From an uncultured Pseudomonadales bacterium (GTDB lineage Bacteria; Pseudomonadota; Gammaproteobacteria; Pseudomonadales; Pseudohongiellaceae): DNA of 64,000 nt. Within the stretch, counting starts at the first letter, position 1. Every line of letters begins with the position of its first letter. This document shows positions 1-64,000 of this stretch, piece after piece. Below the pieces are notes generated by a model. That model had not been told where the DNA came from and ran no database searches. It saw only the letters and a program-made list of their open reading frames with translations. The stretch lies in assembly GCA_949372635.1 (NCBI GenBank), contig CASIAB010000008.1, forward strand, positions 124,001-188,000. The letters are read 5' to 3'. The position numbers were made by a program, and so were the translations under genes.

Positions 1-32
1 ACAGGCTTGACCTGTGATTCCGGTTACGCACT

Positions 33-569
33 ATGTTTAACATCGGCTCATTCGAAGTCCTGCTGATATTTATTATCGCACTGCTTGTGCTTGGTCCAGA
101 GCGACTGCCTGGCGCCGTGCGCACCACCGGATTATGGATCGGCAGGTTTCGTCGCAGCTTCTATAAAGTAAAAAACGAGATCGAAAGAGAGCTGAACGCA
201 GATGAGATTCGGCGCCAGCTCCACAATGAAACTGTGATGGCTGAGATCGAAGATGCCAAGTCAAATATAGAAGGCGTGGCAAAAGACACCGAAAAGTCAG
301 TTAATAACATCGTGAATTCTGCTAACTTCGATCCGGGAGCCTCTAAAGCTTCAATAGATGGCGCTAAGAAAAATAGCATCGAGGAGAGCTCCGCCGCAGA
401 GTCTCTAGCCAAGAATGATAAGTCGCTTACTGGCGAATTGAAGGATATGAGCAATCGGGTAGAAGAAGTAACCAAGCAAATCTATAGCGGCGGCAAGAAC
501 CCCAAGCTGGCTGACTCTAAAGATTCCACCGGCTCCCTTGATACTAAGAAAGAAAATGGCAATAGCTGA
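33..569 (+). CDS. tatB: Twin-arginine translocase subunit TatB
   Basis: TatB is the membrane-anchored subunit that pairs with TatC to form the receptor for folded proteins carrying a twin-arginine signal. The 178-residue protein opens with the typical short N-terminal membrane helix ([20 protein letters not shown]), then the GPERLP hinge and a basic amphipathic helix, followed by a long charged tail of low conservation from about residue 70. The tail is typical of TatB and separates it from the shorter TatA. The gene starts at an ATG 32 bases into the window, and tatA would be expected immediately upstream, outside the window. Its 3' end overlaps tatC by 14 bases, so the two are co-transcribed and probably translationally coupled. 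Several proteins further right carry twin-arginine signals and are likely clients. Confidence 0.95.
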
Positions 570-1308
570 AGAACAGAAAGAGTTAACACTCATCGATCAC
601 TTGGTTGAACTGAGAGATCGAATTCTTAAAAGTATAATAGCGATAATACTATTTTTCCTATGTTTGTTTTACTTCTCTAATGACATCTACACTTACGTTG
701 TCGATCCGTTAATCCGGGCCTTGCCAGAGGGATCTACGATGATAGCGATCGATCCCACGTCGCCATTTTTCGCGCCTTTTAAGCTCACGTTCTATGTTTC
801 GTTTCTTCTTGCTGCACCGTATGTGCTGTATCAGCTTTGGTCGTTTATTGCTCCAGGGTTGTATAAAAATGAGAAAAACGTCGCGATACCACTTTTCATA
901 TCTAGCGTTCTTCTCTTCTATGGGGGCATTGCGTTCGCTCGTTACGTTCTATTTCCCTTTGCCTTCGCATTTTTTATATCGGTAGCACCTGAAGGCATCT
1001 CTGTAATGCCTGACATCAATAGCGTCCTCAGTTTCGCGCTTACCATATTCTTAGCGTTCGGCATCGCCTTCGAGGTTCCTATAGCCGTGTTCATTCTGAT
1101 CTGGACAGGTATCGCCGAGCCAGATTCCCTATCAGAGAAGCGCCCATATGTGATCGTTGGTTGCTTCATCGTCGGCATGTTGCTGACACCGTCCGACCCA
1201 TTCACACAGTCGATGCTGGCAATACCGATGTGGCTGTTGTTTGAGGTGGGTATTATCGCCGGACGCTCGGTGAAGAAACGCCAACCTAGGGATGAAGCAG
1301 ACGCCTGA
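556..1308 (+). CDS. tatC: Sec-independent protein translocase TatC
   Basis: TatC is the polytopic core of the Tat translocon and binds the twin-arginine signal. The protein has the family's N-terminal [12 protein letters not shown] segment, six hydrophobic helices, the [24 protein letters not shown] region and the PSDPFTQ loop near the last helices. The ORF track begins at an upstream TTG (538). I prefer the ATG at 556, which has an A/G-rich AAGAAAG stretch just in front and gives the usual MAIAEEQ-type N terminus and a length of 250 residues. It overlaps the end of tatB. No terminator is obvious downstream, and 126 non-coding bases separate it from a decayed metallohydrolase gene. Confidence 0.96.
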
Positions 1309-1434
1309 GATTAAGGCTGAAAAACTCTAGAGCAATCTTGGTATTTGGACTGTTCGGAGATCAAGCCATATCTTTGTCGACATCCGTCAGCCCGGAATAA
1401 TTGAGCAAGACTGGAATACTGGCTACTTAATTAT

Positions 1435-2575
1435 ATGAGATTTATCTTGCAATTTTTTCATAGCAGACCTAATGCAGTTAAATACTCTATTTGTATTTTA
1501 TTTATTCTTGCCTTCTTGATATTTATTTTCTTCAGCTTCTCACCTGTATTTGGCGCTTTTCCAGATAAGAATAGTAGAGTAATTATTGAAAATTCAAAAA
1601 ACTTTGTTACTGGAAAATTTCACTACTTAAAATCAAATTATACAAACACATCACATTTTCAGACTCTTCCGATAAGAGCCCAGTATTAATGAGCTGGATA
1701 TCTCCTCCTAGAGATGAAATTCTATAATCTCTCTTCCAACGATTCAATTTCATGGAAATACTTTAACCGAGGGCAAGTTTTTTTGGCTAGGACACTCCAC
1801 ATTACTAATGAATACGGCTGGTTTAATTATAATGACAGATTCCGTCTTCAATAGAGCTTCTCCGGCGCCCATTTTTGGAAAGCCTTTTGCCTATGAGAAC
1901 CAAATAAATATCGATGACTTACCAAAAGTTAATGCTGTCATAATTTCTCATGATCACTACGACCATCTTAATTTCAAGGCAATCAAAGATCTTTCAAAAT
2001 TTGTTGATCGATTTTTTGTTCCATTAGGCGTTAAATCTCATCTAAAAAGAGGGGGGGGGGTTGATGCAGATAGAATCCGCGAGCTTGATTGGCATGAAAG
2101 TGAGGACTAAAAAGATGTTGAATTCACCGTGACACCTGTCCAACATTTTAGTGGTCGAGCGCCGGGTAAAATAAACTCCACTTTGTGGGGCTCGTGGGTA
2201 GTTTCTTCAGAAAAAATAAAGGTCTACTTTAGTGGTGATGGTGGTTATTCAGGAACATTTATAGCGCTAGGAGACCGATATGGTCCTTTTGATATAGCCT
2301 TCGTTGAAGGCGGCGCTTACAACGCAGACTGGTCAGAAGTCCATATGTTTACCAATGAAACCGTTCAGGCCAGTATTGATCTAAAAGCCAAAGTACTTTT
2401 CCCAATCCACTGGTCTAAATTTGACCTATCTATTCACCCTTGGGATGAGCCAATAATTCACTTCTCCAAAGAGGCTGGCAGAAGAAATGTCAATATTTCA
2501 ACGCCAATGATTAGCGAAGTATTTGACTTAACCAACTTGCCAAAGAATCCCTGGTGGGAAGCACTTAGAAATTGA
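1435..2575 (+). pseudogene. Decayed metallo-beta-lactamase-fold hydrolase (NAPE-PLD/UlaG-like)
   Basis: Pieces of one exported or membrane-anchored MBL-fold hydrolase can be read across three frames. The N-terminal piece (1435 to about 1660) has a hydrophobic anchor. A middle piece (DSSDKSPVLMSWISPPRDE) lies in a second frame around 1662-1718. From about 1720 the third frame gives WLGHSTLL, then ISHDHYDHL, the HxHxDH zinc motif. This frame meets an in-frame TAA at 2108, after which the same frame resumes as VTPVQHFSGR, FSGDGGYSG and FPIHWSKFD, all hallmarks of the family. There are thus at least two frameshifts and one nonsense codon. A run of ten G at 2051-2060 sits in the coding region but is in frame. 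The stretch is visibly more AT-rich than its neighbours, which fits either foreign origin or long decay. It is very unlikely to make a working enzyme. Confidence 0.85.
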
Positions 2576-2649
2576 GCTGAAATCGAGTTAGATACCATTT
2601 GGCAAGCTATGGAAAAGGGATGCTATAGAATTACTCAGAGGCATCCCAG

Positions 2650-3087
2650 TCAGACTTTGAGAATAAATGTGACCGGCCCATTGTTCTCCAGACTGACCTG
2701 CATATCTGCACCAAACTTTCCCGAGCGCACAAATTCATGCTGCTCTCGCGCGGCTTGCTCTAACTTGTCGTAGATTGCTTTAGCCTGGCCTGGAGGTTTT
2801 GCAGTGGAGAACCCAGGGCGAAGCCCTTTCTCCGTTTCGGCAGCAAGTGTAAATTGCGACACAAGCATTAGGTCGCCGCCGATATCCTTTAAATCGAGAT
2901 TCATCTTCCCCTCGGAGTCCGCAAAAATTCTATAAGCGAGGATTTTATCGAGTAACTTCTGAGCAAGATTATCGTCGTCTTCTTTCTCAATACCAATGAG
3001 CGCGAGTATGCCCTGACCAATGTCGGCATGCAGCGTCCTATCGATATGGACTTGCGCCCAATTGACGCGCTGAATAAGTGCAATCAC
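2650..3087 (-). CDS. dtd: D-aminoacyl-tRNA deacylase
   Basis: Dtd hydrolyses D-amino acids wrongly attached to tRNA and so protects translation. The 145-residue protein matches the family's full length and shows MIALIQRV at the start, the SQFTLAA motif near residue 78, and the NNGPVTFILKV end that contains the cross-subunit Gly-Pro motif. The start is a GTG at 3085-3087, preceded by AAGGGG; the nearby ATG is out of frame. Its start lies 21 bases downstream of the stop of a deleted prolyl aminopeptidase gene on the same strand. The two genes are commonly neighbours, so dtd was probably the second gene of a pip-dtd operon and may still use that promoter. Confidence 0.95.
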   Translation of the reverse strand: MIALIQRVNWAQVHIDRTLHADIGQGILALIGIEKEDDDNLAQKLLDKILAYRIFADSEGKMNLDLKDIGGDLMLVSQFTLAAETEKGLRPGFSTAKPPGQAKAIYDKLEQAAREQHEFVRSGKFGADMQVSLENNGPVTFILKV

Positions 3088-3108
3088 ATGATCCCCTTGC
3101 TCGCTGCC

Positions 3109-3440
3109 CTAATCAAAAACCTCGAGCTTGTTTGCGATGTCTTGAGTGGCACGTATCAAGGCATCCACAGTTCCGGGTCCAGACGCGGAGTGCCCGGATT
3201 CGCGAACTATATGAAGCTCCGCCTCCGGCCAATGCCGATGCCGATGCAATGCTAGCGCGTTCCCAAGATGACAGACCATATCATAGCGCCCGTGAAGAAT
3301 TCGACCGGGGCCGCCCCATGTACGAACAGGATAGGTATGCCAACGACATTACCTGCTTCGTCGACATACAACTCATGCTTGTCTGTGAGTTTTATCTGGT
3401 GGCGTTTATAGGGTTTGAGCTGGGAAAAGAGAATCTGCAT
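3109..3440 (-). pseudogene. pip: Prolyl aminopeptidase remnant with large internal deletion
   Basis: Read on the minus strand, the first 47 codons give a typical proline iminopeptidase start (MQILFSQLKPY, then LYVDEAGN and IPILFVHG). Immediately after the HG of the oxyanion motif the frame changes. The sequence then reads as the far C terminus of the same family: ILHGRYDMVCHLGNALALHR, ELHIVRESGHSASGPGTVDAL and a stop at 3109-3111. The roughly 200 residues between them, including the nucleophile serine and the catalytic aspartate region, are missing. The junction lies in GGGGCGGCCCCGGTCG near 3305. This is therefore a genuine internal deletion and not a sequencing indel. The product would be inactive. 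The ORF track shows only the first part (3252..3440), and the opposite-strand ORF 3078..3683 is a shadow. Confidence 0.88.
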
Positions 3441-3527
3441 AGGACAGACCTAACTCTAGCTAAAAGGGCATGCACGCTCTTCTACAAGAGCGCGTTTAGC
3501 TGTATTAGGCCAGTAAGCTGCGAGACG

Positions 3528-5351
3528 CTAGCGCGCTGCAGCACCGCGGCCATGACGCTTACGCTCGTTCTCGCTAAGCAATTTCTTTCGCAGGCGAATA
3601 TTCTCTGGAGTCACCTCAACCAATTCGTCGTCGGCAATGAATTCCATAGCCTGCTCGAGCGTATGTGTAGTTGGAGGCGTTAGGACTATATTTTCGTCAG
3701 TGCCTGAAGCGCGCACATTAGTCAACTGCTTGCCTTTGATTGGGTTAACAGCCAGATCGTTCTCGCGACTGTGCAAGCCGATAATCATGCCCTCGTAAGT
3801 CTCTACGTTAGGCCCTACGAATAACTTGCCACGGTCCTGCAGATTAAATAGCGAGAAGCCAAGCACTTTGCCCTTCACCATTGAGACTAATACGCCTCTG
3901 GTGCGCACAGCCAGATCCATATCTTTGTAGTCGCCGTAATGATCGAATACGTGAGTCATTAAGCCTGAGCCCGATGTCATGCTTAGGAACATAGAGCGGA
4001 AGCCGATCAATCCGCGGGTAGGAATCAAGAACTGCAGGCGTACCCGACCCTTGCCATCTGGCAGCATATCCTGCAAGTCTGCGCGGCGCTGACCCAACTC
4101 TTCCATAACCGAGCCCTGATGTTGATCATCGCAATCCACAACTAACGATTCGACAGGCTCTTTCAATACGCCATCTTCTTCATGAAGAATAACTTCCGGC
4201 CTAGAGACCGCGAGCTCAAAACCTTCGCGACGCATGCTTTCGATCAATACGGAAAGATGCAATTCACCGCGGCCTGAGACTTTGTATTTGTCTGGTGTCT
4301 CGCCCTGTTCAACCCGCAACGCGACGTTGTAAAGCAACTCTCTCTCGAGCCGATCCCTGATTTGCCGAGTAGTAATGTACTTGCCTTCGCGTCCTGCAAA
4401 CGGCGAGTCATTTACCTGAAACGTCATGCTGATCGTCGGCTCGTCTACCGACAGAGGCGCCATCGCTTCGGGATGATCCGGGTCGCAAACCGTTTCAGAA
4501 ATATTCAGCTTATCAACACCGGATATACAAACGATCTCTCCAGCCTGAGCCTCATCTACATCGATTCGTTCCAGGCCTAAGTGACTTTTAACTTGGAGGA
4601 TCTTTCCTTTGCGGGAGTGTCCTTCGTGATCGATAATGACTACTTGCTGATTGCGAAACACCTTGCCGCGCGTAACACGGCCTACACCGATAACGCCGAC
4701 GTAGCTGTTGTAGTCCAATGCACTAATCTGCATCTGAAATGGTCCGTCGATAATAACATCTGGCGGCGGAACTTTCGCGACCACTGTCTCAAACAATGGC
4801 TCCATGTTGTCCGTCATCTGATCCATCTCATGACCGGCGAAGCCCTCTAGCGCTGAGGCGTAGATTATTGGAAAGTCTAACTGTTCGTCTGTCGCACCTA
4901 GCTTATCGAATAGGTCGAAAACTTCATTAACCACCCAATCGGGTCGTGCGCCATGACGATCGATCTTGTTTATCACTACGATTGGATTGAGGCCTTGCGC
5001 GAATGCCTTCTGTGTCACAAAACGAGTCTGCGGCATTGGGCCGTCGACGGCGTCCACGAGCAGCAAAACACTGTCGACCATCGATAGCACACGCTCAACC
5101 TCACCACCAAAATCGGCGTGGCCCGGTGTATCCACAATATTAATGTGGTAACCATTCCAGTTGATAGCAGTGTTCTTCGCCAGAATAGTGATACCCCGCT
5201 CGCGTTCCTGATCGTTCGAATCCATCATTCGCTCGACGTTCTCGCCGCGTGACTCGATAGTTCCCGATTGATGAAGCAGCTTATCAACCAACGTAGTCTT
5301 ACCATGGTCAACGTGCGCGATGATCGCAATATTTCGAATCTTCTCAATCAC
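3528..5351 (-). CDS. typA: Translational GTPase TypA/BipA
   Basis: TypA is a ribosome-associated GTPase of the EF-G family that helps 50S assembly and growth under stress, notably cold. The 607-residue protein is full length. It has the P loop AHVDHGKTT, the switch region [19 protein letters not shown], and NKIDR for guanine recognition, followed by beta-barrel and EF-G-like domains and the TypA-specific C-terminal domain ([21 protein letters not shown]). The start is GTG at 5349-5351 with AGGTGGA a few bases before it. It is read leftwards, downstream of thiI with a 204-base gap, so it probably has its own promoter. Confidence 0.97.
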
Positions 5352-5555
5352 TGTAGTTCCACCTAAATATTTGGCCTACAGCTCCCAGTGGAGAAGTAGG
5401 GTGCAGCTTTGATCTCGTCATAGTTCGCCTTTACAAATATATAGGTAGGTATTAAATAGACTCAGAGCGGCTGCACAAAAGGCGGCGAGTATACACGAGA
5501 AGGCGCCGAATGATTAGTAATCAAGAGGATTTATTTGGCTTTGAGGCGAGTGATT

Positions 5556-7040
5556 CTAGTGTTTTTGGGGCTCTGCCAGCTCCAAAACGGCGACATTCTT
5601 AGAACCTTCATCCATTAAGTTGGCAGCATGGAGGCGGCTCATCATGCCCTTCCCGCAATACAGGAGATAATATTTACTCTTATCTAGATTTGCGAAGCCG
5701 CTACATAACTTACAGAAAGGGATATTTAACTTCTCCCGGGGCTGATTTTCTCCTTCCAATATAAGGGCCTTGATCTCTGCTTCATCAGGATGGCGAATAT
5801 CGATAACAGTACAGTCGCTATCAAGCGTCTCCACGATTTTGACCTCGGCTGATTCCCCATCTGAATCAGCCACTAGGTCAGTGATGAGCTGATGCTTAGC
5901 GCTGCCTGTAGCGGCATCCAAAACAGCGAAGTCGAATCGAGCCTCTTCGCGCTCTATCCGACACAGTTTCGCACGCGTGGTTGACTTCTTCGATATGACA
6001 GCGCAAAACTCCGGTATGTCTTTAGAGAACTCTTCGGTGCCAATTACCCTAGCTGTATCGATAATTTGCTGTTTATCTGTTGTCGCCAACGGTCGTAACA
6101 CCAAGCAATCAGTTACCAAATCAATAACTGCTAGACTAGCTAGGGTCTGACTAGATACCTGCGCAACACTCTCGCCCGTCACAAGCGCCCCTATTTGCAG
6201 TCCCGCCGCAATCTGCTCGGCGGAGCGCAGCATCATGCGCTTTAGGATGACACCCATCTGCGAGTTATCCACCTTCTCCACTATTTCCTCCACCACACCA
6301 TCGAAGGGGACTGAGATAAACTTAGACCGATGTGAGGAGTGAAACTTCATCCACAAAAACAATGCCACTTCTTTCGAAGCAAGTTCATGCGCCCTGCCGC
6401 CAAGGTTAAAAAAACAATAATGAGTTTGTAATTCGCGCTTAACACACAGATAACTAGCAACTGAAGAATCAAAGCCGCCCGAAATTAGAGACACTACCGA
6501 ATCCTGACAACCAAGCGGGAACCCACCTAGGCCGTCTCTTTGATCGCGCACCATGAAAGCTGAGTCATCGCGCACCTCTATTAAAACGGTGATATCTGGA
6601 TCTCTAAGCCGAACTCCCGCCGCCTCGGTCTGGGCGTTAAGTCCAGCGCCAACATGACGCTCAACATCGGTAGATTTAAAGGAATGCTTGCCGTTGCGTT
6701 TGCAACGAACTGCGAAGGTCTTACCCACTAATTTTTCACGGTAGTACTCCAGCGCCAGATCTAATATGGCATCTAAATCCGTGCGGGGATACTTCTTCAC
6801 GTGGAGAAACTTGGCGATACCAGGTGTGCAAGTCAACCTTTCGCTTATTTGGGCTATAACCTCAGGATTATTCGTCGAGGTTATAACTTCTAGATTGTCC
6901 CACTCCGCTACAACATAGACAGCAGGATCAAATTCGGATAGAACCGACCGGATATTCCTTCGTAGCTGACGAATAAAGCGTTTACGTACTGGGCGGGTCT
7001 TAATGGTGATTTCGAGGAAAAGCTTAACCAAAAATAACAT
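5556..7040 (-). CDS. thiI: tRNA 4-thiouridine/thiazole sulfurtransferase ThiI
   Basis: ThiI adenylates U8 of tRNA and transfers sulfur to it; it also supplies sulfur for thiamine. The 494 residues contain an N-terminal ferredoxin-like domain and THUMP domain (about 1-165), the PP-loop ATP pyrophosphatase motif SGGFDSS at about 187-193, the PEFCAVISKK segment with the disulfide-forming cysteine, and a C-terminal rhodanese domain ending with the persulfide loop YCGKGMMSRLH. The presence of the rhodanese domain is typical of gammaproteobacteria. It is transcribed away from the glutamine synthetase gene across a 466-base divergent region, the same neighbour relation as thiI-glnA in Pseudomonas. 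Confidence 0.96.
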   Translation of the reverse strand: MLFLVKLFLEITIKTRPVRKRFIRQLRRNIRSVLSEFDPAVYVVAEWDNLEVITSTNNPEVIAQISERLTCTPGIAKFLHVKKYPRTDLDAILDLALEYYREKLVGKTFAVRCKRNGKHSFKSTDVERHVGAGLNAQTEAAGVRLRDPDITVLIEVRDDSAFMVRDQRDGLGGFPLGCQDSVVSLISGGFDSSVASYLCVKRELQTHYCFFNLGGRAHELASKEVALFLWMKFHSSHRSKFISVPFDGVVEEIVEKVDNSQMGVILKRMMLRSAEQIAAGLQIGALVTGESVAQVSSQTLASLAVIDLVTDCLVLRPLATTDKQQIIDTARVIGTEEFSKDIPEFCAVISKKSTTRAKLCRIEREEARFDFAVLDAATGSAKHQLITDLVADSDGESAEVKIVETLDSDCTVIDIRHPDEAEIKALILEGENQPREKLNIPFCKLCSGFANLDKSKYYLLYCGKGMMSRLHAANLMDEGSKNVAVLELAEPQKH

Positions 7041-7161
7041 CTTGTCTCTATCCTACTCAGTAATCGGCTCGATTCGAGACGACTTTTCATAGATTTGTAG
7101 GTCAGTTTTTCAAGTATCGGTAGGGTCAAGCCATTGCCCTTACCGAGAAATACTCTAATAT

Positions 7162-7208
7162 TGCACTGTTATTGTGCATATATCTCTAATCTGCACAGAA
7201 GTAGTGCA
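7162..7208. promoter_or_regulatory. Two tandem NtrC binding sites
   Basis: Two perfect palindromes of the form TGCAC-N7-GTGCA lie at 7162-7178 (TGCACTGTTATTGTGCA) and 7192-7208 (TGCACAGAAGTAGTGCA). This is the known NtrC enhancer consensus. Their centres are 30 bases apart, three helical turns, so NtrC dimers would sit on the same face and can oligomerise. They lie about 60 bases upstream of the -24 element of a sigma-54 promoter, a classic enhancer distance. Confidence 0.88.
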
Positions 7209-7269
7209 ACTATGTTTTTATAAAACCCGCCTGCTCAGTAAAAACAGGCCTTTGCAGCGGTACCAGTAA

Positions 7270-7286
7270 TGGCATATATTTTGCTT
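7270..7286 (+). promoter_or_regulatory. Sigma-54 promoter for the GSII gene
   Basis: TGGCATATATTTTGCTT has the invariant GG (7271-7272) and GC (7283-7284) exactly 12 bases apart, as required for sigma-54 (-24/-12). Transcription would begin near 7296, giving a leader of about 210 bases before the GSII start codon. The upstream NtrC boxes make regulation by nitrogen limitation the likely mode. Confidence 0.82.
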
Positions 7287-7506
7287 TTGCCCTAGTGCAC
7301 AAAGCAAGCCGCGGACGTATAGTCGATTCTGCATCGGATAACTTCAACACGCAGCCCATTGCCAAAGTGACAGCAAAAACTGGTAGGCTCTGTCAGTTTC
7401 GCCAAGTCGGTATAAGAAGATAGCGCTATACCGCGCGGCACGGAAAAACGAGCACAAGTCATGCATTATCAAGTAGTCGATATCGATTAGGAGAAAAGGA
7501 TAGAAA

Positions 7507-8520
7507 ATGAAATCAAAATTAGAATACATTTGGCTTGATGGCTATAAGCCAACTCAAACCCTACGCAGCAAAACTCAAGTACGCGACAATTTTGACGGCA
7601 CTCTTGAAGCATGCCCCGTGTGGTCATTCGACGGCAGCTCTACGCAGCAAGCCGAGGGCGATGATTCCGACTGCTTACTTAAGCCAGTAGCGGTCTATCC
7701 CGATCCCGACCGCGCCAACGCCTACCTGATAATGACTGAAGTAATGAATGCCGATGGCACACCGCACCCATCAAATGGTCGCGCCACTATCGACGATGAT
7801 GATTCTGACTTCTGGTTCGGTTTTGAGCAGGAGTATTTCCTGTGGGATATCAAGACTAATCTTCCCCCTGGTTTTCCTTCAGGTGGCTACCCTGGCCCTC
7901 AAGGCCCTTATTACTGCTCCGTTGGTGCCCAGAATGCCTTCGGTCGCGAAGTAATCGAAGACCACATGGACCTGTGCCTTGAAGCCGGACTCAACTTCGA
8001 AGGCATCAACGCTGAAGTTGCTGCTGGTCAGTGGGAATTTCAGATATTTGCAAAGGGCGCAAAAAAAGCTGGCGACCAAACTTGGATAGCAAGATACCTC
8101 TTGGAGCGCACAGCTGAGCGCTACGGCTTGGCGATCAACTATGAGCCCAAGCCCCTAGGTAAAGAGCTGGACTGGAATGGCTCCGGTATGCACGCTAACT
8201 TTTCGAACGGCCCTATGCGTGAGGACGGTGATGAGTCAATCTTCACTAAGATATGCGAGGCCTTCAGCAAGAATATTGATAGGCACATCAGCGTCTATGG
8301 CGCAAACAACGATCAGCGATTGACAGGTCTGCATGAGACCCAAGCAATCGATGAGTTCAGCTACGGCGTTTCTGACCGAGGCGCGTCAATTCGTATTCCA
8401 ATTGGCACAGTTGAAGATGGCTGGAAGGGGCGTCTGGAAGATAGACGGACCGCATCGAACGCCGACCCGTATAAGGTCGCAGCAGCTATCATCAAGACTA
8501 CGAAGGAAGGCTTGGCATAA
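7507..8520 (+). CDS. glnII: Type II (eukaryote-type) glutamine synthetase
   Basis: The enzyme joins ammonia to glutamate with ATP to make glutamine. At 337 residues it is far shorter than the usual bacterial GSI (about 470) and matches GSII, the octadecameric/decameric form found in eukaryotes and some bacteria. GSII hallmarks are WSFDGSSTQQAEGDDSD near residue 40, the metal-binding FGFEQEYFLW near 109, GINAEVAAGQWEFQ near 166 and NGSGMHANFS near 228. It lacks the adenylylation loop of GSI. A strong ribosome site (AGGAGAAAAGGA) precedes the ATG. It sits between thiI and ntrB, exactly where Pseudomonas and relatives carry glnA (GSI), and it has the NtrC/sigma-54 control region expected of glnA. 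No GSI is present in the window; one may exist elsewhere. Confidence 0.96.
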   Translation: MKSKLEYIWLDGYKPTQTLRSKTQVRDNFDGTLEACPVWSFDGSSTQQAEGDDSDCLLKPVAVYPDPDRANAYLIMTEVMNADGTPHPSNGRATIDDDDSDFWFGFEQEYFLWDIKTNLPPGFPSGGYPGPQGPYYCSVGAQNAFGREVIEDHMDLCLEAGLNFEGINAEVAAGQWEFQIFAKGAKKAGDQTWIARYLLERTAERYGLAINYEPKPLGKELDWNGSGMHANFSNGPMREDGDESIFTKICEAFSKNIDRHISVYGANNDQRLTGLHETQAIDEFSYGVSDRGASIRIPIGTVEDGWKGRLEDRRTASNADPYKVAAAIIKTTKEGLA

Positions 8521-8539
8521 GCTAAAGCCTAGAGCTATC

Positions 8540-8571
8540 AAAAAAGCCCGGTCAGCTGATCGGGCTTTTTT
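8540..8571 (+). terminator. Rho-independent terminator after GSII gene
   Basis: AAAAAAGCCCGGTCAGCTGATCGGGCTTTTTT forms a strong stem (GCCCG-TCAGCTGA-CGGGC) flanked by A and T runs, so it can act in both directions. It separates the GSII transcript from ntrBC. Confidence 0.93.
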
Positions 8572-8602
8572 GTGCGCCTAAAGATTGCAGCCTGTCACAC
8601 AG

Positions 8603-8619
8603 CGCACTATTATAGTGCA
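8603..8619. promoter_or_regulatory. NtrC binding site upstream of ntrB
   Basis: CGCACTATTATAGTGCA matches the NtrC palindrome TGCAC-N7-GTGCA at all but the first base. It is centred about 118 bases upstream of the start predicted from the sigma-54 element at 8702-8718. It suggests that NtrC controls its own operon. A further TGTGCACA sits at 8657-8664. Confidence 0.75.
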
Positions 8620-8701
8620 TAATTCCCATTTACAATCGCGAACCTACACCCCAACCTGTGCACAAGCCCCATAAACAGTAATCTACTCAGCATTACTTCT
8701 G

Positions 8702-8718
8702 TTGGTTTGGTTATTGCA
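8702..8718 (+). promoter_or_regulatory. Candidate sigma-54 promoter for ntrBC
   Basis: TTGGTTTGGTTATTGCA has GG at 8704-8705 and GC at 8716-8717 with the obligatory 12-base offset, and a good -12 box (TTGCA). The -24 box (TTGGTT) is a weaker match to TGGCAC. With the NtrC box upstream it gives an autoregulated ntrBC promoter. Confidence 0.65.
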
Positions 8719-8827
8719 TAGCAAGAATAAAAGAGGCGTTCGCTATTCGGCCGGCAGTTGTATGGCTCCAGCCCGAGGGTTGAACTAGTGCACCCGGCGC
8801 CTAATCATCGATAGAGAAGTAGTAACC

Positions 8828-9910
8828 GTGACTCTGGACAACGCATATAAGCGACTGCTGGACAACCAGAAGACCGGGGTTGTCGTTATGGATAGAGACC
8901 TGCGCCTGCTCTATCTAAACGTCGCAGCAGAGAACTTGCTGGAAATTAGTGTACGCAAGGCTAACAAACTATCCATCGGAGATGTGTTAATCAAGGCAGC
9001 AGGAGACATAGGCGAGATGCAGACAGCCTTGAGCAATAGCAATAGCTTTACCAAGCGCCAGACACAGCTACAGCTGATGCACGGCAAGACTGTAGACGTA
9101 GACTATACTATTACCCCATTCGACGAAGACGGCGAGCAACGCGCGCTGCTGGAGATTACCTCGCTAGAACACTCCTACAGAATCAATCGCGAGGAGTCCT
9201 TGAACAGCACTCACGCGACTACAAGAGAATTAGTAAGAGGTCTCGCTCACGAGATTAAGAATCCGCTAGGCGGCATCCGCGGCGCGGCCCAGCTTCTAGC
9301 GGCGGAACTAGATAGCGAGGACCTTAAAGACTACACCAATGTGATTATCAATGAGGCTGACCGCCTGCACAAATTGGTAGACCGGCTTGTTGACTCTAGG
9401 CAGCCACTGAAGATGCAGCCCATCAATATCCACGAAGTTTTAGAGAGAGTTAGATCTCTGGTGCAGGCCGAAATAAGCGGAAATAGCATCGAACTTATTC
9501 GAGACTATGACCCTAGCATACCTAACGTGCTTGCCGACTCCTCACAACTTATTCAGGCGATGCTGAACATAGTGCGCAATGCAATGCAGGCGTTGTTCAG
9601 CCCGAAGGTAGAACACAATCTCGGCCGCATCTATCTGCGTACCCGGATCATCCGCAACGCGACAATAGGCGCCAAGTTCCACAGATTAGTCGCCTGCATA
9701 AAGATTATCGACAACGGACCGGGAATCAAGCCAGAAATGATCGGCTCCATTTTCTACCCGATGATTAGTGGACGCGCTGAGGGAACCGGCCTCGGCCTTT
9801 CCATAACACACTCTATTATCAACCAGCATCAAGGGCTCATTGAGTGTGAGAGCAGTCATAGTGCTACTTGTTTTACAGTGCTTTTGCCACTCGCCCCCGA
9901 AGGCAGTTAA
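8828..9910 (+). CDS. glnL: Nitrogen regulation sensor histidine kinase NtrB
   Basis: NtrB senses nitrogen status through PII and phosphorylates or dephosphorylates NtrC. The 360-residue soluble protein has an N-terminal PAS domain (about 8-115), the phospho-acceptor H box LVRGLAHEIKNPLGG (histidine near residue 141), the N box NIVRNAMQAL, and the ATP-binding G boxes DNGPGIKP and GTGLGLSI. The start is GTG at 8828. It is the first gene of the ntrBC pair and has its own NtrC/sigma-54 style promoter region. The 106 bases before ntrC contain no terminator. Confidence 0.95.
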   Translation: MTLDNAYKRLLDNQKTGVVVMDRDLRLLYLNVAAENLLEISVRKANKLSIGDVLIKAAGDIGEMQTALSNSNSFTKRQTQLQLMHGKTVDVDYTITPFDEDGEQRALLEITSLEHSYRINREESLNSTHATTRELVRGLAHEIKNPLGGIRGAAQLLAAELDSEDLKDYTNVIINEADRLHKLVDRLVDSRQPLKMQPINIHEVLERVRSLVQAEISGNSIELIRDYDPSIPNVLADSSQLIQAMLNIVRNAMQALFSPKVEHNLGRIYLRTRIIRNATIGAKFHRLVACIKIIDNGPGIKPEMIGSIFYPMISGRAEGTGLGLSITHSIINQHQGLIECESSHSATCFTVLLPLAPEGS

Positions 9911-10016
9911 AGGAGGATAACTAATAGCAGGCAGTAAATGGACTTCTATTCACGCGCAATTCATGGTTAATCTCATTCAGGGCGTAAGCCCAAAGTTTCA
10001 AAAGGTTATATGATTT

Positions 10017-11453
10017 ATGAACTCAAGTAATTCTATCTGGATACTAGATGACGATCGCTCCATTCGCTGGGTGCTAGAAAAGTCGCTAGGCAAGACTGGT
10101 CTCAACACCGAATCTTTCGAGAACGGCAACGACCTACTGCATCGTCTCGAGCAGGAATTGCCTGACGCAATTATCAGCGACATTCGCATGCCAGGAATCA
10201 GTGGTTTGGACCTGCTCTCTGCTATTCAGGAACAGCACCCGCAGCTTCCAGTCATTATCATGACGGCACACTCAGATCTGGAGAGTGCTGTTTCATCCTA
10301 TAGCCGCGGAGCATTCGAATACCTGCCTAAACCTTTCGATATCGAAGACGCTATTGCGATGACGAATCGCGCACTGGAGCACGCGCGCGAACAGAAAGAA
10401 GAAAGTGATGAGGGTGGCAAAACTGAAATTGTTAAGAGCCAAGAGATAATCGGCGAGGCGCCAGCTATGCAGGAGGTGTTCCGCGCCATCGGCAGACTCT
10501 CGCAGTCAAATATCTCCGTGCTCATCAATGGCGAGTCGGGAACCGGTAAGGAATTAGTAGCACGCGCCCTACATCAACATAGTCCACGCAGCGATAAGAC
10601 CTTCGTACCACTTAATGTTGCCGCAATTCCTAAAGAACTGATCGAGTCGGAGCTGTTCGGACACGAGAAAGGTGCGTTCACCGGCGCCACCTCACAGCGC
10701 ACCGGTCGCTTCGAACAGGCTGATGGCGGCACATTATTTCTAGATGAGATCGGCGACATGCCCGCCGAGACACAAACGCGATTATTACGCGTGCTTTCCG
10801 ACGGCGAATTTTATCGCGTAGGCGGACATACTTCTATCAAGGTGGACGTCAGAATCATCGCGGCAACGCATCAAGATTTAGAGAAGCTGGTAGAGCAACA
10901 TCAATTTCGCGAAGACCTTTTCCATAGGCTGAATGTTATTCGCATTCACATACCACGCCTAAGCGATAGACGTGAAGACATACCAAAACTCGCGAGCTTC
11001 TTTCTGCTGTCTGCCGCGAAGGAACTCGATGTAGAGCCGAAGACACTACGACCAGAAACAGAGAAATACCTTGCCGGTCTCAGCTGGCCCGGCAATGTGC
11101 GCCAGCTAGAAAATTTCTGTCGCTGGATTACCGTGATGGCATCGAGTCGCGAGGTCTATCTTGCCGACCTACCACCAGAATTCGCCACACAGGAAACTGG
11201 CGTCAGTCTGAACGGCAACTGGACTCAAGGATTGCATCAATGGGCGGATCAGCAGCTCAGTCTAGGTAATGTAGGGATTCTTAATCAAGCTACGCCTATG
11301 TTCGAACGCACCATGATTGACATAGCCTTGAAACATACAGCCGGACGCAGGAGAGATGCTGCAAACTTGCTGGGCTGGGGCAGGAATACCTTAACCAGGA
11401 AGATTAAGGAGTTAGGTAACTCACAGGGAGACGCAGAAATTCACGATAACTAG
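10017..11453 (+). CDS. glnG: Nitrogen regulation response regulator NtrC
   Basis: NtrC is the sigma-54-dependent activator of nitrogen genes. The 478 residues show a receiver domain with the phosphorylated aspartate in ISDIRMPG, an AAA+ domain with Walker A GESGTGKE and the sigma-54-contacting GAFTGA loop, Walker B TLFLDEIGDMP, and a C-terminal Fis-type helix-turn-helix (RRRDAANLLGWGRNTLTRKI). The TGCAC-N7-GTGCA sites in front of the GSII gene and ntrB are its expected targets. The cluster is therefore a complete regulatory circuit: kinase, regulator and target enzyme. Confidence 0.97.
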   Translation: MNSSNSIWILDDDRSIRWVLEKSLGKTGLNTESFENGNDLLHRLEQELPDAIISDIRMPGISGLDLLSAIQEQHPQLPVIIMTAHSDLESAVSSYSRGAFEYLPKPFDIEDAIAMTNRALEHAREQKEESDEGGKTEIVKSQEIIGEAPAMQEVFRAIGRLSQSNISVLINGESGTGKELVARALHQHSPRSDKTFVPLNVAAIPKELIESELFGHEKGAFTGATSQRTGRFEQADGGTLFLDEIGDMPAETQTRLLRVLSDGEFYRVGGHTSIKVDVRIIAATHQDLEKLVEQHQFREDLFHRLNVIRIHIPRLSDRREDIPKLASFFLLSAAKELDVEPKTLRPETEKYLAGLSWPGNVRQLENFCRWITVMASSREVYLADLPPEFATQETGVSLNGNWTQGLHQWADQQLSLGNVGILNQATPMFERTMIDIALKHTAGRRRDAANLLGWGRNTLTRKIKELGNSQGDAEIHDN

Positions 11454-11557
11454 ATCTGCATTCAGAACTAATTCTGGGTTTTGAGTAATCAGGCATCTTT
11501 GAATATCCACAATTGTAGTAATTGCTAAGTGAAACTGCCTACTAAACTGGTGAAATT

Positions 11558-12022
11558 TTGATCAACATCGTGCTTTTTGAGCCTGAAATACCCCCAAACA
11601 CCGGAAATATTATCCGTTTATCTGCAAATACAGGTTCACACCTGCACCTAATAAAGCCCCTTGGCTTCGATCTTGATGATAAGAAAATGCGCCGGGCAGG
11701 TCTGGATTACCACGAATTTACTGGTATTTCGCAGTATGAGGGCTGGCAAGACTTCATGCACCTGCAGGGCGAGAACCGGCTACTCGGAATTAGTACCAAA
11801 GCCACGATGCACTACAGCGAATATCACTTTGAAGAGGGAGATTTCCTGATATTTGGGCCGGAAACCCGCGGATTGCCGGATAAGATCCGAGAACACCTAG
11901 ACCCCGCGAACCTTCTGAGAATACCTATGTTACCCAACAGTCGTAGCCTGAATCTGTCCAATGCAGCAGCTGTCGTGGTTTACGAAGCCTGGCGTCAGCT
12001 AGGCTTCGCTAAAGGTAACTAA
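11558..12022 (+). CDS. trmL: tRNA (cytidine(34)-2'-O)-methyltransferase
   Basis: TrmL is a SPOUT-family enzyme that methylates the ribose of wobble position 34 in leucine tRNAs. The 154-residue protein is full length with the N-terminal [20 protein letters not shown], the [21 protein letters not shown] segment, and the knot-forming FGPETRGLP and [23 protein letters not shown] motifs. The start is a TTG at 11558, supported by the exact family N terminus; no in-frame ATG lies before the conserved region. It ends five bases before the convergent secB stop. Confidence 0.95.
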
Positions 12023-12027
12023 GCTTC

Positions 12028-12549
12028 TTAGTTTGCCAGTTCGGGGGCGGGAGCTTCGCCGTTAGCGTTAGCCTCAGCAGCCTGTTTTTGCTGTGCATAT
12101 AGAGCGTCAAAATTTATTGGAGCGAGCATAAGAGCAGGAAAACTACCCTTCACTACTAGCGAATCGATAGCCTCTCGAGCATATGGGAAGAGGATATTTG
12201 GACAAACGGTGGCCAATAACTGCGCTAATTGAACATCGTCGAAATCTTTGGCAGTGAATACGCCAGCTTGATGCACTTCCACTAAGAATCCCGGCTCCTC
12301 TTCAAGAGTCGCCTCAACTGTTAACACCAAAACCACTTCGAAAACGTCATCCTGAATCTTGGAGTTTTTCGTCTTAATATCGAAGTTGATTTTCGGCTGC
12401 CATTGCCCCTGGAATACCGCAGGGCTGCGAGGAGATTCAAATGAGGAATCTTTCAAATAGATGCGCTGCAGGGCGAATTGTGGGCCCTCGGGCTGGTCTG
12501 CAACGGGTGCTGCTGCCGTTTCATCGTTGTTTTCTTCGTTCTCTGCCAT
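12028..12549 (-). CDS. secB: Protein-export chaperone SecB
   Basis: SecB keeps preproteins unfolded and hands them to SecA. The 173-residue acidic protein has the family core FALQRIYLKDSSFESP, WQPKINFDIKT, VVLVLTVEA and CPNILFPYAREAIDSLVVKGSFPALMLAPINFDALYAQ. The C-terminal tail is alanine- and acid-rich. It is read towards trmL, downstream of the rhodanese gene yibN with a 59-base gap. In related bacteria a glutaredoxin gene (grxC) lies between yibN and secB; it is absent here. Confidence 0.96.
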   Translation of the reverse strand: MAENEENNDETAAAPVADQPEGPQFALQRIYLKDSSFESPRSPAVFQGQWQPKINFDIKTKNSKIQDDVFEVVLVLTVEATLEEEPGFLVEVHQAGVFTAKDFDDVQLAQLLATVCPNILFPYAREAIDSLVVKGSFPALMLAPINFDALYAQQKQAAEANANGEAPAPELAN

Positions 12550-12608
12550 GATTAATCCTATGTGTTTACAGTCTTATTTACAATCAATTGTAATTGCGCT
12601 CATCAAAT

Positions 12609-13022
12609 CTAGACGACCAATGGCATGGACTGAGCCTTCCACTCGGTCACTCCACCGGACAGCTTGTAAACCTGCTCGTGCCCAGCCTCTTGAATCTTTT
12701 TCGCCGCCTCACCAGAATGCTGGCCTAATTTGCAAACCACGATTACCGGCTTTTCTTGATGCTTCTTCAGTTCTGTAATCCGCTGATCTATTTTTGCGAG
12801 GGGAATATTAATAGAGTCTACGATGTGCCCGGCTTCAAACTCCTTCTTGTCACGGACATCTATGACTATCGCATCGCTACGATTGATGAGCATAACGGCC
12901 TGTTGTGGCCCTACACCCTTGCTCCCAGTGCGCTGGTGGTAGAAGACGATAGCCGCAAACGAAATCAACCATAGACTGGATAGCAAGAGGTGATTGCCAA
13001 TAAATTCTAAAAATTGCGCCAT
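12609..13022 (-). CDS. yibN: Membrane-anchored rhodanese-like protein (YibN type)
   Basis: The 137-residue protein has one N-terminal membrane helix (about 10-28), then a single rhodanese domain with AVMLINRSDAIVIDVRDKKEF, the CDC25-like substrate loop VCKLGQHSGEAA containing the active cysteine, and the closing LSGGVTEWKAQSMPLV. It probably faces the cytoplasm and handles sulfane sulfur. The sulfur-transfer partner is not known from the sequence. Its place upstream of secB is conserved in gammaproteobacteria, which supports the family assignment. Confidence 0.9.
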   Translation of the reverse strand: MAQFLEFIGNHLLLSSLWLISFAAIVFYHQRTGSKGVGPQQAVMLINRSDAIVIDVRDKKEFEAGHIVDSINIPLAKIDQRITELKKHQEKPVIVVCKLGQHSGEAAKKIQEAGHEQVYKLSGGVTEWKAQSMPLVV

Positions 13023-13304
13023 TATCTTCTCAGTATTTCTAAACTGGCTCGCGCGCCAGAGGCTTTATCTGATTTTATTGCTCACCTATACGATTATGAG
13101 TGGCGCCGCAAAAAAAGTGCCAAGTATACACGTGTCCTGTGGCTTTAAGAAGGACTCAGGCAGACAAGTAGGGCCTCGAAGTCCGCTTTCCAGATCATGA
13201 TAAGTAGATTAGTCCTTTGGCCCAAGCTTCTCGCTATGAATATCGCTTTCAAGGATAATGATGTCTTCAGTTAGCGAGCTAAATACAGGACTTAGAAGCA
13301 CCCC

Positions 13305-14858
13305 ATGAGCGATATCGACAGCAGTAAGAAGACCACCGCACTACTTCTAATTTTGGATGGCTGGGGCCATCGCGAAGAAACCAGCAGCAACGCTATCCAC
13401 AGCGCAAACAGCCCAATATGGGATTCTCTGTGGGAGAGCAAGCCACACACACTGATTGACACCTCAGGCAAGTCGGTCGGACTCCCAGCCGAGCAGATGG
13501 GCAATTCCGAAGTAGGCCACATGAATCTCGGCGCTGGCCGAGTTGTCTACCAGAGTTTAACTCGAATCGACAAAGACATAGAGAATGGCGCCTTCTTCTC
13601 AAATCCTGTTCTCACTGGTGCCGTGCAGAGGACTATAGATACTAATTCAGCGCTGCACATTTTCGGACTCATGTCCGGCGGCGGAATTCACAGCCACGAA
13701 AACCAAATTATAGCCATGATCGAACTCGCAATTCGTAATGGCGCGCCTAAGATATTCCTACATGCTTTCTTAGATGGACGCGATACACCTCCGCGCAGCG
13801 CACTTCCCTCTCTACTACGAGCTGAAAAAACGCTACTAGGCTCTGGCAAAGGACGCGTTGCATCAATCTGCGGCCGCTTCTATGCCATGGACAGAGACAA
13901 TCGCTGGGACCGCGTCCAACCAGCCTACGACCTGCTCACGCAAGGGAAAGCAGAATTTCAATCAAACAATGTTACCACTGCGATTGATGCTGCTTATCAA
14001 CGTGACGAAGACGATGAATTTGTTCAGGCAAGCCTGGTAGGTTCTGAATCTGATACATCGGCAGTAGTTTCCGACGGCGACGTTGTTGTATTCATGAATT
14101 TTCGCGCCGACCGTGCACGAGAAATTACTCGGGCATTTATCGATGATAATTTCGATGGATTTCAGCGTAGCGTTAACCCCAAACTCAGCGAATTCGTAAT
14201 GCTTACTGAGTACGCAGCAGATATTCCTGCGAGCTGCGCCTACCCGCCAAATAAACTCGACAACGTACTTGGACAATATTTGGCCGATCAAAACAAAACT
14301 CAATTACGCATCGCGGAAACTGAAAAATACGCACACGTTACCTTCTTTTTTAACGGTGGCCGAGAGGAACCATTCACTAACGAAGATCGCACTCTGATTC
14401 CATCGCCCAATGTGAAAACCTACGACCTGCAACCTGAGATGTCTGCTTTCGAACTCACTGACGCACTAGTAGCGGCGATACACTCACATAAATATGACGC
14501 GATCATCTGCAACTACGCCAATGGCGACATGGTAGGACACACGGGCAATTTCGATGCTGCGGTGAAGGCGGTAGAAGCTGTAGACAAATGCCTAGAGAAA
14601 ATCGTCGCTGCGGCCGAAGAATCAGGCGCCGAACTACTGATCACAGCAGACCACGGCAACGTGGAGCAGATGGCGGATCCGAAAACCAGCCAGCCGCTTA
14701 CTTCTCACACCAGCGGTCCCGTTCCTCTAGTGTATATCGGGACTAGCGGCCGACAATTCATTAGTCCTGGCACTCTTTCAGATCTCGCCCCTACGCTTCT
14801 CTCTTTATTAGACATGCCAATACCGATCGAGATGACCGGTAAAATTCTTCTAGACTAA
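13305..14858 (+). CDS. gpmI: 2,3-bisphosphoglycerate-independent phosphoglycerate mutase
   Basis: This glycolytic enzyme interconverts 3- and 2-phosphoglycerate using two metal ions and a phosphoserine intermediate. The 517-residue protein is full length: [10 protein letters not shown] with a metal-binding aspartate, the catalytic serine in [56 protein letters not shown] and the second metal site [10 protein letters not shown]. The ATG at 13305 gives the normal N terminus. It begins a rightward run gpmI-envC-ctpA with a 36-base gap to envC. Confidence 0.97.
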
Positions 14859-14894
14859 GCTAAAATGTTGAGTTAGGGGTAACATAGCCATTCG

Positions 14895-16097
14895 ATGAAA
14901 CAGTTACCGCGTAAAACTAATTTAGAATTGAAGTTAGCTATGGTACTTTTGGCCATTTTTTTTTGCGACTGGGCAACTATTCCAAACAATGCTGCCGATA
15001 ATAGCGAAGAAGCGCAACAAGAACTTGCCGCAGTCTTCAATGCGATTGGTGAAATTCAATCTTGGCTCAGTGAAGCCAATTCCACGCAGTCAATCGAGAT
15101 TCAGAATCTACAACAAGCAGATTTGCAAATTTCAAAAATCAGCCAATCAGTTACTGAAACTCAAACAGCCTTGGCCGAAACTGAATCTGAAATTTCATCC
15201 CTCTCACGAGAAGCAGATAAGTTAAGTAGTGAAAAAACAGCACAAAGCAAAATTCTCGAACAGGCTATTCGCACTGCATACATAGCAGGGAATCATGGCG
15301 CCATAGAACTCCTGTTAAACCAAGAAGACATTTCTAAGAGCGCGCGCATGCTCCACTACCATCGAATTTTTACACAAGCACAGCTGGACAGCATCGCATC
15401 ATTTCAGGAAACTCTAGACGAAGTTCAGACAGTTAATCAACAACTAGAGTCCAATGTTACCGATCTCGAAACCGAGCAACTAACGCTGAGTAATTCTCTG
15501 CAAAGCCTCAATGACTCAAAAATTGAGCGCGAACGTGCTCTCAATCAATTACGCGCCGACATAGCATCGCGCAGCTCCCAACTTGAGCAGCTAGAAATCG
15601 ATCAAGTACAATTACAAGAGCTGGTAAAGCAAATCGATCGTGCTGTTGATGACATACCGGAGGCCATGCAGCGCTCCCCATTTGATTTGCGACTCGGCAA
15701 GCTTCCAATGCCCGTTACTGGAAAGATTACCGATCGCTTTGGCTCACGCTATGGCGAGGGCGACTTGACCCGGCAGGGTATCACCATAGCTGTGAGTGAA
15801 GGCACTCCCGTACAAGCAATTCATCCTGGACGGGTGGTCTTTTCAGATTGGCTAAGAGGCGCAGGATTACTAGTAATCGTAGACCATGGTCAAGGCTATA
15901 TGTCTCTGTATGGCGCGAATCAGGCGCTATCGAAGCAGGCTGGCAATTGGGTAGACACCGGAGACATTGTGTCAACTTCGGGGATGACTAATGAACTGAC
16001 AGGAAATCAACAAAACCGCCAGGCCAGCCCAGGCATGTATTTCGAGATACGCCATCACGGCGAGGCTCAAAACCCAGCGCAATGGTTCTCTGAGTGA
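14895..16097 (+). CDS. envC: Murein hydrolase activator EnvC
   Basis: EnvC is a periplasmic divisome factor that switches on the amidases AmiA/AmiB; it does not itself cut peptidoglycan. The 400-residue protein has an N-terminal signal segment (about 12-35), a long coiled coil (about 40-260) rich in glutamine, glutamate and leucine, and a C-terminal LytM domain (LPMPVTGKITDRFGSRYGEG, then VVIVDHG-like LLVIVDHGQGYMSLYG). As in true EnvC, the LytM zinc ligands are not all conserved: the expected histidine after the GITI strand is missing. It lies between gpmI and ctpA as in other gammaproteobacteria. Confidence 0.92.
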   Translation: MKQLPRKTNLELKLAMVLLAIFFCDWATIPNNAADNSEEAQQELAAVFNAIGEIQSWLSEANSTQSIEIQNLQQADLQISKISQSVTETQTALAETESEISSLSREADKLSSEKTAQSKILEQAIRTAYIAGNHGAIELLLNQEDISKSARMLHYHRIFTQAQLDSIASFQETLDEVQTVNQQLESNVTDLETEQLTLSNSLQSLNDSKIERERALNQLRADIASRSSQLEQLEIDQVQLQELVKQIDRAVDDIPEAMQRSPFDLRLGKLPMPVTGKITDRFGSRYGEGDLTRQGITIAVSEGTPVQAIHPGRVVFSDWLRGAGLLVIVDHGQGYMSLYGANQALSKQAGNWVDTGDIVSTSGMTNELTGNQQNRQASPGMYFEIRHHGEAQNPAQWFSE

Positions 16098-16276
16098 AAT
16101 ATTCACCCGGATGAACCGTTCTCGTCCTATGCGAGGACAATCTCGCCGAATTTGCCTATTAAAGAATAAACTGAAACACTAGGATTAATCGTATAAGCAT
16201 CTATTGAATGACAAAAGACAGTCTTCTCACATCGCCAAATTGGCCTCAACAAGCAGAGAATAATCAGGATTTAGCT

Positions 16277-17674
16277 ATGAATTTTGCCCCATACGCATTG
16301 CCACTTTTCTCAGCGAAGAAACTACGATCTGCATCAGGCGTAGCAAAGCTCTCCCTGTCGCTGCTACTAGGATTTTTTTTACCAACTCAAGCGGGTGCGC
16401 AGGACCGACAGGAAACACTTCCGCTTCCCTTGAATGAAGTAAGAATGTTTACCGAAGCCCTCGATCGAATTCGCATGTCTTATGTAGAAGAGGTTGACGA
16501 TCAGACGCTATTGGAAAACGCGATTCGCGGGATGCTCGCAGGACTCGACCCGCATTCATCCTACATGGCAGGCGAGGATTTCGATCTACTGGAAGAATCC
16601 ACTACTGGCGAGTTCGGCGGGCTAGGCGTGGAGGTCGGCCGCCAGGATGGGTACATTCGAGTTATCAGCCCTATCGACGACTCTCCAGCTGATCGCGCGG
16701 GCATTAAGGTTGGCGATCTCATAATCCAAATAAACAACAAGCCCCTTCGAGAAATGTTGCCTGAGGAAGCGGCGCAGATGATGCGCGGCGCGCCGGGTAC
16801 CGATGTCACCGTTACTGTAGCCAGAGAAGGACAAGAGCCTTTCGATGTCACTATAACGCGCGAAATCATCGCCATCACCAGTGTGCGCAGCCGAATGATC
16901 GCCCCAGGCTATGCTTACTTACGCGTCTCGCAGTTTCGCGTGAACACAGGCAACGAGCTCGAAGAAGAAATAGAAGAATTGACTGCAGAGAACGAAGCCA
17001 TCGATCAGCCCATCAAAGGTATGGTATTAGACCTACGCAACAATCCCGGCGGAATACTGCAGGCTTCTGTAGGCGTGGTTGATGCATTCATCAATGAAGG
17101 GCGAATCGTTTACACAGAGGGCCGGTTAGAACAGACTGGTCTAGATTTTTCTGCGACGCGAAAAACAGTGGCAGGCGACGTGCCATTAGTCGTTCTAATC
17201 AACAACGGCTCCGCATCGGCTTCAGAGATCGTAGCCGGCGCTCTGCAGGATCATGGTCGCGCGATCATCATGGGCACGCGCAGCTTCGGCAAAGGGTCCG
17301 TCCAGACCGTATTGCCATTGGACGATAGACGCGCGATAAAACTAACAACGTCTTTGTACTTCACTCCGAGCGGTCGATCAATTCAGGCACAGGGCATCGA
17401 ACCGGACATCCTCGTTGAAGAGGCATTCGTTACGCGTCGCTCAACCAACGTAATGCAGTACAACGAATCAGATCTAGATGGCCACTTGGATAATGGCAAC
17501 GGCCCAAGCACAGAGAACGATAGGCTCGCTCAGGCGCTTATTTCAGCTGAGGAAGTGTTAGTAAATGACTACCCATTGAACGAAGCACTGAATGTACTTA
17601 AGGGCATCAATGCGTTCAACCCCGCTCGGGCAATCAACACAACGGGCTCTTTCGCACAGAGCGATGTAAACTAA
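16277..17674 (+). CDS. ctpA: Carboxy-terminal processing protease (S41 family)
   Basis: Periplasmic serine protease that trims or degrades envelope proteins from their C termini. It has a signal peptide ending near QAGAQD, an S41 N-terminal helical part, a PDZ domain (GGLGVEVGRQDGYIRVISP, then DRAGIKVGDLI), and the catalytic core MVLDLRNNPGG, NNGSASASEIVAGALQDH with the nucleophile serine, and GTRSFGKGSVQT with the lysine general base. The ORF track starts at 16208. I chose the ATG at 16277 because AGGAT lies just upstream and the signal peptide then begins near the N terminus. It is the last gene of the gpmI-envC-ctpA run. Confidence 0.94.
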   Translation: MNFAPYALPLFSAKKLRSASGVAKLSLSLLLGFFLPTQAGAQDRQETLPLPLNEVRMFTEALDRIRMSYVEEVDDQTLLENAIRGMLAGLDPHSSYMAGEDFDLLEESTTGEFGGLGVEVGRQDGYIRVISPIDDSPADRAGIKVGDLIIQINNKPLREMLPEEAAQMMRGAPGTDVTVTVAREGQEPFDVTITREIIAITSVRSRMIAPGYAYLRVSQFRVNTGNELEEEIEELTAENEAIDQPIKGMVLDLRNNPGGILQASVGVVDAFINEGRIVYTEGRLEQTGLDFSATRKTVAGDVPLVVLINNGSASASEIVAGALQDHGRAIIMGTRSFGKGSVQTVLPLDDRRAIKLTTSLYFTPSGRSIQAQGIEPDILVEEAFVTRRSTNVMQYNESDLDGHLDNGNGPSTENDRLAQALISAEEVLVNDYPLNEALNVLKGINAFNPARAINTTGSFAQSDVN

Positions 17675-17718
17675 ATTAGTTTCAGAAGAACCAGAAGTTC
17701 GGTGCAGGGAATTGAGGC

Positions 17719-18492
17719 TTAAAGTCGAACCTCGATTCCCTTGGCAGCCATGTACTGCTTCGCTTCCTGGATGGAATATTCCTGAAAATGAAAGATGCTA
17801 GCAGCTAATACCGCATCGGCCTCACCCTCCAACACACCTTCTACCAAATGCTGAAGATTTCCCACACCACCTGACGCAATTAGTGGCACTTGCACGGCAC
17901 GACTTACTTCGCGATTGAGCTCCAGATCGAATCCACTCTTCGTGCCATCTCTATCCATGCTAGTTAGCAATATCTCACCAGCGCCAAAACTCACCATGCG
18001 CTTAACCCACTCAATGGCGTCAATGCCTGTTGGCTTACGACCACCATGAGTGAATATTTCCCACTTTGGCGATTCGTCATTGATAGACACTCGCTTCGCA
18101 TCGACCGCGACTACAATGCATTGCGACCCGAAGCGTTCTGCTGCCTCTCGAACAAATTCTGGATTGACGACCGCTGCGGTATTGATACCGATCTTATCCG
18201 CTCCGGCGTTTAACATTGTGCGAATATCTTCCAGCGTGCGTATCCCACCGCCAACAGTTAGGGGAATAAATACCTGACCGGCAATCGCCTCGACTGTGAA
18301 AACAGTCGTTTCTCTTCCCTCGTGGCTAGCAGTGATATCCAGAAAGGTAATCTCATCGGCACCAGCATCGCAGTAGCGCTTGGACACTTCGACAGGATCT
18401 CCGGCGTCACGAATATCAAGAAACTTGACGCCTTTTACAACGCGCCCATTCTCGCAATCAAGACAGGGGATTATTCGTTTAGCTAAGGCCAT
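17719..18492 (-). CDS. hisF: Imidazole glycerol phosphate synthase subunit HisF
   Basis: HisF is the cyclase subunit that, with ammonia from HisH, converts PRFAR into imidazole glycerol phosphate and AICAR. The 257-residue (beta-alpha)8 barrel has the catalytic aspartates in [17 protein letters not shown] and VVAVDAKR, and the phosphate-binding loops TVGGGIRT and IASGGVGN. It ends the minus-strand hisB-hisH-hisA-hisF operon, 27 bases after hisA. The conserved order and close spacing indicate one transcript. Confidence 0.97.
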
Positions 18493-18519
18493 CTTAGAAA
18501 CTCTTCCAATTACTGCTAA

Positions 18520-19260
18520 TTATTCGTCACAGAGTTGCTGCGCGAGCGCGAGATCGAGACTACCTTCGTAGATTGCACGTCCCGTTATCACACCCATAAT
18601 TCCGCCGCCGGTGGAGGCTTCGGAGACCTCGCGAATCGCAGCAATGTCTGCCAGCTTACTAACTCCACCGGAAGCTATGACCGGAATAGGAGAGTGATCA
18701 GCCAACTCTTTAGTCGAAGCAAGGTTTACACCGCTCATCATGCCATCGCAGTTAATATCGGTGTAGACGATTGCTTCGACACCATAATCCGCGAACTTTG
18801 CCGCTAGAGTGACAGCAGAAACATCGGACACTTCTGCCCAACCTTCCGTAGCCACCATGCCTTCGATAGCGTCGATACCGACGATAACCTTACCTGGATA
18901 GGCTTCACATGCCTCTTTTACGAACTCAGGCTTCTTCACCGCCTGTGTGCCAATAATCACATAACTAACACCCGAGTTAAAAAAGGACTCAACATTTTCC
19001 ATAGTTCGGATACCGCCACCAATCTGGATCGATAAACCGGGATAGGTTGCAGCTATCTTGGTTATAATTTCAACATTAACTGGAGTACCTGCGAAAGCCC
19101 CATTTAGGTCCACGATGTGCAGGCGTCGCGCACCTTTAGCCTGCCAAATGCCGGCCATACTCACTGGGTCATCAGAAAAAACAGTAGAGTCTTCCATACG
19201 CCCCTGCTTGAGACGAACACACTGACCATCCTTCAAATCTATTGCTGGTATGACTAGCAT
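18520..19260 (-). CDS. hisA: ProFAR isomerase HisA
   Basis: HisA opens the ribose ring of ProFAR to give PRFAR in histidine synthesis. The 246-residue half-barrel-duplicated enzyme has the catalytic aspartates in [16 protein letters not shown] and [13 protein letters not shown], and the phosphate loops IGGGIRT and IASGGVS. It lies between hisH and hisF on the minus strand. Length and motifs are normal. Confidence 0.97.
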
Positions 19261-19313
19261 CTCATTACTCTTAAACTAGGGTTAAAATTATAAGTTGATT
19301 TGTATCTAAAGCG

Positions 19314-19970
19314 CTACACCGTCCCGTCCCATAATAGAAAATTATGCAGTAGAGTTAGACCTACTGTTTGGCTCTTTTCGGGATGAAACTGGACTGCAAA
19401 AATATTGTTATCAGCGAGTGTAGCGACGAAGTCATTTTCGTACCTCGAAACTCCGCTGACCATCCCCTGTTGCTGCGTCCGCACATAGTAGCTATGAACA
19501 AAATAGAAACGGCTATTGTCTGGCACGTCTTTCCACAAAGGGTGATCGATAGTCTGACTTACTTGGTTCCACCCCATGTGTGGCACTTTTAAACGCAGCC
19601 CATCACCATCACGAAGATCGTCACCAAAATATCGAACCTCTCCATCAAGGAACCCTAGACATTTGACGCCGCCATTCTCTTCACTAGTATTCATTAGCGC
19701 CTGCATGCCGACGCAGATGGCAAGTACAGGTTTTGTTTGAATAGCATCTTTAACAATCTGGCCGACATCTAAGCGCAGGATTTCTGCCATGCAGTCTCGA
19801 ATCGCTCCAACCCCGGGAAAGATAACTCGGTCGGCGCCAGCTATCACATTCGCGTCAGCGGTCACGATAACTTCAACTTGTTCGTCTAATTCACGACCGA
19901 CATGTTCCAATGCCTTCGCAACCGAATGCAGATTACCCATGCCGTAATCAATTACTGCGATCTTATTCAT
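19314..19970 (-). CDS. hisH: Imidazole glycerol phosphate synthase glutaminase subunit HisH
   Basis: HisH is a class I glutamine amidotransferase that delivers ammonia to HisF. It carries the oxyanion strand PGVGAIRDC, the nucleophile cysteine in [11 protein letters not shown], and the His-Glu pair in VQFHPEKS. The ORF track extends to a TTG at 19985; the ATG at 19968-19970 gives the standard [13 protein letters not shown] start, so I use it, although no strong ribosome site precedes either. It lies 72 bases downstream of hisB in the his operon. Confidence 0.95.
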
Positions 19971-20042
19971 ATTAAGACTAGTCAAGGTAAGTTCGATTAG
20001 CGTGCTTTGAAAAAAAAGAGTTGCCGGCCAGACCGGATAGTC

Positions 20043-20627
20043 TTATAGAGACCCTTTAGTAGATGGAACAACACCTTCTTGCCGAGGATCAGCTTCGACA
20101 GCCATACGCACAGCGCGACCGAAAGCCTTAAATATAGTTTCGATCTGGTGGTGTGCATTCTTACCACGGAGATTGTCAATGTGCAGCGTCACTAAAGAGT
20201 GATTCACAAAGCCCTGAAAGAATTCGTGAAACAAATCAACATCGAATGCGCCTACGGTGCCTTTGACGAATTGAACATGATAATCCAATCCCGGCCGACC
20301 GGAAAAATCGATTACAACTCGCGAGAGCGCCTCATCAAGTGGCACATAGGCGTGTCCGTAGCGGCGAATCCCTGTCCTATCTAGGGCCTTATCGAAAGCC
20401 TGGCCCAGTGTAATGCCTATGTCTTCAACCGTGTGATGCGCATCGATCTCGAGATCACCCGCCGCCTTTACGGAAATATCTATTAGCCCGTGCCGCGCTA
20501 TCTGATCCAACATATGGTCTAGAAACGGTAGTCCAGTATCGACCTCAAGCTTGCCGGTGCCATCGAGGTTAACAGTTACCGAAATCTGTGTTTCCTTGGT
20601 ATTGCGTTCTACTGATGCTGTTCTCAT
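20043..20627 (-). CDS. hisB: Imidazoleglycerol-phosphate dehydratase HisB
   Basis: HisB removes water from imidazole glycerol phosphate to give imidazole acetol phosphate. This is the monofunctional form (194 residues) without the N-terminal phosphatase of enteric bacteria. The manganese-binding repeats [24 protein letters not shown] and [15 protein letters not shown] are present. I chose the ATG at 20625-20627, which gives [13 protein letters not shown], the usual family start, over the upstream TTG of the ORF track. It is the first gene of hisBHAF; the 299 bases upstream, shared with the divergent asmA-like gene, must hold its promoter. Confidence 0.96.
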
Positions 20628-20926
20628 TAATTCGGTCACTGTAGTTAAGATTGCCAGCATGCGGGCCTGACTAATCAACGCCGCTGCTTGCTATATAAGG
20701 AGGTTTTACGTCCCGCTGGAAAGAAAGCATTATAATGCCCGCACTAACGCAATGAAAGCAGCAACTATGGACAATTCAAGTCCCACCCTCGCCAGGCAAG
20801 CTCTCTCGTGCATGTAACAAGTCAATCCGTTAAACTAAACTGCCCGCAAGGCAAGGAATCACTAGCATTGGTTATTTGAGAAATCAGACAGGTTTGAGCA
20901 CTTCAAGCCACCATTATTGGGAATAA

Positions 20927-23029
20927 ATGATTAAGAAATTCGCAAGATTACTACTTGGGCTAATCCTACTATTCATAGTGGCGGGGGTGATCTTGCTAAT
21001 GTTTGTGAATACAGACCAGAACAAAGCAGCTATTCAGGCTGCCGTCTTGTCCAGCACTGGCTATGAACTCACCATCGCAGGGGATATGGACGTTGCGTTT
21101 TTCCCCAGCATAGGCTTAACCCTCAATGACGTTCGGCTCAAAAATCCAACATCTCCCCAGGAACTTGCCTCTACAACGGCAGTCTTGCTTAAGGCAGATT
21201 TGCGCGCCTTGATCTTAGGTGAAATTTTTATTCGCGAGCTGTCTACGGATGATTTCCATATCAACTACTACATTGACGCAACTGGAAAAAGCAATTGGGA
21301 TGTTGAGACTCTCGGTTTTAGTCACACTACCGATTCCCTCGCCCCCGGCACGCATTCCACCGAAAAACAAAGCAACGCAGCTTCTACAGACACAAATTCT
21401 GACTTCGTCTCGGTTTCCTTTGAACGCTTGCGGATTGACAATGCCAGTATCGACATTCAAGACCTCTCACAAGGCCTGCGTTACAGCTTCAACAATCTCA
21501 ACCTCGCGAGCAGCAACACCAACATTGAGGGCAATCCATTCGATGTGGATGTGGATTTCACCTTTCTAAATAATGGTATGACCAAACCTATAGCGATGAG
21601 TTTCCGAGGTGACATAATCGCCGACATAAATGCAGGCAACATCGACATACAGAATATCAGCTTCAACGTTACACCAATGTTATTACAAGGCGATCTACAC
21701 ATAAGCGGACTAAACGATGACATCGCCTTTGAAGGCTCTCTCGCCTCAAATGATTTCGATGTCTTCGGCCTGCTGCAGACAACTGGAATTAGAGAAACCG
21801 AAAGCGAACTCGACGCGACCAGCATGCTTTTTTCAATTCCAGAAAAACCACAGGCAAGCCTAACAGCAAGCTTTAGTGGCAACGAGTTCGGCATAAAAAT
21901 CCCTGAGCTAATTGCACAATTGGCTGAAAGCAGGATAGAAGGCAATGCTGAGATTCTATTTGCTGCCAATTTATTGCCAACGAATATTAGTTATGAAGTA
22001 GTTAGCAATCAGATCGATATTTCGCCCTTCTTAGATTCAGAAGTTGCAACAGGCGCCACCACAGCCACTGGCAACGGGACAACCGTAATAGAGCCTAATA
22101 ATGTTATTATCGCCACGTCTTCCCCTGCAAAGAACACCGCGATACCTATCGAGCGGCTCAACTCATTCAATGTTTTCGGCTCGATCGCCATCGAATCAGT
22201 AGTAGCTAATGATCTGCTGTTTACCGGCATCAATTTTTTTACCAATGTCGAAGACGGCGTGCTCGATATCGAGCTACAACCAGTTGCAACTTTCGAAGGA
22301 AGCGTCGCAGGCAACATACGAGTAGACGGCCGCAATGAGGAAGCCGTGCTCAGCGCGCAGCTGGCCATAAGCCAATTGAACTTAGCCAATCTAGCCCCCA
22401 GCGTGTCTCGGCTTAACTCAGTAACTGGAAACCTAGACCTCGAAATCGATCTTACAGCCAACGGGCAAACTACAAACGAGATGATGCGCTCACTAAGCGG
22501 ATCCAGCAGCTTTGCGATTACCGAGAATAGCGTCGACATAGGCGTGCTAAAGCAGGTATTCACCGCGATTTCTGCCCTCAGTCCTACCGGGGGGACTACA
22601 GAGCAGTGGCCGGATGTTATTCGCTTCGCTGAGCTTGGCGGTTTCATCCTTTTCAACAACGAACTCTCTAAAAACCAACAGATCAATATGCGTCTGGACA
22701 ATTTCGACATCTCCGGAACAGGGGGCATCGATATGCAGCAACAAAATTTCGACTACGATCTGCAATTCAGCATCCTTGGCGAACCCTATCTCCAGACAAT
22801 TCAAGTAGACGAGCTCTATCACAATGTATCCTGGCCTGTAGAGTGTGCTGCTGCTTTCGAGAATGAAGTTAACCAATATTGCCGCCCCGACTTTACTCGA
22901 GTTCGAGAGATATTTGCGCAACTTGGCACAACTACAATTATAGACCGACTCGATGAAGTCATCACTGACCAGCTTCCACCCGAAGTCAGCGATGGTGTGC
23001 CTAGCCTGCTTCGCAACCCTCTCAATTAG
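20927..23029 (+). CDS. AsmA family protein
   Basis: A 700-residue protein with one N-terminal membrane helix (about 8-28) followed by a long, beta-strand-rich periplasmic region. The N-terminal part resembles AsmA (TGYELTIAGDMDVAFFPSIGLTLNDVRL), and the C-terminal part has the AsmA-like pattern LNSVTGNLDLEIDLTANGQTTNEMMRSLSGSSSFAI. AsmA-like proteins are thought to bridge inner and outer membranes and move phospholipids. It precedes mutY by 20 bases, the same neighbour pair as in Pseudomonas, so the two may be co-transcribed. The exact paralogue type cannot be decided from sequence alone. Confidence 0.88.
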   Translation: MIKKFARLLLGLILLFIVAGVILLMFVNTDQNKAAIQAAVLSSTGYELTIAGDMDVAFFPSIGLTLNDVRLKNPTSPQELASTTAVLLKADLRALILGEIFIRELSTDDFHINYYIDATGKSNWDVETLGFSHTTDSLAPGTHSTEKQSNAASTDTNSDFVSVSFERLRIDNASIDIQDLSQGLRYSFNNLNLASSNTNIEGNPFDVDVDFTFLNNGMTKPIAMSFRGDIIADINAGNIDIQNISFNVTPMLLQGDLHISGLNDDIAFEGSLASNDFDVFGLLQTTGIRETESELDATSMLFSIPEKPQASLTASFSGNEFGIKIPELIAQLAESRIEGNAEILFAANLLPTNISYEVVSNQIDISPFLDSEVATGATTATGNGTTVIEPNNVIIATSSPAKNTAIPIERLNSFNVFGSIAIESVVANDLLFTGINFFTNVEDGVLDIELQPVATFEGSVAGNIRVDGRNEEAVLSAQLAISQLNLANLAPSVSRLNSVTGNLDLEIDLTANGQTTNEMMRSLSGSSSFAITENSVDIGVLKQVFTAISALSPTGGTTEQWPDVIRFAELGGFILFNNELSKNQQINMRLDNFDISGTGGIDMQQQNFDYDLQFSILGEPYLQTIQVDELYHNVSWPVECAAAFENEVNQYCRPDFTRVREIFAQLGTTTIIDRLDEVITDQLPPEVSDGVPSLLRNPLN

Positions 23030-23049
23030 CACTTCGACCGACTCAGCTT

Positions 23050-24111
23050 ATGCCAAGCACTAATCCTCCCTTCGCAAAGCAACTCCTGCAATGGTTTGAT
23101 GAACACGGTCGTCACGATCTTCCGTGGCAAACTGATCGCACGTCGTATCGCGTGTGGATCTCAGAAATAATGTTGCAACAGACTCAGGTCACTACTGTCA
23201 TTCCCTACTTCGAGCGCTTCATGCGCCGGTTCGCTACAGTACAGGAACTGGCGGCAGCACAGACAGATCAAGTCCTCCATCTTTGGACAGGACTGGGCTA
23301 TTACGCTCGAGCACGCAATCTACACAAAGCGGCCAAGGTTATCGTAGAAACCAACGGCAGCTCATTTCCAGACACAGTTGAAGGCTTGATGGAACTAGAT
23401 GGAATTGGACAATCCACTGCAGGCGCCATCGCAGCGATCTCCATGGGCATACGCGCTCCTATTCTCGATGGCAATGTAAAACGCGTCTTAGCTCGATACC
23501 ACTGCATTTCCGGATGGCCCGAACAATCCTCGGTAAAGAAACAACTATGGGAAATCGCAGAGTCACTAACGCCTCATGAGCGCGTAGATGACTACACGCA
23601 AGCGATCATGGATCTTGGTGCAACTGTCTGTACTCGCAGCAAACCCTCGTGTCAGGACTGCCCCTTCCAAATAGATTGTGGGGCCAATCAACAAGATCGC
23701 GTTGCTAAATTCCCAGGCAAGAGGGCAAAGAAAACTCTACCGGTTAAGTCGATAGCGATGTTTATTCTGCAGAACGCACTTGGAGAAGTGCTGTTGGAGA
23801 AAAGGCCAGCTACGGGAATTTGGGGATCACTCTACAGCCTGCCCGAGTCGGCTAAGCCGAGCTCTTCACCTAAGTTAGTGGGCTCATCTATTGATAGGAG
23901 GGCGAACAACGTGACCAAGGAACTAGAAAAAATTCGCCATAGCTTTTCACACTATCACCTAGACATAACTCCAGTTAGAGTCCTCGCCACTAAACTGGAT
24001 GAAATAGCGGAATCCGATCGCTGGCTCTGGTACCCTCTAGACCACTCTCTAGAAGTCGGACTGGCAGCTCCCGTAAAGAAACTCCTGAACAATCTTGCCG
24101 AGAATTCATAA
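23050..24111 (+). CDS. mutY: A/G-specific adenine glycosylase MutY
   Basis: MutY removes adenine paired with 8-oxoguanine. The 353-residue protein has the catalytic glutamate in [12 protein letters not shown], the helix-hairpin-helix [15 protein letters not shown] (LPGVG is more usual than LDGIG), the catalytic aspartate in [11 protein letters not shown], the four cysteines of the iron-sulfur cluster (C-x6-C-x2-C-x5-C in [18 protein letters not shown]), and a C-terminal NUDIX-like domain with [10 protein letters not shown] that recognises 8-oxoG. It is followed closely by yggX, a pairing conserved in gammaproteobacteria and linked to oxidative damage control. Confidence 0.97.
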
Positions 24112-24139
24112 CACCTTTCACAGCACACTGAGAACAGAT

Positions 24140-24412
24140 ATGTCACGCATGGTCCAATGTAAGAAGTACGACAAAGAACTACCTGCCCTAGCAGCACCTC
24201 CCTACCCCGGACCAAAGGGAAAAGAAATATTTAATACCGTGTCACAGCAAGCCTGGGGTGAATGGCAGACTCAGCAAACCATGCTGATCAACGAAAAGCA
24301 GCTCAATATGATGAATGCCGACGACCGCAAATATCTGCTTTCAGAGATGGATAAGTTCCTTAATAACGAGGATTTCGACAAAGCCGAGGGCTATGTACCC
24401 GAAAGCGGGTAA
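24140..24412 (+). CDS. yggX: Probable Fe(2+)-trafficking protein YggX
   Basis: A 90-residue protein with the family's N terminus [17 protein letters not shown] containing the conserved cysteine, then [33 protein letters not shown] and a C-terminal helix. YggX protects iron-sulfur proteins from oxidative damage. The ORF track starts within the end of mutY; I use the ATG at 24140, which matches the family start. It lies 28 bases after mutY and is probably co-transcribed with it. Confidence 0.95.
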
Positions 24413-24571
24413 ATTCAACCCCTCTCTTGACTAAAAAGCCTAGATTCTATTTAATACGCGGCGTGCGCAAATCGATGATTTTCCAAATCTTACATAGATT
24501 TTGAGTGTCGTGAGCCAAGGTGAGGTAGTAAGCTTCAAAGAATTATCACCGAGCGCTGCAGATCAAAAAAC

Positions 24572-24647
<76 letters not shown>

Positions 24648-24699
24648 TTTATTTATATTCTCAAAACTACTGTATTTTTACACTGACCCCATTTATTTA

Positions 24700-25461
24700 C
24701 TAAGCGCCGGCATACCAGTGCCAGTTATAATCCGATAGAAGCCCTCCCTTTCCAAGACCAATATCTTCCACAGATGCGACGACCTGTACCGATTTCAAAA
24801 ACTTCAGGTTCCTGTAACCACAATGCCTCTCGACTCTCAGTCTGACTGGCGCTCCGTTTCCTTGGGGCACGTCCTTTCCGTTCAGGCCGTAAGCAAGAAT
24901 CGTCTGAGGATGAACCACGTCGAACATATCGTAGGCATCATACCAGCCATCATATGTGTCGATAACAACGTAGCGAGCTTCCTGATGAACGCCACCTGCA
25001 GCCTCGAGAAGCGCCATGAGAGGTGTTCCGGTCCACTGTGCGATAGCGGACCAACCCTGTTCGCAGATGTGCATTGTGGTCTGCGTTCGTGGAGGAAGCC
25101 GTTTCAAGTCTTGCAGTGAAAAAGAGGAAGGCCGATTAACTAACCCTCCTACGGAAAGACTCCAGTCAGTGAAACTAGTACTTGCCATTTGTTGGTAGTT
25201 TTCATCTTCAGGATTCGTTCTGCCCCAAGCCGGAAAGTCCTTGGTGATATCGCTTGTCTCATATTCCTTCACCAATCCTTGGCCAGACATCAATAATCGC
25301 TGCGAGGCCATCGTCAGCACATCGCTGACGCCCATCAAGCCACTTCGTATTTCTGGTGGAGTATAGATATCCATGTCACAGCCGGTAAGAAGTATGCCGC
25401 TCATAGCTCCTGCGCCAGCGATAAAATTTCTGCGAGAGAGGCTTCCAGTTTTCTTATTCAT
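24700..25461 (-). CDS. Molybdopterin-dependent oxidoreductase, Tat-exported lipoprotein (sulfite oxidase/MsrP fold)
   Basis: The 253-residue protein begins with a twin-arginine signal (SRRNFIAGAGAMSG) that ends in a lipobox-like LLTGC, so it is probably a Tat-exported lipoprotein. The mature part has the sulfite-oxidase-family molybdopterin fold: the molybdenum-ligand cysteine in HICEQGWSAIAQWTG and the cofactor-binding APVRLRVERHCGYRNLKFLKSV. It lacks the dimerisation domain of true sulfite oxidases and resembles MsrP/YedY-like proteins in size. Its ATG overlaps the TGA of the upstream cytochrome b gene (ATGA), with AAGGAG as ribosome site. The cytochrome is therefore its likely electron partner. 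The substrate is unknown. Confidence 0.87.
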   Translation of the reverse strand: MNKKTGSLSRRNFIAGAGAMSGILLTGCDMDIYTPPEIRSGLMGVSDVLTMASQRLLMSGQGLVKEYETSDITKDFPAWGRTNPEDENYQQMASTSFTDWSLSVGGLVNRPSSFSLQDLKRLPPRTQTTMHICEQGWSAIAQWTGTPLMALLEAAGGVHQEARYVVIDTYDGWYDAYDMFDVVHPQTILAYGLNGKDVPQGNGAPVRLRVERHCGYRNLKFLKSVQVVASVEDIGLGKGGLLSDYNWHWYAGA

Positions 25462-26177
25462 TTCTTCTCCTTTGTTGGCAGATAGTATTTCCCAGTAATC
25501 ATCGCCCTTATGTGATTAGTGGCTCCAGCAACGAAAACTTCGAACACGTGGATAACAACAAACAACACAAGTAATAAAGTGGAAATTGCGTGCAGCGTTC
25601 GAGCACTTTGTCGCCCGCCGAATAGATCGATTAACTCTGGCGAGATTGCAGTGAAAGCCGGCATCTGTGCGACCCCGCTGATGACCATAAAAGGGAACAG
25701 CACAAAAATCACGATGAGATAGGAGAGTTTCTGAAACACATTATATTTTTTGGAGGCATCACCTTTCGCAGCGCGCAAATGCAGATGCTGATTTAACTCT
25801 TCCTTTAGATTGTCTTTATGCAATTCGCCCCGCCGAGGCCACATGCGCTTAAAAAAGTGTCGATTTCTTAAATTCCATCCAACATATATGAGGTTATTAA
25901 AAAGGAATATCCAAGCGAAGAGGAAGTGATAGTTTCTCCCCCACTGCCGGTTGCCTAATGCGTCGGCTTCTTCCCACGTGAGCCCCCAATTGGACAGCTT
26001 AAATATCGCCTCGTAACCACGAAAGCCTACGTCCCCCCAGTAGAGTTCTGGAAATTGCAGGAACATCATGATGCCGCTAAGCAAAAGATACGTAAAACAA
26101 AGAACGTTTATCCAGTGACAAATTCTCACATTGTAGTTGTGCCTATGTATCCAATTTCCAGATTGTTTCAACGCCAT
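25458..26177 (-). CDS. Cytochrome b561/b6-type membrane protein, partner of molybdoenzyme
   Basis: A di-heme-type membrane cytochrome b with four or five hydrophobic helices: the N-terminal HNYNVRICHWINVLCFTYLLLSG with candidate heme histidines, NYHFLFAWIFLFNNLIYVGW, LSYLIVIFVLFPFMVISGVAQ, and ARTLHAISTLLLVLFVVIHVFEVFVAG with two more. This pattern is that of the formate-dehydrogenase/Ni-Fe-hydrogenase cytochrome b family, not MsrQ. The ORF track extends to 26375, but the family homology begins after the ATG at 26175-26177 (MALKQSG), which follows AGGTGA. It overlaps the molybdoenzyme gene by four bases. It probably passes electrons between the quinone pool and the periplasmic enzyme. Confidence 0.85.
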   Translation of the reverse strand: MALKQSGNWIHRHNYNVRICHWINVLCFTYLLLSGIMMFLQFPELYWGDVGFRGYEAIFKLSNWGLTWEEADALGNRQWGRNYHFLFAWIFLFNNLIYVGWNLRNRHFFKRMWPRRGELHKDNLKEELNQHLHLRAAKGDASKKYNVFQKLSYLIVIFVLFPFMVISGVAQMPAFTAISPELIDLFGGRQSARTLHAISTLLLVLFVVIHVFEVFVAGATNHIRAMITGKYYLPTKEKK

Positions 26178-26446
26178 CGTGACGGTCACCTGCGGTTTAA
26201 TAGTTGAGCGATACTTCACTGTGCGATGTAATGAGCAATCTAGCAATATCGCATCAAGTAAGCAAAGCCACTCACAAGAAATATGAACCCATATTCGATT
26301 TAGAGCTCCAAGGAAAATAGATGGAATACTTATCCATAAGGGTGGATGGGACTGCATTCCTCTGATCGGCGCCATATCAAAATAAAAGACGCACCGTCAC
26401 AAATCGTCTATGATCCTTACCACTTTGATTCTCAGGACGCTAGCAC

Positions 26447-26995
26447 GTGAAAATTCTCAAGATCGTATTGCAGATGGTTGGTTTTGTTGTGCTGATTGGC
26501 GCCGTCACAATAGGTACGTTACGCATTCAACGCAGCAGCGCTGACGGCGCAACAGTGGTTTTCCCAGGTGGCGAAATGGTAGCTGGCGAGTTACACACCG
26601 GCGCTGAGCCAAACTGGAGCTTCACCGATGATATCTTCACCATCGAGCTACAACTTAATGACCCAATGGCTACGCGCCGCATTTTCATCCTCGAGAGCGA
26701 GGGCAAAATTTACGTTGTCTCGGGTTACATGAAATCCTTCCTTGGCAAAATCTGGAAGGAATGGGCGTTCGACGCAGACGAAGGTAACGACGAAGGTGTA
26801 CTGCGCGTAAACAATGTTCGCTACCCTAGGCAGCTAATTAGAATCGAGGAAGGAGACGTGCTGAATGGCGTAGCTGCCAAGTTACTCGGTAAATACAGTG
26901 GCGTGCCAACACCAGTTTCAGCTGAAGCCATCGCTACAGCCCGAGCAGATATCGAAGCCGGCAATAGCTGGATATTCGAACTGACGCCCCGCTAG
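26447..26995 (+). CDS. Membrane-anchored protein, possible split-barrel fold
   Basis: Function not recognised. The 182-residue protein starts at a GTG, has one N-terminal hydrophobic helix (about 7-24) and a periplasmic domain with WSFTDDIFTIELQL, GKIYVVSGYM, WKEWAFD and a C-terminal VLRVNNVRYPRQLIRIE. That layout weakly recalls the flavin-reductase-like split barrel (nitroreductase/PNPOx-type) family, but no cofactor site can be named. The 169-residue protein encoded at 54928..55437 has a similar layout, so the window may carry two distant paralogues. A 44-codon ORF follows 18 bases downstream. Confidence 0.65.
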   Translation: MKILKIVLQMVGFVVLIGAVTIGTLRIQRSSADGATVVFPGGEMVAGELHTGAEPNWSFTDDIFTIELQLNDPMATRRIFILESEGKIYVVSGYMKSFLGKIWKEWAFDADEGNDEGVLRVNNVRYPRQLIRIEEGDVLNGVAAKLLGKYSGVPTPVSAEAIATARADIEAGNSWIFELTPR

Positions 26996-27013
26996 ACTAT
27001 AAGGAAACCATCC

Positions 27014-27148
27014 ATGACACTACGAAATTATCTTATTCTCTGCGCCGCCGGCTCATTGCTCACCGTACTCATTTTACTGCTAGTGCCAAGTGTCGGAGAA
27101 TCTATTGAGGGCTTACTAATTGCCTTTCTTTCCACCAATGCCAATTAA
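27014..27148 (+). CDS. Small membrane protein, 44 residues
   Basis: Too short for the ORF track. ATG at 27014 with AAGGAAACC just upstream, ending at TAA 27146-27148. The product (MTLRNYLILCAAGS...) is almost wholly one or two hydrophobic helices with a short SVGESIEG turn. It lies 18 bases after the split-barrel-like gene and right before a terminator hairpin, so it is the plausible last gene of a two-gene transcript. Function unknown. Confidence 0.5.
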   Translation: MTLRNYLILCAAGSLLTVLILLLVPSVGESIEGLLIAFLSTNAN

Positions 27149-27164
27149 CCTAAGTAAAACGAAA

Positions 27165-27190
27165 ACCCCGTGCACTCAGCGGGCTTTTTT
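27165..27190 (+). terminator. Rho-independent terminator
   Basis: A CCCCGTG/CAGCGGG hairpin followed by six T (27185-27190) ends the rightward transcript of the two small genes before the convergent nhaC-like gene. Confidence 0.75.
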
Positions 27191-27207
27191 GCTCTGACTC
27201 CATGCAG

Positions 27208-28665
27208 TCACGATGCTGGAATTTCTTCTTTACTCTTTTCATCGCCTACTACATTCAAACGCTGATCATCAGAAACCTGAATTTTCCGAAAAATTCCAAA
27301 GCCCATGTAGGCAAGACCTATAGATAGCAGCGGATTGAGATAGTTAAAAAAGGCCCAAGGAGCAAACTCCAACGGTGACATGTACAGAACCCCGGTAATA
27401 AACGCACCCGAAGTCGTCCAGGGAATAAGCGAGGTACTTAAGGTCGCCCCCTCCTCCAAACAACGCGACAACATATGCTTCTCAAGACCAGCTTTCTCGT
27501 AAGAGTCTTTGAATATCTGCCCGCCAAATATGATGGAGAGATATCCTTCGCCCATACTCATGTTAGAAACGATGCCGGCTCCAATAGTGGCTGCCATGAG
27601 ACTTGCGGACCGCTTGATTCGCATCAGCATTCCGCTCAGCAGTACCCGCACGAAACCCGCACGATCAAGAATCCCTCCGAGAGATAATGCTATTAGCGCG
27701 AGTGACATTGTCCACATCATGCTTGTTATACCGCCGCGACTGAGGAGCGTATCGAGTTGCTCAAGTCCTGTAGATGCGACATAGCCAGTATGCAAGCTAT
27801 TTAGAACCTCTGGAATGGTTCTGTCTTGAGTTGCGACGGCCAGCACCACCGCAGTGCCGACGCTGGCGAGCATGCTAACTTCGGCTGGGGTGCGTCTAAG
27901 GCTTAGAGTTAGTAATACTGCGAGCGGCAACAATGTCAGCGGGCTGATAGCGAACTCAATTTCGAGATGCGTAGTTAAGTTCAATAACTCTTCTGGCGAG
28001 AGGGTCTGACCGCTGTAGTACAGTCCAAAAAATGTAAATAGTATAATACTGATGATGAAGGTCGGCACGGTGGTGTACATCATCGCCTTGATGTGGGAAT
28101 AAAGATCTGTGGCTGCACTCATGGCTGCGAGATTGGTTGTATCTGAAACTGGCGACATTTTGTCACCGAAGCTTGCACCGGAGACAACCATGCCGGCCAC
28201 GAGTGGTAGTGGAATGCCTAATGCCCCCCCTAGTCCCATGAGAACCACACCGATCGTAGCTATTGTTCCCCACGCCGTGCCGGTCGCAAGCGACATAAGA
28301 CTGCATAGCACCAATCCGGCCGGTAAAAAGAAAGTTGGATGGAGCAAATCTAAGCCATAGTAGATGAGCCCACCGATAGTTCCGCTCTCGATTAGTGCGG
28401 CGACGAGTATGCCAATCAGGAAAAAGATAAAGATCGCGCCTAGGCCTTTCTGAATACCTGCAATCATCGCCGTTTTGATTTCTTCGTAACTGAATCCTAG
28501 CAATGAAGAGTGCAGCGCAACCCACACGACAGCGATCACTAAAAGGCTATGCAAGCTGATACCCAGCCATAGCATGCCAGAAATTACGATCACGATGACA
28601 CCGCCGAAACAGAGTAGGGAATGCCAAAAACCAGGGTCTTGTGAACTTTCTAGAGAATTAGTCAT
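27208..28665 (-). CDS. nhaC: Na+/H+ antiporter NhaC family
   Basis: A 485-residue inner-membrane protein with about twelve hydrophobic helices. The NhaC-family core is clear: MSLATGTAWGTIATIGVVLMG, the charged SGASFGDKMSPVSDTTNLAA segment with residues needed for ion exchange, and EGATLSTSLIPWTTSGAFITGVL near the C terminus. The family exchanges sodium for protons, but some members move malate/lactate. The gene stands alone on the minus strand. A marine life style would fit a sodium exporter. Confidence 0.9.
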   Translation of the reverse strand: MTNSLESSQDPGFWHSLLCFGGVIVIVISGMLWLGISLHSLLVIAVVWVALHSSLLGFSYEEIKTAMIAGIQKGLGAIFIFFLIGILVAALIESGTIGGLIYYGLDLLHPTFFLPAGLVLCSLMSLATGTAWGTIATIGVVLMGLGGALGIPLPLVAGMVVSGASFGDKMSPVSDTTNLAAMSAATDLYSHIKAMMYTTVPTFIISIILFTFFGLYYSGQTLSPEELLNLTTHLEIEFAISPLTLLPLAVLLTLSLRRTPAEVSMLASVGTAVVLAVATQDRTIPEVLNSLHTGYVASTGLEQLDTLLSRGGITSMMWTMSLALIALSLGGILDRAGFVRVLLSGMLMRIKRSASLMAATIGAGIVSNMSMGEGYLSIIFGGQIFKDSYEKAGLEKHMLSRCLEEGATLSTSLIPWTTSGAFITGVLYMSPLEFAPWAFFNYLNPLLSIGLAYMGFGIFRKIQVSDDQRLNVVGDEKSKEEIPAS

Positions 28666-28879
28666 AATGCGGTGTTGTACCCATATGTTGTAAGTCTTGC
28701 TCAGAATTTTACTCTAGCGGGAGTATGAGGCAACTATAACTAGTGTTCTTCGAGGAAATAAAGGAAATCTGATGCAAATTCGCTCGACGTAATCCCAACA
28801 AATCCTTATAGTACTTTCCGTCTTAGCAGACCCGCAAAAAGACCCGTTTCAATCATTACTACCTTTTAGGACGTCCCCC

Positions 28880-30493
28880 TTGATCTCTACCGCGAATATC
28901 ACTATGCAGTTTGGTGCCAAGCCCCTATTCGAGAATATTTCGGTCAAATTCGCCGATGGTAACCGTTACGGATTGATCGGTGCCAACGGCTGCGGCAAGA
29001 CCACCTTCATGAGGATTCTAGAAGGCAAACTCACTCCAACATCCGGTAATGTTGCAATCGGGCCCAATGAAAGATTAGGTTCATTGAGTCAGGACCAGTT
29101 CGCGTTTGAAGAATTCAATGTGATCGACACTGTCATCATGGGCCATGAAGAGTTATGGGAAATCAAGCAAGAGCGGGATCGCATCTATGCTCTACCGGAA
29201 ATGTCTGACGCTGACGGCATGAAGGTTGCCGAGCTGGAAATTCAGTTCGCGGAAATGGATGGCTATACCGCCGAAAGCCGTGCTGGAGAATTACTGATGG
29301 GCGCGGGCATCGCTGAAGAATTACATTTTGGCCCCATGAAAGAAGTTGCCCCAGGCTGGAAGCTAAGGGTACTGCTGGCGCAGGCTCTATTCTCAGATCC
29401 CGACATCCTGTTATTAGACGAGCCTACCAACAATTTGGATATTAACGCTATTCGTTGGTTAGAAGGCGTCTTGGAAGCTCGCAAATGTACTATGGTAATT
29501 ATTTCCCACGACCGGCACTTCCTGAATTCTGTGTGTACGCATATGGCCGATATCGATTTCGGTGAACTGCGGCTTTATCCAGGAAACTACGACCATTTTA
29601 TGACGGCCTCCACCCAGGCCCGAGAAAGATTACAATCAGTCAATGCAAAGAAATCAGCTCAGATCTCTGAGCTTAAGCATTTCGTCAGTCGCTTCTCTGC
29701 TAACGCATCAAAAGCTAAGCAAGCGACTTCTCGAGCGAAACAAATAGAAAAAATCGAACTAGAGGAAATTAAGCCTTCTAGCCGAGTCAGCCCCTTCATT
29801 CGATTTAAGCAAGAGAAGAAACTGCATCGCCAGGCTCTTACTCTTGAAAAAATGGGGCACGGCTTCGACGATGAGCCTCTTTTCAAGGATGGAAACATCA
29901 TAATGGAAGCAGGAACTCGCCTGGCCGTCATTGGCGAAAATGGAGCCGGGAAAACCACGTTTCTTCGCTGCCTGTTGAATGAGCTTTCAGTGAATCAAGG
30001 AAAGATACAATGGGCAGAAAGCGCCACCTTGGGGTACTGTCCTCAGGACAGCACTAGTGATTTCGATATTGAGATGAATCTATTCGATTGGATGTGCCAG
30101 TGGCGCAAGCCAAGCCACGGCGATCAAATCGTTCGAGCTACGCTAGGCAGGCTCTTGTTCTCCACAGAAGACTTCGAGAAATCAGTGAAAGTCTGTTCCG
30201 GTGGCGAAAAAAATCGCCTACTGTTCGGCAAACTAATGATGAGCGACCCTAACGTGCTGCTTTTGGATGAACCAACCAATCACTTGGATATGGAAGCCAT
30301 TGAATCATTGAACTTGGCATTGGATCATTATGAAGGCACGTTAATTTTTGTGAGCCACGATAGAGAATTTGTTTCGTCATTAGCCACCAGGATCATTGAG
30401 ATTAAAGATCAACAGCTGATAGATTTTCAGGGCAACTACGAAGAGTACCTATCGAGCCAGCAAGATGCGGCAGGTATTGCGAATAGCAGATAG
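28880..30493 (+). CDS. ybiT: ABC-F family ATPase, YbiT type
   Basis: ABC-F proteins bind the ribosomal E site and rescue stalled translation; they have no membrane domain. This 537-residue protein has two ATPase halves: Walker [10 protein letters not shown] and GENGAGKTT, signature motifs in the first half around [14 protein letters not shown] and in the second [16 protein letters not shown], Walker [13 protein letters not shown] and [13 protein letters not shown] basic linker between the halves ([23 protein letters not shown]) is the P-site tRNA-interacting motif. The first half has PGWK in place of the standard LSGG. The start is a TTG at 28880 preceded by AGGACG; the N terminus [23 protein letters not shown] matches YbiT directly. 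Confidence 0.93.
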
Positions 30494-30678
30494 AGAATCT
30501 CTAAACTCATAGTAGACGAATCATTTCAGATAGTTGCACGACGTGATCCCAATTTCAGGTGTGGGGCATAGAAATCAACAACAGACCCCGCTGGCAACCA
30601 ACAGGTTGCTGCTAGATTTCCTAAACTCGCTTAGATAGATATTTTTCTTGAAATGGGCAGTAGTTGCACTGTCCTCAC

Positions 30679-30697
30679 GGCCTACTGACGGTAGGCC
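30679..30697. repeat. Perfect hairpin between convergent genes
   Basis: GGCCTACTGACGGTAGGCC is a 7-base perfect stem with a 5-base loop. It has no T run on either side. It lies between the convergent ybiT and PhoD-like genes and may protect mRNA 3' ends or aid termination. Confidence 0.5.
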
Positions 30698-30764
30698 ACG
30701 AATGCATAAGTTAGACAATTTTAGTCCAGAAGCTAAATCGGTACAGATATTCCTGCAGTTAAGA

Positions 30765-32444
30765 TTAGGGCCTATCTAGTTCCACTGTGTGATAAGGCTG
30801 CAGAGTGTCGATAGCATCCAGAGGCTGGCTATTTACATCCCATTTAAATAGCTTGACCACAATTTTATCCTGCTCAAAATCTACTATTGTGAATCCATGC
30901 TGTTCGAATGGGACTACTTGCTCTTCAAAATTCAGATATTGCGAAGGGGCCGCTCGCACACCACGCACCACCGAAGGAAACCCGCGGATTGACGTGCCTA
31001 CCGGACCGCAGAGAATATTGGTGATAGGGTTGTCGCTAAAGTCCAGATTACCCGCCCCATGCATGATGCCCACACCGGTGGCATGAAGATCGCCTGCAAT
31101 TACCAGCGGGTTCCTGTGCTTCATATTGGCTAGCGATTGCATGATGCGATCATGTTGATTTAACCATCCCTGCTTCCAATGAGGTTTCGGAATTTGCGTG
31201 GTTAGCTCACCCGTTTCCGGGTGCAGCATATCAGGATACCACTCACCCCATTTGCCCGCGGTCCAACCCGGCGGATTAGATGGCACATGCACTAAGTGAC
31301 GAGTGTCTGCCGATGCGGTGCGATGCACTAACCAATCTTCCACATTACTATCGAGAAACCCGGCATTAAGCTCACCGACACTTAGAGTCCGCCGCACATC
31401 ATAGAGCAACACTTCCAGCAACTGACCATAGCGCAGCGTACCGAAGCTCTCCGACAAATCGCCACGCGCGCTGCTGTTGGAATATGGCAGACCCAGTGAC
31501 CGAGTCGCATCGGGTAAAAATTCCGGATAATACAATTGTTGAGTGGTGCGAGCCAACTGTAGTTGAAACCAAGGAACCGGATAAGTCAGTGGAGAATCGT
31601 TCTCCCAGTGGTCATGATCATCTTGAAGAAAGTAAACCGGCGTGGATCGAAAGTCAGTTCCATACAAAGGTACAATCTGAGGACCCGCCGCTAGCTTCAT
31701 CGCTTCTTCGTTACTACCACCCATTACGCGTGAAGCGAAGTCAAAATTCGATGCACGACCGGCCGCGCTCAACTCCCCTGCTTGCTCACCTTGCCAGGTG
31801 TGTAAATCCCAATAGATATGATCACCGTTGGCAATAGCTGCCTGTGGAGAAAAAGATAAGCCTCTTCTTAGTAAACGCCTACGAATGGCGATCGGCAAAT
31901 TACCGCGCCGATCTCCAATATCGAAATATTCTCCCTCGGGGCCACCGGCGCAGGTGTAGAATAAAACGCGAACCCGTTCTGGGTTCTGTTCGGGCGCAGG
32001 GAAGGTCGACAAAGGCCAGGGCTCACACAGCTGATTGCCACGACTATCCTGGAGAGAAAGTTGATACTCGGTATCGGCCTGTAATTCCGCCGCCTGAAAC
32101 TGCCAGAATTCTCCGCTAGAATCATTCTGATAGCCGTTCACCACACGGCTAGTTGCTCCGTTTCGTATCTGCAACTGTGGCATTTCAGCAATAGCTCTGA
32201 TGAACGATGCTTTAATTAGAAACTGTGACTCATTGACCGCAGGTAGCAAATGTCGCACCTGCCCCGAATCCCAGTCATCACTAACTGGATTCAGCGCCTG
32301 CTGTGCCGCAAGCTGTTGCCAAGGCCAGGTAGATATCCAAGCACCGGCCATCCCGCTGGCGCTACCACGCAAAAAATCACGCCGCTTTATGTTGGGCAAG
32401 TACCTATTAGGTTTCTTCTTATTATTTATTTTCCTGTTTGCCAC
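30765..32444 (-). CDS. PhoD-like metallophosphatase, Tat-exported
   Basis: A 559-residue phosphodiesterase/alkaline phosphatase D-like enzyme. The N terminus has a twin-arginine signal (IKRRDFLRGSASGMAG). The metal-binding core is present: YTCAGGPEG, AIANGDHIYWD, DDHDHWENDSP and VIAGDLHATGVG, equivalent to the PhoD motifs. It would release phosphate from organic esters in the periplasm. The start is a GTG at 32442-32444 with AGAGGTGA upstream. It has no operon partner in sight. Its exact substrate cannot be told. Confidence 0.85.
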   Translation of the reverse strand: MANRKINNKKKPNRYLPNIKRRDFLRGSASGMAGAWISTWPWQQLAAQQALNPVSDDWDSGQVRHLLPAVNESQFLIKASFIRAIAEMPQLQIRNGATSRVVNGYQNDSSGEFWQFQAAELQADTEYQLSLQDSRGNQLCEPWPLSTFPAPEQNPERVRVLFYTCAGGPEGEYFDIGDRRGNLPIAIRRRLLRRGLSFSPQAAIANGDHIYWDLHTWQGEQAGELSAAGRASNFDFASRVMGGSNEEAMKLAAGPQIVPLYGTDFRSTPVYFLQDDHDHWENDSPLTYPVPWFQLQLARTTQQLYYPEFLPDATRSLGLPYSNSSARGDLSESFGTLRYGQLLEVLLYDVRRTLSVGELNAGFLDSNVEDWLVHRTASADTRHLVHVPSNPPGWTAGKWGEWYPDMLHPETGELTTQIPKPHWKQGWLNQHDRIMQSLANMKHRNPLVIAGDLHATGVGIMHGAGNLDFSDNPITNILCGPVGTSIRGFPSVVRGVRAAPSQYLNFEEQVVPFEQHGFTIVDFEQDKIVVKLFKWDVNSQPLDAIDTLQPYHTVELDRP

Positions 32445-32706
32445 GAATCACCTCTGTTTATCTACGCGCATTCCTTGAAGCGAGCGAATAAAATGATACC
32501 TGCACTGGCATTGTTTTCAATCCGAATGCCCCATTGACCGAACAATCGTTGCACGCACTACAGCAATCTTCGCTTTTAGTAACTTTTAACATCAAATATA
32601 ACTCAATAATCATTCAGTAGGGTCGTAGAAGAAATAATGCCTGATTTGTTAAAGAATCAGCCAGCCCTGACAGATTCGCGCCTTCGTTTCCGCGAGTTCT
32701 TGCAAC

Positions 32707-33321
32707 TTACTTTTGTTGTGCGCCGCCAATAGATTTAAAAAATATTCTTGCTAATTCTGAAATCTGCAACCTCAACCCCTCCATAGAGGTTGCATGCTTC
32801 TTTAGCCCACCAATCGAAGATATGAGCAGGTGGATAAAAGCTAAAGGCTTCATCGGCATGTCCGAGAACACAACTTCTCCATTCGATATAGCTTCTTCCA
32901 AAGCTTGCGAGAAGAGGCCTTCCAGCCGGTCTTGGCCTTTCTTCATGAGATCTGCTGCTATACTAATACTCATATCCATTAACTCAGCGCCGTGCGGAGA
33001 CTCAACGACTGGCTCATAAAAAATCTTCTCGAATGCTAGTATCGAAGCTGTGATGCGCTCGGCTATTGATCCACTTCCAGACAAAGTAGCGATTGCCTTA
33101 TCTATTCCTTTGTTGAACCGAAATGTCACGACCTCACTAAATAAATCTTCCTTATTTTCGACCATCAGATACAGGGCCGCTCGAGATATTCCCGCTGCCT
33201 GTGCTATATCGTTCATGGCCGTTCGCCGAAAGCCATATCGTGCAAAAACATCGCCAGCCGCCGCAAATACCGCTTCGCGTTTTTCATCTTTTTGTGACTT
33301 TTTACTTATTGCTTGCTCCAT
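32707..33321 (-). CDS. TetR family transcriptional regulator
   Basis: A 204-residue repressor with an N-terminal TetR helix-turn-helix (REAVFAAAGDVFARYGFRRT, then IAQAAGISRAALYLMVENKEDLF) and a helical C-terminal ligand domain. It is divergent from iorAB, and the 234-base spacer contains an inverted repeat (33367-33390) that could be its operator, so it probably controls itself and the molybdenum hydroxylase. The ligand is unknown. Confidence 0.92.
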   Translation of the reverse strand: MEQAISKKSQKDEKREAVFAAAGDVFARYGFRRTAMNDIAQAAGISRAALYLMVENKEDLFSEVVTFRFNKGIDKAIATLSGSGSIAERITASILAFEKIFYEPVVESPHGAELMDMSISIAADLMKKGQDRLEGLFSQALEEAISNGEVVFSDMPMKPLAFIHLLISSIGGLKKHATSMEGLRLQISELARIFFKSIGGAQQK

Positions 33322-33366
33322 CTCTAGGAGTTTAGCTTAATTTAATTACATATTCATCGGGTTAAT

Positions 33367-33390
33367 TGACATTTTGGACTTGTTATGTCA
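33367..33390. promoter_or_regulatory. Candidate TetR operator between tetR and iorA
   Basis: TGACAT at 33367 and ATGTCA at 33385 form a 6-base inverted repeat with a 12-base spacer, 46 bases from the regulator start. CATTTTG is also repeated directly within and just beyond it. Symmetry and position between divergent genes suggest an operator; no protein binding can be shown from sequence. Confidence 0.5.
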
Positions 33391-33497
33391 TTTTGTAAAA
33401 AGTTGGTAGGTTTCTCATATCCAACGTAGTGAATTTTCCGAAATAGTGTATGCATAAGGCAAAGCCATTTTCGATAGACTGGCTTGTCGAGTAAAAA

Positions 33498-33519
33498 CCA
33501 GAGCACTTGAGCGCTCTGG
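33498..33519 (+). promoter_or_regulatory. Hairpin in the leader of iorAB
   Basis: CCAGAGC and GCTCTGG form a 7-base stem with an 8-base loop, followed by TCTTCTTA, 36 bases before the iorA start. It could be a weak terminator or attenuator in the 5' leader, or the end of a short upstream transcript. Confidence 0.4.
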
Positions 33520-33555
33520 TCTTCTTACCAGTAATTGATTTTTTGGGAGCGAATT

Positions 33556-34068
33556 ATGGCGGTATTAATTGTAAATGGTACTCGGGAGGAATTTGACGTT
33601 GACCCTTCGACGCCCCTCTTATGGGTGCTGAGAGAGAAATTGGCCCTTACCGGAACCAAATTCGGCTGCGGTATTGCACAGTGTGGAGCCTGCACGGTAC
33701 ATGTTGATGGCGATCCAATTCGGTCATGCAACACGCCTTTTTCAGCAGTCGAAGGAAAAGAAATAACAACGATAGAGGGGCTCGCACCAAGCAGCGAAGA
33801 ACTGCACCCTCTGCAGACGGCATGGATTGAACACCAGGTCCCCCAATGCGGCTACTGTCAGTCTGGGCAATTGATGTCTGCGGCAGCATTATTAGCCAGC
33901 AACCCAAATCCAGATGACGCGGCAATCGATAGCGCAATGCGCGGCAACATATGTCGCTGCGGCATGTATGGCCGCATTCGACAGGCCATCAAAACCTCTG
34001 CGACTTATTATGAGGTGGCGAGCACATCTGAACTAACTGCTACAGCGCAGGAGGTGAGCGGTGAATAA
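33556..34068 (+). CDS. iorA: (2Fe-2S) subunit of isoquinoline 1-oxidoreductase-type hydroxylase
   Basis: Small iron-sulfur subunit of a molybdenum hydroxylase. The 170 residues hold a plant-type ferredoxin cluster ([15 protein letters not shown]) and the second, CO-dehydrogenase-type cluster (CGYCQSGQ, then [13 protein letters not shown]). The ORF track starts at 33535; the ATG at 33556 after GGGAG is the better start. It overlaps iorB by 8 bases. Two-subunit enzymes of this type lack the FAD subunit and pass electrons to a cytochrome. They hydroxylate N-heterocycles or oxidise aldehydes. Confidence 0.92.
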
Positions 34069-36325
34069 ATGGACTAGAAGAGCATTTCTTAGCACAGGCA
34101 TTATCGCAGGAACCGGACTGGTTGTAGGTGTTTCAATACGCCCCGGCAATCGAGCCCAAGGTCTCCAAGAATTAATGGCCGGTGAGGATGAAACCCTCGT
34201 CCACGCTTACATCAAAATCGGTGCTGACAATGTTGTCACCGCCATCATTCCCCACTCTGAAATGGGACAGGGAGTCCAGACATCATTAGCGCAAATGGTC
34301 GCCGATGAACTTGATGCTGACTGGGATCTTGTTCGTGCTGAAGAGGCACCAGCGCTTGATGAATATGCCAATTTTGCTGTAGGCAAAGGATTCTTAATAC
34401 CGGACGCGAAATTCCCGGATATTATTGTTCCATCAGTCGATGGCGCATTGATGCAAATCGCCGATGTGCTGAATGTACAAGTTACTGGCGGAAGTGGCAG
34501 CATACGCTTTACTGGAGAACTTGGGTCGCGAATAGCTGGAGCCGCAACTAGACAGCTGTTAGTACAAGCAGCGGCACAAAAGTGGCAGGTGCCGGAAAGT
34601 GAGATAGAAACCGAGAAAAGTCACCTCATTCACAGAGCAAGTTCCCGCAATGAGCCTTATGCAGCGTTAGCCGTAGCAGCCTCAGCGATGACACCGTCTT
34701 ATACACCGGAGTTAAAGCGACAGGAACAATTCAAGATTATGGGCCAGCAAGTGCAGCGCTTTGATATTCCTGCCAAAGTCGATGGTACCGCGAAATTTGC
34801 ATTGGATGTCCGTCTGCCGGGAATGCTATATGCCACTGTAACGCGGTCACCAGTTTTTGGAGGCAGCCTTATTGGTACGAAGGACGAGGCCGCCCGCGCT
34901 GTAAGTGGCGTAATTGATGTTTACGAACTTCCACCTATGGAATCCAACGACATGGTTGGAGCCTTTGCTGCTGGCGAATCAGTTGCCGTCCTTGCCGAAG
35001 GCTACTGGCCCGCAATTCAAGGCCTTAAAGCGCTTGAAATAGAGTGGGATACCGGCGGCAACGAGACGGTAACCAGCGATAAGATTTTTGCTCAGTTTGA
35101 TGCAGACATTAGCGCCGCCCAGGACAGACAAACTGATTCCATATTCGGTGACGCTGATGATGTATTCAGTACTGCTGCAAACATTATTTCAGCGGATTAT
35201 CGGGTCCCCTACCTAGCCCACACGTGCATGGAGCCCTTGAACGCAACGGCAGAAGTTAAAGATGGACGCTGTGAGATATGGATTGGTTGTCAGAACCCTC
35301 TGGGATTCAGACAAGCCGTAGCCGATGCCCTGGGAATCGATGCAGAAAATGTCACGCTGCATAATCAATTTATGGGTGGCGGCTTCGGACGCAAAGCCCG
35401 TCCTGACTATGCTATTCAGGCAGCGCTTGTAGCAGAACGAGCCGGGCGACCAGTGCAGCTGATTTGGTCTCGTGAGGAAGATGTTCGCCAAGACTTCTAT
35501 CGCCCCGCTGTTCAAAGCCGCTTCCGGGCCGCATTAGATAATGAAGGCAATCCCATTGCATGGGAGAACACTTACGTAGACAAACACGAGCCGATTGAAG
35601 CACCGCTAATTCCTTACGCAATTCCTGCGCAAAATATTGGCTATGTCGCCAGCCCTACTCACGTTCCCTTCGGAGCTTGGCGTAGTGTAGATCACTCGCA
35701 GCATGGCTTCTTCACCGAGTCGTTCATCGATGAACTTGCAGTGGCTGCAGGCAAAGATCCTTATGAGTATCGTGTCGGCTTGCTTAGCAACCATCCTCGT
35801 CATTTAGCAATACTAGAAAAGGTAGCCGAGGAGGCACAGTGGAGTCGTCCGCTTGCAGGAGGCCGAGGACGCGGTATCTCTCTCCAAGAATCCTTTGGAA
35901 CTCTTGTTGCGCAGGTTGTGGAAGTAACGATTGTTGACGGAGATATAAGCGTGGATCGGGTTGTCGCCGCAATCGATGCCGGTTTCGCTATTTCCCCAGA
36001 TGGGATCACAGCACAAGTCGAGTCAGCAATTATTTATGGCCTAACTGCCGCTCTGCATGGTGAGATAACAATCGAGAACGGTGCAGTTGCGCAAAGCAAT
36101 TTCCATGACTATGAAGCGGTACGCATGGATACAGCACCAAAAATCGAAACGCACATAATCAACAGTGGGTACGCTATAGGTGGCGCAGGTGAGCCTGGAA
36201 CACCTGGAATTGCACCTGCACTAGCGAATGCAGTATTTGATGCGACTGGCATTCGAGTTCGGAATCTGCCACTAAATCAGTTCAATCTGCGTTTTAGAGT
36301 TGAAGAAGCTGGAGTGGTTGGCTAG
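34061..36325 (+). CDS. iorB: Molybdopterin subunit of isoquinoline 1-oxidoreductase-type hydroxylase
   Basis: The 754-residue catalytic subunit has a twin-arginine signal ([15 protein letters not shown]), so the heterodimer is probably exported folded, with the small subunit carried along. Xanthine-oxidase-family motifs include [21 protein letters not shown], the molybdopterin-contacting [24 protein letters not shown], and the C-terminal [18 protein letters not shown] with the catalytic glutamate. The GTG start at 34061 follows GGAGGTGAG. No XdhC/MocA-type maturation gene is adjacent, so maturation must be supplied from elsewhere. Substrate not predictable; aldehydes or N-heterocycles are typical. 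Confidence 0.92.
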
Positions 36326-36344
36326 TCGAGTATGTGATCCGAAT

Positions 36345-36380
36345 AAGGTTGTGCGCTAAGCCGCTCACAGCCTTATTTTT
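36345..36380 (+). terminator. Rho-independent terminator after iorB
   Basis: AAGGTTGTGCGC and GCTCACAGCCTT form a long stem with one or two mismatches around TAAGCC, followed by ATTTTT. It lies 20 bases after the iorB stop. Confidence 0.8.
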
Positions 36381-36616
36381 AGACAAACAAGCTGTACGCT
36401 CTTGGTGCATTCTCCAACGCGTTCTAACCCCTAAATTTTAACTCATTGATTCAATCAGTGAATCGATCAAACCGCCGTGCCTGTCTAATAATCGCATCCC
36501 GCTGCGTTAAAGGCTCTCGAGTGGCGATAAGATCGGGAGTAAGATAGTCTGTGACGTCTGATTCTAATTTTGACTCAGTTATAAAAAATGAAGACAGCAC
36601 ACGAGGAAGTTAAAAC

Positions 36617-37183
36617 ATGAATAATAAAGCACTCAAGATTATGCTTAGCGCGGCATTACTTTGCGCACTATCTCCGAACCTTTTCGCACAAAGACCTACG
36701 GCGGCAACTCATGTATCGCGAGCAGACATCATGACTGTCTTCGAACACATGGGAGAGACTATCGATCAGCAAATCAAGGTAGTTGATATCGGCGATGAGG
36801 TAAATGTAGGTGTTGGAATTTTGCAGCGCAAAGGCAATCGCACTGAAGGCGAATCTGTAACTGCGATTGTGCACCATCAAGTTACTGAGGTGTATTACGT
36901 GTTATCGGGATCAGGCACTCTCGTTACCGGGGGCGACATAAGCGGCGACATAGAATTTCCTGCCAGCAATATATCAGTCCTGGAGTTGATTGGGCCTAGC
37001 GGCAGCCGCACTGTCATCAATGGGCAAACCAAAACCATATCGGCAGGTGACATTGTTGTTATACCTGCTAGCGTGCCCCACGGATTCAGGAATATACAAG
37101 ATCAGATTACTTACTTGAGTATTCGTGTAGACCCTGGCCAGGTGTTGCCTACGGGATATGTACATCCTTCGATAGAAGACTAG
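36617..37183 (+). CDS. Exported cupin-domain protein
   Basis: A 188-residue protein with a clear signal peptide (KIMLSAALLCALSPNLFAQ) and a single cupin barrel: TAIVHHQVTEVYYVLSGSGTLVTGG holds the first metal-binding motif (HH...E), and DIVVIPASVPHGFRN the second. It is therefore a periplasmic, probably metal-binding cupin; the reaction is unknown. A good ribosome site (GAGGAAG) precedes the ATG. It follows the iorB terminator by 236 bases and may be part of the same catabolic island. Confidence 0.8.
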   Translation: MNNKALKIMLSAALLCALSPNLFAQRPTAATHVSRADIMTVFEHMGETIDQQIKVVDIGDEVNVGVGILQRKGNRTEGESVTAIVHHQVTEVYYVLSGSGTLVTGGDISGDIEFPASNISVLELIGPSGSRTVINGQTKTISAGDIVVIPASVPHGFRNIQDQITYLSIRVDPGQVLPTGYVHPSIED

Positions 37184-37389
37184 AACTGAATATCTTAGAG
37201 GCAGCCCGATTAGGGTAAACATACCGATTTGAAGCACGCTATGTTTACCCTGCCCCCGCCCTAACAGAAACACAGCAGCTGTGATTGATTTTATTATCAG
37301 CGCAGAGCAAGACGGCCTCTTTATAGGTTAGACTCACGCAGCGGGTATCAAGGTCTCGTTTCAAAATGTGCTGGAGCGGGAGCCCTTTA

Positions 37390-38577
37390 GTGAAATTCGG
37401 AAATTACAAAACCCTTATCGTTCTAACCTTCGCACAATGCTTTGGTCAAACGGCAGCACCAATTCTTGTATTGCTAGGGGGCATTGTCGGGGCGCAGATC
37501 GCGCCCTCTATTGATTGGGCAACTCTGCCAATTGCAATTCAAATTGCTGGCATAGCTTTCGCAACAATACCCGCGTCTTACCTGATGTCAAAAATCGGCA
37601 GAAAGGCAGGCTTTCTTGCCGGCACTGCACTGGCCATCTTCGCGACACTCTCTGCCGCATGGGGTATCTATCAAGAATCATTTCCGCTCTTTTGCATCGC
37701 CTCTTTTTTGATTGGCAACTATATCGCCTTCCTACAGCAGTTCCGTTTTGCAGTTGCAGAATCAGTGCCAAGCGAACAAATACCCAAATGTCTGTCGTTT
37801 TTAATGCTAGCAGGCATAGTTGCCGCATTGCTTGGGCCAGAAGTTGCTCAACGCTTTAGCGTCGTTAAAGGACTTCCCGACTACGTTGGTTCATTTTTAG
37901 GTTTGGCAGCAATGCTGACTGTGTCGTTCCTGATCTTGCTGACATTCTACAAAAACACGACATTCGAGAAACAGGGCCAATCTAGTGCTGTTAGGCCTCT
38001 CGGGCAAATTTTTAAACAACACACATTAATTCTAGCCATAGCATCTGCGGCCCTAGGATATAGCGTCATGAGTCTTATAATGACCGCAACGCCTCTGAGC
38101 ATGCACGAAATAGATCATCATTCACTGCATAACACAACCAGGGTTATCCAGGGTCACATCCTTGCTATGTATGTTCCATCATTCTTCAGTGGGTTTTTAA
38201 TTTCTTGGCTGGGTGTTAAGAGGATCATTCAGGCTGGATTCGCTCTAATGATAATTTGTATATTTATTGGATGGGGCCAACCCGACTTCATCAACTACTG
38301 GGGAACTCTGATATTTCTCGGCGTAGGTTGGAATTTCCTCTTCCTTGGTGGCACCACCTTGTTAACTCAAAGCTACCGAACATCGGAGCGATTTAAGGTG
38401 CAGGCAGCCAATGATTTTCTGGTCTTTGGCTTACAGGCGATTAGCTCACTCAGTGCAGGCATTCTATTGGCCAGCATTGGCTGGAGCGGTGTGATGATAT
38501 TTGCTCTACCGTTGTTGCTACTACTCGTTCCAATAATATTCAGAACAGCTAAAACGCAGCCTGAACCAATATCATAG
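37390..38577 (+). CDS. MFS transporter
   Basis: A 12-helix major facilitator protein of about 395 residues. The loop after helix 2 carries the family motif SYLMSKIGRKAGFLAG, and the C-terminal half has SWLGVKRIIQAGFALM. No substrate can be inferred. The ORF track starts at the ATG 37366; I prefer the GTG at 37390 because GGAGCGGGAG lies just upstream and it removes eight polar residues. It follows the cupin gene and precedes an exported protein of unknown function. Confidence 0.85.
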   Translation: MKFGNYKTLIVLTFAQCFGQTAAPILVLLGGIVGAQIAPSIDWATLPIAIQIAGIAFATIPASYLMSKIGRKAGFLAGTALAIFATLSAAWGIYQESFPLFCIASFLIGNYIAFLQQFRFAVAESVPSEQIPKCLSFLMLAGIVAALLGPEVAQRFSVVKGLPDYVGSFLGLAAMLTVSFLILLTFYKNTTFEKQGQSSAVRPLGQIFKQHTLILAIASAALGYSVMSLIMTATPLSMHEIDHHSLHNTTRVIQGHILAMYVPSFFSGFLISWLGVKRIIQAGFALMIICIFIGWGQPDFINYWGTLIFLGVGWNFLFLGGTTLLTQSYRTSERFKVQAANDFLVFGLQAISSLSAGILLASIGWSGVMIFALPLLLLLVPIIFRTAKTQPEPIS

Positions 38578-38660
38578 CTGCACTTTATTGATCCATAGCG
38601 CAAACTACTGTAGTTTACTTTGAAGCAAATCATTCTGTCAGCGTTGATATTGAGAAGCTC

Positions 38661-39659
38661 ATGATCACTATTACTCACCCAGGATTGAACTCGCGATTTC
38701 TTCTAGCCCTCATTGCTCTTAGCGCCGGACTGATTAGTCTCAGCCTGCCAGCCGCTAATGCACAGGAATATATAGTCGGACGCACCGTAGATGGCCAACC
38801 AGACCTACAAGGCTTGTGGACTAACGACACCATCACCCCAATAGAACGGCCAGCCTCGATGGCAGGCCAGGCATTCCTCTCCCAAGATGAGATCGCCAGC
38901 GCGGAAGCGCGAATTGCCGAGCGCAGAGCCGTAGCCGATGACAATATCGTGGTCGAAGCAGGCGGAAACATCGGAGGTTACAATCAAATCTGGCTGGATT
39001 CTGGGGATACCGTTCTTTCTACCGGTCAGACATCAATGATTACCGATCCGCCTTCTGGGCGGGCCCCTATTCGCCCAGAAGCTGAAGCAAAACGAGACTA
39101 TGGCTTTGCACATGTTGAAGATCACTGGACTAACCACACTGTTTGGGACCGCTGTATAACGCGAGGTGTGCCGGGATCCATGTTGCCCGCTGGCTACAAC
39201 AATGCCTACCGGTTCATTCAGACTGAGGATACCTTTACCATCGTGCATGAAATGATTCACGATGTACGCGTAATCCATCTCGATAAAGCTGAGCATATCG
39301 ATTCCAAGGTGAAATTATGGATGGGTGATTCCATTGCACGCTGGGAGGGCGATACCTTAGTAGTTGAAACTACAAATTACAATGACCGCGGCATGATTGC
39401 CAACAGCAGCGCAGGTGGACGACTTAAGGGTGTACCCATCAGTGATCAGCTTCATGTAGTTGAACGTTTCAGCCGGGTAAGCGAAGGCACCATACTGTGG
39501 GAGGCACGAGTTACAGATCCAGTAAATTTCTCAGCACCTTTTACGATCTCCATGCCGCTCACTCGAGACGACGAGTACACGATGTATGAATACGCCTGCC
39601 ATGAAGGCAACTACGCCATCGAAAATATTCTAAGTGGTGGACGCGCTGCAGAACGCTAA
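38661..39659 (+). CDS. Exported protein of unknown function
   Basis: A 332-residue protein with a signal peptide (LALIALSAGLISLSLPAANAQ). The mature part shows motifs seen in a family of exported proteins common in environmental bacteria: GQPDLQGLWTND near the start, LWMGDSIARWEGDTLVVETTNYND in the second half and YEYACHEGNYAIENILSGGRA at the end. I do not know its activity. The next gene, a beta-propeller protein, is also exported in its ancestral form, and the two may have worked together. Confidence 0.75.
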   Translation: MITITHPGLNSRFLLALIALSAGLISLSLPAANAQEYIVGRTVDGQPDLQGLWTNDTITPIERPASMAGQAFLSQDEIASAEARIAERRAVADDNIVVEAGGNIGGYNQIWLDSGDTVLSTGQTSMITDPPSGRAPIRPEAEAKRDYGFAHVEDHWTNHTVWDRCITRGVPGSMLPAGYNNAYRFIQTEDTFTIVHEMIHDVRVIHLDKAEHIDSKVKLWMGDSIARWEGDTLVVETTNYNDRGMIANSSAGGRLKGVPISDQLHVVERFSRVSEGTILWEARVTDPVNFSAPFTISMPLTRDDEYTMYEYACHEGNYAIENILSGGRAAER

Positions 39660-39815
39660 ACCACGCCCTAACTAACAGATTGATATAGGCTCTATGTAGT
39701 CTGCTAGAAATTTGTTTCGTATTCCCGCAAAAAATACTGTTTGCGTGATAGAAGCCAGATACTGGGGACATAAATGAACCTAGGGAATCGTTCATAAAAA
39801 CACAGAGAATATACT

Positions 39816-40952
39816 ATGAAATGTTTTGGAACCTTTCCTGCTATAAGCTGCTTGCTCATAGCAACTACAACTTCTGCTGTTAATGCCCAGTCCTGATCCG
39901 ATCAATATCCGCCAACGTCGAACCATGGTATGTCACCCTATGTAGCTGAGCCAGAATGGCTTGAAGCATTTGCAGAGCAAGGCTTTATTTGGGGCTCGCA
40001 CCCTGGACTTTTCGTGGAGTCGACCAAAAGGATATTTGTTATTCAACGAGGTGAGCTTCACGTTCCCGACCCCATTCCCGATGGATTCAGATATTTTTAC
40101 GGCTCTGTTGATGGCTTGTCCGCACTCTCTCCGCCAAAAGGCACAATACGTCAGATGAAAAATGTCATCTTTGTCGTTAACGACAAAAGGAAGCTCATTG
40201 AAAATTGGAATCAATGGGATTATTTGTTTGAAGGCACTGGTGGCCCGCACATGATAGCAATCAGTCCTTATGATCCCGAAAGGCGGGTTTGGGTAGTCAA
40301 CTCCGGGCGCCACCAGATCCATGCTTTTTCAAATGACGGAAAAAAGTTGTTAATGACGCTCGGGATCGAAAATGAAACAGCAAATGATGAGACACACCTA
40401 GGGACGCCGCAGGATCTCGCTTTTCTACGAGATGGCAGCATAGTTGTTGCAGGTGGCCTAACTAACTCACGAGTAATCAAGTTTGATAAAGATGGAAATT
40501 TCCTTACAGCATGGGGAAACAAAGGAAGTGCAGAAGGGCAGTTTGATGCTGTGCATTCGATAGCGACAGATAATCAAGATCGCATCTATGTCGCGGACAG
40601 AAATAACGATCGCATTCAGGTGTTCGACTCTGACGGGAAACACCTAGCAACTTGGCCGGGATTGAACTTTCCAAATTATATTTTAATTACGGAAAATCAA
40701 GATGTGTGGGTATCAGACAATCAGCCCGTACGAATCATCAAATATAATACCGATGGCAATAGCTTGTTCTCCTGGGATGCTCATGGAAATAAACCAGGTG
40801 AATTTGGAGAGCTACATGAATTCGGGGTTGATATAAACGGCAACTGGTACGGTGCAGACAATGTACTCGGACGTTCGCAGAAATTTGTACCAAGGCTCGG
40901 AGCAAACACCGCCGAATTACTACAATTGCCAGTGCCAATGGCTCCCAGATAA
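39816..40952 (+). pseudogene. NHL-type beta-propeller protein with stop codon after its signal peptide
   Basis: From the ATG at 39816 the frame reads a classic signal peptide (CLLIATTTSAVNAQS), then meets TGA at 39894-39896. It continues in the same frame as SDQYPPTSNHG and on to the 340-residue ORF of the track (39930..40952). The rest is a six-bladed NHL propeller with repeats such as GTPQDLAFLRDGSIVVAGG and AVHSIATDNQDRIYVADRNNDRIQVF, similar to peptidyl-alpha-hydroxyglycine lyase-like proteins. Translation from the internal ATG at 39930 would make a cytoplasmic propeller without export signal. The single nonsense codon is the only lesion, so it is recent or an assembly error. Confidence 0.75.
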
Positions 40953-41228
40953 GTGAATTATAGTGTAGCCCACTTCTTCTTGGACTTATCCGAAAAGTGC
41001 TGTAAAGCATATGATCCGTGTTGCCATATCCGCTCCTAGAGCGGCGCGGAGATCGAATTCAACGTTGACTATTTATCACTTAGAAAAAATGCCGTAGGAA
41101 GGGAGCTATATTTACCCTTGATGCTAACTGAGGCTTTACTTATAGTTATTCTCCCGAATTAGTCGAGAAATTAAGAAAGTTTTCACGCCATATTTATAGT
41201 ATGACCAGCTTGTATTTACTAAGTGCAA

Positions 41229-42611
41229 CTAGCGCAATCGACGCACTCTAAATTTCCTGCCTTTGATCTTGCCATCAGTAAGAATGGTTAATGCCAGCTT
41301 CGCCACCTGCTGATCGATAGCAACATAGGCCATTTTATCGAACAGCGTGATCTTGCCAATCTGGGCACCAGTGATTTCACCGCTTGCCGTTAGTGCGCCA
41401 AGCAAGTCCCCAGCCCTAACCTTTTCCTTGCGCCCTCCGTTCACGAATAACGTGACCATAGGCGGATAGAGTTTGAAGTTTTCAGGGGTAGTCAACTTCA
41501 TAGAGCTTACTATTGTCGCGGGTGAGCCTTGGTACTCTTCGATGGCTTTCAAGTGACGCTTGTCCGCAGCAGCAAATAGGCTCACCGCGAGCCCCTTGCT
41601 TCCTGCCCGAGCCGTGCGCCCAATACGATGAATATGTACTTCAGGGTCGCGACTTAGTTCAAAATTAATTACAGCAGCCAACTCCTTAACATCGAGACCG
41701 CGCGCTGCTACATCAGTTGCGATAAGAATAGAGGCACTCTTACCAGCGAATTGAGTAAGAACCTGATCACGCTCGAACTGCTCCAAATCACCATGCAGAG
41801 CCAATGCCTGAAGACCCAGCTCGCGTAATTCCCTTCTCAGGTCATGGCACTGCTGCTTAGTGTTGCAGAATATGAGAGTCGACTCAGGCTGATAGTGGGC
41901 AAGCACATTAAAAAGCGTCTGTATCCGTTCGCTTTTCTCGACCTTGATGAAGACCTGCTCGATATCTGGACTGTGGTGGCTATCCTCTACCCGAATTTCA
42001 ATTGGGTCACGCTGCACGCTACCACTGATTTCCTTGATGCCCTCAGGATAGGTCGCAGAAAACAACAGTGATTGTCTAGAGGCTGGGATCGCATCGATGA
42101 TCCGCGTAATGTCCTCTAGAAAACCCATATCCAACATGCGGTCAGCCTCGTCTAACACGAGTGTCTCTATCGCATTGAGGTGCAAGGTTTCCTTCTCTAG
42201 ATGCTTTAGAATGCGCCCGGGCGTTCCTACAACGATGTGCGGATCCCGCCGCAAGGAGGCCAATTGCGGGCCCATCGGTTTGCCGCCGCAGAGGGAGAGC
42301 AGCTTGATATTGGGAATAGCGCTCGCGAGTCTGCGAATCTCTACCGCCACCTGTTCCGCCAGCTCGCGGGTAGGACATAGTACTAGCGCCTGGGTACTGT
42401 ACAACTGCGCGTCGAGCTTATTAAGCAGACCGATCGCAAAAGCCGCCGTTTTACCACTACCAGTCTTTGCCTGCGCGATCAGGTCTTTTCCGTTGAGCAG
42501 ATGCGGCAGAGCCTGCGCCTGAACTGGCGTCATCGATTCATAGGCCAGCGCCGCGATGCTCGCTAGGAGTTCAGGCCGAAGGGATAGGGTTGCAAATGGA
42601 ACGGAGCTCAT
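41229..42611 (-). CDS. dbpA: ATP-dependent RNA helicase DbpA
   Basis: DbpA is a DEAD-box helicase that acts on 23S rRNA hairpin 92 during 50S assembly. It has the Q motif YESMTPVQAQALP, AKTGSGKT, PTRELAEQV, VLDEADRMLD, SAT, and HRIGRTARAG, and a C-terminal RNA-binding domain that ends in the DbpA-typical KIKGRKFRVRRLR. The ORF track starts 33 bases upstream; I use the ATG at 42609-42611, which gives MSSVPFATLSL. It is a stand-alone gene on the minus strand. Confidence 0.95.
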   Translation of the reverse strand: MSSVPFATLSLRPELLASIAALAYESMTPVQAQALPHLLNGKDLIAQAKTGSGKTAAFAIGLLNKLDAQLYSTQALVLCPTRELAEQVAVEIRRLASAIPNIKLLSLCGGKPMGPQLASLRRDPHIVVGTPGRILKHLEKETLHLNAIETLVLDEADRMLDMGFLEDITRIIDAIPASRQSLLFSATYPEGIKEISGSVQRDPIEIRVEDSHHSPDIEQVFIKVEKSERIQTLFNVLAHYQPESTLIFCNTKQQCHDLRRELRELGLQALALHGDLEQFERDQVLTQFAGKSASILIATDVAARGLDVKELAAVINFELSRDPEVHIHRIGRTARAGSKGLAVSLFAAADKRHLKAIEEYQGSPATIVSSMKLTTPENFKLYPPMVTLFVNGGRKEKVRAGDLLGALTASGEITGAQIGKITLFDKMAYVAIDQQVAKLALTILTDGKIKGRKFRVRRLR

Positions 42612-42900
42612 TGAAATTGCCTGATGATCTAGGCAGCGCAGCATAGCAGATATTTAGTGGTGAGATTAGCGAGATCCCGAGGAGGGGAACACCTGTTTCT
42701 TTCATCGAAGCAAAAATACGCTAATTTTGTGCTTAGACCCCTTTTACTATTCTATTCGCCAGCCCAATATAGTAAAGTGCGCGCCCTTGTTGTACTTCCG
42801 TATCCGAACGGCTGCAGTCTACCCTAACGATTTTAAGTACTAAATCCACTCGAAGCTCTGTGCTTCCGGTGGAGCACGCTATTGGATTAAGAAAACATAG

Positions 42901-44439
42901 ATGAATTATTTGTTTAATCTGTACGACCGCTCAAAAAAAATCAATATCCTCATCGAAGTGCTATCAGGAATCACTGTATCAATTGCGCTAGTCCCCGAAG
43001 CCATCGCATTTGCATTAATTTCTGGCCTCTCCCCGCTAACTGGACTCTATGCCGCGTTTTCTATCGGATTGATTACCTCTATTTTTGGAGGCAGGCCCGG
43101 AATGATATCAGGTGCAACCGGCGCTATTGCTGTGGTAATTGTTAGCCTCGCTCAGAGCCACGGTGTGGAATACATTTTCGCTACTGTGATTCTCGCAGGC
43201 ATTATTCAAATGACTGCCGGTCTCCTCAAGTTAGGGAAGTTTATTCGACTAGTGCCACACTCCGTTATGTTTGGCTTCGTTAACGGGCTCGCAATCGTCA
43301 TCTTTCTGGCGCAAGTGGCCTCCTTCAAAGTCATGAATGCCGACGGTCAGCTTGATTGGATGACCGGATCTCAGTTAAACATCATGCTCGGCTTAGTCTT
43401 GCTCACTATGCTAATTATTTGGGTGCTGCCTAGACTCACCAAGGCAATTCCTGCGTCACTGGTTGCCATTTTAGTAGTAACAGCAATTGTACTCGGCTTT
43501 GATGTGGACACTCGCAACGTTGGCGATATAAGCTCCATCCAAGGTCGCTTCCCACCTTTTCATATACCCGATCTACCCTTTAGCTTCGAAACATTGGCCA
43601 TTATTTTACCCTATGCATTCATAGTGGCAGGTGTTGGCTTGATTGAGAGCTTACTCACGCTAAATCTGATCGACGAAATTACTGAAACTCGTGGCAAGAG
43701 TAATAAAGAAGCTGTTGCCCAAGGCTTAGCTAACTTCGTAACAGGCTTTTTCTCTGGCATGGGCGGCTGTGCAATGATCGGCCAGAGCCTAATCAACATA
43801 TCATCGGGCGCTCGAGCTCGCCTGTCGGGAATAGTGGCCTCTGTCATGCTATTAGTCTTCATAATGTTTGGCGCTGACTACATAGAAAGAATGCCCATAG
43901 CCGCATTGACTGGCTTAATGATCATGGTTGCTATCGGTACATTTGAGTGGGCCAGTGTAAGAGCAATCGGCAAGATGCCGAATCGTGACAACCTAGTAGG
44001 CTTCATAGTAGCGGCAATCACCGTACTACTGCACAACCTAGCCCTGGCTGTATTGATAGGAGTAATCATTTCCGCGTTGGTGTTTGCGTGGGAGAATGCC
44101 AAGCGCATTCGTGCCAGAAAATACATTGATGAAGACGGCGTCAAACACTATGAGATTTATGGCCCGCTATTTTTTGGCTCAGCACAGGCGTTTGCTGAAA
44201 AATTCGACGTCAAAAACGACCCAGATAGCGTGATCATCGATTTTAAAGAGAGTCGTGTGAATGACATGTCTGGAATAGAGGCTTTGAATAAAATCACAGA
44301 GCGCTATTTCAAGGCTGGCAAAGAGATACACCTGCGCCATCTTAGCCCTGACTGTTTGCAGCTATTGAAAAATGCCGAGAAGATCATCGATGTAAATATC
44401 ATCGAAGACCCTACCTACAAAGTGGCAGTTGAGATCTAA
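42901..44439 (+). CDS. SulP family anion transporter with STAS domain
   Basis: A 512-residue SLC26/SulP protein. The membrane part begins with the family segment EVLSGITVSIALVPEAIAFALISGLSPLTGLYAAF, followed by GMISGATGAIAVVI and GCAMIGQSLINISSGARARLSGIV. A C-terminal STAS domain (about 400-500: SVIIDFKESRVNDMSGIEALNKI) probably regulates it. Members carry sulfate, bicarbonate or dicarboxylates; the sequence does not decide. The gene stands alone. Confidence 0.92.
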   Translation: MNYLFNLYDRSKKINILIEVLSGITVSIALVPEAIAFALISGLSPLTGLYAAFSIGLITSIFGGRPGMISGATGAIAVVIVSLAQSHGVEYIFATVILAGIIQMTAGLLKLGKFIRLVPHSVMFGFVNGLAIVIFLAQVASFKVMNADGQLDWMTGSQLNIMLGLVLLTMLIIWVLPRLTKAIPASLVAILVVTAIVLGFDVDTRNVGDISSIQGRFPPFHIPDLPFSFETLAIILPYAFIVAGVGLIESLLTLNLIDEITETRGKSNKEAVAQGLANFVTGFFSGMGGCAMIGQSLINISSGARARLSGIVASVMLLVFIMFGADYIERMPIAALTGLMIMVAIGTFEWASVRAIGKMPNRDNLVGFIVAAITVLLHNLALAVLIGVIISALVFAWENAKRIRARKYIDEDGVKHYEIYGPLFFGSAQAFAEKFDVKNDPDSVIIDFKESRVNDMSGIEALNKITERYFKAGKEIHLRHLSPDCLQLLKNAEKIIDVNIIEDPTYKVAVEI

Positions 44440-44440
44440 G

Positions 44441-44481
44441 AAAAAAGCACAGCCATGAGGGCTACTTTAGAAGCACTGTGC
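44441..44481 (-). terminator. Terminator of the small basic protein gene
   Basis: On the minus strand, GCACAG ... CTGTGC encloses an inner GCCC/GGC stem and is followed by TTTTTT. It lies 40 bases after the stop of the 38-residue gene and would end its transcript just before the convergent sulP-like gene. Confidence 0.6.
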
Positions 44482-44520
44482 CTATACTCTGGCCCTTCTA
44501 ACCAATCTTGGGCTCGGGTA

Positions 44521-44637
44521 TTAGTTACCTAGGCCACTCTTCCCTTGCTTGGCAGCAGCCTTTGCAGCTTTCTTCTCTTTCGGGGTCAGTGCCGCTTTCT
44601 TTTTGGTTTCCTTTTTACTATTTTGACCTTTGCTCAT
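44521..44637 (-). CDS. Small lysine/alanine-rich basic protein, 38 residues
   Basis: Below the ORF-track cutoff. ATG at 44635-44637, preceded by AAGGAACAGC, stop at 44521. The product begins MSKGQNSKKETKKK and continues with lysine- and alanine-rich helix (TPKEKKAAKAAAKQ). Short MSKGQ...KKETKK proteins occur as uncharacterised single genes in many proteobacteria. The charge suggests RNA, DNA or ribosome contact, but this is inference. It has its own terminator, which supports a real gene. Confidence 0.7.
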   Translation of the reverse strand: MSKGQNSKKETKKKAALTPKEKKAAKAAAKQGKSGLGN

Positions 44638-44716
44638 GATCGCTGTTCCTTATAGTGCTGCCGTAGATGATTGTTGTTCGCTAACTTGGAAATGGCAATA
44701 CAACAATAGCGCTTAC

Positions 44717-44759
44717 AGGGCTGGAGGGAGATTAAATTTTGATCCTCTCCAGCCCTTTT
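44717..44759 (+). terminator. Strong bidirectional hairpin terminator
   Basis: AGGGCTGGAG and CTCCAGCCCT form a 10-base perfect stem, followed by TTTT on the plus strand. It separates the small basic protein gene from the serine hydrolase gene and lies just after the end of the latter on the minus strand. Confidence 0.7.
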
Positions 44760-44762
44760 ACT

Positions 44763-45993
44763 TTAGTTGTAGAGCAGCTCGCGCATAGCCGCGTGAGTTT
44801 GAATAGAGTAGAAAATATTGTCGTTCTGGATCATGCCGACGAACACAATGTTCTGCACTGGATCAATCCAGAACCAAGAACCGGCAATACCCCACCACCA
44901 ATGCGTGCCCTCAGGGGCTCCATTGAATGCAACTGAATCACTCACGACCGCAAAATCGACACCGAAGACATTACCCGGATAGATATTAGCAATATTGTCG
45001 ATACCTTCAGGCAGAAGGTTACTGCGCATAATCGCAATCGCGTCTTCAGACAAGATTCGCACGCCATCCAACTCACCCGTATTCAAGTGCATCTGCGCGA
45101 ACTTCATATAGTCGCTAGCGGTTGAGGTTAGCCCGCCGCCACCGGAAAAAAATTTCGGCTTGCTGAGAAACTGCCCCGTATCCGTTCGCGTAAGACCGCC
45201 AGTCGCTGCTTGGTTGTACTGTCTTGCGAAACGATGAGCCTTATCAGCTGGCACAAAGAAGCCTGTGTCTGCCATGCCCAATGGTCCGAAAATTCGCTGT
45301 TCTAGAAACACATCGAAAGTCTGACCTGACAAGACCTCAACGAGATATCCCTGAACATCAACAGAATAGCTGTAGACCCACTGCGAGCCCGGCTGATATC
45401 CCAGAGGTAATTCTCCTAGACTGTCTATCTGGCTCCGCCAATGAAATATCGGGCCTCATGATCCCTGCAGCAATCATGGCTTGGCTCACTGGTCCGCCCG
45501 ATAGTGGCGGAACATACATGATGCCGCCGGTATGAGTCATCAGCTCCTGAACAGTCATCTCGTGATTGGCCGCTTCGGTCAGCATATTGCCGCTGGCATC
45601 GGATTCCGTGAAAACCTTTACATCGGCAAGCTCGGGAATGTATTTGGACACAGGATCGCTGAGCTGAAACTTGCCTTCATCATGAAGAATCATCAGCGCA
45701 GTGCCGGTGATCGGCTTAGTCATGGAGAAGATGCGGAAGATTGTATCCATAGCCATAGGAACTTGGTCTTCCACATTCTGATAACCGAAAGTCTTGTTCA
45801 TCTGCAGCTCACCATCTTGGGCAATCATTAGGACTGCTCCGGATAGACGCTCTTCATCTATTCGAGATTGCATGTCCGCCGCGATGGCATCCAAGCGCAT
45901 CTGGTCTATGTCTGCGCTGCTTAAAGAAACACTAAATAGAAAAAAGAATCCGCCGAGCATTGTCGCCCAGTCTTTGTTTAATAGTCGCCGCAT
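44763..45993 (-). pseudogene. Exported serine hydrolase (beta-lactamase class C/EstB-like), frameshifted
   Basis: Two ORFs of the track are halves of one S12-family hydrolase of about 410 residues. The N-terminal half has a signal peptide (LGGFFFLFSVSLSSAD) and the nucleophile motif FSMTKPITG, then HTGGI. It loses frame after PDISLAE. The other frame continues directly as QIDSLGELPLGYQPGSQWVY, with the YSYS motif that stands for YxN, then the C-terminal ORF (TFDVFLEQRIFGPLGM and HWWWGIAGS). Removing one base from the GG at 45431-45432 (CC on the coding strand) restores a complete protein. The lesion is thus a one-base insertion, real or from assembly. Confidence 0.82.
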
Positions 45994-46109
45994 AATTTTT
46001 ACATCTCCCCAAAAATAAAAATATTGATACTTAGTCCTAACATCGAGTCATGATCCACCATCCAGCGCATCTAAATTTTCCCGCCTACCTGCCGACATAC
46101 CAGTCTCTA

Positions 46110-48467
46110 TTAATCAGGCAGGCTATAGGCAATTACATAACCGCCTGGCACATCACCGGTTTCAACATCGTCATCCACTGCCGACTCGAGCTGCAGCGCA
46201 CCACCACCATCAGCCACGGTAACGATGACATACTGCTTGCCCGTTACCGGGCTCACATAACTCATTGGTGTGGCCGTCGACGAACCGGGAAGGCTGTCAG
46301 TCCAGACCTCTTCTCCAGTAAATACATCTAGAGCACGAGCGGTACTATCAACAACACCGGCATTAAAAATTAAACCACCGCCGGTGACGATTGAACCCGC
46401 GTTATAGAACATACCCATAGGCAAAGGCAACCTGCTGGGAATACCCAGCGGACCCTGCTCCTTAGCAGTACCCAGCGGTCGTCGCCATAGTATCTCCTGC
46501 GATGCGAGATCAACTACGGCCATCTCGCCATAGGGCGGCTCGATACAAGGTGCAAATAAAGGTGAGAGAAAGAAAAAAGAATAGACCGCATAAGGAGTGC
46601 CAGCCTGCGCTCCTCCAATACCGAACCCTTCATTTTGCCTAACATCTTCTCTAGGAATAAGACGTACTACCGAGGGATTGTTCATGGTGTTGACTACCAT
46701 CAGATGATTCATCTCATCCACGGCCACGCTGCCCCAATTCATTCCGCCAGCAACGCCTGGATAGTAAAGCGAACCATGGCCTGTAGTCGGCGGAGTAAGA
46801 GGACCCTCATAGCGCATGCGCTTGAATTGCAGTCTACAAGCGGCCTGATCGAATGGTGTGATGCCCCACATGTCCGCCTCGGTTAGGCGCTGATCGGCGA
46901 AGGAAGGCATGCCAACCGAAAACGGCTGCGTAGCGACTGTGAAGTCTTCTGGAATATCTGTCTGTGGTGCAGGCAGTTCTGCCACCTCAGCGATTGGTTC
47001 TCCAGTCTCTCTATCGAGTAGAAATATTTCTGCGCGCTTGGTCGGTACTATAACGGCCTTACGTATAACACCATTGACCGGAATATCTACCAGCGTGGGC
47101 TGTGCTGGAACATCATAATCCCAGATATCGTGATGCGTTGTTTGAAAGCTCCACCTAACTCTGCCCGTTCGCGCATCGAGTGCAATTATAGAGCTCGCAT
47201 ATTTCTCCATGGCTTCACTTCGATGCCCGCCGAAATAATCTGGAGTGGCATTGCCCGTAGGTACATAGATAAGACCGAGCTCTTCGTCAGCACTGGTTAG
47301 ACTCCACACATTCGGCGTGCCGCGCGTATAGTTTTCGCCTGGAGCCGGTAAACCAGTTCTATCTTCACGGCCCATGTCCCAAGCCCAAACCAATTCGCCT
47401 GTCATGGGATTGAATCCACGTACTACACCGGATGGCTCTTCCGTCATTTGATTGTCGAGCACCCAACCACCTAACACTAATACGTCATTGGCTATCGTTG
47501 GCGGTGAAGTCACAAAATAGAATCCCGGCACGACTTCGCCCATGCCGCTAAGCAAACTGATCTCACCATTAACGCCGAAGCCGCTGCAGGGAATTCCTGA
47601 CTTCTTATCAACAGCAATCAAACGCGCATCGGTAGTCGCCGTAAGAATCCGTTCAGCACACTCCGCGGCAGGGTCAGACTCTGGACTATCGTAGTAAGTC
47701 ACACCACGGCAAGTATCCCAAAAGCCAATCTTCGGCGACTGCAGTTCGGGATCGAATCGCCAGCGTTCTTCGCCAGTGTCCGGATTCAGAGCCAGGATTA
47801 TGTTCTGACCCGTGCACATATAGAGACCGTCATCGATCTGAATCGGCGTGCCTTTGAAGGCGCCGGGCACCCCGGTACGAATTTCCCATGCTCTTTCCAA
47901 TTGACCTATGTTCTCAAGACTTATCTGATCGGTTGCGGCATAGCGAGTGCCAGTTTTAGAGGAACCATAATTAGACCAATCTCCTGTCGCATTATTTACC
48001 TGTCCAGTGCCTGCCGCACTCGGCTTGCCAACCTCAAAACCCGAAGTGAAAAACAAGGCGACAACTAGCAGCGTCAAACCTCCTAGCGTGGCCTGAGTTG
48101 ATCGTTGCTGAAACAAGGGAGCAGGCGTCGATTGCAATAATCCTCTTCGAACTCGAGGTAGAACAAACCAAAGACCCAGCACGCTGAACATAGCGACACG
48201 CGGCATTAGTGCCCAGGCATCCAAACCGGATTCGTACAGTGCCCAAAGATAGGTAAAAACCAGAAATGCTCCGTAGAGCTGCGCACCTCGTGCATCTCCT
48301 CGGAATAGAAAAATGGCACTGCCTAGCAGCACAACACCCGCAAAGGCATAGTAGAGCGAACCACCAGCTGCCAATAGTAAGACTCCCATCCACAGCAGCA
48401 GAGCGCCTGTGAGGCCGATGACTACTGAAAGAAAACGAGGTTTGGGGTATCGCGTGGAATTATTCAA
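46110..48467 (-). CDS. gcd: Membrane-bound PQQ-dependent dehydrogenase (glucose dehydrogenase type)
   Basis: The protein has about five N-terminal membrane helices (to about residue 130) and a large periplasmic eight-bladed PQQ propeller, with TGDWSNYGSSKTGTRYAATDQISLEN at the start of the propeller, repeated tryptophan-docking motifs such as GEERWRFDPEL and GRVRWSFQTTHHDIWDYDVPAQP, and PTGNATPDYFGG. This layout is that of the glucose/quinate/shikimate dehydrogenases, which feed electrons to ubiquinone. The ORF track starts at a GTG (48551), but a TTG at 48465-48467 directly after GTAGGAGACGCC fits better and gives 785 residues. The substrate within the family is uncertain. No pqq biosynthesis genes are nearby. 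Confidence 0.85.
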   Translation of the reverse strand: MNNSTRYPKPRFLSVVIGLTGALLLWMGVLLLAAGGSLYYAFAGVVLLGSAIFLFRGDARGAQLYGAFLVFTYLWALYESGLDAWALMPRVAMFSVLGLWFVLPRVRRGLLQSTPAPLFQQRSTQATLGGLTLLVVALFFTSGFEVGKPSAAGTGQVNNATGDWSNYGSSKTGTRYAATDQISLENIGQLERAWEIRTGVPGAFKGTPIQIDDGLYMCTGQNIILALNPDTGEERWRFDPELQSPKIGFWDTCRGVTYYDSPESDPAAECAERILTATTDARLIAVDKKSGIPCSGFGVNGEISLLSGMGEVVPGFYFVTSPPTIANDVLVLGGWVLDNQMTEEPSGVVRGFNPMTGELVWAWDMGREDRTGLPAPGENYTRGTPNVWSLTSADEELGLIYVPTGNATPDYFGGHRSEAMEKYASSIIALDARTGRVRWSFQTTHHDIWDYDVPAQPTLVDIPVNGVIRKAVIVPTKRAEIFLLDRETGEPIAEVAELPAPQTDIPEDFTVATQPFSVGMPSFADQRLTEADMWGITPFDQAACRLQFKRMRYEGPLTPPTTGHGSLYYPGVAGGMNWGSVAVDEMNHLMVVNTMNNPSVVRLIPREDVRQNEGFGIGGAQAGTPYAVYSFFFLSPLFAPCIEPPYGEMAVVDLASQEILWRRPLGTAKEQGPLGIPSRLPLPMGMFYNAGSIVTGGGLIFNAGVVDSTARALDVFTGEEVWTDSLPGSSTATPMSYVSPVTGKQYVIVTVADGGGALQLESAVDDDVETGDVPGGYVIAYSLPD

Positions 48468-48642
48468 GGCGTCTCCTACGGGCACTATAAATAGCACAAG
48501 GTCTAAACTACGGGTCTGGGCTACCTTTATATGCGTAATTCCGCCGCACACTAGATAACAGCCATTGATTCTACCTCATTAACAGTGTGATTCAATTACT
48601 GAGGCGGTAAGCCAACTTGGCATCTCTGGACTCTATTGAATG

Positions 48643-50331
48643 TTACTCAACGTCTCTTACGGGGCTTCCTTCACGTTGCTGGCTCTGCCAATTCTTGGGC
48701 ACATTGATAGAGACCGCTGCCGCTTGCAGCGGATCAACGCCTAGAATCACATCAGCAATCTTCTCTGCAACCATGATTACCGGCGCGTTGATATTGCCAT
48801 TTGGTAGGCTGGGAAAGACTGAGGCATCCACAACTCTTAGATTACTCAGCCCATGAACCCGACAGTCCTTGTCCACTACCGCTAAGGGATCGCTGGCCTC
48901 ACCCATCTTACAGGTGCCGGCTGGGTGATATGCACTCTCAATATTCTGTTTAACCCAAGCATCTATTTCCGCGTCACTGCTAACACTCAATCCCGGCTGG
49001 ATCTCTTCTCCGCGATAAGGGTCCATGGCAGGTTGCTGCATAATTTCGCGAGTTAAGCGAATGCATTGCCGCCAGGCTTCGATATCTTCATCAGCTTGAT
49101 AATAATTGAACAGAATACTCGGAGAGTCCGTAGCATCGGCTGATTTTATTCTCACACGGCCTCGGCTTTTGGGCTTGTTTGGACCAACGTGCACTTGAAA
49201 GCCGTGCCCGGGAACAGAGGGGGTGCCATCATAACGCATCGCAGCAGGTAAGAAATGATACTGAATATCCGGTGATTTCAAGCCGCGTTTCGAACGAATG
49301 AATGCGCAGGATTCGAAATGATTGCTAGCACCGAGGCCATCCTTAAACAACAGCCACCTGGCACCTATTAGCGCCTTACTGATTAGGCCTAGCTTGTCGT
49401 TTAGGCTTACAGGCTGCTTGCAATGAAATTGAAAATATACCTCGAGGTGGTCTTGTAGGTTTTCTCCAACACCGGGAAGCCTGCGCACTGTATCTACACC
49501 TGCTGCATCTAGAACTTCTTCGCTGCCGACACCAGAACGTTGCAACAGCATCGGTGAAGCGATTGCACCGGCTGTCAGAATCACCTCTCGCGTTGCACGG
49601 ATAGATTCAATTCCTCTCTTCGTTTTTAGAGAAACACCGGTAGCCTGTTCTCCATCAAATTCAACACGGTGCACCAAGGCATTAGTGATGACTTTGAGGT
49701 TCGATCGATGCATGACGGGATTCAAATAGGCCCGTGCCGTAGATTCCCGCACGCCGCCTCGCACCGTCATGTGCATAGGGCCAAAACCTTCTTGATACTC
49801 TCCATTGTAATCTTTGGTTTCGGGATAGCCGGCTTCTACACCCGCATCGATGAAGCTGCGGTATAAGGGATTCATGCGCATGTCGTTGCCACCGCACACG
49901 CCCAGGGGACCGTCTCCTCCGCGATAGGTATCGCCACCTTCAATCCATGATTCGGCACGCTTGAAGTACGGCATGCAGTCTAGATAACCCCAGCCTTTGG
50001 CTCCTAGCGTCTCCCACTCTTCAAAGTCGTGAGCGTTGCCGCGCACATAGACCATGCCATTTATTGTTGAGGTGCCTCCTAGGCCCTTCCCTCTAGGACA
50101 AGAAATTCGCCTGCCGTCCAAGCCCGGCTCTGGATCGGAGTGATAACCCCAATTGAACCTGTCCATCGCCATGGGATAGGACAGGGCCGTGGGCATTTGC
50201 ACGAAAATGTTTCGGTCACTGCCGCCTGCTTCCACCAGCAGCACACTGTTGCCGGAGTTCGCGGAAATCCGATTCGCCAATACGCAGCCTGCAGAACCAG
50301 CACCTACTATTATGTAATCAAATTCTTCCAT
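48643..50331 (-). CDS. GMC family flavin oxidoreductase (choline dehydrogenase-like)
   Basis: A 562-residue FAD enzyme with the dinucleotide motif [21 protein letters not shown] signature [18 protein letters not shown], the second signature [15 protein letters not shown], and the catalytic histidine in [12 protein letters not shown] near the end. It oxidises an alcohol to aldehyde. BetA-like choline dehydrogenases look similar, but glucosides and other alcohols are possible. The start may be the ATG at 50349, which overlaps the stop of the BCCT-like gene (ATGGGTAG), or the ATG at 50329-50331 used here. The overlap with a BCCT-like transporter suggests a quaternary ammonium or related alcohol as substrate. 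Confidence 0.88.
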
Positions 50332-50341
50332 AATTTTTGCG

Positions 50342-51478
50342 CTACCCATTTACCGGATCGGCCAGCATTTGTCTCCGAAAAATAATCAAAATCATAATGC
50401 CCAAGTAGAGCCCTATGACCACCAAACCAATCCATTCAATCTGTAGCGGCGTAAATTGGTAAAAGAGAATTAGACTGTATAACAAGAGCCAATGCACTCC
50501 GACGTATTTCAATTTACCAAGGCGATCGACCGTGAGTTGCAGATTGTCGGTATACAACCTCGTTAATGAGTCTAGGGAATTAACAACAAAAATGATTCCT
50601 ACCAGCACCATGAAGCCATTCATGAAACCCGAAATATCCAAGCCCTGTTCATAGACTCCAAATAGAACAGAGAACCATAGTGAGATTGGTATAGACGGTA
50701 TTAGCAAGAGCGCGAGCAGGAGCTGCCAAGTTCGCAGTCCATCCACGAAGCGTGAAACGAACTGCCCAATCATGATACTCCAGGCAAACCACCAGAACAG
50801 ATAAAATGCGTGGTAGTCGGAGAACGGCAAAACGAAGCGGTGGATATTCACGAAATAGTCACCGATGTGGAAAAGGTTTGCAACCAAGCCGCTTAAGCCC
50901 AGCCCTCCGAACGCCCACATCACTGCAATGAGCGCAAAGAACAACCAAGCAGAGGACAAACTTAGAATTTTCACATAGCGAATATCGGTACTGGAATATA
51001 CAGCCGCCAACACGACAAGCGCCACAAGAGCAAATCGGAAGAAAGGCGTGATGCCTACAATATAGTCGGGCAAATACTGTAAGAACAAGAACCCACTGAA
51101 CGCACAGGTGGCAATGATAATAATGTTGTTGACGAGCTTCACCCACGGTATCTCAAATATCTTCACGCGTGGCTCGATAATGCAGAAATAGCATGTGGTT
51201 AGAAAATAGAAGACCCAGATCAGGAATCCCCAGAAACCGAATTCAATAGCGAGTGGGTTGGTGAAGCCGTAGGCTGCCTCAATTTCATAAATTGGAAACT
51301 CAGTTAGCGGGAACATGATCAAGCCAACATCAAGGCCAGAGGTAAATAGTATTGAAAAGAACGCGAAAAAGCGCGTAGGCATTTGCCCTACTAGGATTAG
51401 GTTTCCCCAGCGCAATACCAGTACAAAAGAAGCGGTCAACACGGCAATGACTGCACAGGAGAGAATAGTCTGCATCAT
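50342..51478 (-). CDS. Short BCCT-like membrane transporter
   Basis: A 378-residue protein with ten or so hydrophobic helices. Two segments recall the betaine/choline/carnitine transporter family: [19 protein letters not shown] resembles the conserved helix that ends in GxxEP, and the tryptophan-rich [23 protein letters not shown] resembles the BCCT signature. BCCT proteins normally have 500 or more residues and twelve helices, so this one is a short, diverged member. It overlaps or abuts the GMC oxidoreductase on the same strand. AAGG lies before the ATG. The assignment to BCCT is by motif only. Confidence 0.65.
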
Positions 51479-51685
51479 TGGCCAGACCTTAAGGAGCGGA
51501 TAATTAGAGACATCGTCAAAGAGTCTAACAGACGCGCGCGCGTTATTGGGTTCTGAGTAGATATCTAGTGCTTTTCAGAGGGCCAGAATGAAGAAAAGGA
51601 AGCATTGTGAAACCGGCTTGGGCCTCCCTATACTTCCTTTGCTAACAGCAGCTCAGGCTGCGCGTATTTTCGCTAACTATCCGAC

Positions 51686-53629
51686 TTAATCAGGCAGTGC
51701 CATGACAACCAACTCCGCAGGATTTCCTGCGCCACCAATAAACATGGCAATGTATTGTTTCCCTTCGTGCTCGTAGGTAAAGGGCAAACCGGTCTGGTTA
51801 AACGGCAAGTCAATCTCGGCAACAATGTCACCCGTTTCTTTATTGATAGCTCGGAAGGTCGGACTAGCTCCGGCCGCTCCTGTACCCTCAGCTTGAAACA
51901 ACAGGCTCTTAGTCACAAAGATCCCCGATCGCGTTGGCACGCCTGTGCGCGGCAGATCGACACCTTCTAGCAAAGCATGATTCTTTATTCGATCTGGCGT
52001 GTCGGCATTCGCAATCATCCAAAGGTGATCGCCCGAGTTCATATCGATCGCCGTTATACGACCGTATGGGGGCTTGACGACCTCGAGCCCTTGTATACGT
52101 GGCACGCGAACACCGAAGCCCTGACTAAGATCGATGTCAGATTCTTCGTTCTTTGCCAATGCTAATACCTGTAGCTGGGTTCTTGAGGGTACGTACAGAA
52201 TTCCGGTCTCTGGATCGAGAGCAGAGCCCTCCCAGTTGGAACCACCCGTGGAGGAAGGCAAGCTAAGCAGACCACGTGTGCCGTCCGGCGCATCAGCTAG
52301 AGATGGCGGCGTAAATATAGATGGGCTAAGACGAAAGTCTTTGATCGCTTCCAACGCCATAGCACGAAGCTCAGGGGTAAAATCGATAAGATCATCTTCT
52401 CCGAAACCCTGTCGATCAAATGAAGCCGGATGAGTCGGGAAAGGCTGCGTCGGCGCATACCATTCTCCTGGCACGTCACCTGCTGGAACTGGCTGCTCTA
52501 CAATTGGCCAGATAGGCTCGCCAGTCTCTCTGTCGAAGGTGTAGACCCAAGACTGCTTTGTGACAGACATAACTACCTTTCGACCGTTTGGTAGATCGGT
52601 AATCAGCGGAGCTGAGGGAACATCCCAGTCCCAGATATCATGATGGATAAACTGATAGTGCCATTTCCGCTCACCGGTTCTAACATCTAGCGCCACCAAG
52701 CCACTAGAAAATAGGTTGGCGCCAGGTCGGTCGCCGCCGTAGTAGTCACCTGTGGGGTCTTCAACTGGCAGATAGACAATACCTAATTCCGAATCACCGG
52801 AAATAGGAGCCCATACGCCGGAATTGCCCGTAAACTCGACACCTTCATCGAGCCAGGTTTCAAAGCCGACTTCGCCCCGCTCAGGAATGGTATGAAAGGT
52901 CCACAGTAACTCACCAGTGTGCACATCAAAGCCACGTATATCGCCTTTAGTGTTGAACTTAGACCGCGGTCGACCGCCTGTTCTGTGTGCAGCCCCGACC
53001 ACGATGACATCATTCATAACTAAGGGTGGCGCAGAAAGTCCAATATCTGGGTAGGGATAGCGTGGATCGTCAGCGTTGCGCAAACCCAAATACAAGTCCA
53101 CGATGCCATTCTCACCAAAAGTCGGATCAGGAATGCCAGTCGCAGCATCTAGTGACACCAACTGATACCCGGGTGTAACGTCTATTACTCGCGACTTGTC
53201 ACCATCGCTCCAGAAAGCAACTCCACGCCCAGAGCCTTTACGCGGCGCATTGTCGAATCGATCGCCTTCCTGAGATCTCCACAACCACAGTACTTGACCG
53301 TTCGTGGCATCCAACGCCACTACATTGCGGGTACTAGCGATGTTCGCATACAGAACCCCATCAACTTCTAGGGGTGTTGATGGATTCACGAAATCTGCTG
53401 AAGGACCAAAGTTCTCCGTGGAGAATCTCCAAGCTATCTCTAGATCGGCAACATTTTCGGCGTTTATTTGATCCAAAGGCGAATAACGAACAGAGGTTTC
53501 ACTGCCGTGGTAATACGGCCAGTCTCCTTCTTCCACGCTGGTACCGGTTTGACCCAGAGCGAGGGGAGCACAAACGAGCGCACCTAAGGCTAGAAGGAAT
53601 CTCGAAATTTGTCGTTTAGTTATTATCAT
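51686..53629 (-). CDS. Periplasmic PQQ-dependent dehydrogenase
   Basis: A 647-residue quinoprotein with a signal peptide (RFLLALGALVCAPLALGQ) and a PQQ propeller: DWPYYHGSETSVRYSPLDQINAENV at the start, then tryptophan motifs GQVLWLWRSQEG, GERKWHYQFIHHDIWDWDVPSAP and GEPIWPIVEQP. There is no C-terminal cytochrome c domain (no CxxCH), so electrons must leave by a separate carrier. It differs from the membrane-bound enzyme at 46110 in having no membrane helices beyond the signal. The substrate is unknown; alcohols or sugars are typical. Confidence 0.88.
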   Translation of the reverse strand: MIITKRQISRFLLALGALVCAPLALGQTGTSVEEGDWPYYHGSETSVRYSPLDQINAENVADLEIAWRFSTENFGPSADFVNPSTPLEVDGVLYANIASTRNVVALDATNGQVLWLWRSQEGDRFDNAPRKGSGRGVAFWSDGDKSRVIDVTPGYQLVSLDAATGIPDPTFGENGIVDLYLGLRNADDPRYPYPDIGLSAPPLVMNDVIVVGAAHRTGGRPRSKFNTKGDIRGFDVHTGELLWTFHTIPERGEVGFETWLDEGVEFTGNSGVWAPISGDSELGIVYLPVEDPTGDYYGGDRPGANLFSSGLVALDVRTGERKWHYQFIHHDIWDWDVPSAPLITDLPNGRKVVMSVTKQSWVYTFDRETGEPIWPIVEQPVPAGDVPGEWYAPTQPFPTHPASFDRQGFGEDDLIDFTPELRAMALEAIKDFRLSPSIFTPPSLADAPDGTRGLLSLPSSTGGSNWEGSALDPETGILYVPSRTQLQVLALAKNEESDIDLSQGFGVRVPRIQGLEVVKPPYGRITAIDMNSGDHLWMIANADTPDRIKNHALLEGVDLPRTGVPTRSGIFVTKSLLFQAEGTGAAGASPTFRAINKETGDIVAEIDLPFNQTGLPFTYEHEGKQYIAMFIGGAGNPAELVVMALPD

Positions 53630-53904
53630 TTATGACTCTCCAAGTACTGTTGGTATCCTGTGTAAAATAAACGGGGTTAGGGCAAAAATACAGCAGTTTC
53701 AGCAGTCAATTCGATAAATAGTTAACATTTCTCATTTCACACGCCAGTTTTATGGCTATCTTGCTGCTCTTGCGCTGTCTTGCAGCGTTATTTTTAATAC
53801 TGTCAATAATAGTAGGACCCGGACACAAAACCATCACTTTTCCCTGCACTTAAACTACTGTATTTTGGATTTGGGCCTCACCCTAGTTAATCTTTGGAGA
53901 CACT

Positions 53905-54339
53905 ATGACACTCACCCCTTTCCACCTAGCTATTCAGGTACGCGATATCGATGAAGCAAGGGATTTTTATGGTGTGAAAATGGGCCTGCCCGAAGGCCGC
54001 AGCGGGCAAGAATGGATCGATTTTAATTTATTCGGACATCAGCTGGTCACCCACCTCAACCCAGCCATTGGAAAGTCAGGCAAGGTTCCGAGTATCTCTA
54101 ATGGAGTAGACGGGCACGGCGTGCCCGTGCCGCACTTTGGCGTGGTACTAAATTTCGATGAGTGGGAGGCGTTGGCGAATACAGTGGCCGAATTCATCGA
54201 CGGATTTATCATCGAGCCCTACGTTCGTTTCAAGGGTGAGCAGGGCGAACAAGGCACCATGTTTTTTATTGACCCGTCGGGCAATGCTCTCGAGTTCAAG
54301 GCGTTTAAAGATATTGACGCTGGGTTATTTGCTAAGTAA
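53905..54339 (+). CDS. VOC family (glyoxalase/bleomycin resistance-like) protein
   Basis: A 144-residue vicinal-oxygen-chelate protein with one pair of beta-alpha-beta-beta-beta modules. The metal ligands fit TPFHLAIQVRDIDEARDFY (His near residue 7), VPHFGVVL (second His) and DPSGNALEFKAF (Glu). The function within this varied family (isomerase, dioxygenase or resistance) is open. It stands alone on the plus strand after a 275-base gap. Confidence 0.88.
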   Translation: MTLTPFHLAIQVRDIDEARDFYGVKMGLPEGRSGQEWIDFNLFGHQLVTHLNPAIGKSGKVPSISNGVDGHGVPVPHFGVVLNFDEWEALANTVAEFIDGFIIEPYVRFKGEQGEQGTMFFIDPSGNALEFKAFKDIDAGLFAK

Positions 54340-54473
54340 AGACGAGCTTACTGAATTCCCGCTCTTCACCAATCACTCAAACTCCCAAGTTAGTGATGAT
54401 TGATACACCTCAATTGGCAAACAGATTTCTGCAGATAGAATGAGCCTAACTCTTAATTCAGGAACGCACTAGG

Positions 54474-54834
54474 ATGAACATCATAAAAGTAAGCAGCAAT
54501 CGAGTCGACGTGGAATTTAGCGGCAAGATCGATCGCGATCAGATGAAGAAAGTGCTAGATAATATGTTTGCAGCAATTATGGACATGGAACACGGACTTT
54601 TGATGTACCGTATAGGCGAATTAGAAATGCTCACCATAGGAGCTATCGTTTTGGAGCTAAAAAACCTGCCAAAAATATTTCGATTGGTTCAAAAAATTGA
54701 TCGAATTGCCGTGTTTTTTTCAAGGCTGGATACAAACGGCTACCGAGATCGAAGGCAAACTCATTCCCGGCTTGGGAATGAAATCATTCGATTTGGACAG
54801 AGAAAGCGCAGCGATTGAGTGGCTAGAAGCCTGA
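54474..54834 (+). pseudogene. SpoIIAA-like (STAS/lipid-binding fold) protein, frameshifted
   Basis: The ORF of the track (54474..54818) begins as a SpoIIAA-like protein but loses homology after DRIAVFF. In the next frame the expected end appears: QGWIQTATEIEGKLIPGLGM, then KSFDLDRESAAIEWLEA and a stop at 54832-54834. The switch lies in a run of seven T (54714-54720); with six T the gene would read straight through as a 120-residue protein. This is a homopolymer insertion, either natural or from sequencing. The family binds hydrophobic ligands at the membrane; its role is unclear. Confidence 0.75.
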
Positions 54835-54927
54835 GTTAGAGTCATCGCTGCGCACGTGATATGAGATATTTCCGTTCTTGTCCGCAGCTTTGACTTTCAG
54901 AATTTTCAAGATTCTGATTTAGTGATC

Positions 54928-55437
54928 CTAGGGCCTAGGAGTCCAGAAGAACACTTTCCATTCACCAAGGGGTTCTGAGCCCGGATATGCTGGCTCATCA
55001 AGTGTTCGGCCGCCTGACTTAGCAGCCCATAGTCTCATCATGGCAATACGATCATCGCCATGAATCTCCGTAGCCGTCATCTCGAATGTCTCGTCACCTA
55101 TGCGCAGCAATCCATCACCGCCATTTGAACGGACACGTCGGGCCCAGTATCCGTTGTCCGGGCGGGTTGCCGTGATTACGCCGTCTGGCATGCCAACCCA
55201 AGAAAGGTAATTAACGAATGGAGGGAAACCGGATAGCTTAAACATCAAAGGGCCGCGAACGCTGTCGTTAAGCGGCGAGAAATCATTCGGGGCTGGAGTA
55301 ATAGTGCCTCCAATCATTACGCCCGGCGTGCGACCGAGCCCCGAATTACTAAGATATGGAGCCGTCGACGCCCAACCTACCACCACGATCAGTAATGCTA
55401 AGCCGGCTACCATCCCGGCGATTTTAGGCTTGCCCAT
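54928..55437 (-). CDS. Membrane-anchored protein, possible split-barrel fold
   Basis: Function not recognised. The 169-residue protein has one N-terminal hydrophobic helix (about 5-22), then a domain with PAPNDFSPLNDSVRG, FPPFVNYLSWVGMPDGVITATR, YWARRVRSNGGDGLLRIGDETFEM and a C-terminal WKVFFWTPRP. The pattern resembles split-barrel proteins of the PNPOx/nitroreductase-like type and is similar in layout to the protein at 26447..26995. It is a single gene with a GAGAATTC-type leader. Confidence 0.6.
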   Translation of the reverse strand: MGKPKIAGMVAGLALLIVVVGWASTAPYLSNSGLGRTPGVMIGGTITPAPNDFSPLNDSVRGPLMFKLSGFPPFVNYLSWVGMPDGVITATRPDNGYWARRVRSNGGDGLLRIGDETFEMTATEIHGDDRIAMMRLWAAKSGGRTLDEPAYPGSEPLGEWKVFFWTPRP

Positions 55438-55765
55438 TGCGAATTCTCCTTATTGTGTGCAGAAAAGATGCACAGTATAGCCAATCTATGGCTTTGTGCA
55501 ATTCAGCCTATCAGCACCGGATGTATAGCGCGAAGACAGATGGAATATGTGGAGATTCGGCAGTGCTGAACATGAATTCCTAAACTGCACCTCACTGCAA
55601 AACATTGTTATAAATCAAAACGGCCTGACTCGAAATACCCTGATGTAAATCAATAAAAGCGCCGCTCAGCGAGATACACTGCGTCTAAGCAAATAAAAAA
55701 TGGAACCCCCAGAAATGGCATAACAAAAGCACAGAAACAGTGCCCTTTTTAAACCGGAGAGGAGC
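55438..55765. other. Intergenic region
   Basis: A 328-base spacer between the divergent split-barrel-like gene and the cytochrome c remnant. I see no gene, repeat or clear terminator in it. It should hold the promoters of both flanking genes. Confidence 0.5.
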
Positions 55766-55929
55766 ATGAAAACCAGCTTAATCGTGCTGTTTCCAGGTAT
55801 CGCAATGGCGCCGGCACTTTCAATTGCCTCTGAGTCAGCAGCTCTTGAGCAAAGAAAGTATCAAGAATCATCCAAGAAAACTGTAAAATCTGTCACCAAC
55901 TAAGTCAGATCGGCCCAGAGCAAAACTTG
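55766..55929 (+). pseudogene. Cytochrome c remnant (signal peptide plus CxxCH in shifted frame)
   Basis: An ATG at 55766 follows a very good ribosome site (GGAGAGGAGC) and opens a signal-peptide-like 45-codon ORF (MKTSLIVLFPGIAMAPALSIASES) that ends at 55903. In the neighbouring frame the bases 55882-55896 read CKICH, a heme c binding motif, in the context QENCKICHQLSQIGPE, as in class I cytochromes c. A small frameshift between about 55845 and 55870 and loss of the rest of the domain where the convergent PLP-enzyme gene ends would explain the picture. It is therefore a truncated remnant. The short peptide may still be translated, but it cannot bind heme. Confidence 0.6.
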
Positions 55930-57021
55930 CTAATCTGCAGAAATACAGGCGAGAGCCTTCGAAAATTCTTTTTTGCCAAAACCCACACGAAAGTAATCCC
56001 CTTCTATACTGAATAGCTCTCCGGGTAGAACTAGCACATCCTTCTCGAACCAAGAATCGAGCAGAGGCTTAAGAGGCTCACTTGAATGCACTAAGCCCAG
56101 CATACCCGCTTCCGGTCTATGCCAGCTCAAAGAGTTGTTGTTAGCAACGAAACCATCAAACAATTCAATATTCTCGCGTACAATTTCATTATTACGCTTG
56201 ATAAGCGCATCAGCTTTCTGCATTACAAAACAGGCCACCTGCTCATCGAGCTGCGACTGACAGATACTGTTGTAGGTTTTCAAGTCACGAATCAATTTGC
56301 TTAGCTTTTCGTTTCTCGTCATCACCCAACCGATGCGAACTCCGGGTAATCCAAAGGTCTTAGAGAGCACATTCGCTAGTATGGCTTTTTCGTATTTCAG
56401 TACATTTAACTGACAGCCAATTCCGGAAAAATCCGAGAACGCGAATACATCATCAGAAATTAGATACAGATCATGCTCTTCACAAAGAGCAATTAGACTA
56501 TCTACGAAGCCTTGGTCTAGCAGCATGCCAGTTGGATTGTGCGGAGAATTTATAACTATTCCTTTCGTACGCTCACTGACCTGCGCAGCGAAATCTCCAA
56601 TGGATGGCTGCCATCGATTTCCAGAATTGAGCTCTACTGGCTTGAATACGCCGCCAAAGCACGCGGGAAGATCAGAGAGTGATGGATAGCAGGGCAGCAT
56701 TCCGATCACCTCATCGCCGGGCTTCAGAATGCAGGCCATGATAGAGAACAGGCCCTCCTCTGTACCACTAAGCACAGTGATGTGGTCGATACCCAGTTCT
56801 GGGTAGAGCTGCTGATACAAATTATAGATACCAGAACGGAGATCATCTCTGCCCTCTACACTGCCATATATCAAAGGTACTGACGCTAAAGCGGCGATCT
56901 CATCAACACTCAAAATATCTTGCAGAGTCGCCGTCGCCCCGCAGGCATCGCTTAGGTTATAGCGGGCACGCCTCGGCAACTTTTCATAAAATTCATGGTG
57001 CTTCATTGCACGAATTTTCAT
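55930..57021 (-). CDS. PLP-dependent aminotransferase-fold enzyme, candidate ovothiol C-S lyase (OvoB role)
   Basis: A 363-residue fold-type I PLP enzyme: VLSGTEEGLFSIMACILKPGDEVIG, NSPHNPTGMLLD for cofactor binding, ISDDVF with the pyridine-contacting aspartate, the Schiff-base lysine in NVLSKTFGLPGVRIGW, and the carboxylate-binding arginine in YFRVGFG. It lies 12 bases downstream of ovoA on the same strand. In ovothiol synthesis OvoA makes 5-histidylcysteine sulfoxide and a PLP lyase (OvoB) cleaves it to 5-thiohistidine. Position and fold make this enzyme the natural candidate. An ordinary aminotransferase cannot be excluded from sequence. Confidence 0.8.
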   Translation of the reverse strand: MKIRAMKHHEFYEKLPRRARYNLSDACGATATLQDILSVDEIAALASVPLIYGSVEGRDDLRSGIYNLYQQLYPELGIDHITVLSGTEEGLFSIMACILKPGDEVIGMLPCYPSLSDLPACFGGVFKPVELNSGNRWQPSIGDFAAQVSERTKGIVINSPHNPTGMLLDQGFVDSLIALCEEHDLYLISDDVFAFSDFSGIGCQLNVLKYEKAILANVLSKTFGLPGVRIGWVMTRNEKLSKLIRDLKTYNSICQSQLDEQVACFVMQKADALIKRNNEIVRENIELFDGFVANNNSLSWHRPEAGMLGLVHSSEPLKPLLDSWFEKDVLVLPGELFSIEGDYFRVGFGKKEFSKALACISAD

Positions 57022-57033
57022 AGGTGAGGCCGT

Positions 57034-59175
57034 CTAGCGCTTACGCCAAATTGTCATTTGAGCCACTGTATGCTGATGCTTGCGAGCTGTCTCGCGGATC
57101 ACAAAGGGCACGTCTACGGCCTCTTCAAAATCGAAGCTGTCTGAGAGCTGTTGTTTAAGCGCGTCCAGAGTACTAAAGTTTTCACCATTCACTTTTACGC
57201 CCCCTAGCCAATTAGACTTATCGGTATATTCTTCGAGCCAGGTATAAGGTGAAGTCAAGACCAACAAGCCACCGGACACTATACGAACTTGTATGTCTTT
57301 CAGGAACATCGCAGGCTCATAGAGCCGGTCAATTAGATTGCCGGCGAAAACCACATTGTAGTTAGTGAACTGTGGCTTCAGGTTGCAAGCGTCACCTTGT
57401 AAAAAATCAACTCGGTCTTTCACATCGTCATAGCCCAATTTATCCAGTAAGACTTCTCGATACTCGACGATATCGCCCTCGACTGGAAGCGTATAGCGCA
57501 GCCGATTGTGTGCCTGCAACTTCGCTCCCTGCTGCACGAAACGCGCAGAAAAATCTAACGCATCCACATGCTGAAAATTCTTCGCCAACTCAAATGAGGA
57601 CCGACCTACCGCACAACCCAAATCGAGAGCTCGATCTGTAGCGATACTGTTCGCTTGAACATGAGTCATGAGCGTCTGCACGCACGCGACCGGGAAATTT
57701 TGCACAGAGAAATATTCATTGCCATAGTGGAACTCACAGTACTGCGCAATCAACTCATCTGTTTCATAAACATTATCTTGCGCCTGTGTCTCAGGCTCTT
57801 GCTCAGATATAACCATTCTAAATCCTGCGTGTTGAAAAAAGTGTCGGCGAAATGCGTAGCGCGATGACGCAAGGGTTTCGTTCCCTGTAGATATCCAAGA
57901 CCCACCCTTAATCAAATTATGCTTGCCATCAAAAGTCGGCGTCGAGAAATCGTCATACCAAGGATGTACATTGAAGCCTGGATACCCATCGATAGGTGAT
58001 TCTGTCCATTGCCAGACATTGCCAGTGACATCATACAACCTTCCATGCCGGTTTACCGTCACTGGGCAGGACGAGGCATACTGGTCTAAATTAATATTGC
58101 CCTCGCCGGAACCCTCTCCCAATTCTGACAGACGCAGCGCAGACCATTCAGCCTCCACTGGCAATCTCACCGGCTCACCAATGCATTCCCGCATCCAATT
58201 GCAGTAGGCTTTCGCCTCCAGGTAATTCACCTCGACCGGCCAATCCATCGGCAAGGGCATTTCCGAGAACAGATTCCTCTGCAGAAACTTCCCGCTCAGT
58301 GTAGTTCGCCAGAATTTCGGGTGCTGTGATTGGGTGTAGTCCAACCACTGCCTGCCTTCTGCTGTCCAGTAGCGAGCTTTCTTATAACCCCATGCCTGCA
58401 CAAATTTCAGGAAGTCCTGATTACTTACCAAGGTCGTAGCGACCTTAAATTGCTCTAACTTCTGTTCATCGTAACCGTACTCGTTATCCCAACCGTAGCT
58501 ACGATCACTATCACTCTTGCCGAGCTTTACCACAGTCGCAGGTATCGACAGCCATTCAACAGCCGGCGCGATACCTGCCTCTGTGCAAACTGGCCACGAT
58601 TCGGCTCGTGTCGCATCAATAAGATCCAGCGGCAACATCCGCATGATCACAGACGAGGTTTCAAGATGAATCCGCTCATGCTCAATGCCCATCAAGACTA
58701 ACCATGCCGGGCATTGCTGAGTGATAGGCAGCGTGATCTCCATGGATTTGATGAAGGCACAGATTCGCGCCTTGACCTTGTCTCGGTATTCTTTAACGAT
58801 CCCTCTTGTCGGCCAGTCATAGTGAGCGGAGTCCAAATCATCCCAGGACATCTCATCGACACCGATGGCAAACATGGCCTCCAATTCAGAATCTACACGC
58901 GCGTCAGTAAATTGAGCCAATATCATCTTATTCACATAGAACGTAGCCGTATGCCCGAAATAGAAGATCAGAGGGTGCCGCAAGGACTCCGCCGCGGTGT
59001 ACAAGGCCTCATCCTTAAGTGGAGAGAACAGAGCCTCATACTGCTCCCAGGTAGAGACGAAATAATCTAACAGCTCTTGCCGCTTGGCCTCGACATTTTC
59101 ACCGTGGAGGGATATTGGACGGGATGTTGGTAGAACTTCATACGATATTGCATTCTTACTTGATAGGGACTGCAC
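57034..59175 (-). CDS. ovoA: 5-histidylcysteine sulfoxide synthase/5-thiohistidine N-methyltransferase OvoA
   Basis: OvoA is the key enzyme of ovothiol synthesis. It joins cysteine to histidine with oxygen on a non-heme iron, and its C-terminal domain methylates the thiohistidine. The 713 residues match the bacterial three-domain form: a DinB-like N-terminal domain with the iron-binding HxxxHxE (EHERIHLE, near residue 170) and an upstream histidine in FGHTATFY, a formylglycine-generating-enzyme-like domain (about 210-450, with YDVTGNVWQWTESP and GFRMVISE), and a class I methyltransferase with ALDLGCAVGRSSFELAK. The GTG start at 59173-59175 follows AGGTGA. It is read between an MFS transporter (upstream) and a PLP enzyme (12 bases downstream). 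Confidence 0.95.
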   Translation of the reverse strand: MQSLSSKNAISYEVLPTSRPISLHGENVEAKRQELLDYFVSTWEQYEALFSPLKDEALYTAAESLRHPLIFYFGHTATFYVNKMILAQFTDARVDSELEAMFAIGVDEMSWDDLDSAHYDWPTRGIVKEYRDKVKARICAFIKSMEITLPITQQCPAWLVLMGIEHERIHLETSSVIMRMLPLDLIDATRAESWPVCTEAGIAPAVEWLSIPATVVKLGKSDSDRSYGWDNEYGYDEQKLEQFKVATTLVSNQDFLKFVQAWGYKKARYWTAEGRQWLDYTQSQHPKFWRTTLSGKFLQRNLFSEMPLPMDWPVEVNYLEAKAYCNWMRECIGEPVRLPVEAEWSALRLSELGEGSGEGNINLDQYASSCPVTVNRHGRLYDVTGNVWQWTESPIDGYPGFNVHPWYDDFSTPTFDGKHNLIKGGSWISTGNETLASSRYAFRRHFFQHAGFRMVISEQEPETQAQDNVYETDELIAQYCEFHYGNEYFSVQNFPVACVQTLMTHVQANSIATDRALDLGCAVGRSSFELAKNFQHVDALDFSARFVQQGAKLQAHNRLRYTLPVEGDIVEYREVLLDKLGYDDVKDRVDFLQGDACNLKPQFTNYNVVFAGNLIDRLYEPAMFLKDIQVRIVSGGLLVLTSPYTWLEEYTDKSNWLGGVKVNGENFSTLDALKQQLSDSFDFEEAVDVPFVIRETARKHQHTVAQMTIWRKR

Positions 59176-59265
59176 ATTTCACCTACTTTTAAAAAATATT
59201 CCCTGTAGTACGCCATAACTAGCTGCTCAGACCAGCCAAGCACCTTATTTATTTCCAACTGGGTT

Positions 59266-60639
59266 TTAACGTCTAGAGAGAACTGCGCTTAGAGGTTTTA
59301 TCGATGCTCGCCCTAGCAGCAAGACAATTAGGAAGAGTGCCAAAAAGTAGACAGGAAAGCCGCGCAGAGCATCCAAGAATATGGCATCACGAAGGGCCTC
59401 CTCGGGCACTGTGCCTTCTTGCTGCGCTCGCAATAGCGCCACATAAGCAGTGTATAGAAGACTCGCAAATCCAAGCCCCAAATTTAAGGCTAGTCCCTTG
59501 AAGCTGAGAACCGTCGCCCTATGTACAGAATCAACTTCCTTATTGATGTAATAACTAGACTGAAACTGCACCATCCCCATCATCGCGAACGCGCCAACAG
59601 CGAAAATTACACCGTAATATGGAATAGCCAAACCAAGCCCAAGCAACCACTGCATTAAAAGAAAAGAGAGTGTTAAAAAGTTGAATAGCGGCGAGTGGTT
59701 TGTAACAAGATAACGAGACAATATCGCATTCACCATCCCCACTAAAGACATGCCTGCCCCGATAAATCCGAACCAACTCACAGGTATATCTATAACGCGG
59801 TAGTATTCACTGGCAAGAACCACAAATTGTCTACCCACACTGTCCAAGGCCAGCGCCGCCAGTATGACAAACAACACAAACCGGTGGTTAATAGTCCATT
59901 TCGCGGCAACTACTATTTTACGAAAAGGATTTAATAGAAAATTCCCTGTCAGTTGCTGCGAGTCGGAGAGTTGGTCCTCGCCGACATCAATATCATGAAA
60001 CCCTAAAGCGGTGCCGAGAACGATAAACGAGGTCATCAGCGTTAATATTATCGGCAGACGGATAACGAGATTGCTGGACAACTGCCATTGCGGATCTATG
60101 GCCGAAAGCAAACCATTCACCATGTTCGAATCATAGGCGAATGCCCCAAGAATCATTGTCATGAAAAACCCGATGGAAACAACTTGCGTCGTGCGCTGTA
60201 AGATTTTTGCCCAATCGTCTTCGCGCCCCAGAGCCTTTAGCGAGTCATAGGCTAATGCCTCATCGGCTCCACTTGCAGCGGCTTCAGACAAACCGGAACA
60301 AATTCTGTTGGCAAGAAACAGGGGGAATAGAAAAGGCGATGCGCCAATCGGCGCAAATACGATCAAAGCCATCTCGACCACCATCATGATCGCCGCAAAA
60401 ACCACCAAACGCTTACGACCGACGATATCCGCCAACGCACCTGAGGGCACTTCCGCCAGCACTATAGTAAGTGCCCATACAATATTAAGAATGGCAAACT
60501 GCTCTAGTGTCAGTCCATAGTCTAAGAACAACACGGTAAATACTGGATAGTAAAAACGAGCGGAATAGAACAGCCGAAAAATAATAAAGCGACGCAGATT
60601 CCCCTGCAATTGTGCAGTACTGAGTTTTGATGATGCCAT
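59266..60639 (-). CDS. MFS transporter upstream of ovoA
   Basis: A 457-residue, 12-helix major facilitator with the loop motif PSGALADIVGRKRLVVFAAIMM after helix 2. It is 90 bases upstream of ovoA on the same strand with no clear terminator in between, so co-transcription is possible. Export of ovothiol or uptake of a precursor would fit, but this is inference from position. The middle contains a long soluble loop (about 220-245). Confidence 0.85.
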   Translation of the reverse strand: MASSKLSTAQLQGNLRRFIIFRLFYSARFYYPVFTVLFLDYGLTLEQFAILNIVWALTIVLAEVPSGALADIVGRKRLVVFAAIMMVVEMALIVFAPIGASPFLFPLFLANRICSGLSEAAASGADEALAYDSLKALGREDDWAKILQRTTQVVSIGFFMTMILGAFAYDSNMVNGLLSAIDPQWQLSSNLVIRLPIILTLMTSFIVLGTALGFHDIDVGEDQLSDSQQLTGNFLLNPFRKIVVAAKWTINHRFVLFVILAALALDSVGRQFVVLASEYYRVIDIPVSWFGFIGAGMSLVGMVNAILSRYLVTNHSPLFNFLTLSFLLMQWLLGLGLAIPYYGVIFAVGAFAMMGMVQFQSSYYINKEVDSVHRATVLSFKGLALNLGLGFASLLYTAYVALLRAQQEGTVPEEALRDAIFLDALRGFPVYFLALFLIVLLLGRASIKPLSAVLSRR

Positions 60640-60832
60640 GTTACTATTACTCTATTATTTTGACTTATGGGCACGAACCAATAGCCCAGATCATGTATTC
60701 TATTAGTGCGAAAAGTCTAACCCTAACAGCAAGCCAAAGCTTCAGCTACGGCAATCCGTAATTGTTCCCAATACGTATCACCTCCATTACCACCTACCAA
60801 AGTCAATCGCTAGAAATAAATTAGGTAACAGC

Positions 60833-61925
60833 ATGAACAGTTTATCGATAACTCAACAGCGGGCAGCAGCCTCATTGCAATCCATGTTTATAGGAGACTC
60901 TTTATCCATGCCTGTGCACTGGTATTACAACCTAATGGATATTTATAAACAGTTCTCCGGAGGGATCACCAAGCTTGAAGCCGCTCCTAAGCGCCATCCT
61001 TCATCGATCATGTCACTTCATTCCACCAAGCAAGGCGGGCGTAATGCGCGTAATTCCAAAAGATCTCAGGCCGAAATTGTGGGCGACGTGATACTTAAGG
61101 GTAAGCGACAGTTCTGGGATCAATCAAATCAACACTATCATCAGGGTATGCGCGCTGGGGAAAATACTCTTAATGCACACTGCGCCAGAGCCACAATGAG
61201 AACTCTCGCAGCTAACGGCGGACACTACAATGAGGACCTATTTCTTAATGCCTACATCGAACTAATGACAGCCGACCCGGCATTGCATCCAGATACATAT
61301 GCAGAATCCTATCATCGGGGATTTTTTGCGAACTTGTCTGCTGGTAAAAATCGCAATAAGTGCGGCGCCGTGACACATGATACAGCATCTATTGGAGGCC
61401 TAGTAACAATCGCTCCCATTTTGATATCTGAACGAGTGCGTGGCACTTCACTTGAAATCGTCCAAGCCATCTGTCACAAGCATTTGCAACTTACTCACCC
61501 AGACGAATATTTGGCGAAAGTTTGCAGCGACTATGTCGGACTACTAGATGCGCTACTGTTTCGAGTGGAAGCGGTCTCCGCTCAAAAAATAATAGCCACC
61601 TGGGCTAAGCGTAGCATCAGAATGGCTATGCCTGAGTTACTGAAGCAAAGTACATTCCGACAATGACGTTGTAGGCCGCCTGTTCTCTTCAGCTTGCTAC
61701 ATAACTGACTCTTGGCCCAGCGTACTTTATCTCGCTTACAAGTACGCAGAACAACCGAAGGCCGGCCTACTCGCGAATGCTAATCTCGGTGGTGATAATG
61801 TGCATCGCGGAACTGTGCTGGGGGCAATTTTGGGACTCGCGACCAACAACATTCCACATGAGCTGTATGATGAATTGCTGGATAAAGATCTTATCGAAGA
61901 AGAAATAGCTGTACTGCTAAACTGA
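60833..61925 (+). pseudogene. ADP-ribosylglycohydrolase family protein, frameshifted
   Basis: The 277-residue ORF of the track has the N-terminal part of an ADP-ribosylglycohydrolase (GDSLSMPVHWYYNLMDIYKQF, then GRNARNSKRSQ and THDTASIGGLVTIAPILI). It stops at TGA 61664-61666. The next frame continues at once as DVVGRLFSSACYITDSWPSV, then LLANANLGGDNVHRGTVLGAI, the family's C-terminal metal-binding region, to a stop at 61923-61925. A net shift of one base near 61660 explains it. Members remove ADP-ribose from proteins or nucleic acids, or act as crystallin-like proteins. Without the C-terminal metal ligands the short product should be inactive. Confidence 0.78.
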
Positions 61926-62125
61926 GAAATTTCGTGATTACTCCCAGTTTATCCGCAATCGATACTAACTTCGTTCTGCCGAGCTCCTAATCTGTAGAAG
62001 TTTGATCACCCTCACCGTCTCAGCCTTTTGATATTTCACTCAATCTCAGCTATCCTTATTCCTTAAAGGATAGATCCAAAGTATCAAAGCAGACGTTATT
62101 TTCCAGTTATGCGAGATATTAAAAC

Positions 62126-62350
62126 ATGATTAAATTTTTTTACACTGGGAATCTAAGTCCAGCAAAAAAAGCCAGTGTATATTCTGGTTTTGGATTACTG
62201 ATTCTCTCGATCTTTCTTGTAGCGAGTATAGTTCTCAATATTTTTGAGCTGGAATCGTTTGCAATTCTGGGTCACAGCGGAGTAAGAACTCTCGCTGGAA
62301 TCGCTGTTGTAGGCTGCTTGCTTGCTGCTGTTGGGTTTTTTGACGAATAA
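62126..62350 (+). CDS. Small membrane protein, 74 residues
   Basis: A protein with two predicted membrane helices (about 20-42 and 55-71) after a short polar start with FFYTGNLSPAKKA. I do not recognise the family. It begins a run of three tiny membrane protein genes with gaps of 13 bases and a 4-base overlap. The ribosome site is weak (GAGAT). Confidence 0.6.
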   Translation: MIKFFYTGNLSPAKKASVYSGFGLLILSIFLVASIVLNIFELESFAILGHSGVRTLAGIAVVGCLLAAVGFFDE

Positions 62351-62363
62351 TCGAGGAAGGAAT

Positions 62364-62543
62364 ATGTTCAAACAATCAGACTTTTTTTTACTAATGGCAG
62401 TGGCAATATCGTTTGCCGTTTCTGGCTTCCTTTGGTTCTCAGGGAATTATGATGAAGGGCTCTTCACCGCGGTATGGGTGCCTTCAATATTGTGTTTTGG
62501 GATCTATTTCAAACTTATGGCGATAGCTGGGCGGAAATCATGA
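62364..62543 (+). CDS. Small membrane protein, 59 residues
   Basis: The ORF track starts at 62322; the ATG at 62364 behind GAGGAAGGAAT is the better start. Two hydrophobic helices (about 6-25 and 34-52) flank a GNYDEGLFTAVWVPSILCFG loop that looks conserved in small uncharacterised proteins of marine bacteria. Function unknown. Its stop overlaps the next start (ATGA). Confidence 0.65.
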   Translation: MFKQSDFFLLMAVAISFAVSGFLWFSGNYDEGLFTAVWVPSILCFGIYFKLMAIAGRKS

Positions 62544-62680
62544 GCCCTATGACGCTATTTTATATCGCTATGCTAGTTTTTGCTCTGATGATCACAGGCC
62601 TCTATTTTTCGGTTCGTGAATTTCTTTTCGTAAGTAAAGAGCCTTCTCAAGCTAAAGGTCCAGCGTCTGCCAATGAGTGA
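62540..62680 (+). CDS. Small membrane protein, 46 residues
   Basis: The ATG at 62540 overlaps the TGA of the preceding gene in ATGA, which implies translational coupling. The product has one membrane helix (MSPMTLFYIAMLVFALMI...) and a short polar tail rich in Ser, Pro and Ala. The track's longer version from 62474 reads through the previous gene in another frame and is less likely. Function unknown; it may form a complex with its two neighbours. Confidence 0.6.
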   Translation: MSPMTLFYIAMLVFALMITGLYFSVREFLFVSKEPSQAKGPASANE

Positions 62681-63465
62681 ATGGTAGTAACAGGGTCAGA
62701 GCAACACTATACATTTATGTTTTTCTTTGGGCAGGATTTTAGAAACCCTCCAATGCCCCCACTCAATTGGAAATAGGATCTATCTTGCTTAGTCACGTTA
62801 ATAAATGCTGCTTTTAGAGCTACTTGACCGCGGCGATACATCCAGATTGGGGCAACAACTTCCATTCGCCAGTCAATATGGAGATTAGCTCCTTACACCT
62901 TTCTAGGCTTATTTATTTAAAAGTCTGTTCTCAAGAAGTCTAGAATCCTCTCAGCCATCCTTCCTATTAATATCTTTGACAGACGTGAGCGGAAGTTAGC
63001 ACCCATTACCAGTATGTCTGTTCCTAGCTAGTAGGTTTTCTGCTGAAAGGCTGCAGCGGCAATTTCGTTTGGAAAAAGAAGCTAAGGACTTCAGCTAGTA
63101 TTCAGCACTAACGTTGCCACGGCCGTGCAGGATAACCAAGGGTAGATTTAGACGTCTGCGCAAGATTGGGGGGATAGTGACTTTATACTGCTGATTGCTG
63201 GCCTACAAGGGGTCCTTATACTTCCCAACCTAGGTAGCCACACTTGCTCGCCTTATACTGAATCAACCGGCTAATGATGCCTTACGCCTCTCCTGTAGTG
63301 GGAGAGATCTCATACCCTCAACCGGCAACCGCAGAAAGAACCCAGCCTCAAAATTTTGCCGAGGAACATGTCCCTGAGTATGATTGCGATGAGGCTGATA
63401 ATTTGCTGAATGGTTTCGAACTATTTTATATAGAGACTCTGATTGGTTCGGAGTAATCTTTGGTG
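62681..63465. other. Gene-poor region with remnants
   Basis: No intact gene of known family is visible in these 785 bases. It contains a universal stress protein fragment (62917-63024, listed separately), a 52-codon minus-strand ORF at 62707..62865 (MEVVAPIWMYRRGQVALKAA...) that may be another remnant, and a 60-codon plus-strand ORF at 63274..63456 without a ribosome site. The region looks like decayed coding DNA. Confidence 0.55.
62917..63024 (-). pseudogene. Universal stress protein C-terminal remnant
   Basis: The minus strand reads GTDILVMGANFRSRLSKILI, then GRMAERILDFLRTDF and a stop. This matches the C-terminal phosphate-binding region of UspA/UspE proteins (typically DLLVMGxxGRx...GxxAERIL). 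The frame is closed by a stop just upstream, and no N-terminal part could be found, so only a fragment is left. Confidence 0.55.
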
Positions 63466-63819
63466 ATGCTTAATGCGCATTCGAAAATTCTAATCTCTTT
63501 GCTGTTTGTTCTGTCGACGCCTCACTTTTTATCCGCGCAATCATCCTTAATAGAACGCCTAAGACAGGATGAGACACTTCAGGATGCAGCAATAATCGTT
63601 GTGCGCAGCGCACTCGGCGCACAAAAGCAGACTGTCGTTGTTCGTCGTAGTGCATTCGCGGTCGAGATTGGAATGTATATCCACACTTACCGTAGAACGC
63701 GCAATGCAAACACGCTAGAGAATATTCAGAAGCGATACACATTGGCGAAGTCGGAACTACTGGAGCCGGGACTGCCCGCTACTATGGAGGAGTTGGTCTC
63801 GATTCTAGAAATGCTCTAA
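63466..63819 (+). CDS. Exported protein of unknown function, 117 residues
   Basis: The ATG at 63466 opens a protein with a signal peptide (ILISLLFVLSTPHFLSAQ) and a mostly helical mature part of about 95 residues, with SSLIERLRQDETLQDAAIIVVRSALG and a C-terminal ELLEPGLPATMEELVSILEML. TTG and GTG codons directly upstream are alternative starts. I do not recognise the family. It stands alone. Confidence 0.55.
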   Translation: MLNAHSKILISLLFVLSTPHFLSAQSSLIERLRQDETLQDAAIIVVRSALGAQKQTVVVRRSAFAVEIGMYIHTYRRTRNANTLENIQKRYTLAKSELLEPGLPATMEELVSILEML

Positions 63820-63981
63820 TTAGACCTATTGCACCCCTCTTATAAACGGCCCTACCCCCTTGCCTAAATCGCGATTTAATCGTTTTTACCAATAACAGTA
63901 ATCGTAATAAATTGTTTTACCAATGAATTAATTTTGCTTATTGTGCGGTCTCGTTTTCACTTAATATACGAAGAGAGCAAA

Positions 63982-64000
63982 ATGAATCAGACCGCAAGTA
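63982..64000 (+). CDS. Possible start of a gene cut by the window end
   Basis: ATGAATCAGACC at the very end follows AGAGAGCAAA, a plausible ribosome site. Only six codons are visible, so nothing can be said of the product. Confidence 0.35.

Follow-up and report, generated by a model that had tools for sequence, protein, structure and literature searches.

The segment at positions 55930-59175 of the window, by which we mean the whole 64,000-nucleotide stretch of DNA analysed here, quite likely represents a two-gene cassette for ovothiol A, comprising OvoA and a PLP enzyme in the role of OvoB, beside a resident efflux-like MFS protein with another substrate. Ovothiol is an antioxidant, and the host is a marine bacterium with an ordinary ovoA and a probable, slightly unusual ovoB. 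In the proposed pathway OvoA would join histidine and cysteine into 5-histidylcysteine sulfoxide (a function assigned on strong homology), the PLP enzyme encoded 12 bp downstream is predicted to cleave this sulfoxide to 5-thiohistidine, which is the OvoB role, and the C-terminal domain of OvoA would, by homology, N-methylate 5-thiohistidine to ovothiol A. Within the uncultured genus of the host, a single small clade appears to have acquired the cassette directly downstream of the MFS gene, and the two may share a transcript there, although the MFS protein most likely handles a different substrate. The coordinates are collected in Table 1.

Table 1. Features of the putative ovothiol locus, in positions of the window
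Feature	Position	Strand	Product	Description
ovoA	57034..59175	-	713 aa, GTG start	5-histidylcysteine sulfoxide synthase fused to thiohistidine N-methyltransferase
candidate ovoB	55930..57021	-	363 aa	fold-type I PLP enzyme of the PRK07324/GntC/VioD-like group; Schiff-base lysine K221 (SKT)
MFS protein	59266..60639	-	457 aa	efflux-like, motif A GALADIVGRK
ovoA-PLP cassette extent	55917..59266			blastn of the window against the ovoA-less L176, L177 and L178

The genes are transcribed in the order MFS, ovoA, PLP gene, with gaps of 90 bp and 12 bp, and the ORF coordinates confirm the three genes, their common strand and spacing as described in the first-pass annotation. A terminator-like site was looked for in the MFS-ovoA gap and none was called there, so co-transcription is possible.

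The central gene had been read as a complete, three-domain OvoA, and this reading holds, since the protein passes both the TIGR04344 model of the sulfoxide synthase region (607.6 bits, cut-off 400) and the TIGR04345 model of the N-methyltransferase region (332.3 bits, cut-off 170), and the solved OvoA 8khq aligns to it over nearly its full length with 796 bits. Its DinB_2, FGE-sulfatase and methyltransferase domains occupy residues 39-173, 206-455 and 515-655, respectively. In an alignment of 11 sequences, H165, H169 and E171 of the HERIHLE motif (HxxxHxE), which we take to be the iron-site residues, are invariant, and H74 and the SAM motif are invariant or nearly so. All three domains are present at full length with their catalytic motifs kept, and no notable difference from known OvoA was seen. 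Characterised members of the family make 5-histidylcysteine sulfoxide and methylate 5-thiohistidine (PMC12631010, PMC9103826).

The suggestion that the neighbouring PLP enzyme is OvoB is supported by its linkage to ovoA and its position in the tree. Orthologues, defined by at least 70% identity, were found in 10 of the 137 family genomes sampled and lie directly behind ovoA in all ten. In a genome of another family of the same order (G021), the last 4 bases of ovoA are shared with a PLP gene whose product is 38% identical, and this protein (L372) is sister to the clade of the window enzyme with support of 100/98. Further relatives stand behind ovoA in an Alteromonas sp. and in Lysobacterales, and among 321 genomes sampled across the class, three more linked ovoA-PLP pairs came to light (G441, G572 and G514). 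Clustering with plain aminotransferases in a tree had been named as a result that would refute the OvoB reading; instead, the window enzyme groups with further PLP enzymes encoded next to ovoA and with a small number of relatives from the same branch that lack this linkage, apart from the plain aminotransferases of its own genome. The enzyme is thus probably OvoB, with a lyase activity predicted from sequence and gene context. The same class-wide sample also holds several similar PLP proteins in genomes where ovoA was not detected, so this branch is not exclusive to ovothiol. Three such relatives (L394, L395 and L401) lie beside a gene that by eye looks to be of the ornithine cyclodeaminase type, which suggests another pathway for them.

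As regards its family, the enzyme matches Aminotran_1_2 (Pfam PF00155) with an E-value of 3e-35 and is closest in sequence to three named groups, in each case well below the cut-off: PRK07324 (NF005593; 223 bits, cut-off 476), GntC (NF041364; 214 bits, cut-off 415) and VioD (TIGR03947; 153 bits, cut-off 391). In a predicted model with a pLDDT of 87, 3op7 and GntC are the nearest folds; fold type I is matched and the Schiff-base lysine is invariant in the alignment. The window genome encodes its true PRK07324 aminotransferase as a separate gene (537 bits against the same cut-off of 476), and the window enzyme is, on sequence grounds, a diverged relative of it. What sets the window enzyme apart from these families, besides its linkage to ovoA, is a Phe at position 193, where the D-x-V-Y motif has its Tyr. 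This Tyr, which most aminotransferases retain, may, judging from aspartate aminotransferase, be relevant to the choice between transamination and elimination. It is absent from all 22 ovoA-linked members of the branch (20 with Phe, 2 with Ser), mostly kept by the nearest unlinked relatives, and kept by true PRK07324 enzymes, including that of the window genome. The Tyr-to-Phe change and the PHNP motif are also seen in the unlinked relatives L400, L401, L405 and L406, and in the tree some unlinked genes are nearer to the window clade than some linked ones; neither motif nor linkage therefore proves lyase activity.

PatB family C-S lyases share with the window enzyme both fold type I and the loss of the motif Tyr, for which they have His, and in other bacteria they often lie directly behind ovoA. 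They nevertheless form a separate and well-supported branch, and the window enzyme reaches only 76 bits with the PatB model TIGR04350 (cut-off 340), so that the OvoB candidate is assigned to the PRK07324/GntC/VioD-like branch and not to the PatB branch found behind ovoA in many other bacteria.

We think it unlikely that the PLP enzyme is instead a transaminase, or has some other activity on histidine, cysteine or thiohistidine, with the lyase step carried out by a PatB-like protein encoded elsewhere in the genome. Such a reading could draw on the nearest named families being an aminotransferase and two cyclases, on a PatB-like protein that the window genome does encode (302 bits, cut-off 340) and that could supply the lyase step, and on the description of the characterised OvoB as a broad-specificity lyase (PMC12631010). 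It sits poorly, however, with the strict linkage to ovoA in several families, with the loss of the Tyr of true PRK07324 enzymes, and with the many ovoA-adjacent PLP genes elsewhere that are C-S lyases by family.

Beyond the window, the PLP enzymes adjoining ovoA fall into separate branches, namely PatB, a YbdL type and the PRK07324/GntC-like branch to which the window enzyme belongs, and these are unrelated subfamilies. PatB C-S lyases are found beside ovoA in Nitrosomonas, Methylophaga, Geomonas and others, whereas most of the window's family has a longer type of OvoA, encoded divergently from a YbdL-type methionine aminotransferase. This long form measures about 760-840 aa and shares 35-39% identity with the OvoA of the window; with the divergent YbdL-type gene it was recorded at L224-L231, L248-L251, L254, L255, L260 and L261, and is common to much of the family; within one genus at least three OvoA types occur. 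The YbdL-type aminotransferase, weighed as a possible third class of OvoB, was set aside because its position says little about function: the window genome has the same gene type away from ovoA.

The OvoB of Erwinia tasmaniensis is the characterised enzyme (PMC9103826, PMC12631010), and the window enzyme resembles it in role, as a PLP enzyme paired with OvoA and predicted to perform the same step. The two differ in gene context, since the window PLP gene adjoins ovoA whereas no adjacent PLP gene was present at the Erwinia and Pantoea ovoA loci examined, where the neighbours are asnC-type, mioC-like and mnmG-like genes (named by sequence recognition). In a search of Erwinia, Pantoea and Rouxiella genomes for a PLP enzyme either linked to ovoA or similar to that of the window, the best matches elsewhere were ordinary PRK07324-like or YbdL-like proteins, and no report of the window's PLP type was found in the open-licence literature. 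It is about as likely as not that OvoB denotes a role and not a single family, a role for which at least two fold-type I branches (the PatB type and the PRK07324/GntC-like type with the Tyr-to-Phe change) were independently recruited beside ovoA, the window holding the second, uncharacterised type. Family models now call such proteins aminotransferases or give them no name, and a second kind of OvoB, if true, would aid in predicting which bacteria are able to complete ovothiol synthesis.

The MFS protein scores 31.8 bits with MFS_1, just below the gathering score of 33.4, and all 13 aligned orthologues match that model (best 2.7e-16). A profile search of the family against solved structures returned NorA alone (E 0.014), and a structure model built from a 3-row alignment has a pLDDT of 37. 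With MFS efflux proteins of the HP1165 and NorA types it shares motif A and a weak N-terminal similarity, but the matches are weak, with a score of 42 bits where the cut-off is 700. The orthologue group is sharply bounded, every strong match being at least 59% identical, and is confined to one family: none of the 21 ovoA-bearing genomes sampled in the order outside the family carries it.

It had been proposed that this protein may export or import ovothiol or a precursor, which would be a new transport function. That the MFS gene, ovoA and the PLP gene work together as a single operon, in which the MFS protein transports ovothiol or 5-thiohistidine, is in our assessment very unlikely, even though the genes share a strand, the 90-bp gap has no called terminator, and the MFS gene adjoins ovoA in the six species with enough contig (6/6) of one small clade (G000, G362, G342, G367, G363 and G348). 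The co-occurrence check suggested at the outset was carried out on the 137 family genomes, in which the MFS orthologue is present in 48, ovoA in 75 and both in 40; ovoA is thus found in 40 of 48 genomes with the MFS gene and in 35 of 89 without it (raw Fisher p = 7e-7), an association that is not distinguishable from shared ancestry in a pairing test of low power. For that test 98 genomes were placed in an rpoB tree, and the phylogenetically independent pairs averaged 2.3 in the same direction, 0.9 in the opposite direction and 6.9 with no difference.

Against transport there is also the evidence of carriers in which the genes are separate. Eight of the 48 MFS carriers are without ovoA, the nearest relatives among them: at the same locus, G295, G323 and G324 keep an MFS protein of 88-90% identity but have neither ovoA nor the PLP gene. 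With a completeness of only 84% for G295 and G323, an ovoA elsewhere in either could have been missed. Conversely, G297 and G318 carry ovoA and the PLP gene but not an MFS gene of the window type. The other carriers have the MFS gene in varied ovoA-free neighbourhoods, several of them conserved, and in most carriers it is unlinked to ovoA. Since close relatives keep the MFS gene without ovoA and the PLP gene, it is probably a chance neighbour and not an ovothiol transporter; a resident bystander outside ovothiol metabolism is most likely, while a role specific to the clade is possible, given the adjacency in all six of its species and the low power of the pairing test. The transporter claim, though tempting, is not supported, and no ovothiol transporter was found in the open-licence literature.

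The boundaries of the cassette are clean at the nucleotide level: homology to the ovoA-less loci extends to the MFS stop codon (59267), then breaks off, and restarts behind the PLP gene at 55916 (blastn). In G342 the next gene after the MFS gene, ovoA and the PLP gene is the one that stands immediately behind the MFS gene in ovoA-less species, an order as expected of an inserted cassette, though loss in the ovoA-less species is also possible. Among the MFS loci compared, an ADP-ribosylglycohydrolase-like ORF (60833-61666, plus strand, in the window) occurs only in species with ovoA beside the MFS gene; the window copy has 277 aa and looks truncated beside its counterparts of 363-387 aa in L172 and L175.

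A second ovoA type was observed in six species of the same genus (L217, L218, L219, L220, L221 and L223), with a gene downstream for a PLP enzyme from the same branch as that of the window and a same-strand gene for a membrane protein of 592-610 aa upstream, at gaps of 46-192 bp in five species and with an overlap, as called, in one. The one membrane protein scanned, that of L220, is an ABC exporter. Although the arrangement may be plain synteny, the membrane protein is a stronger candidate for a transporter than the MFS protein.
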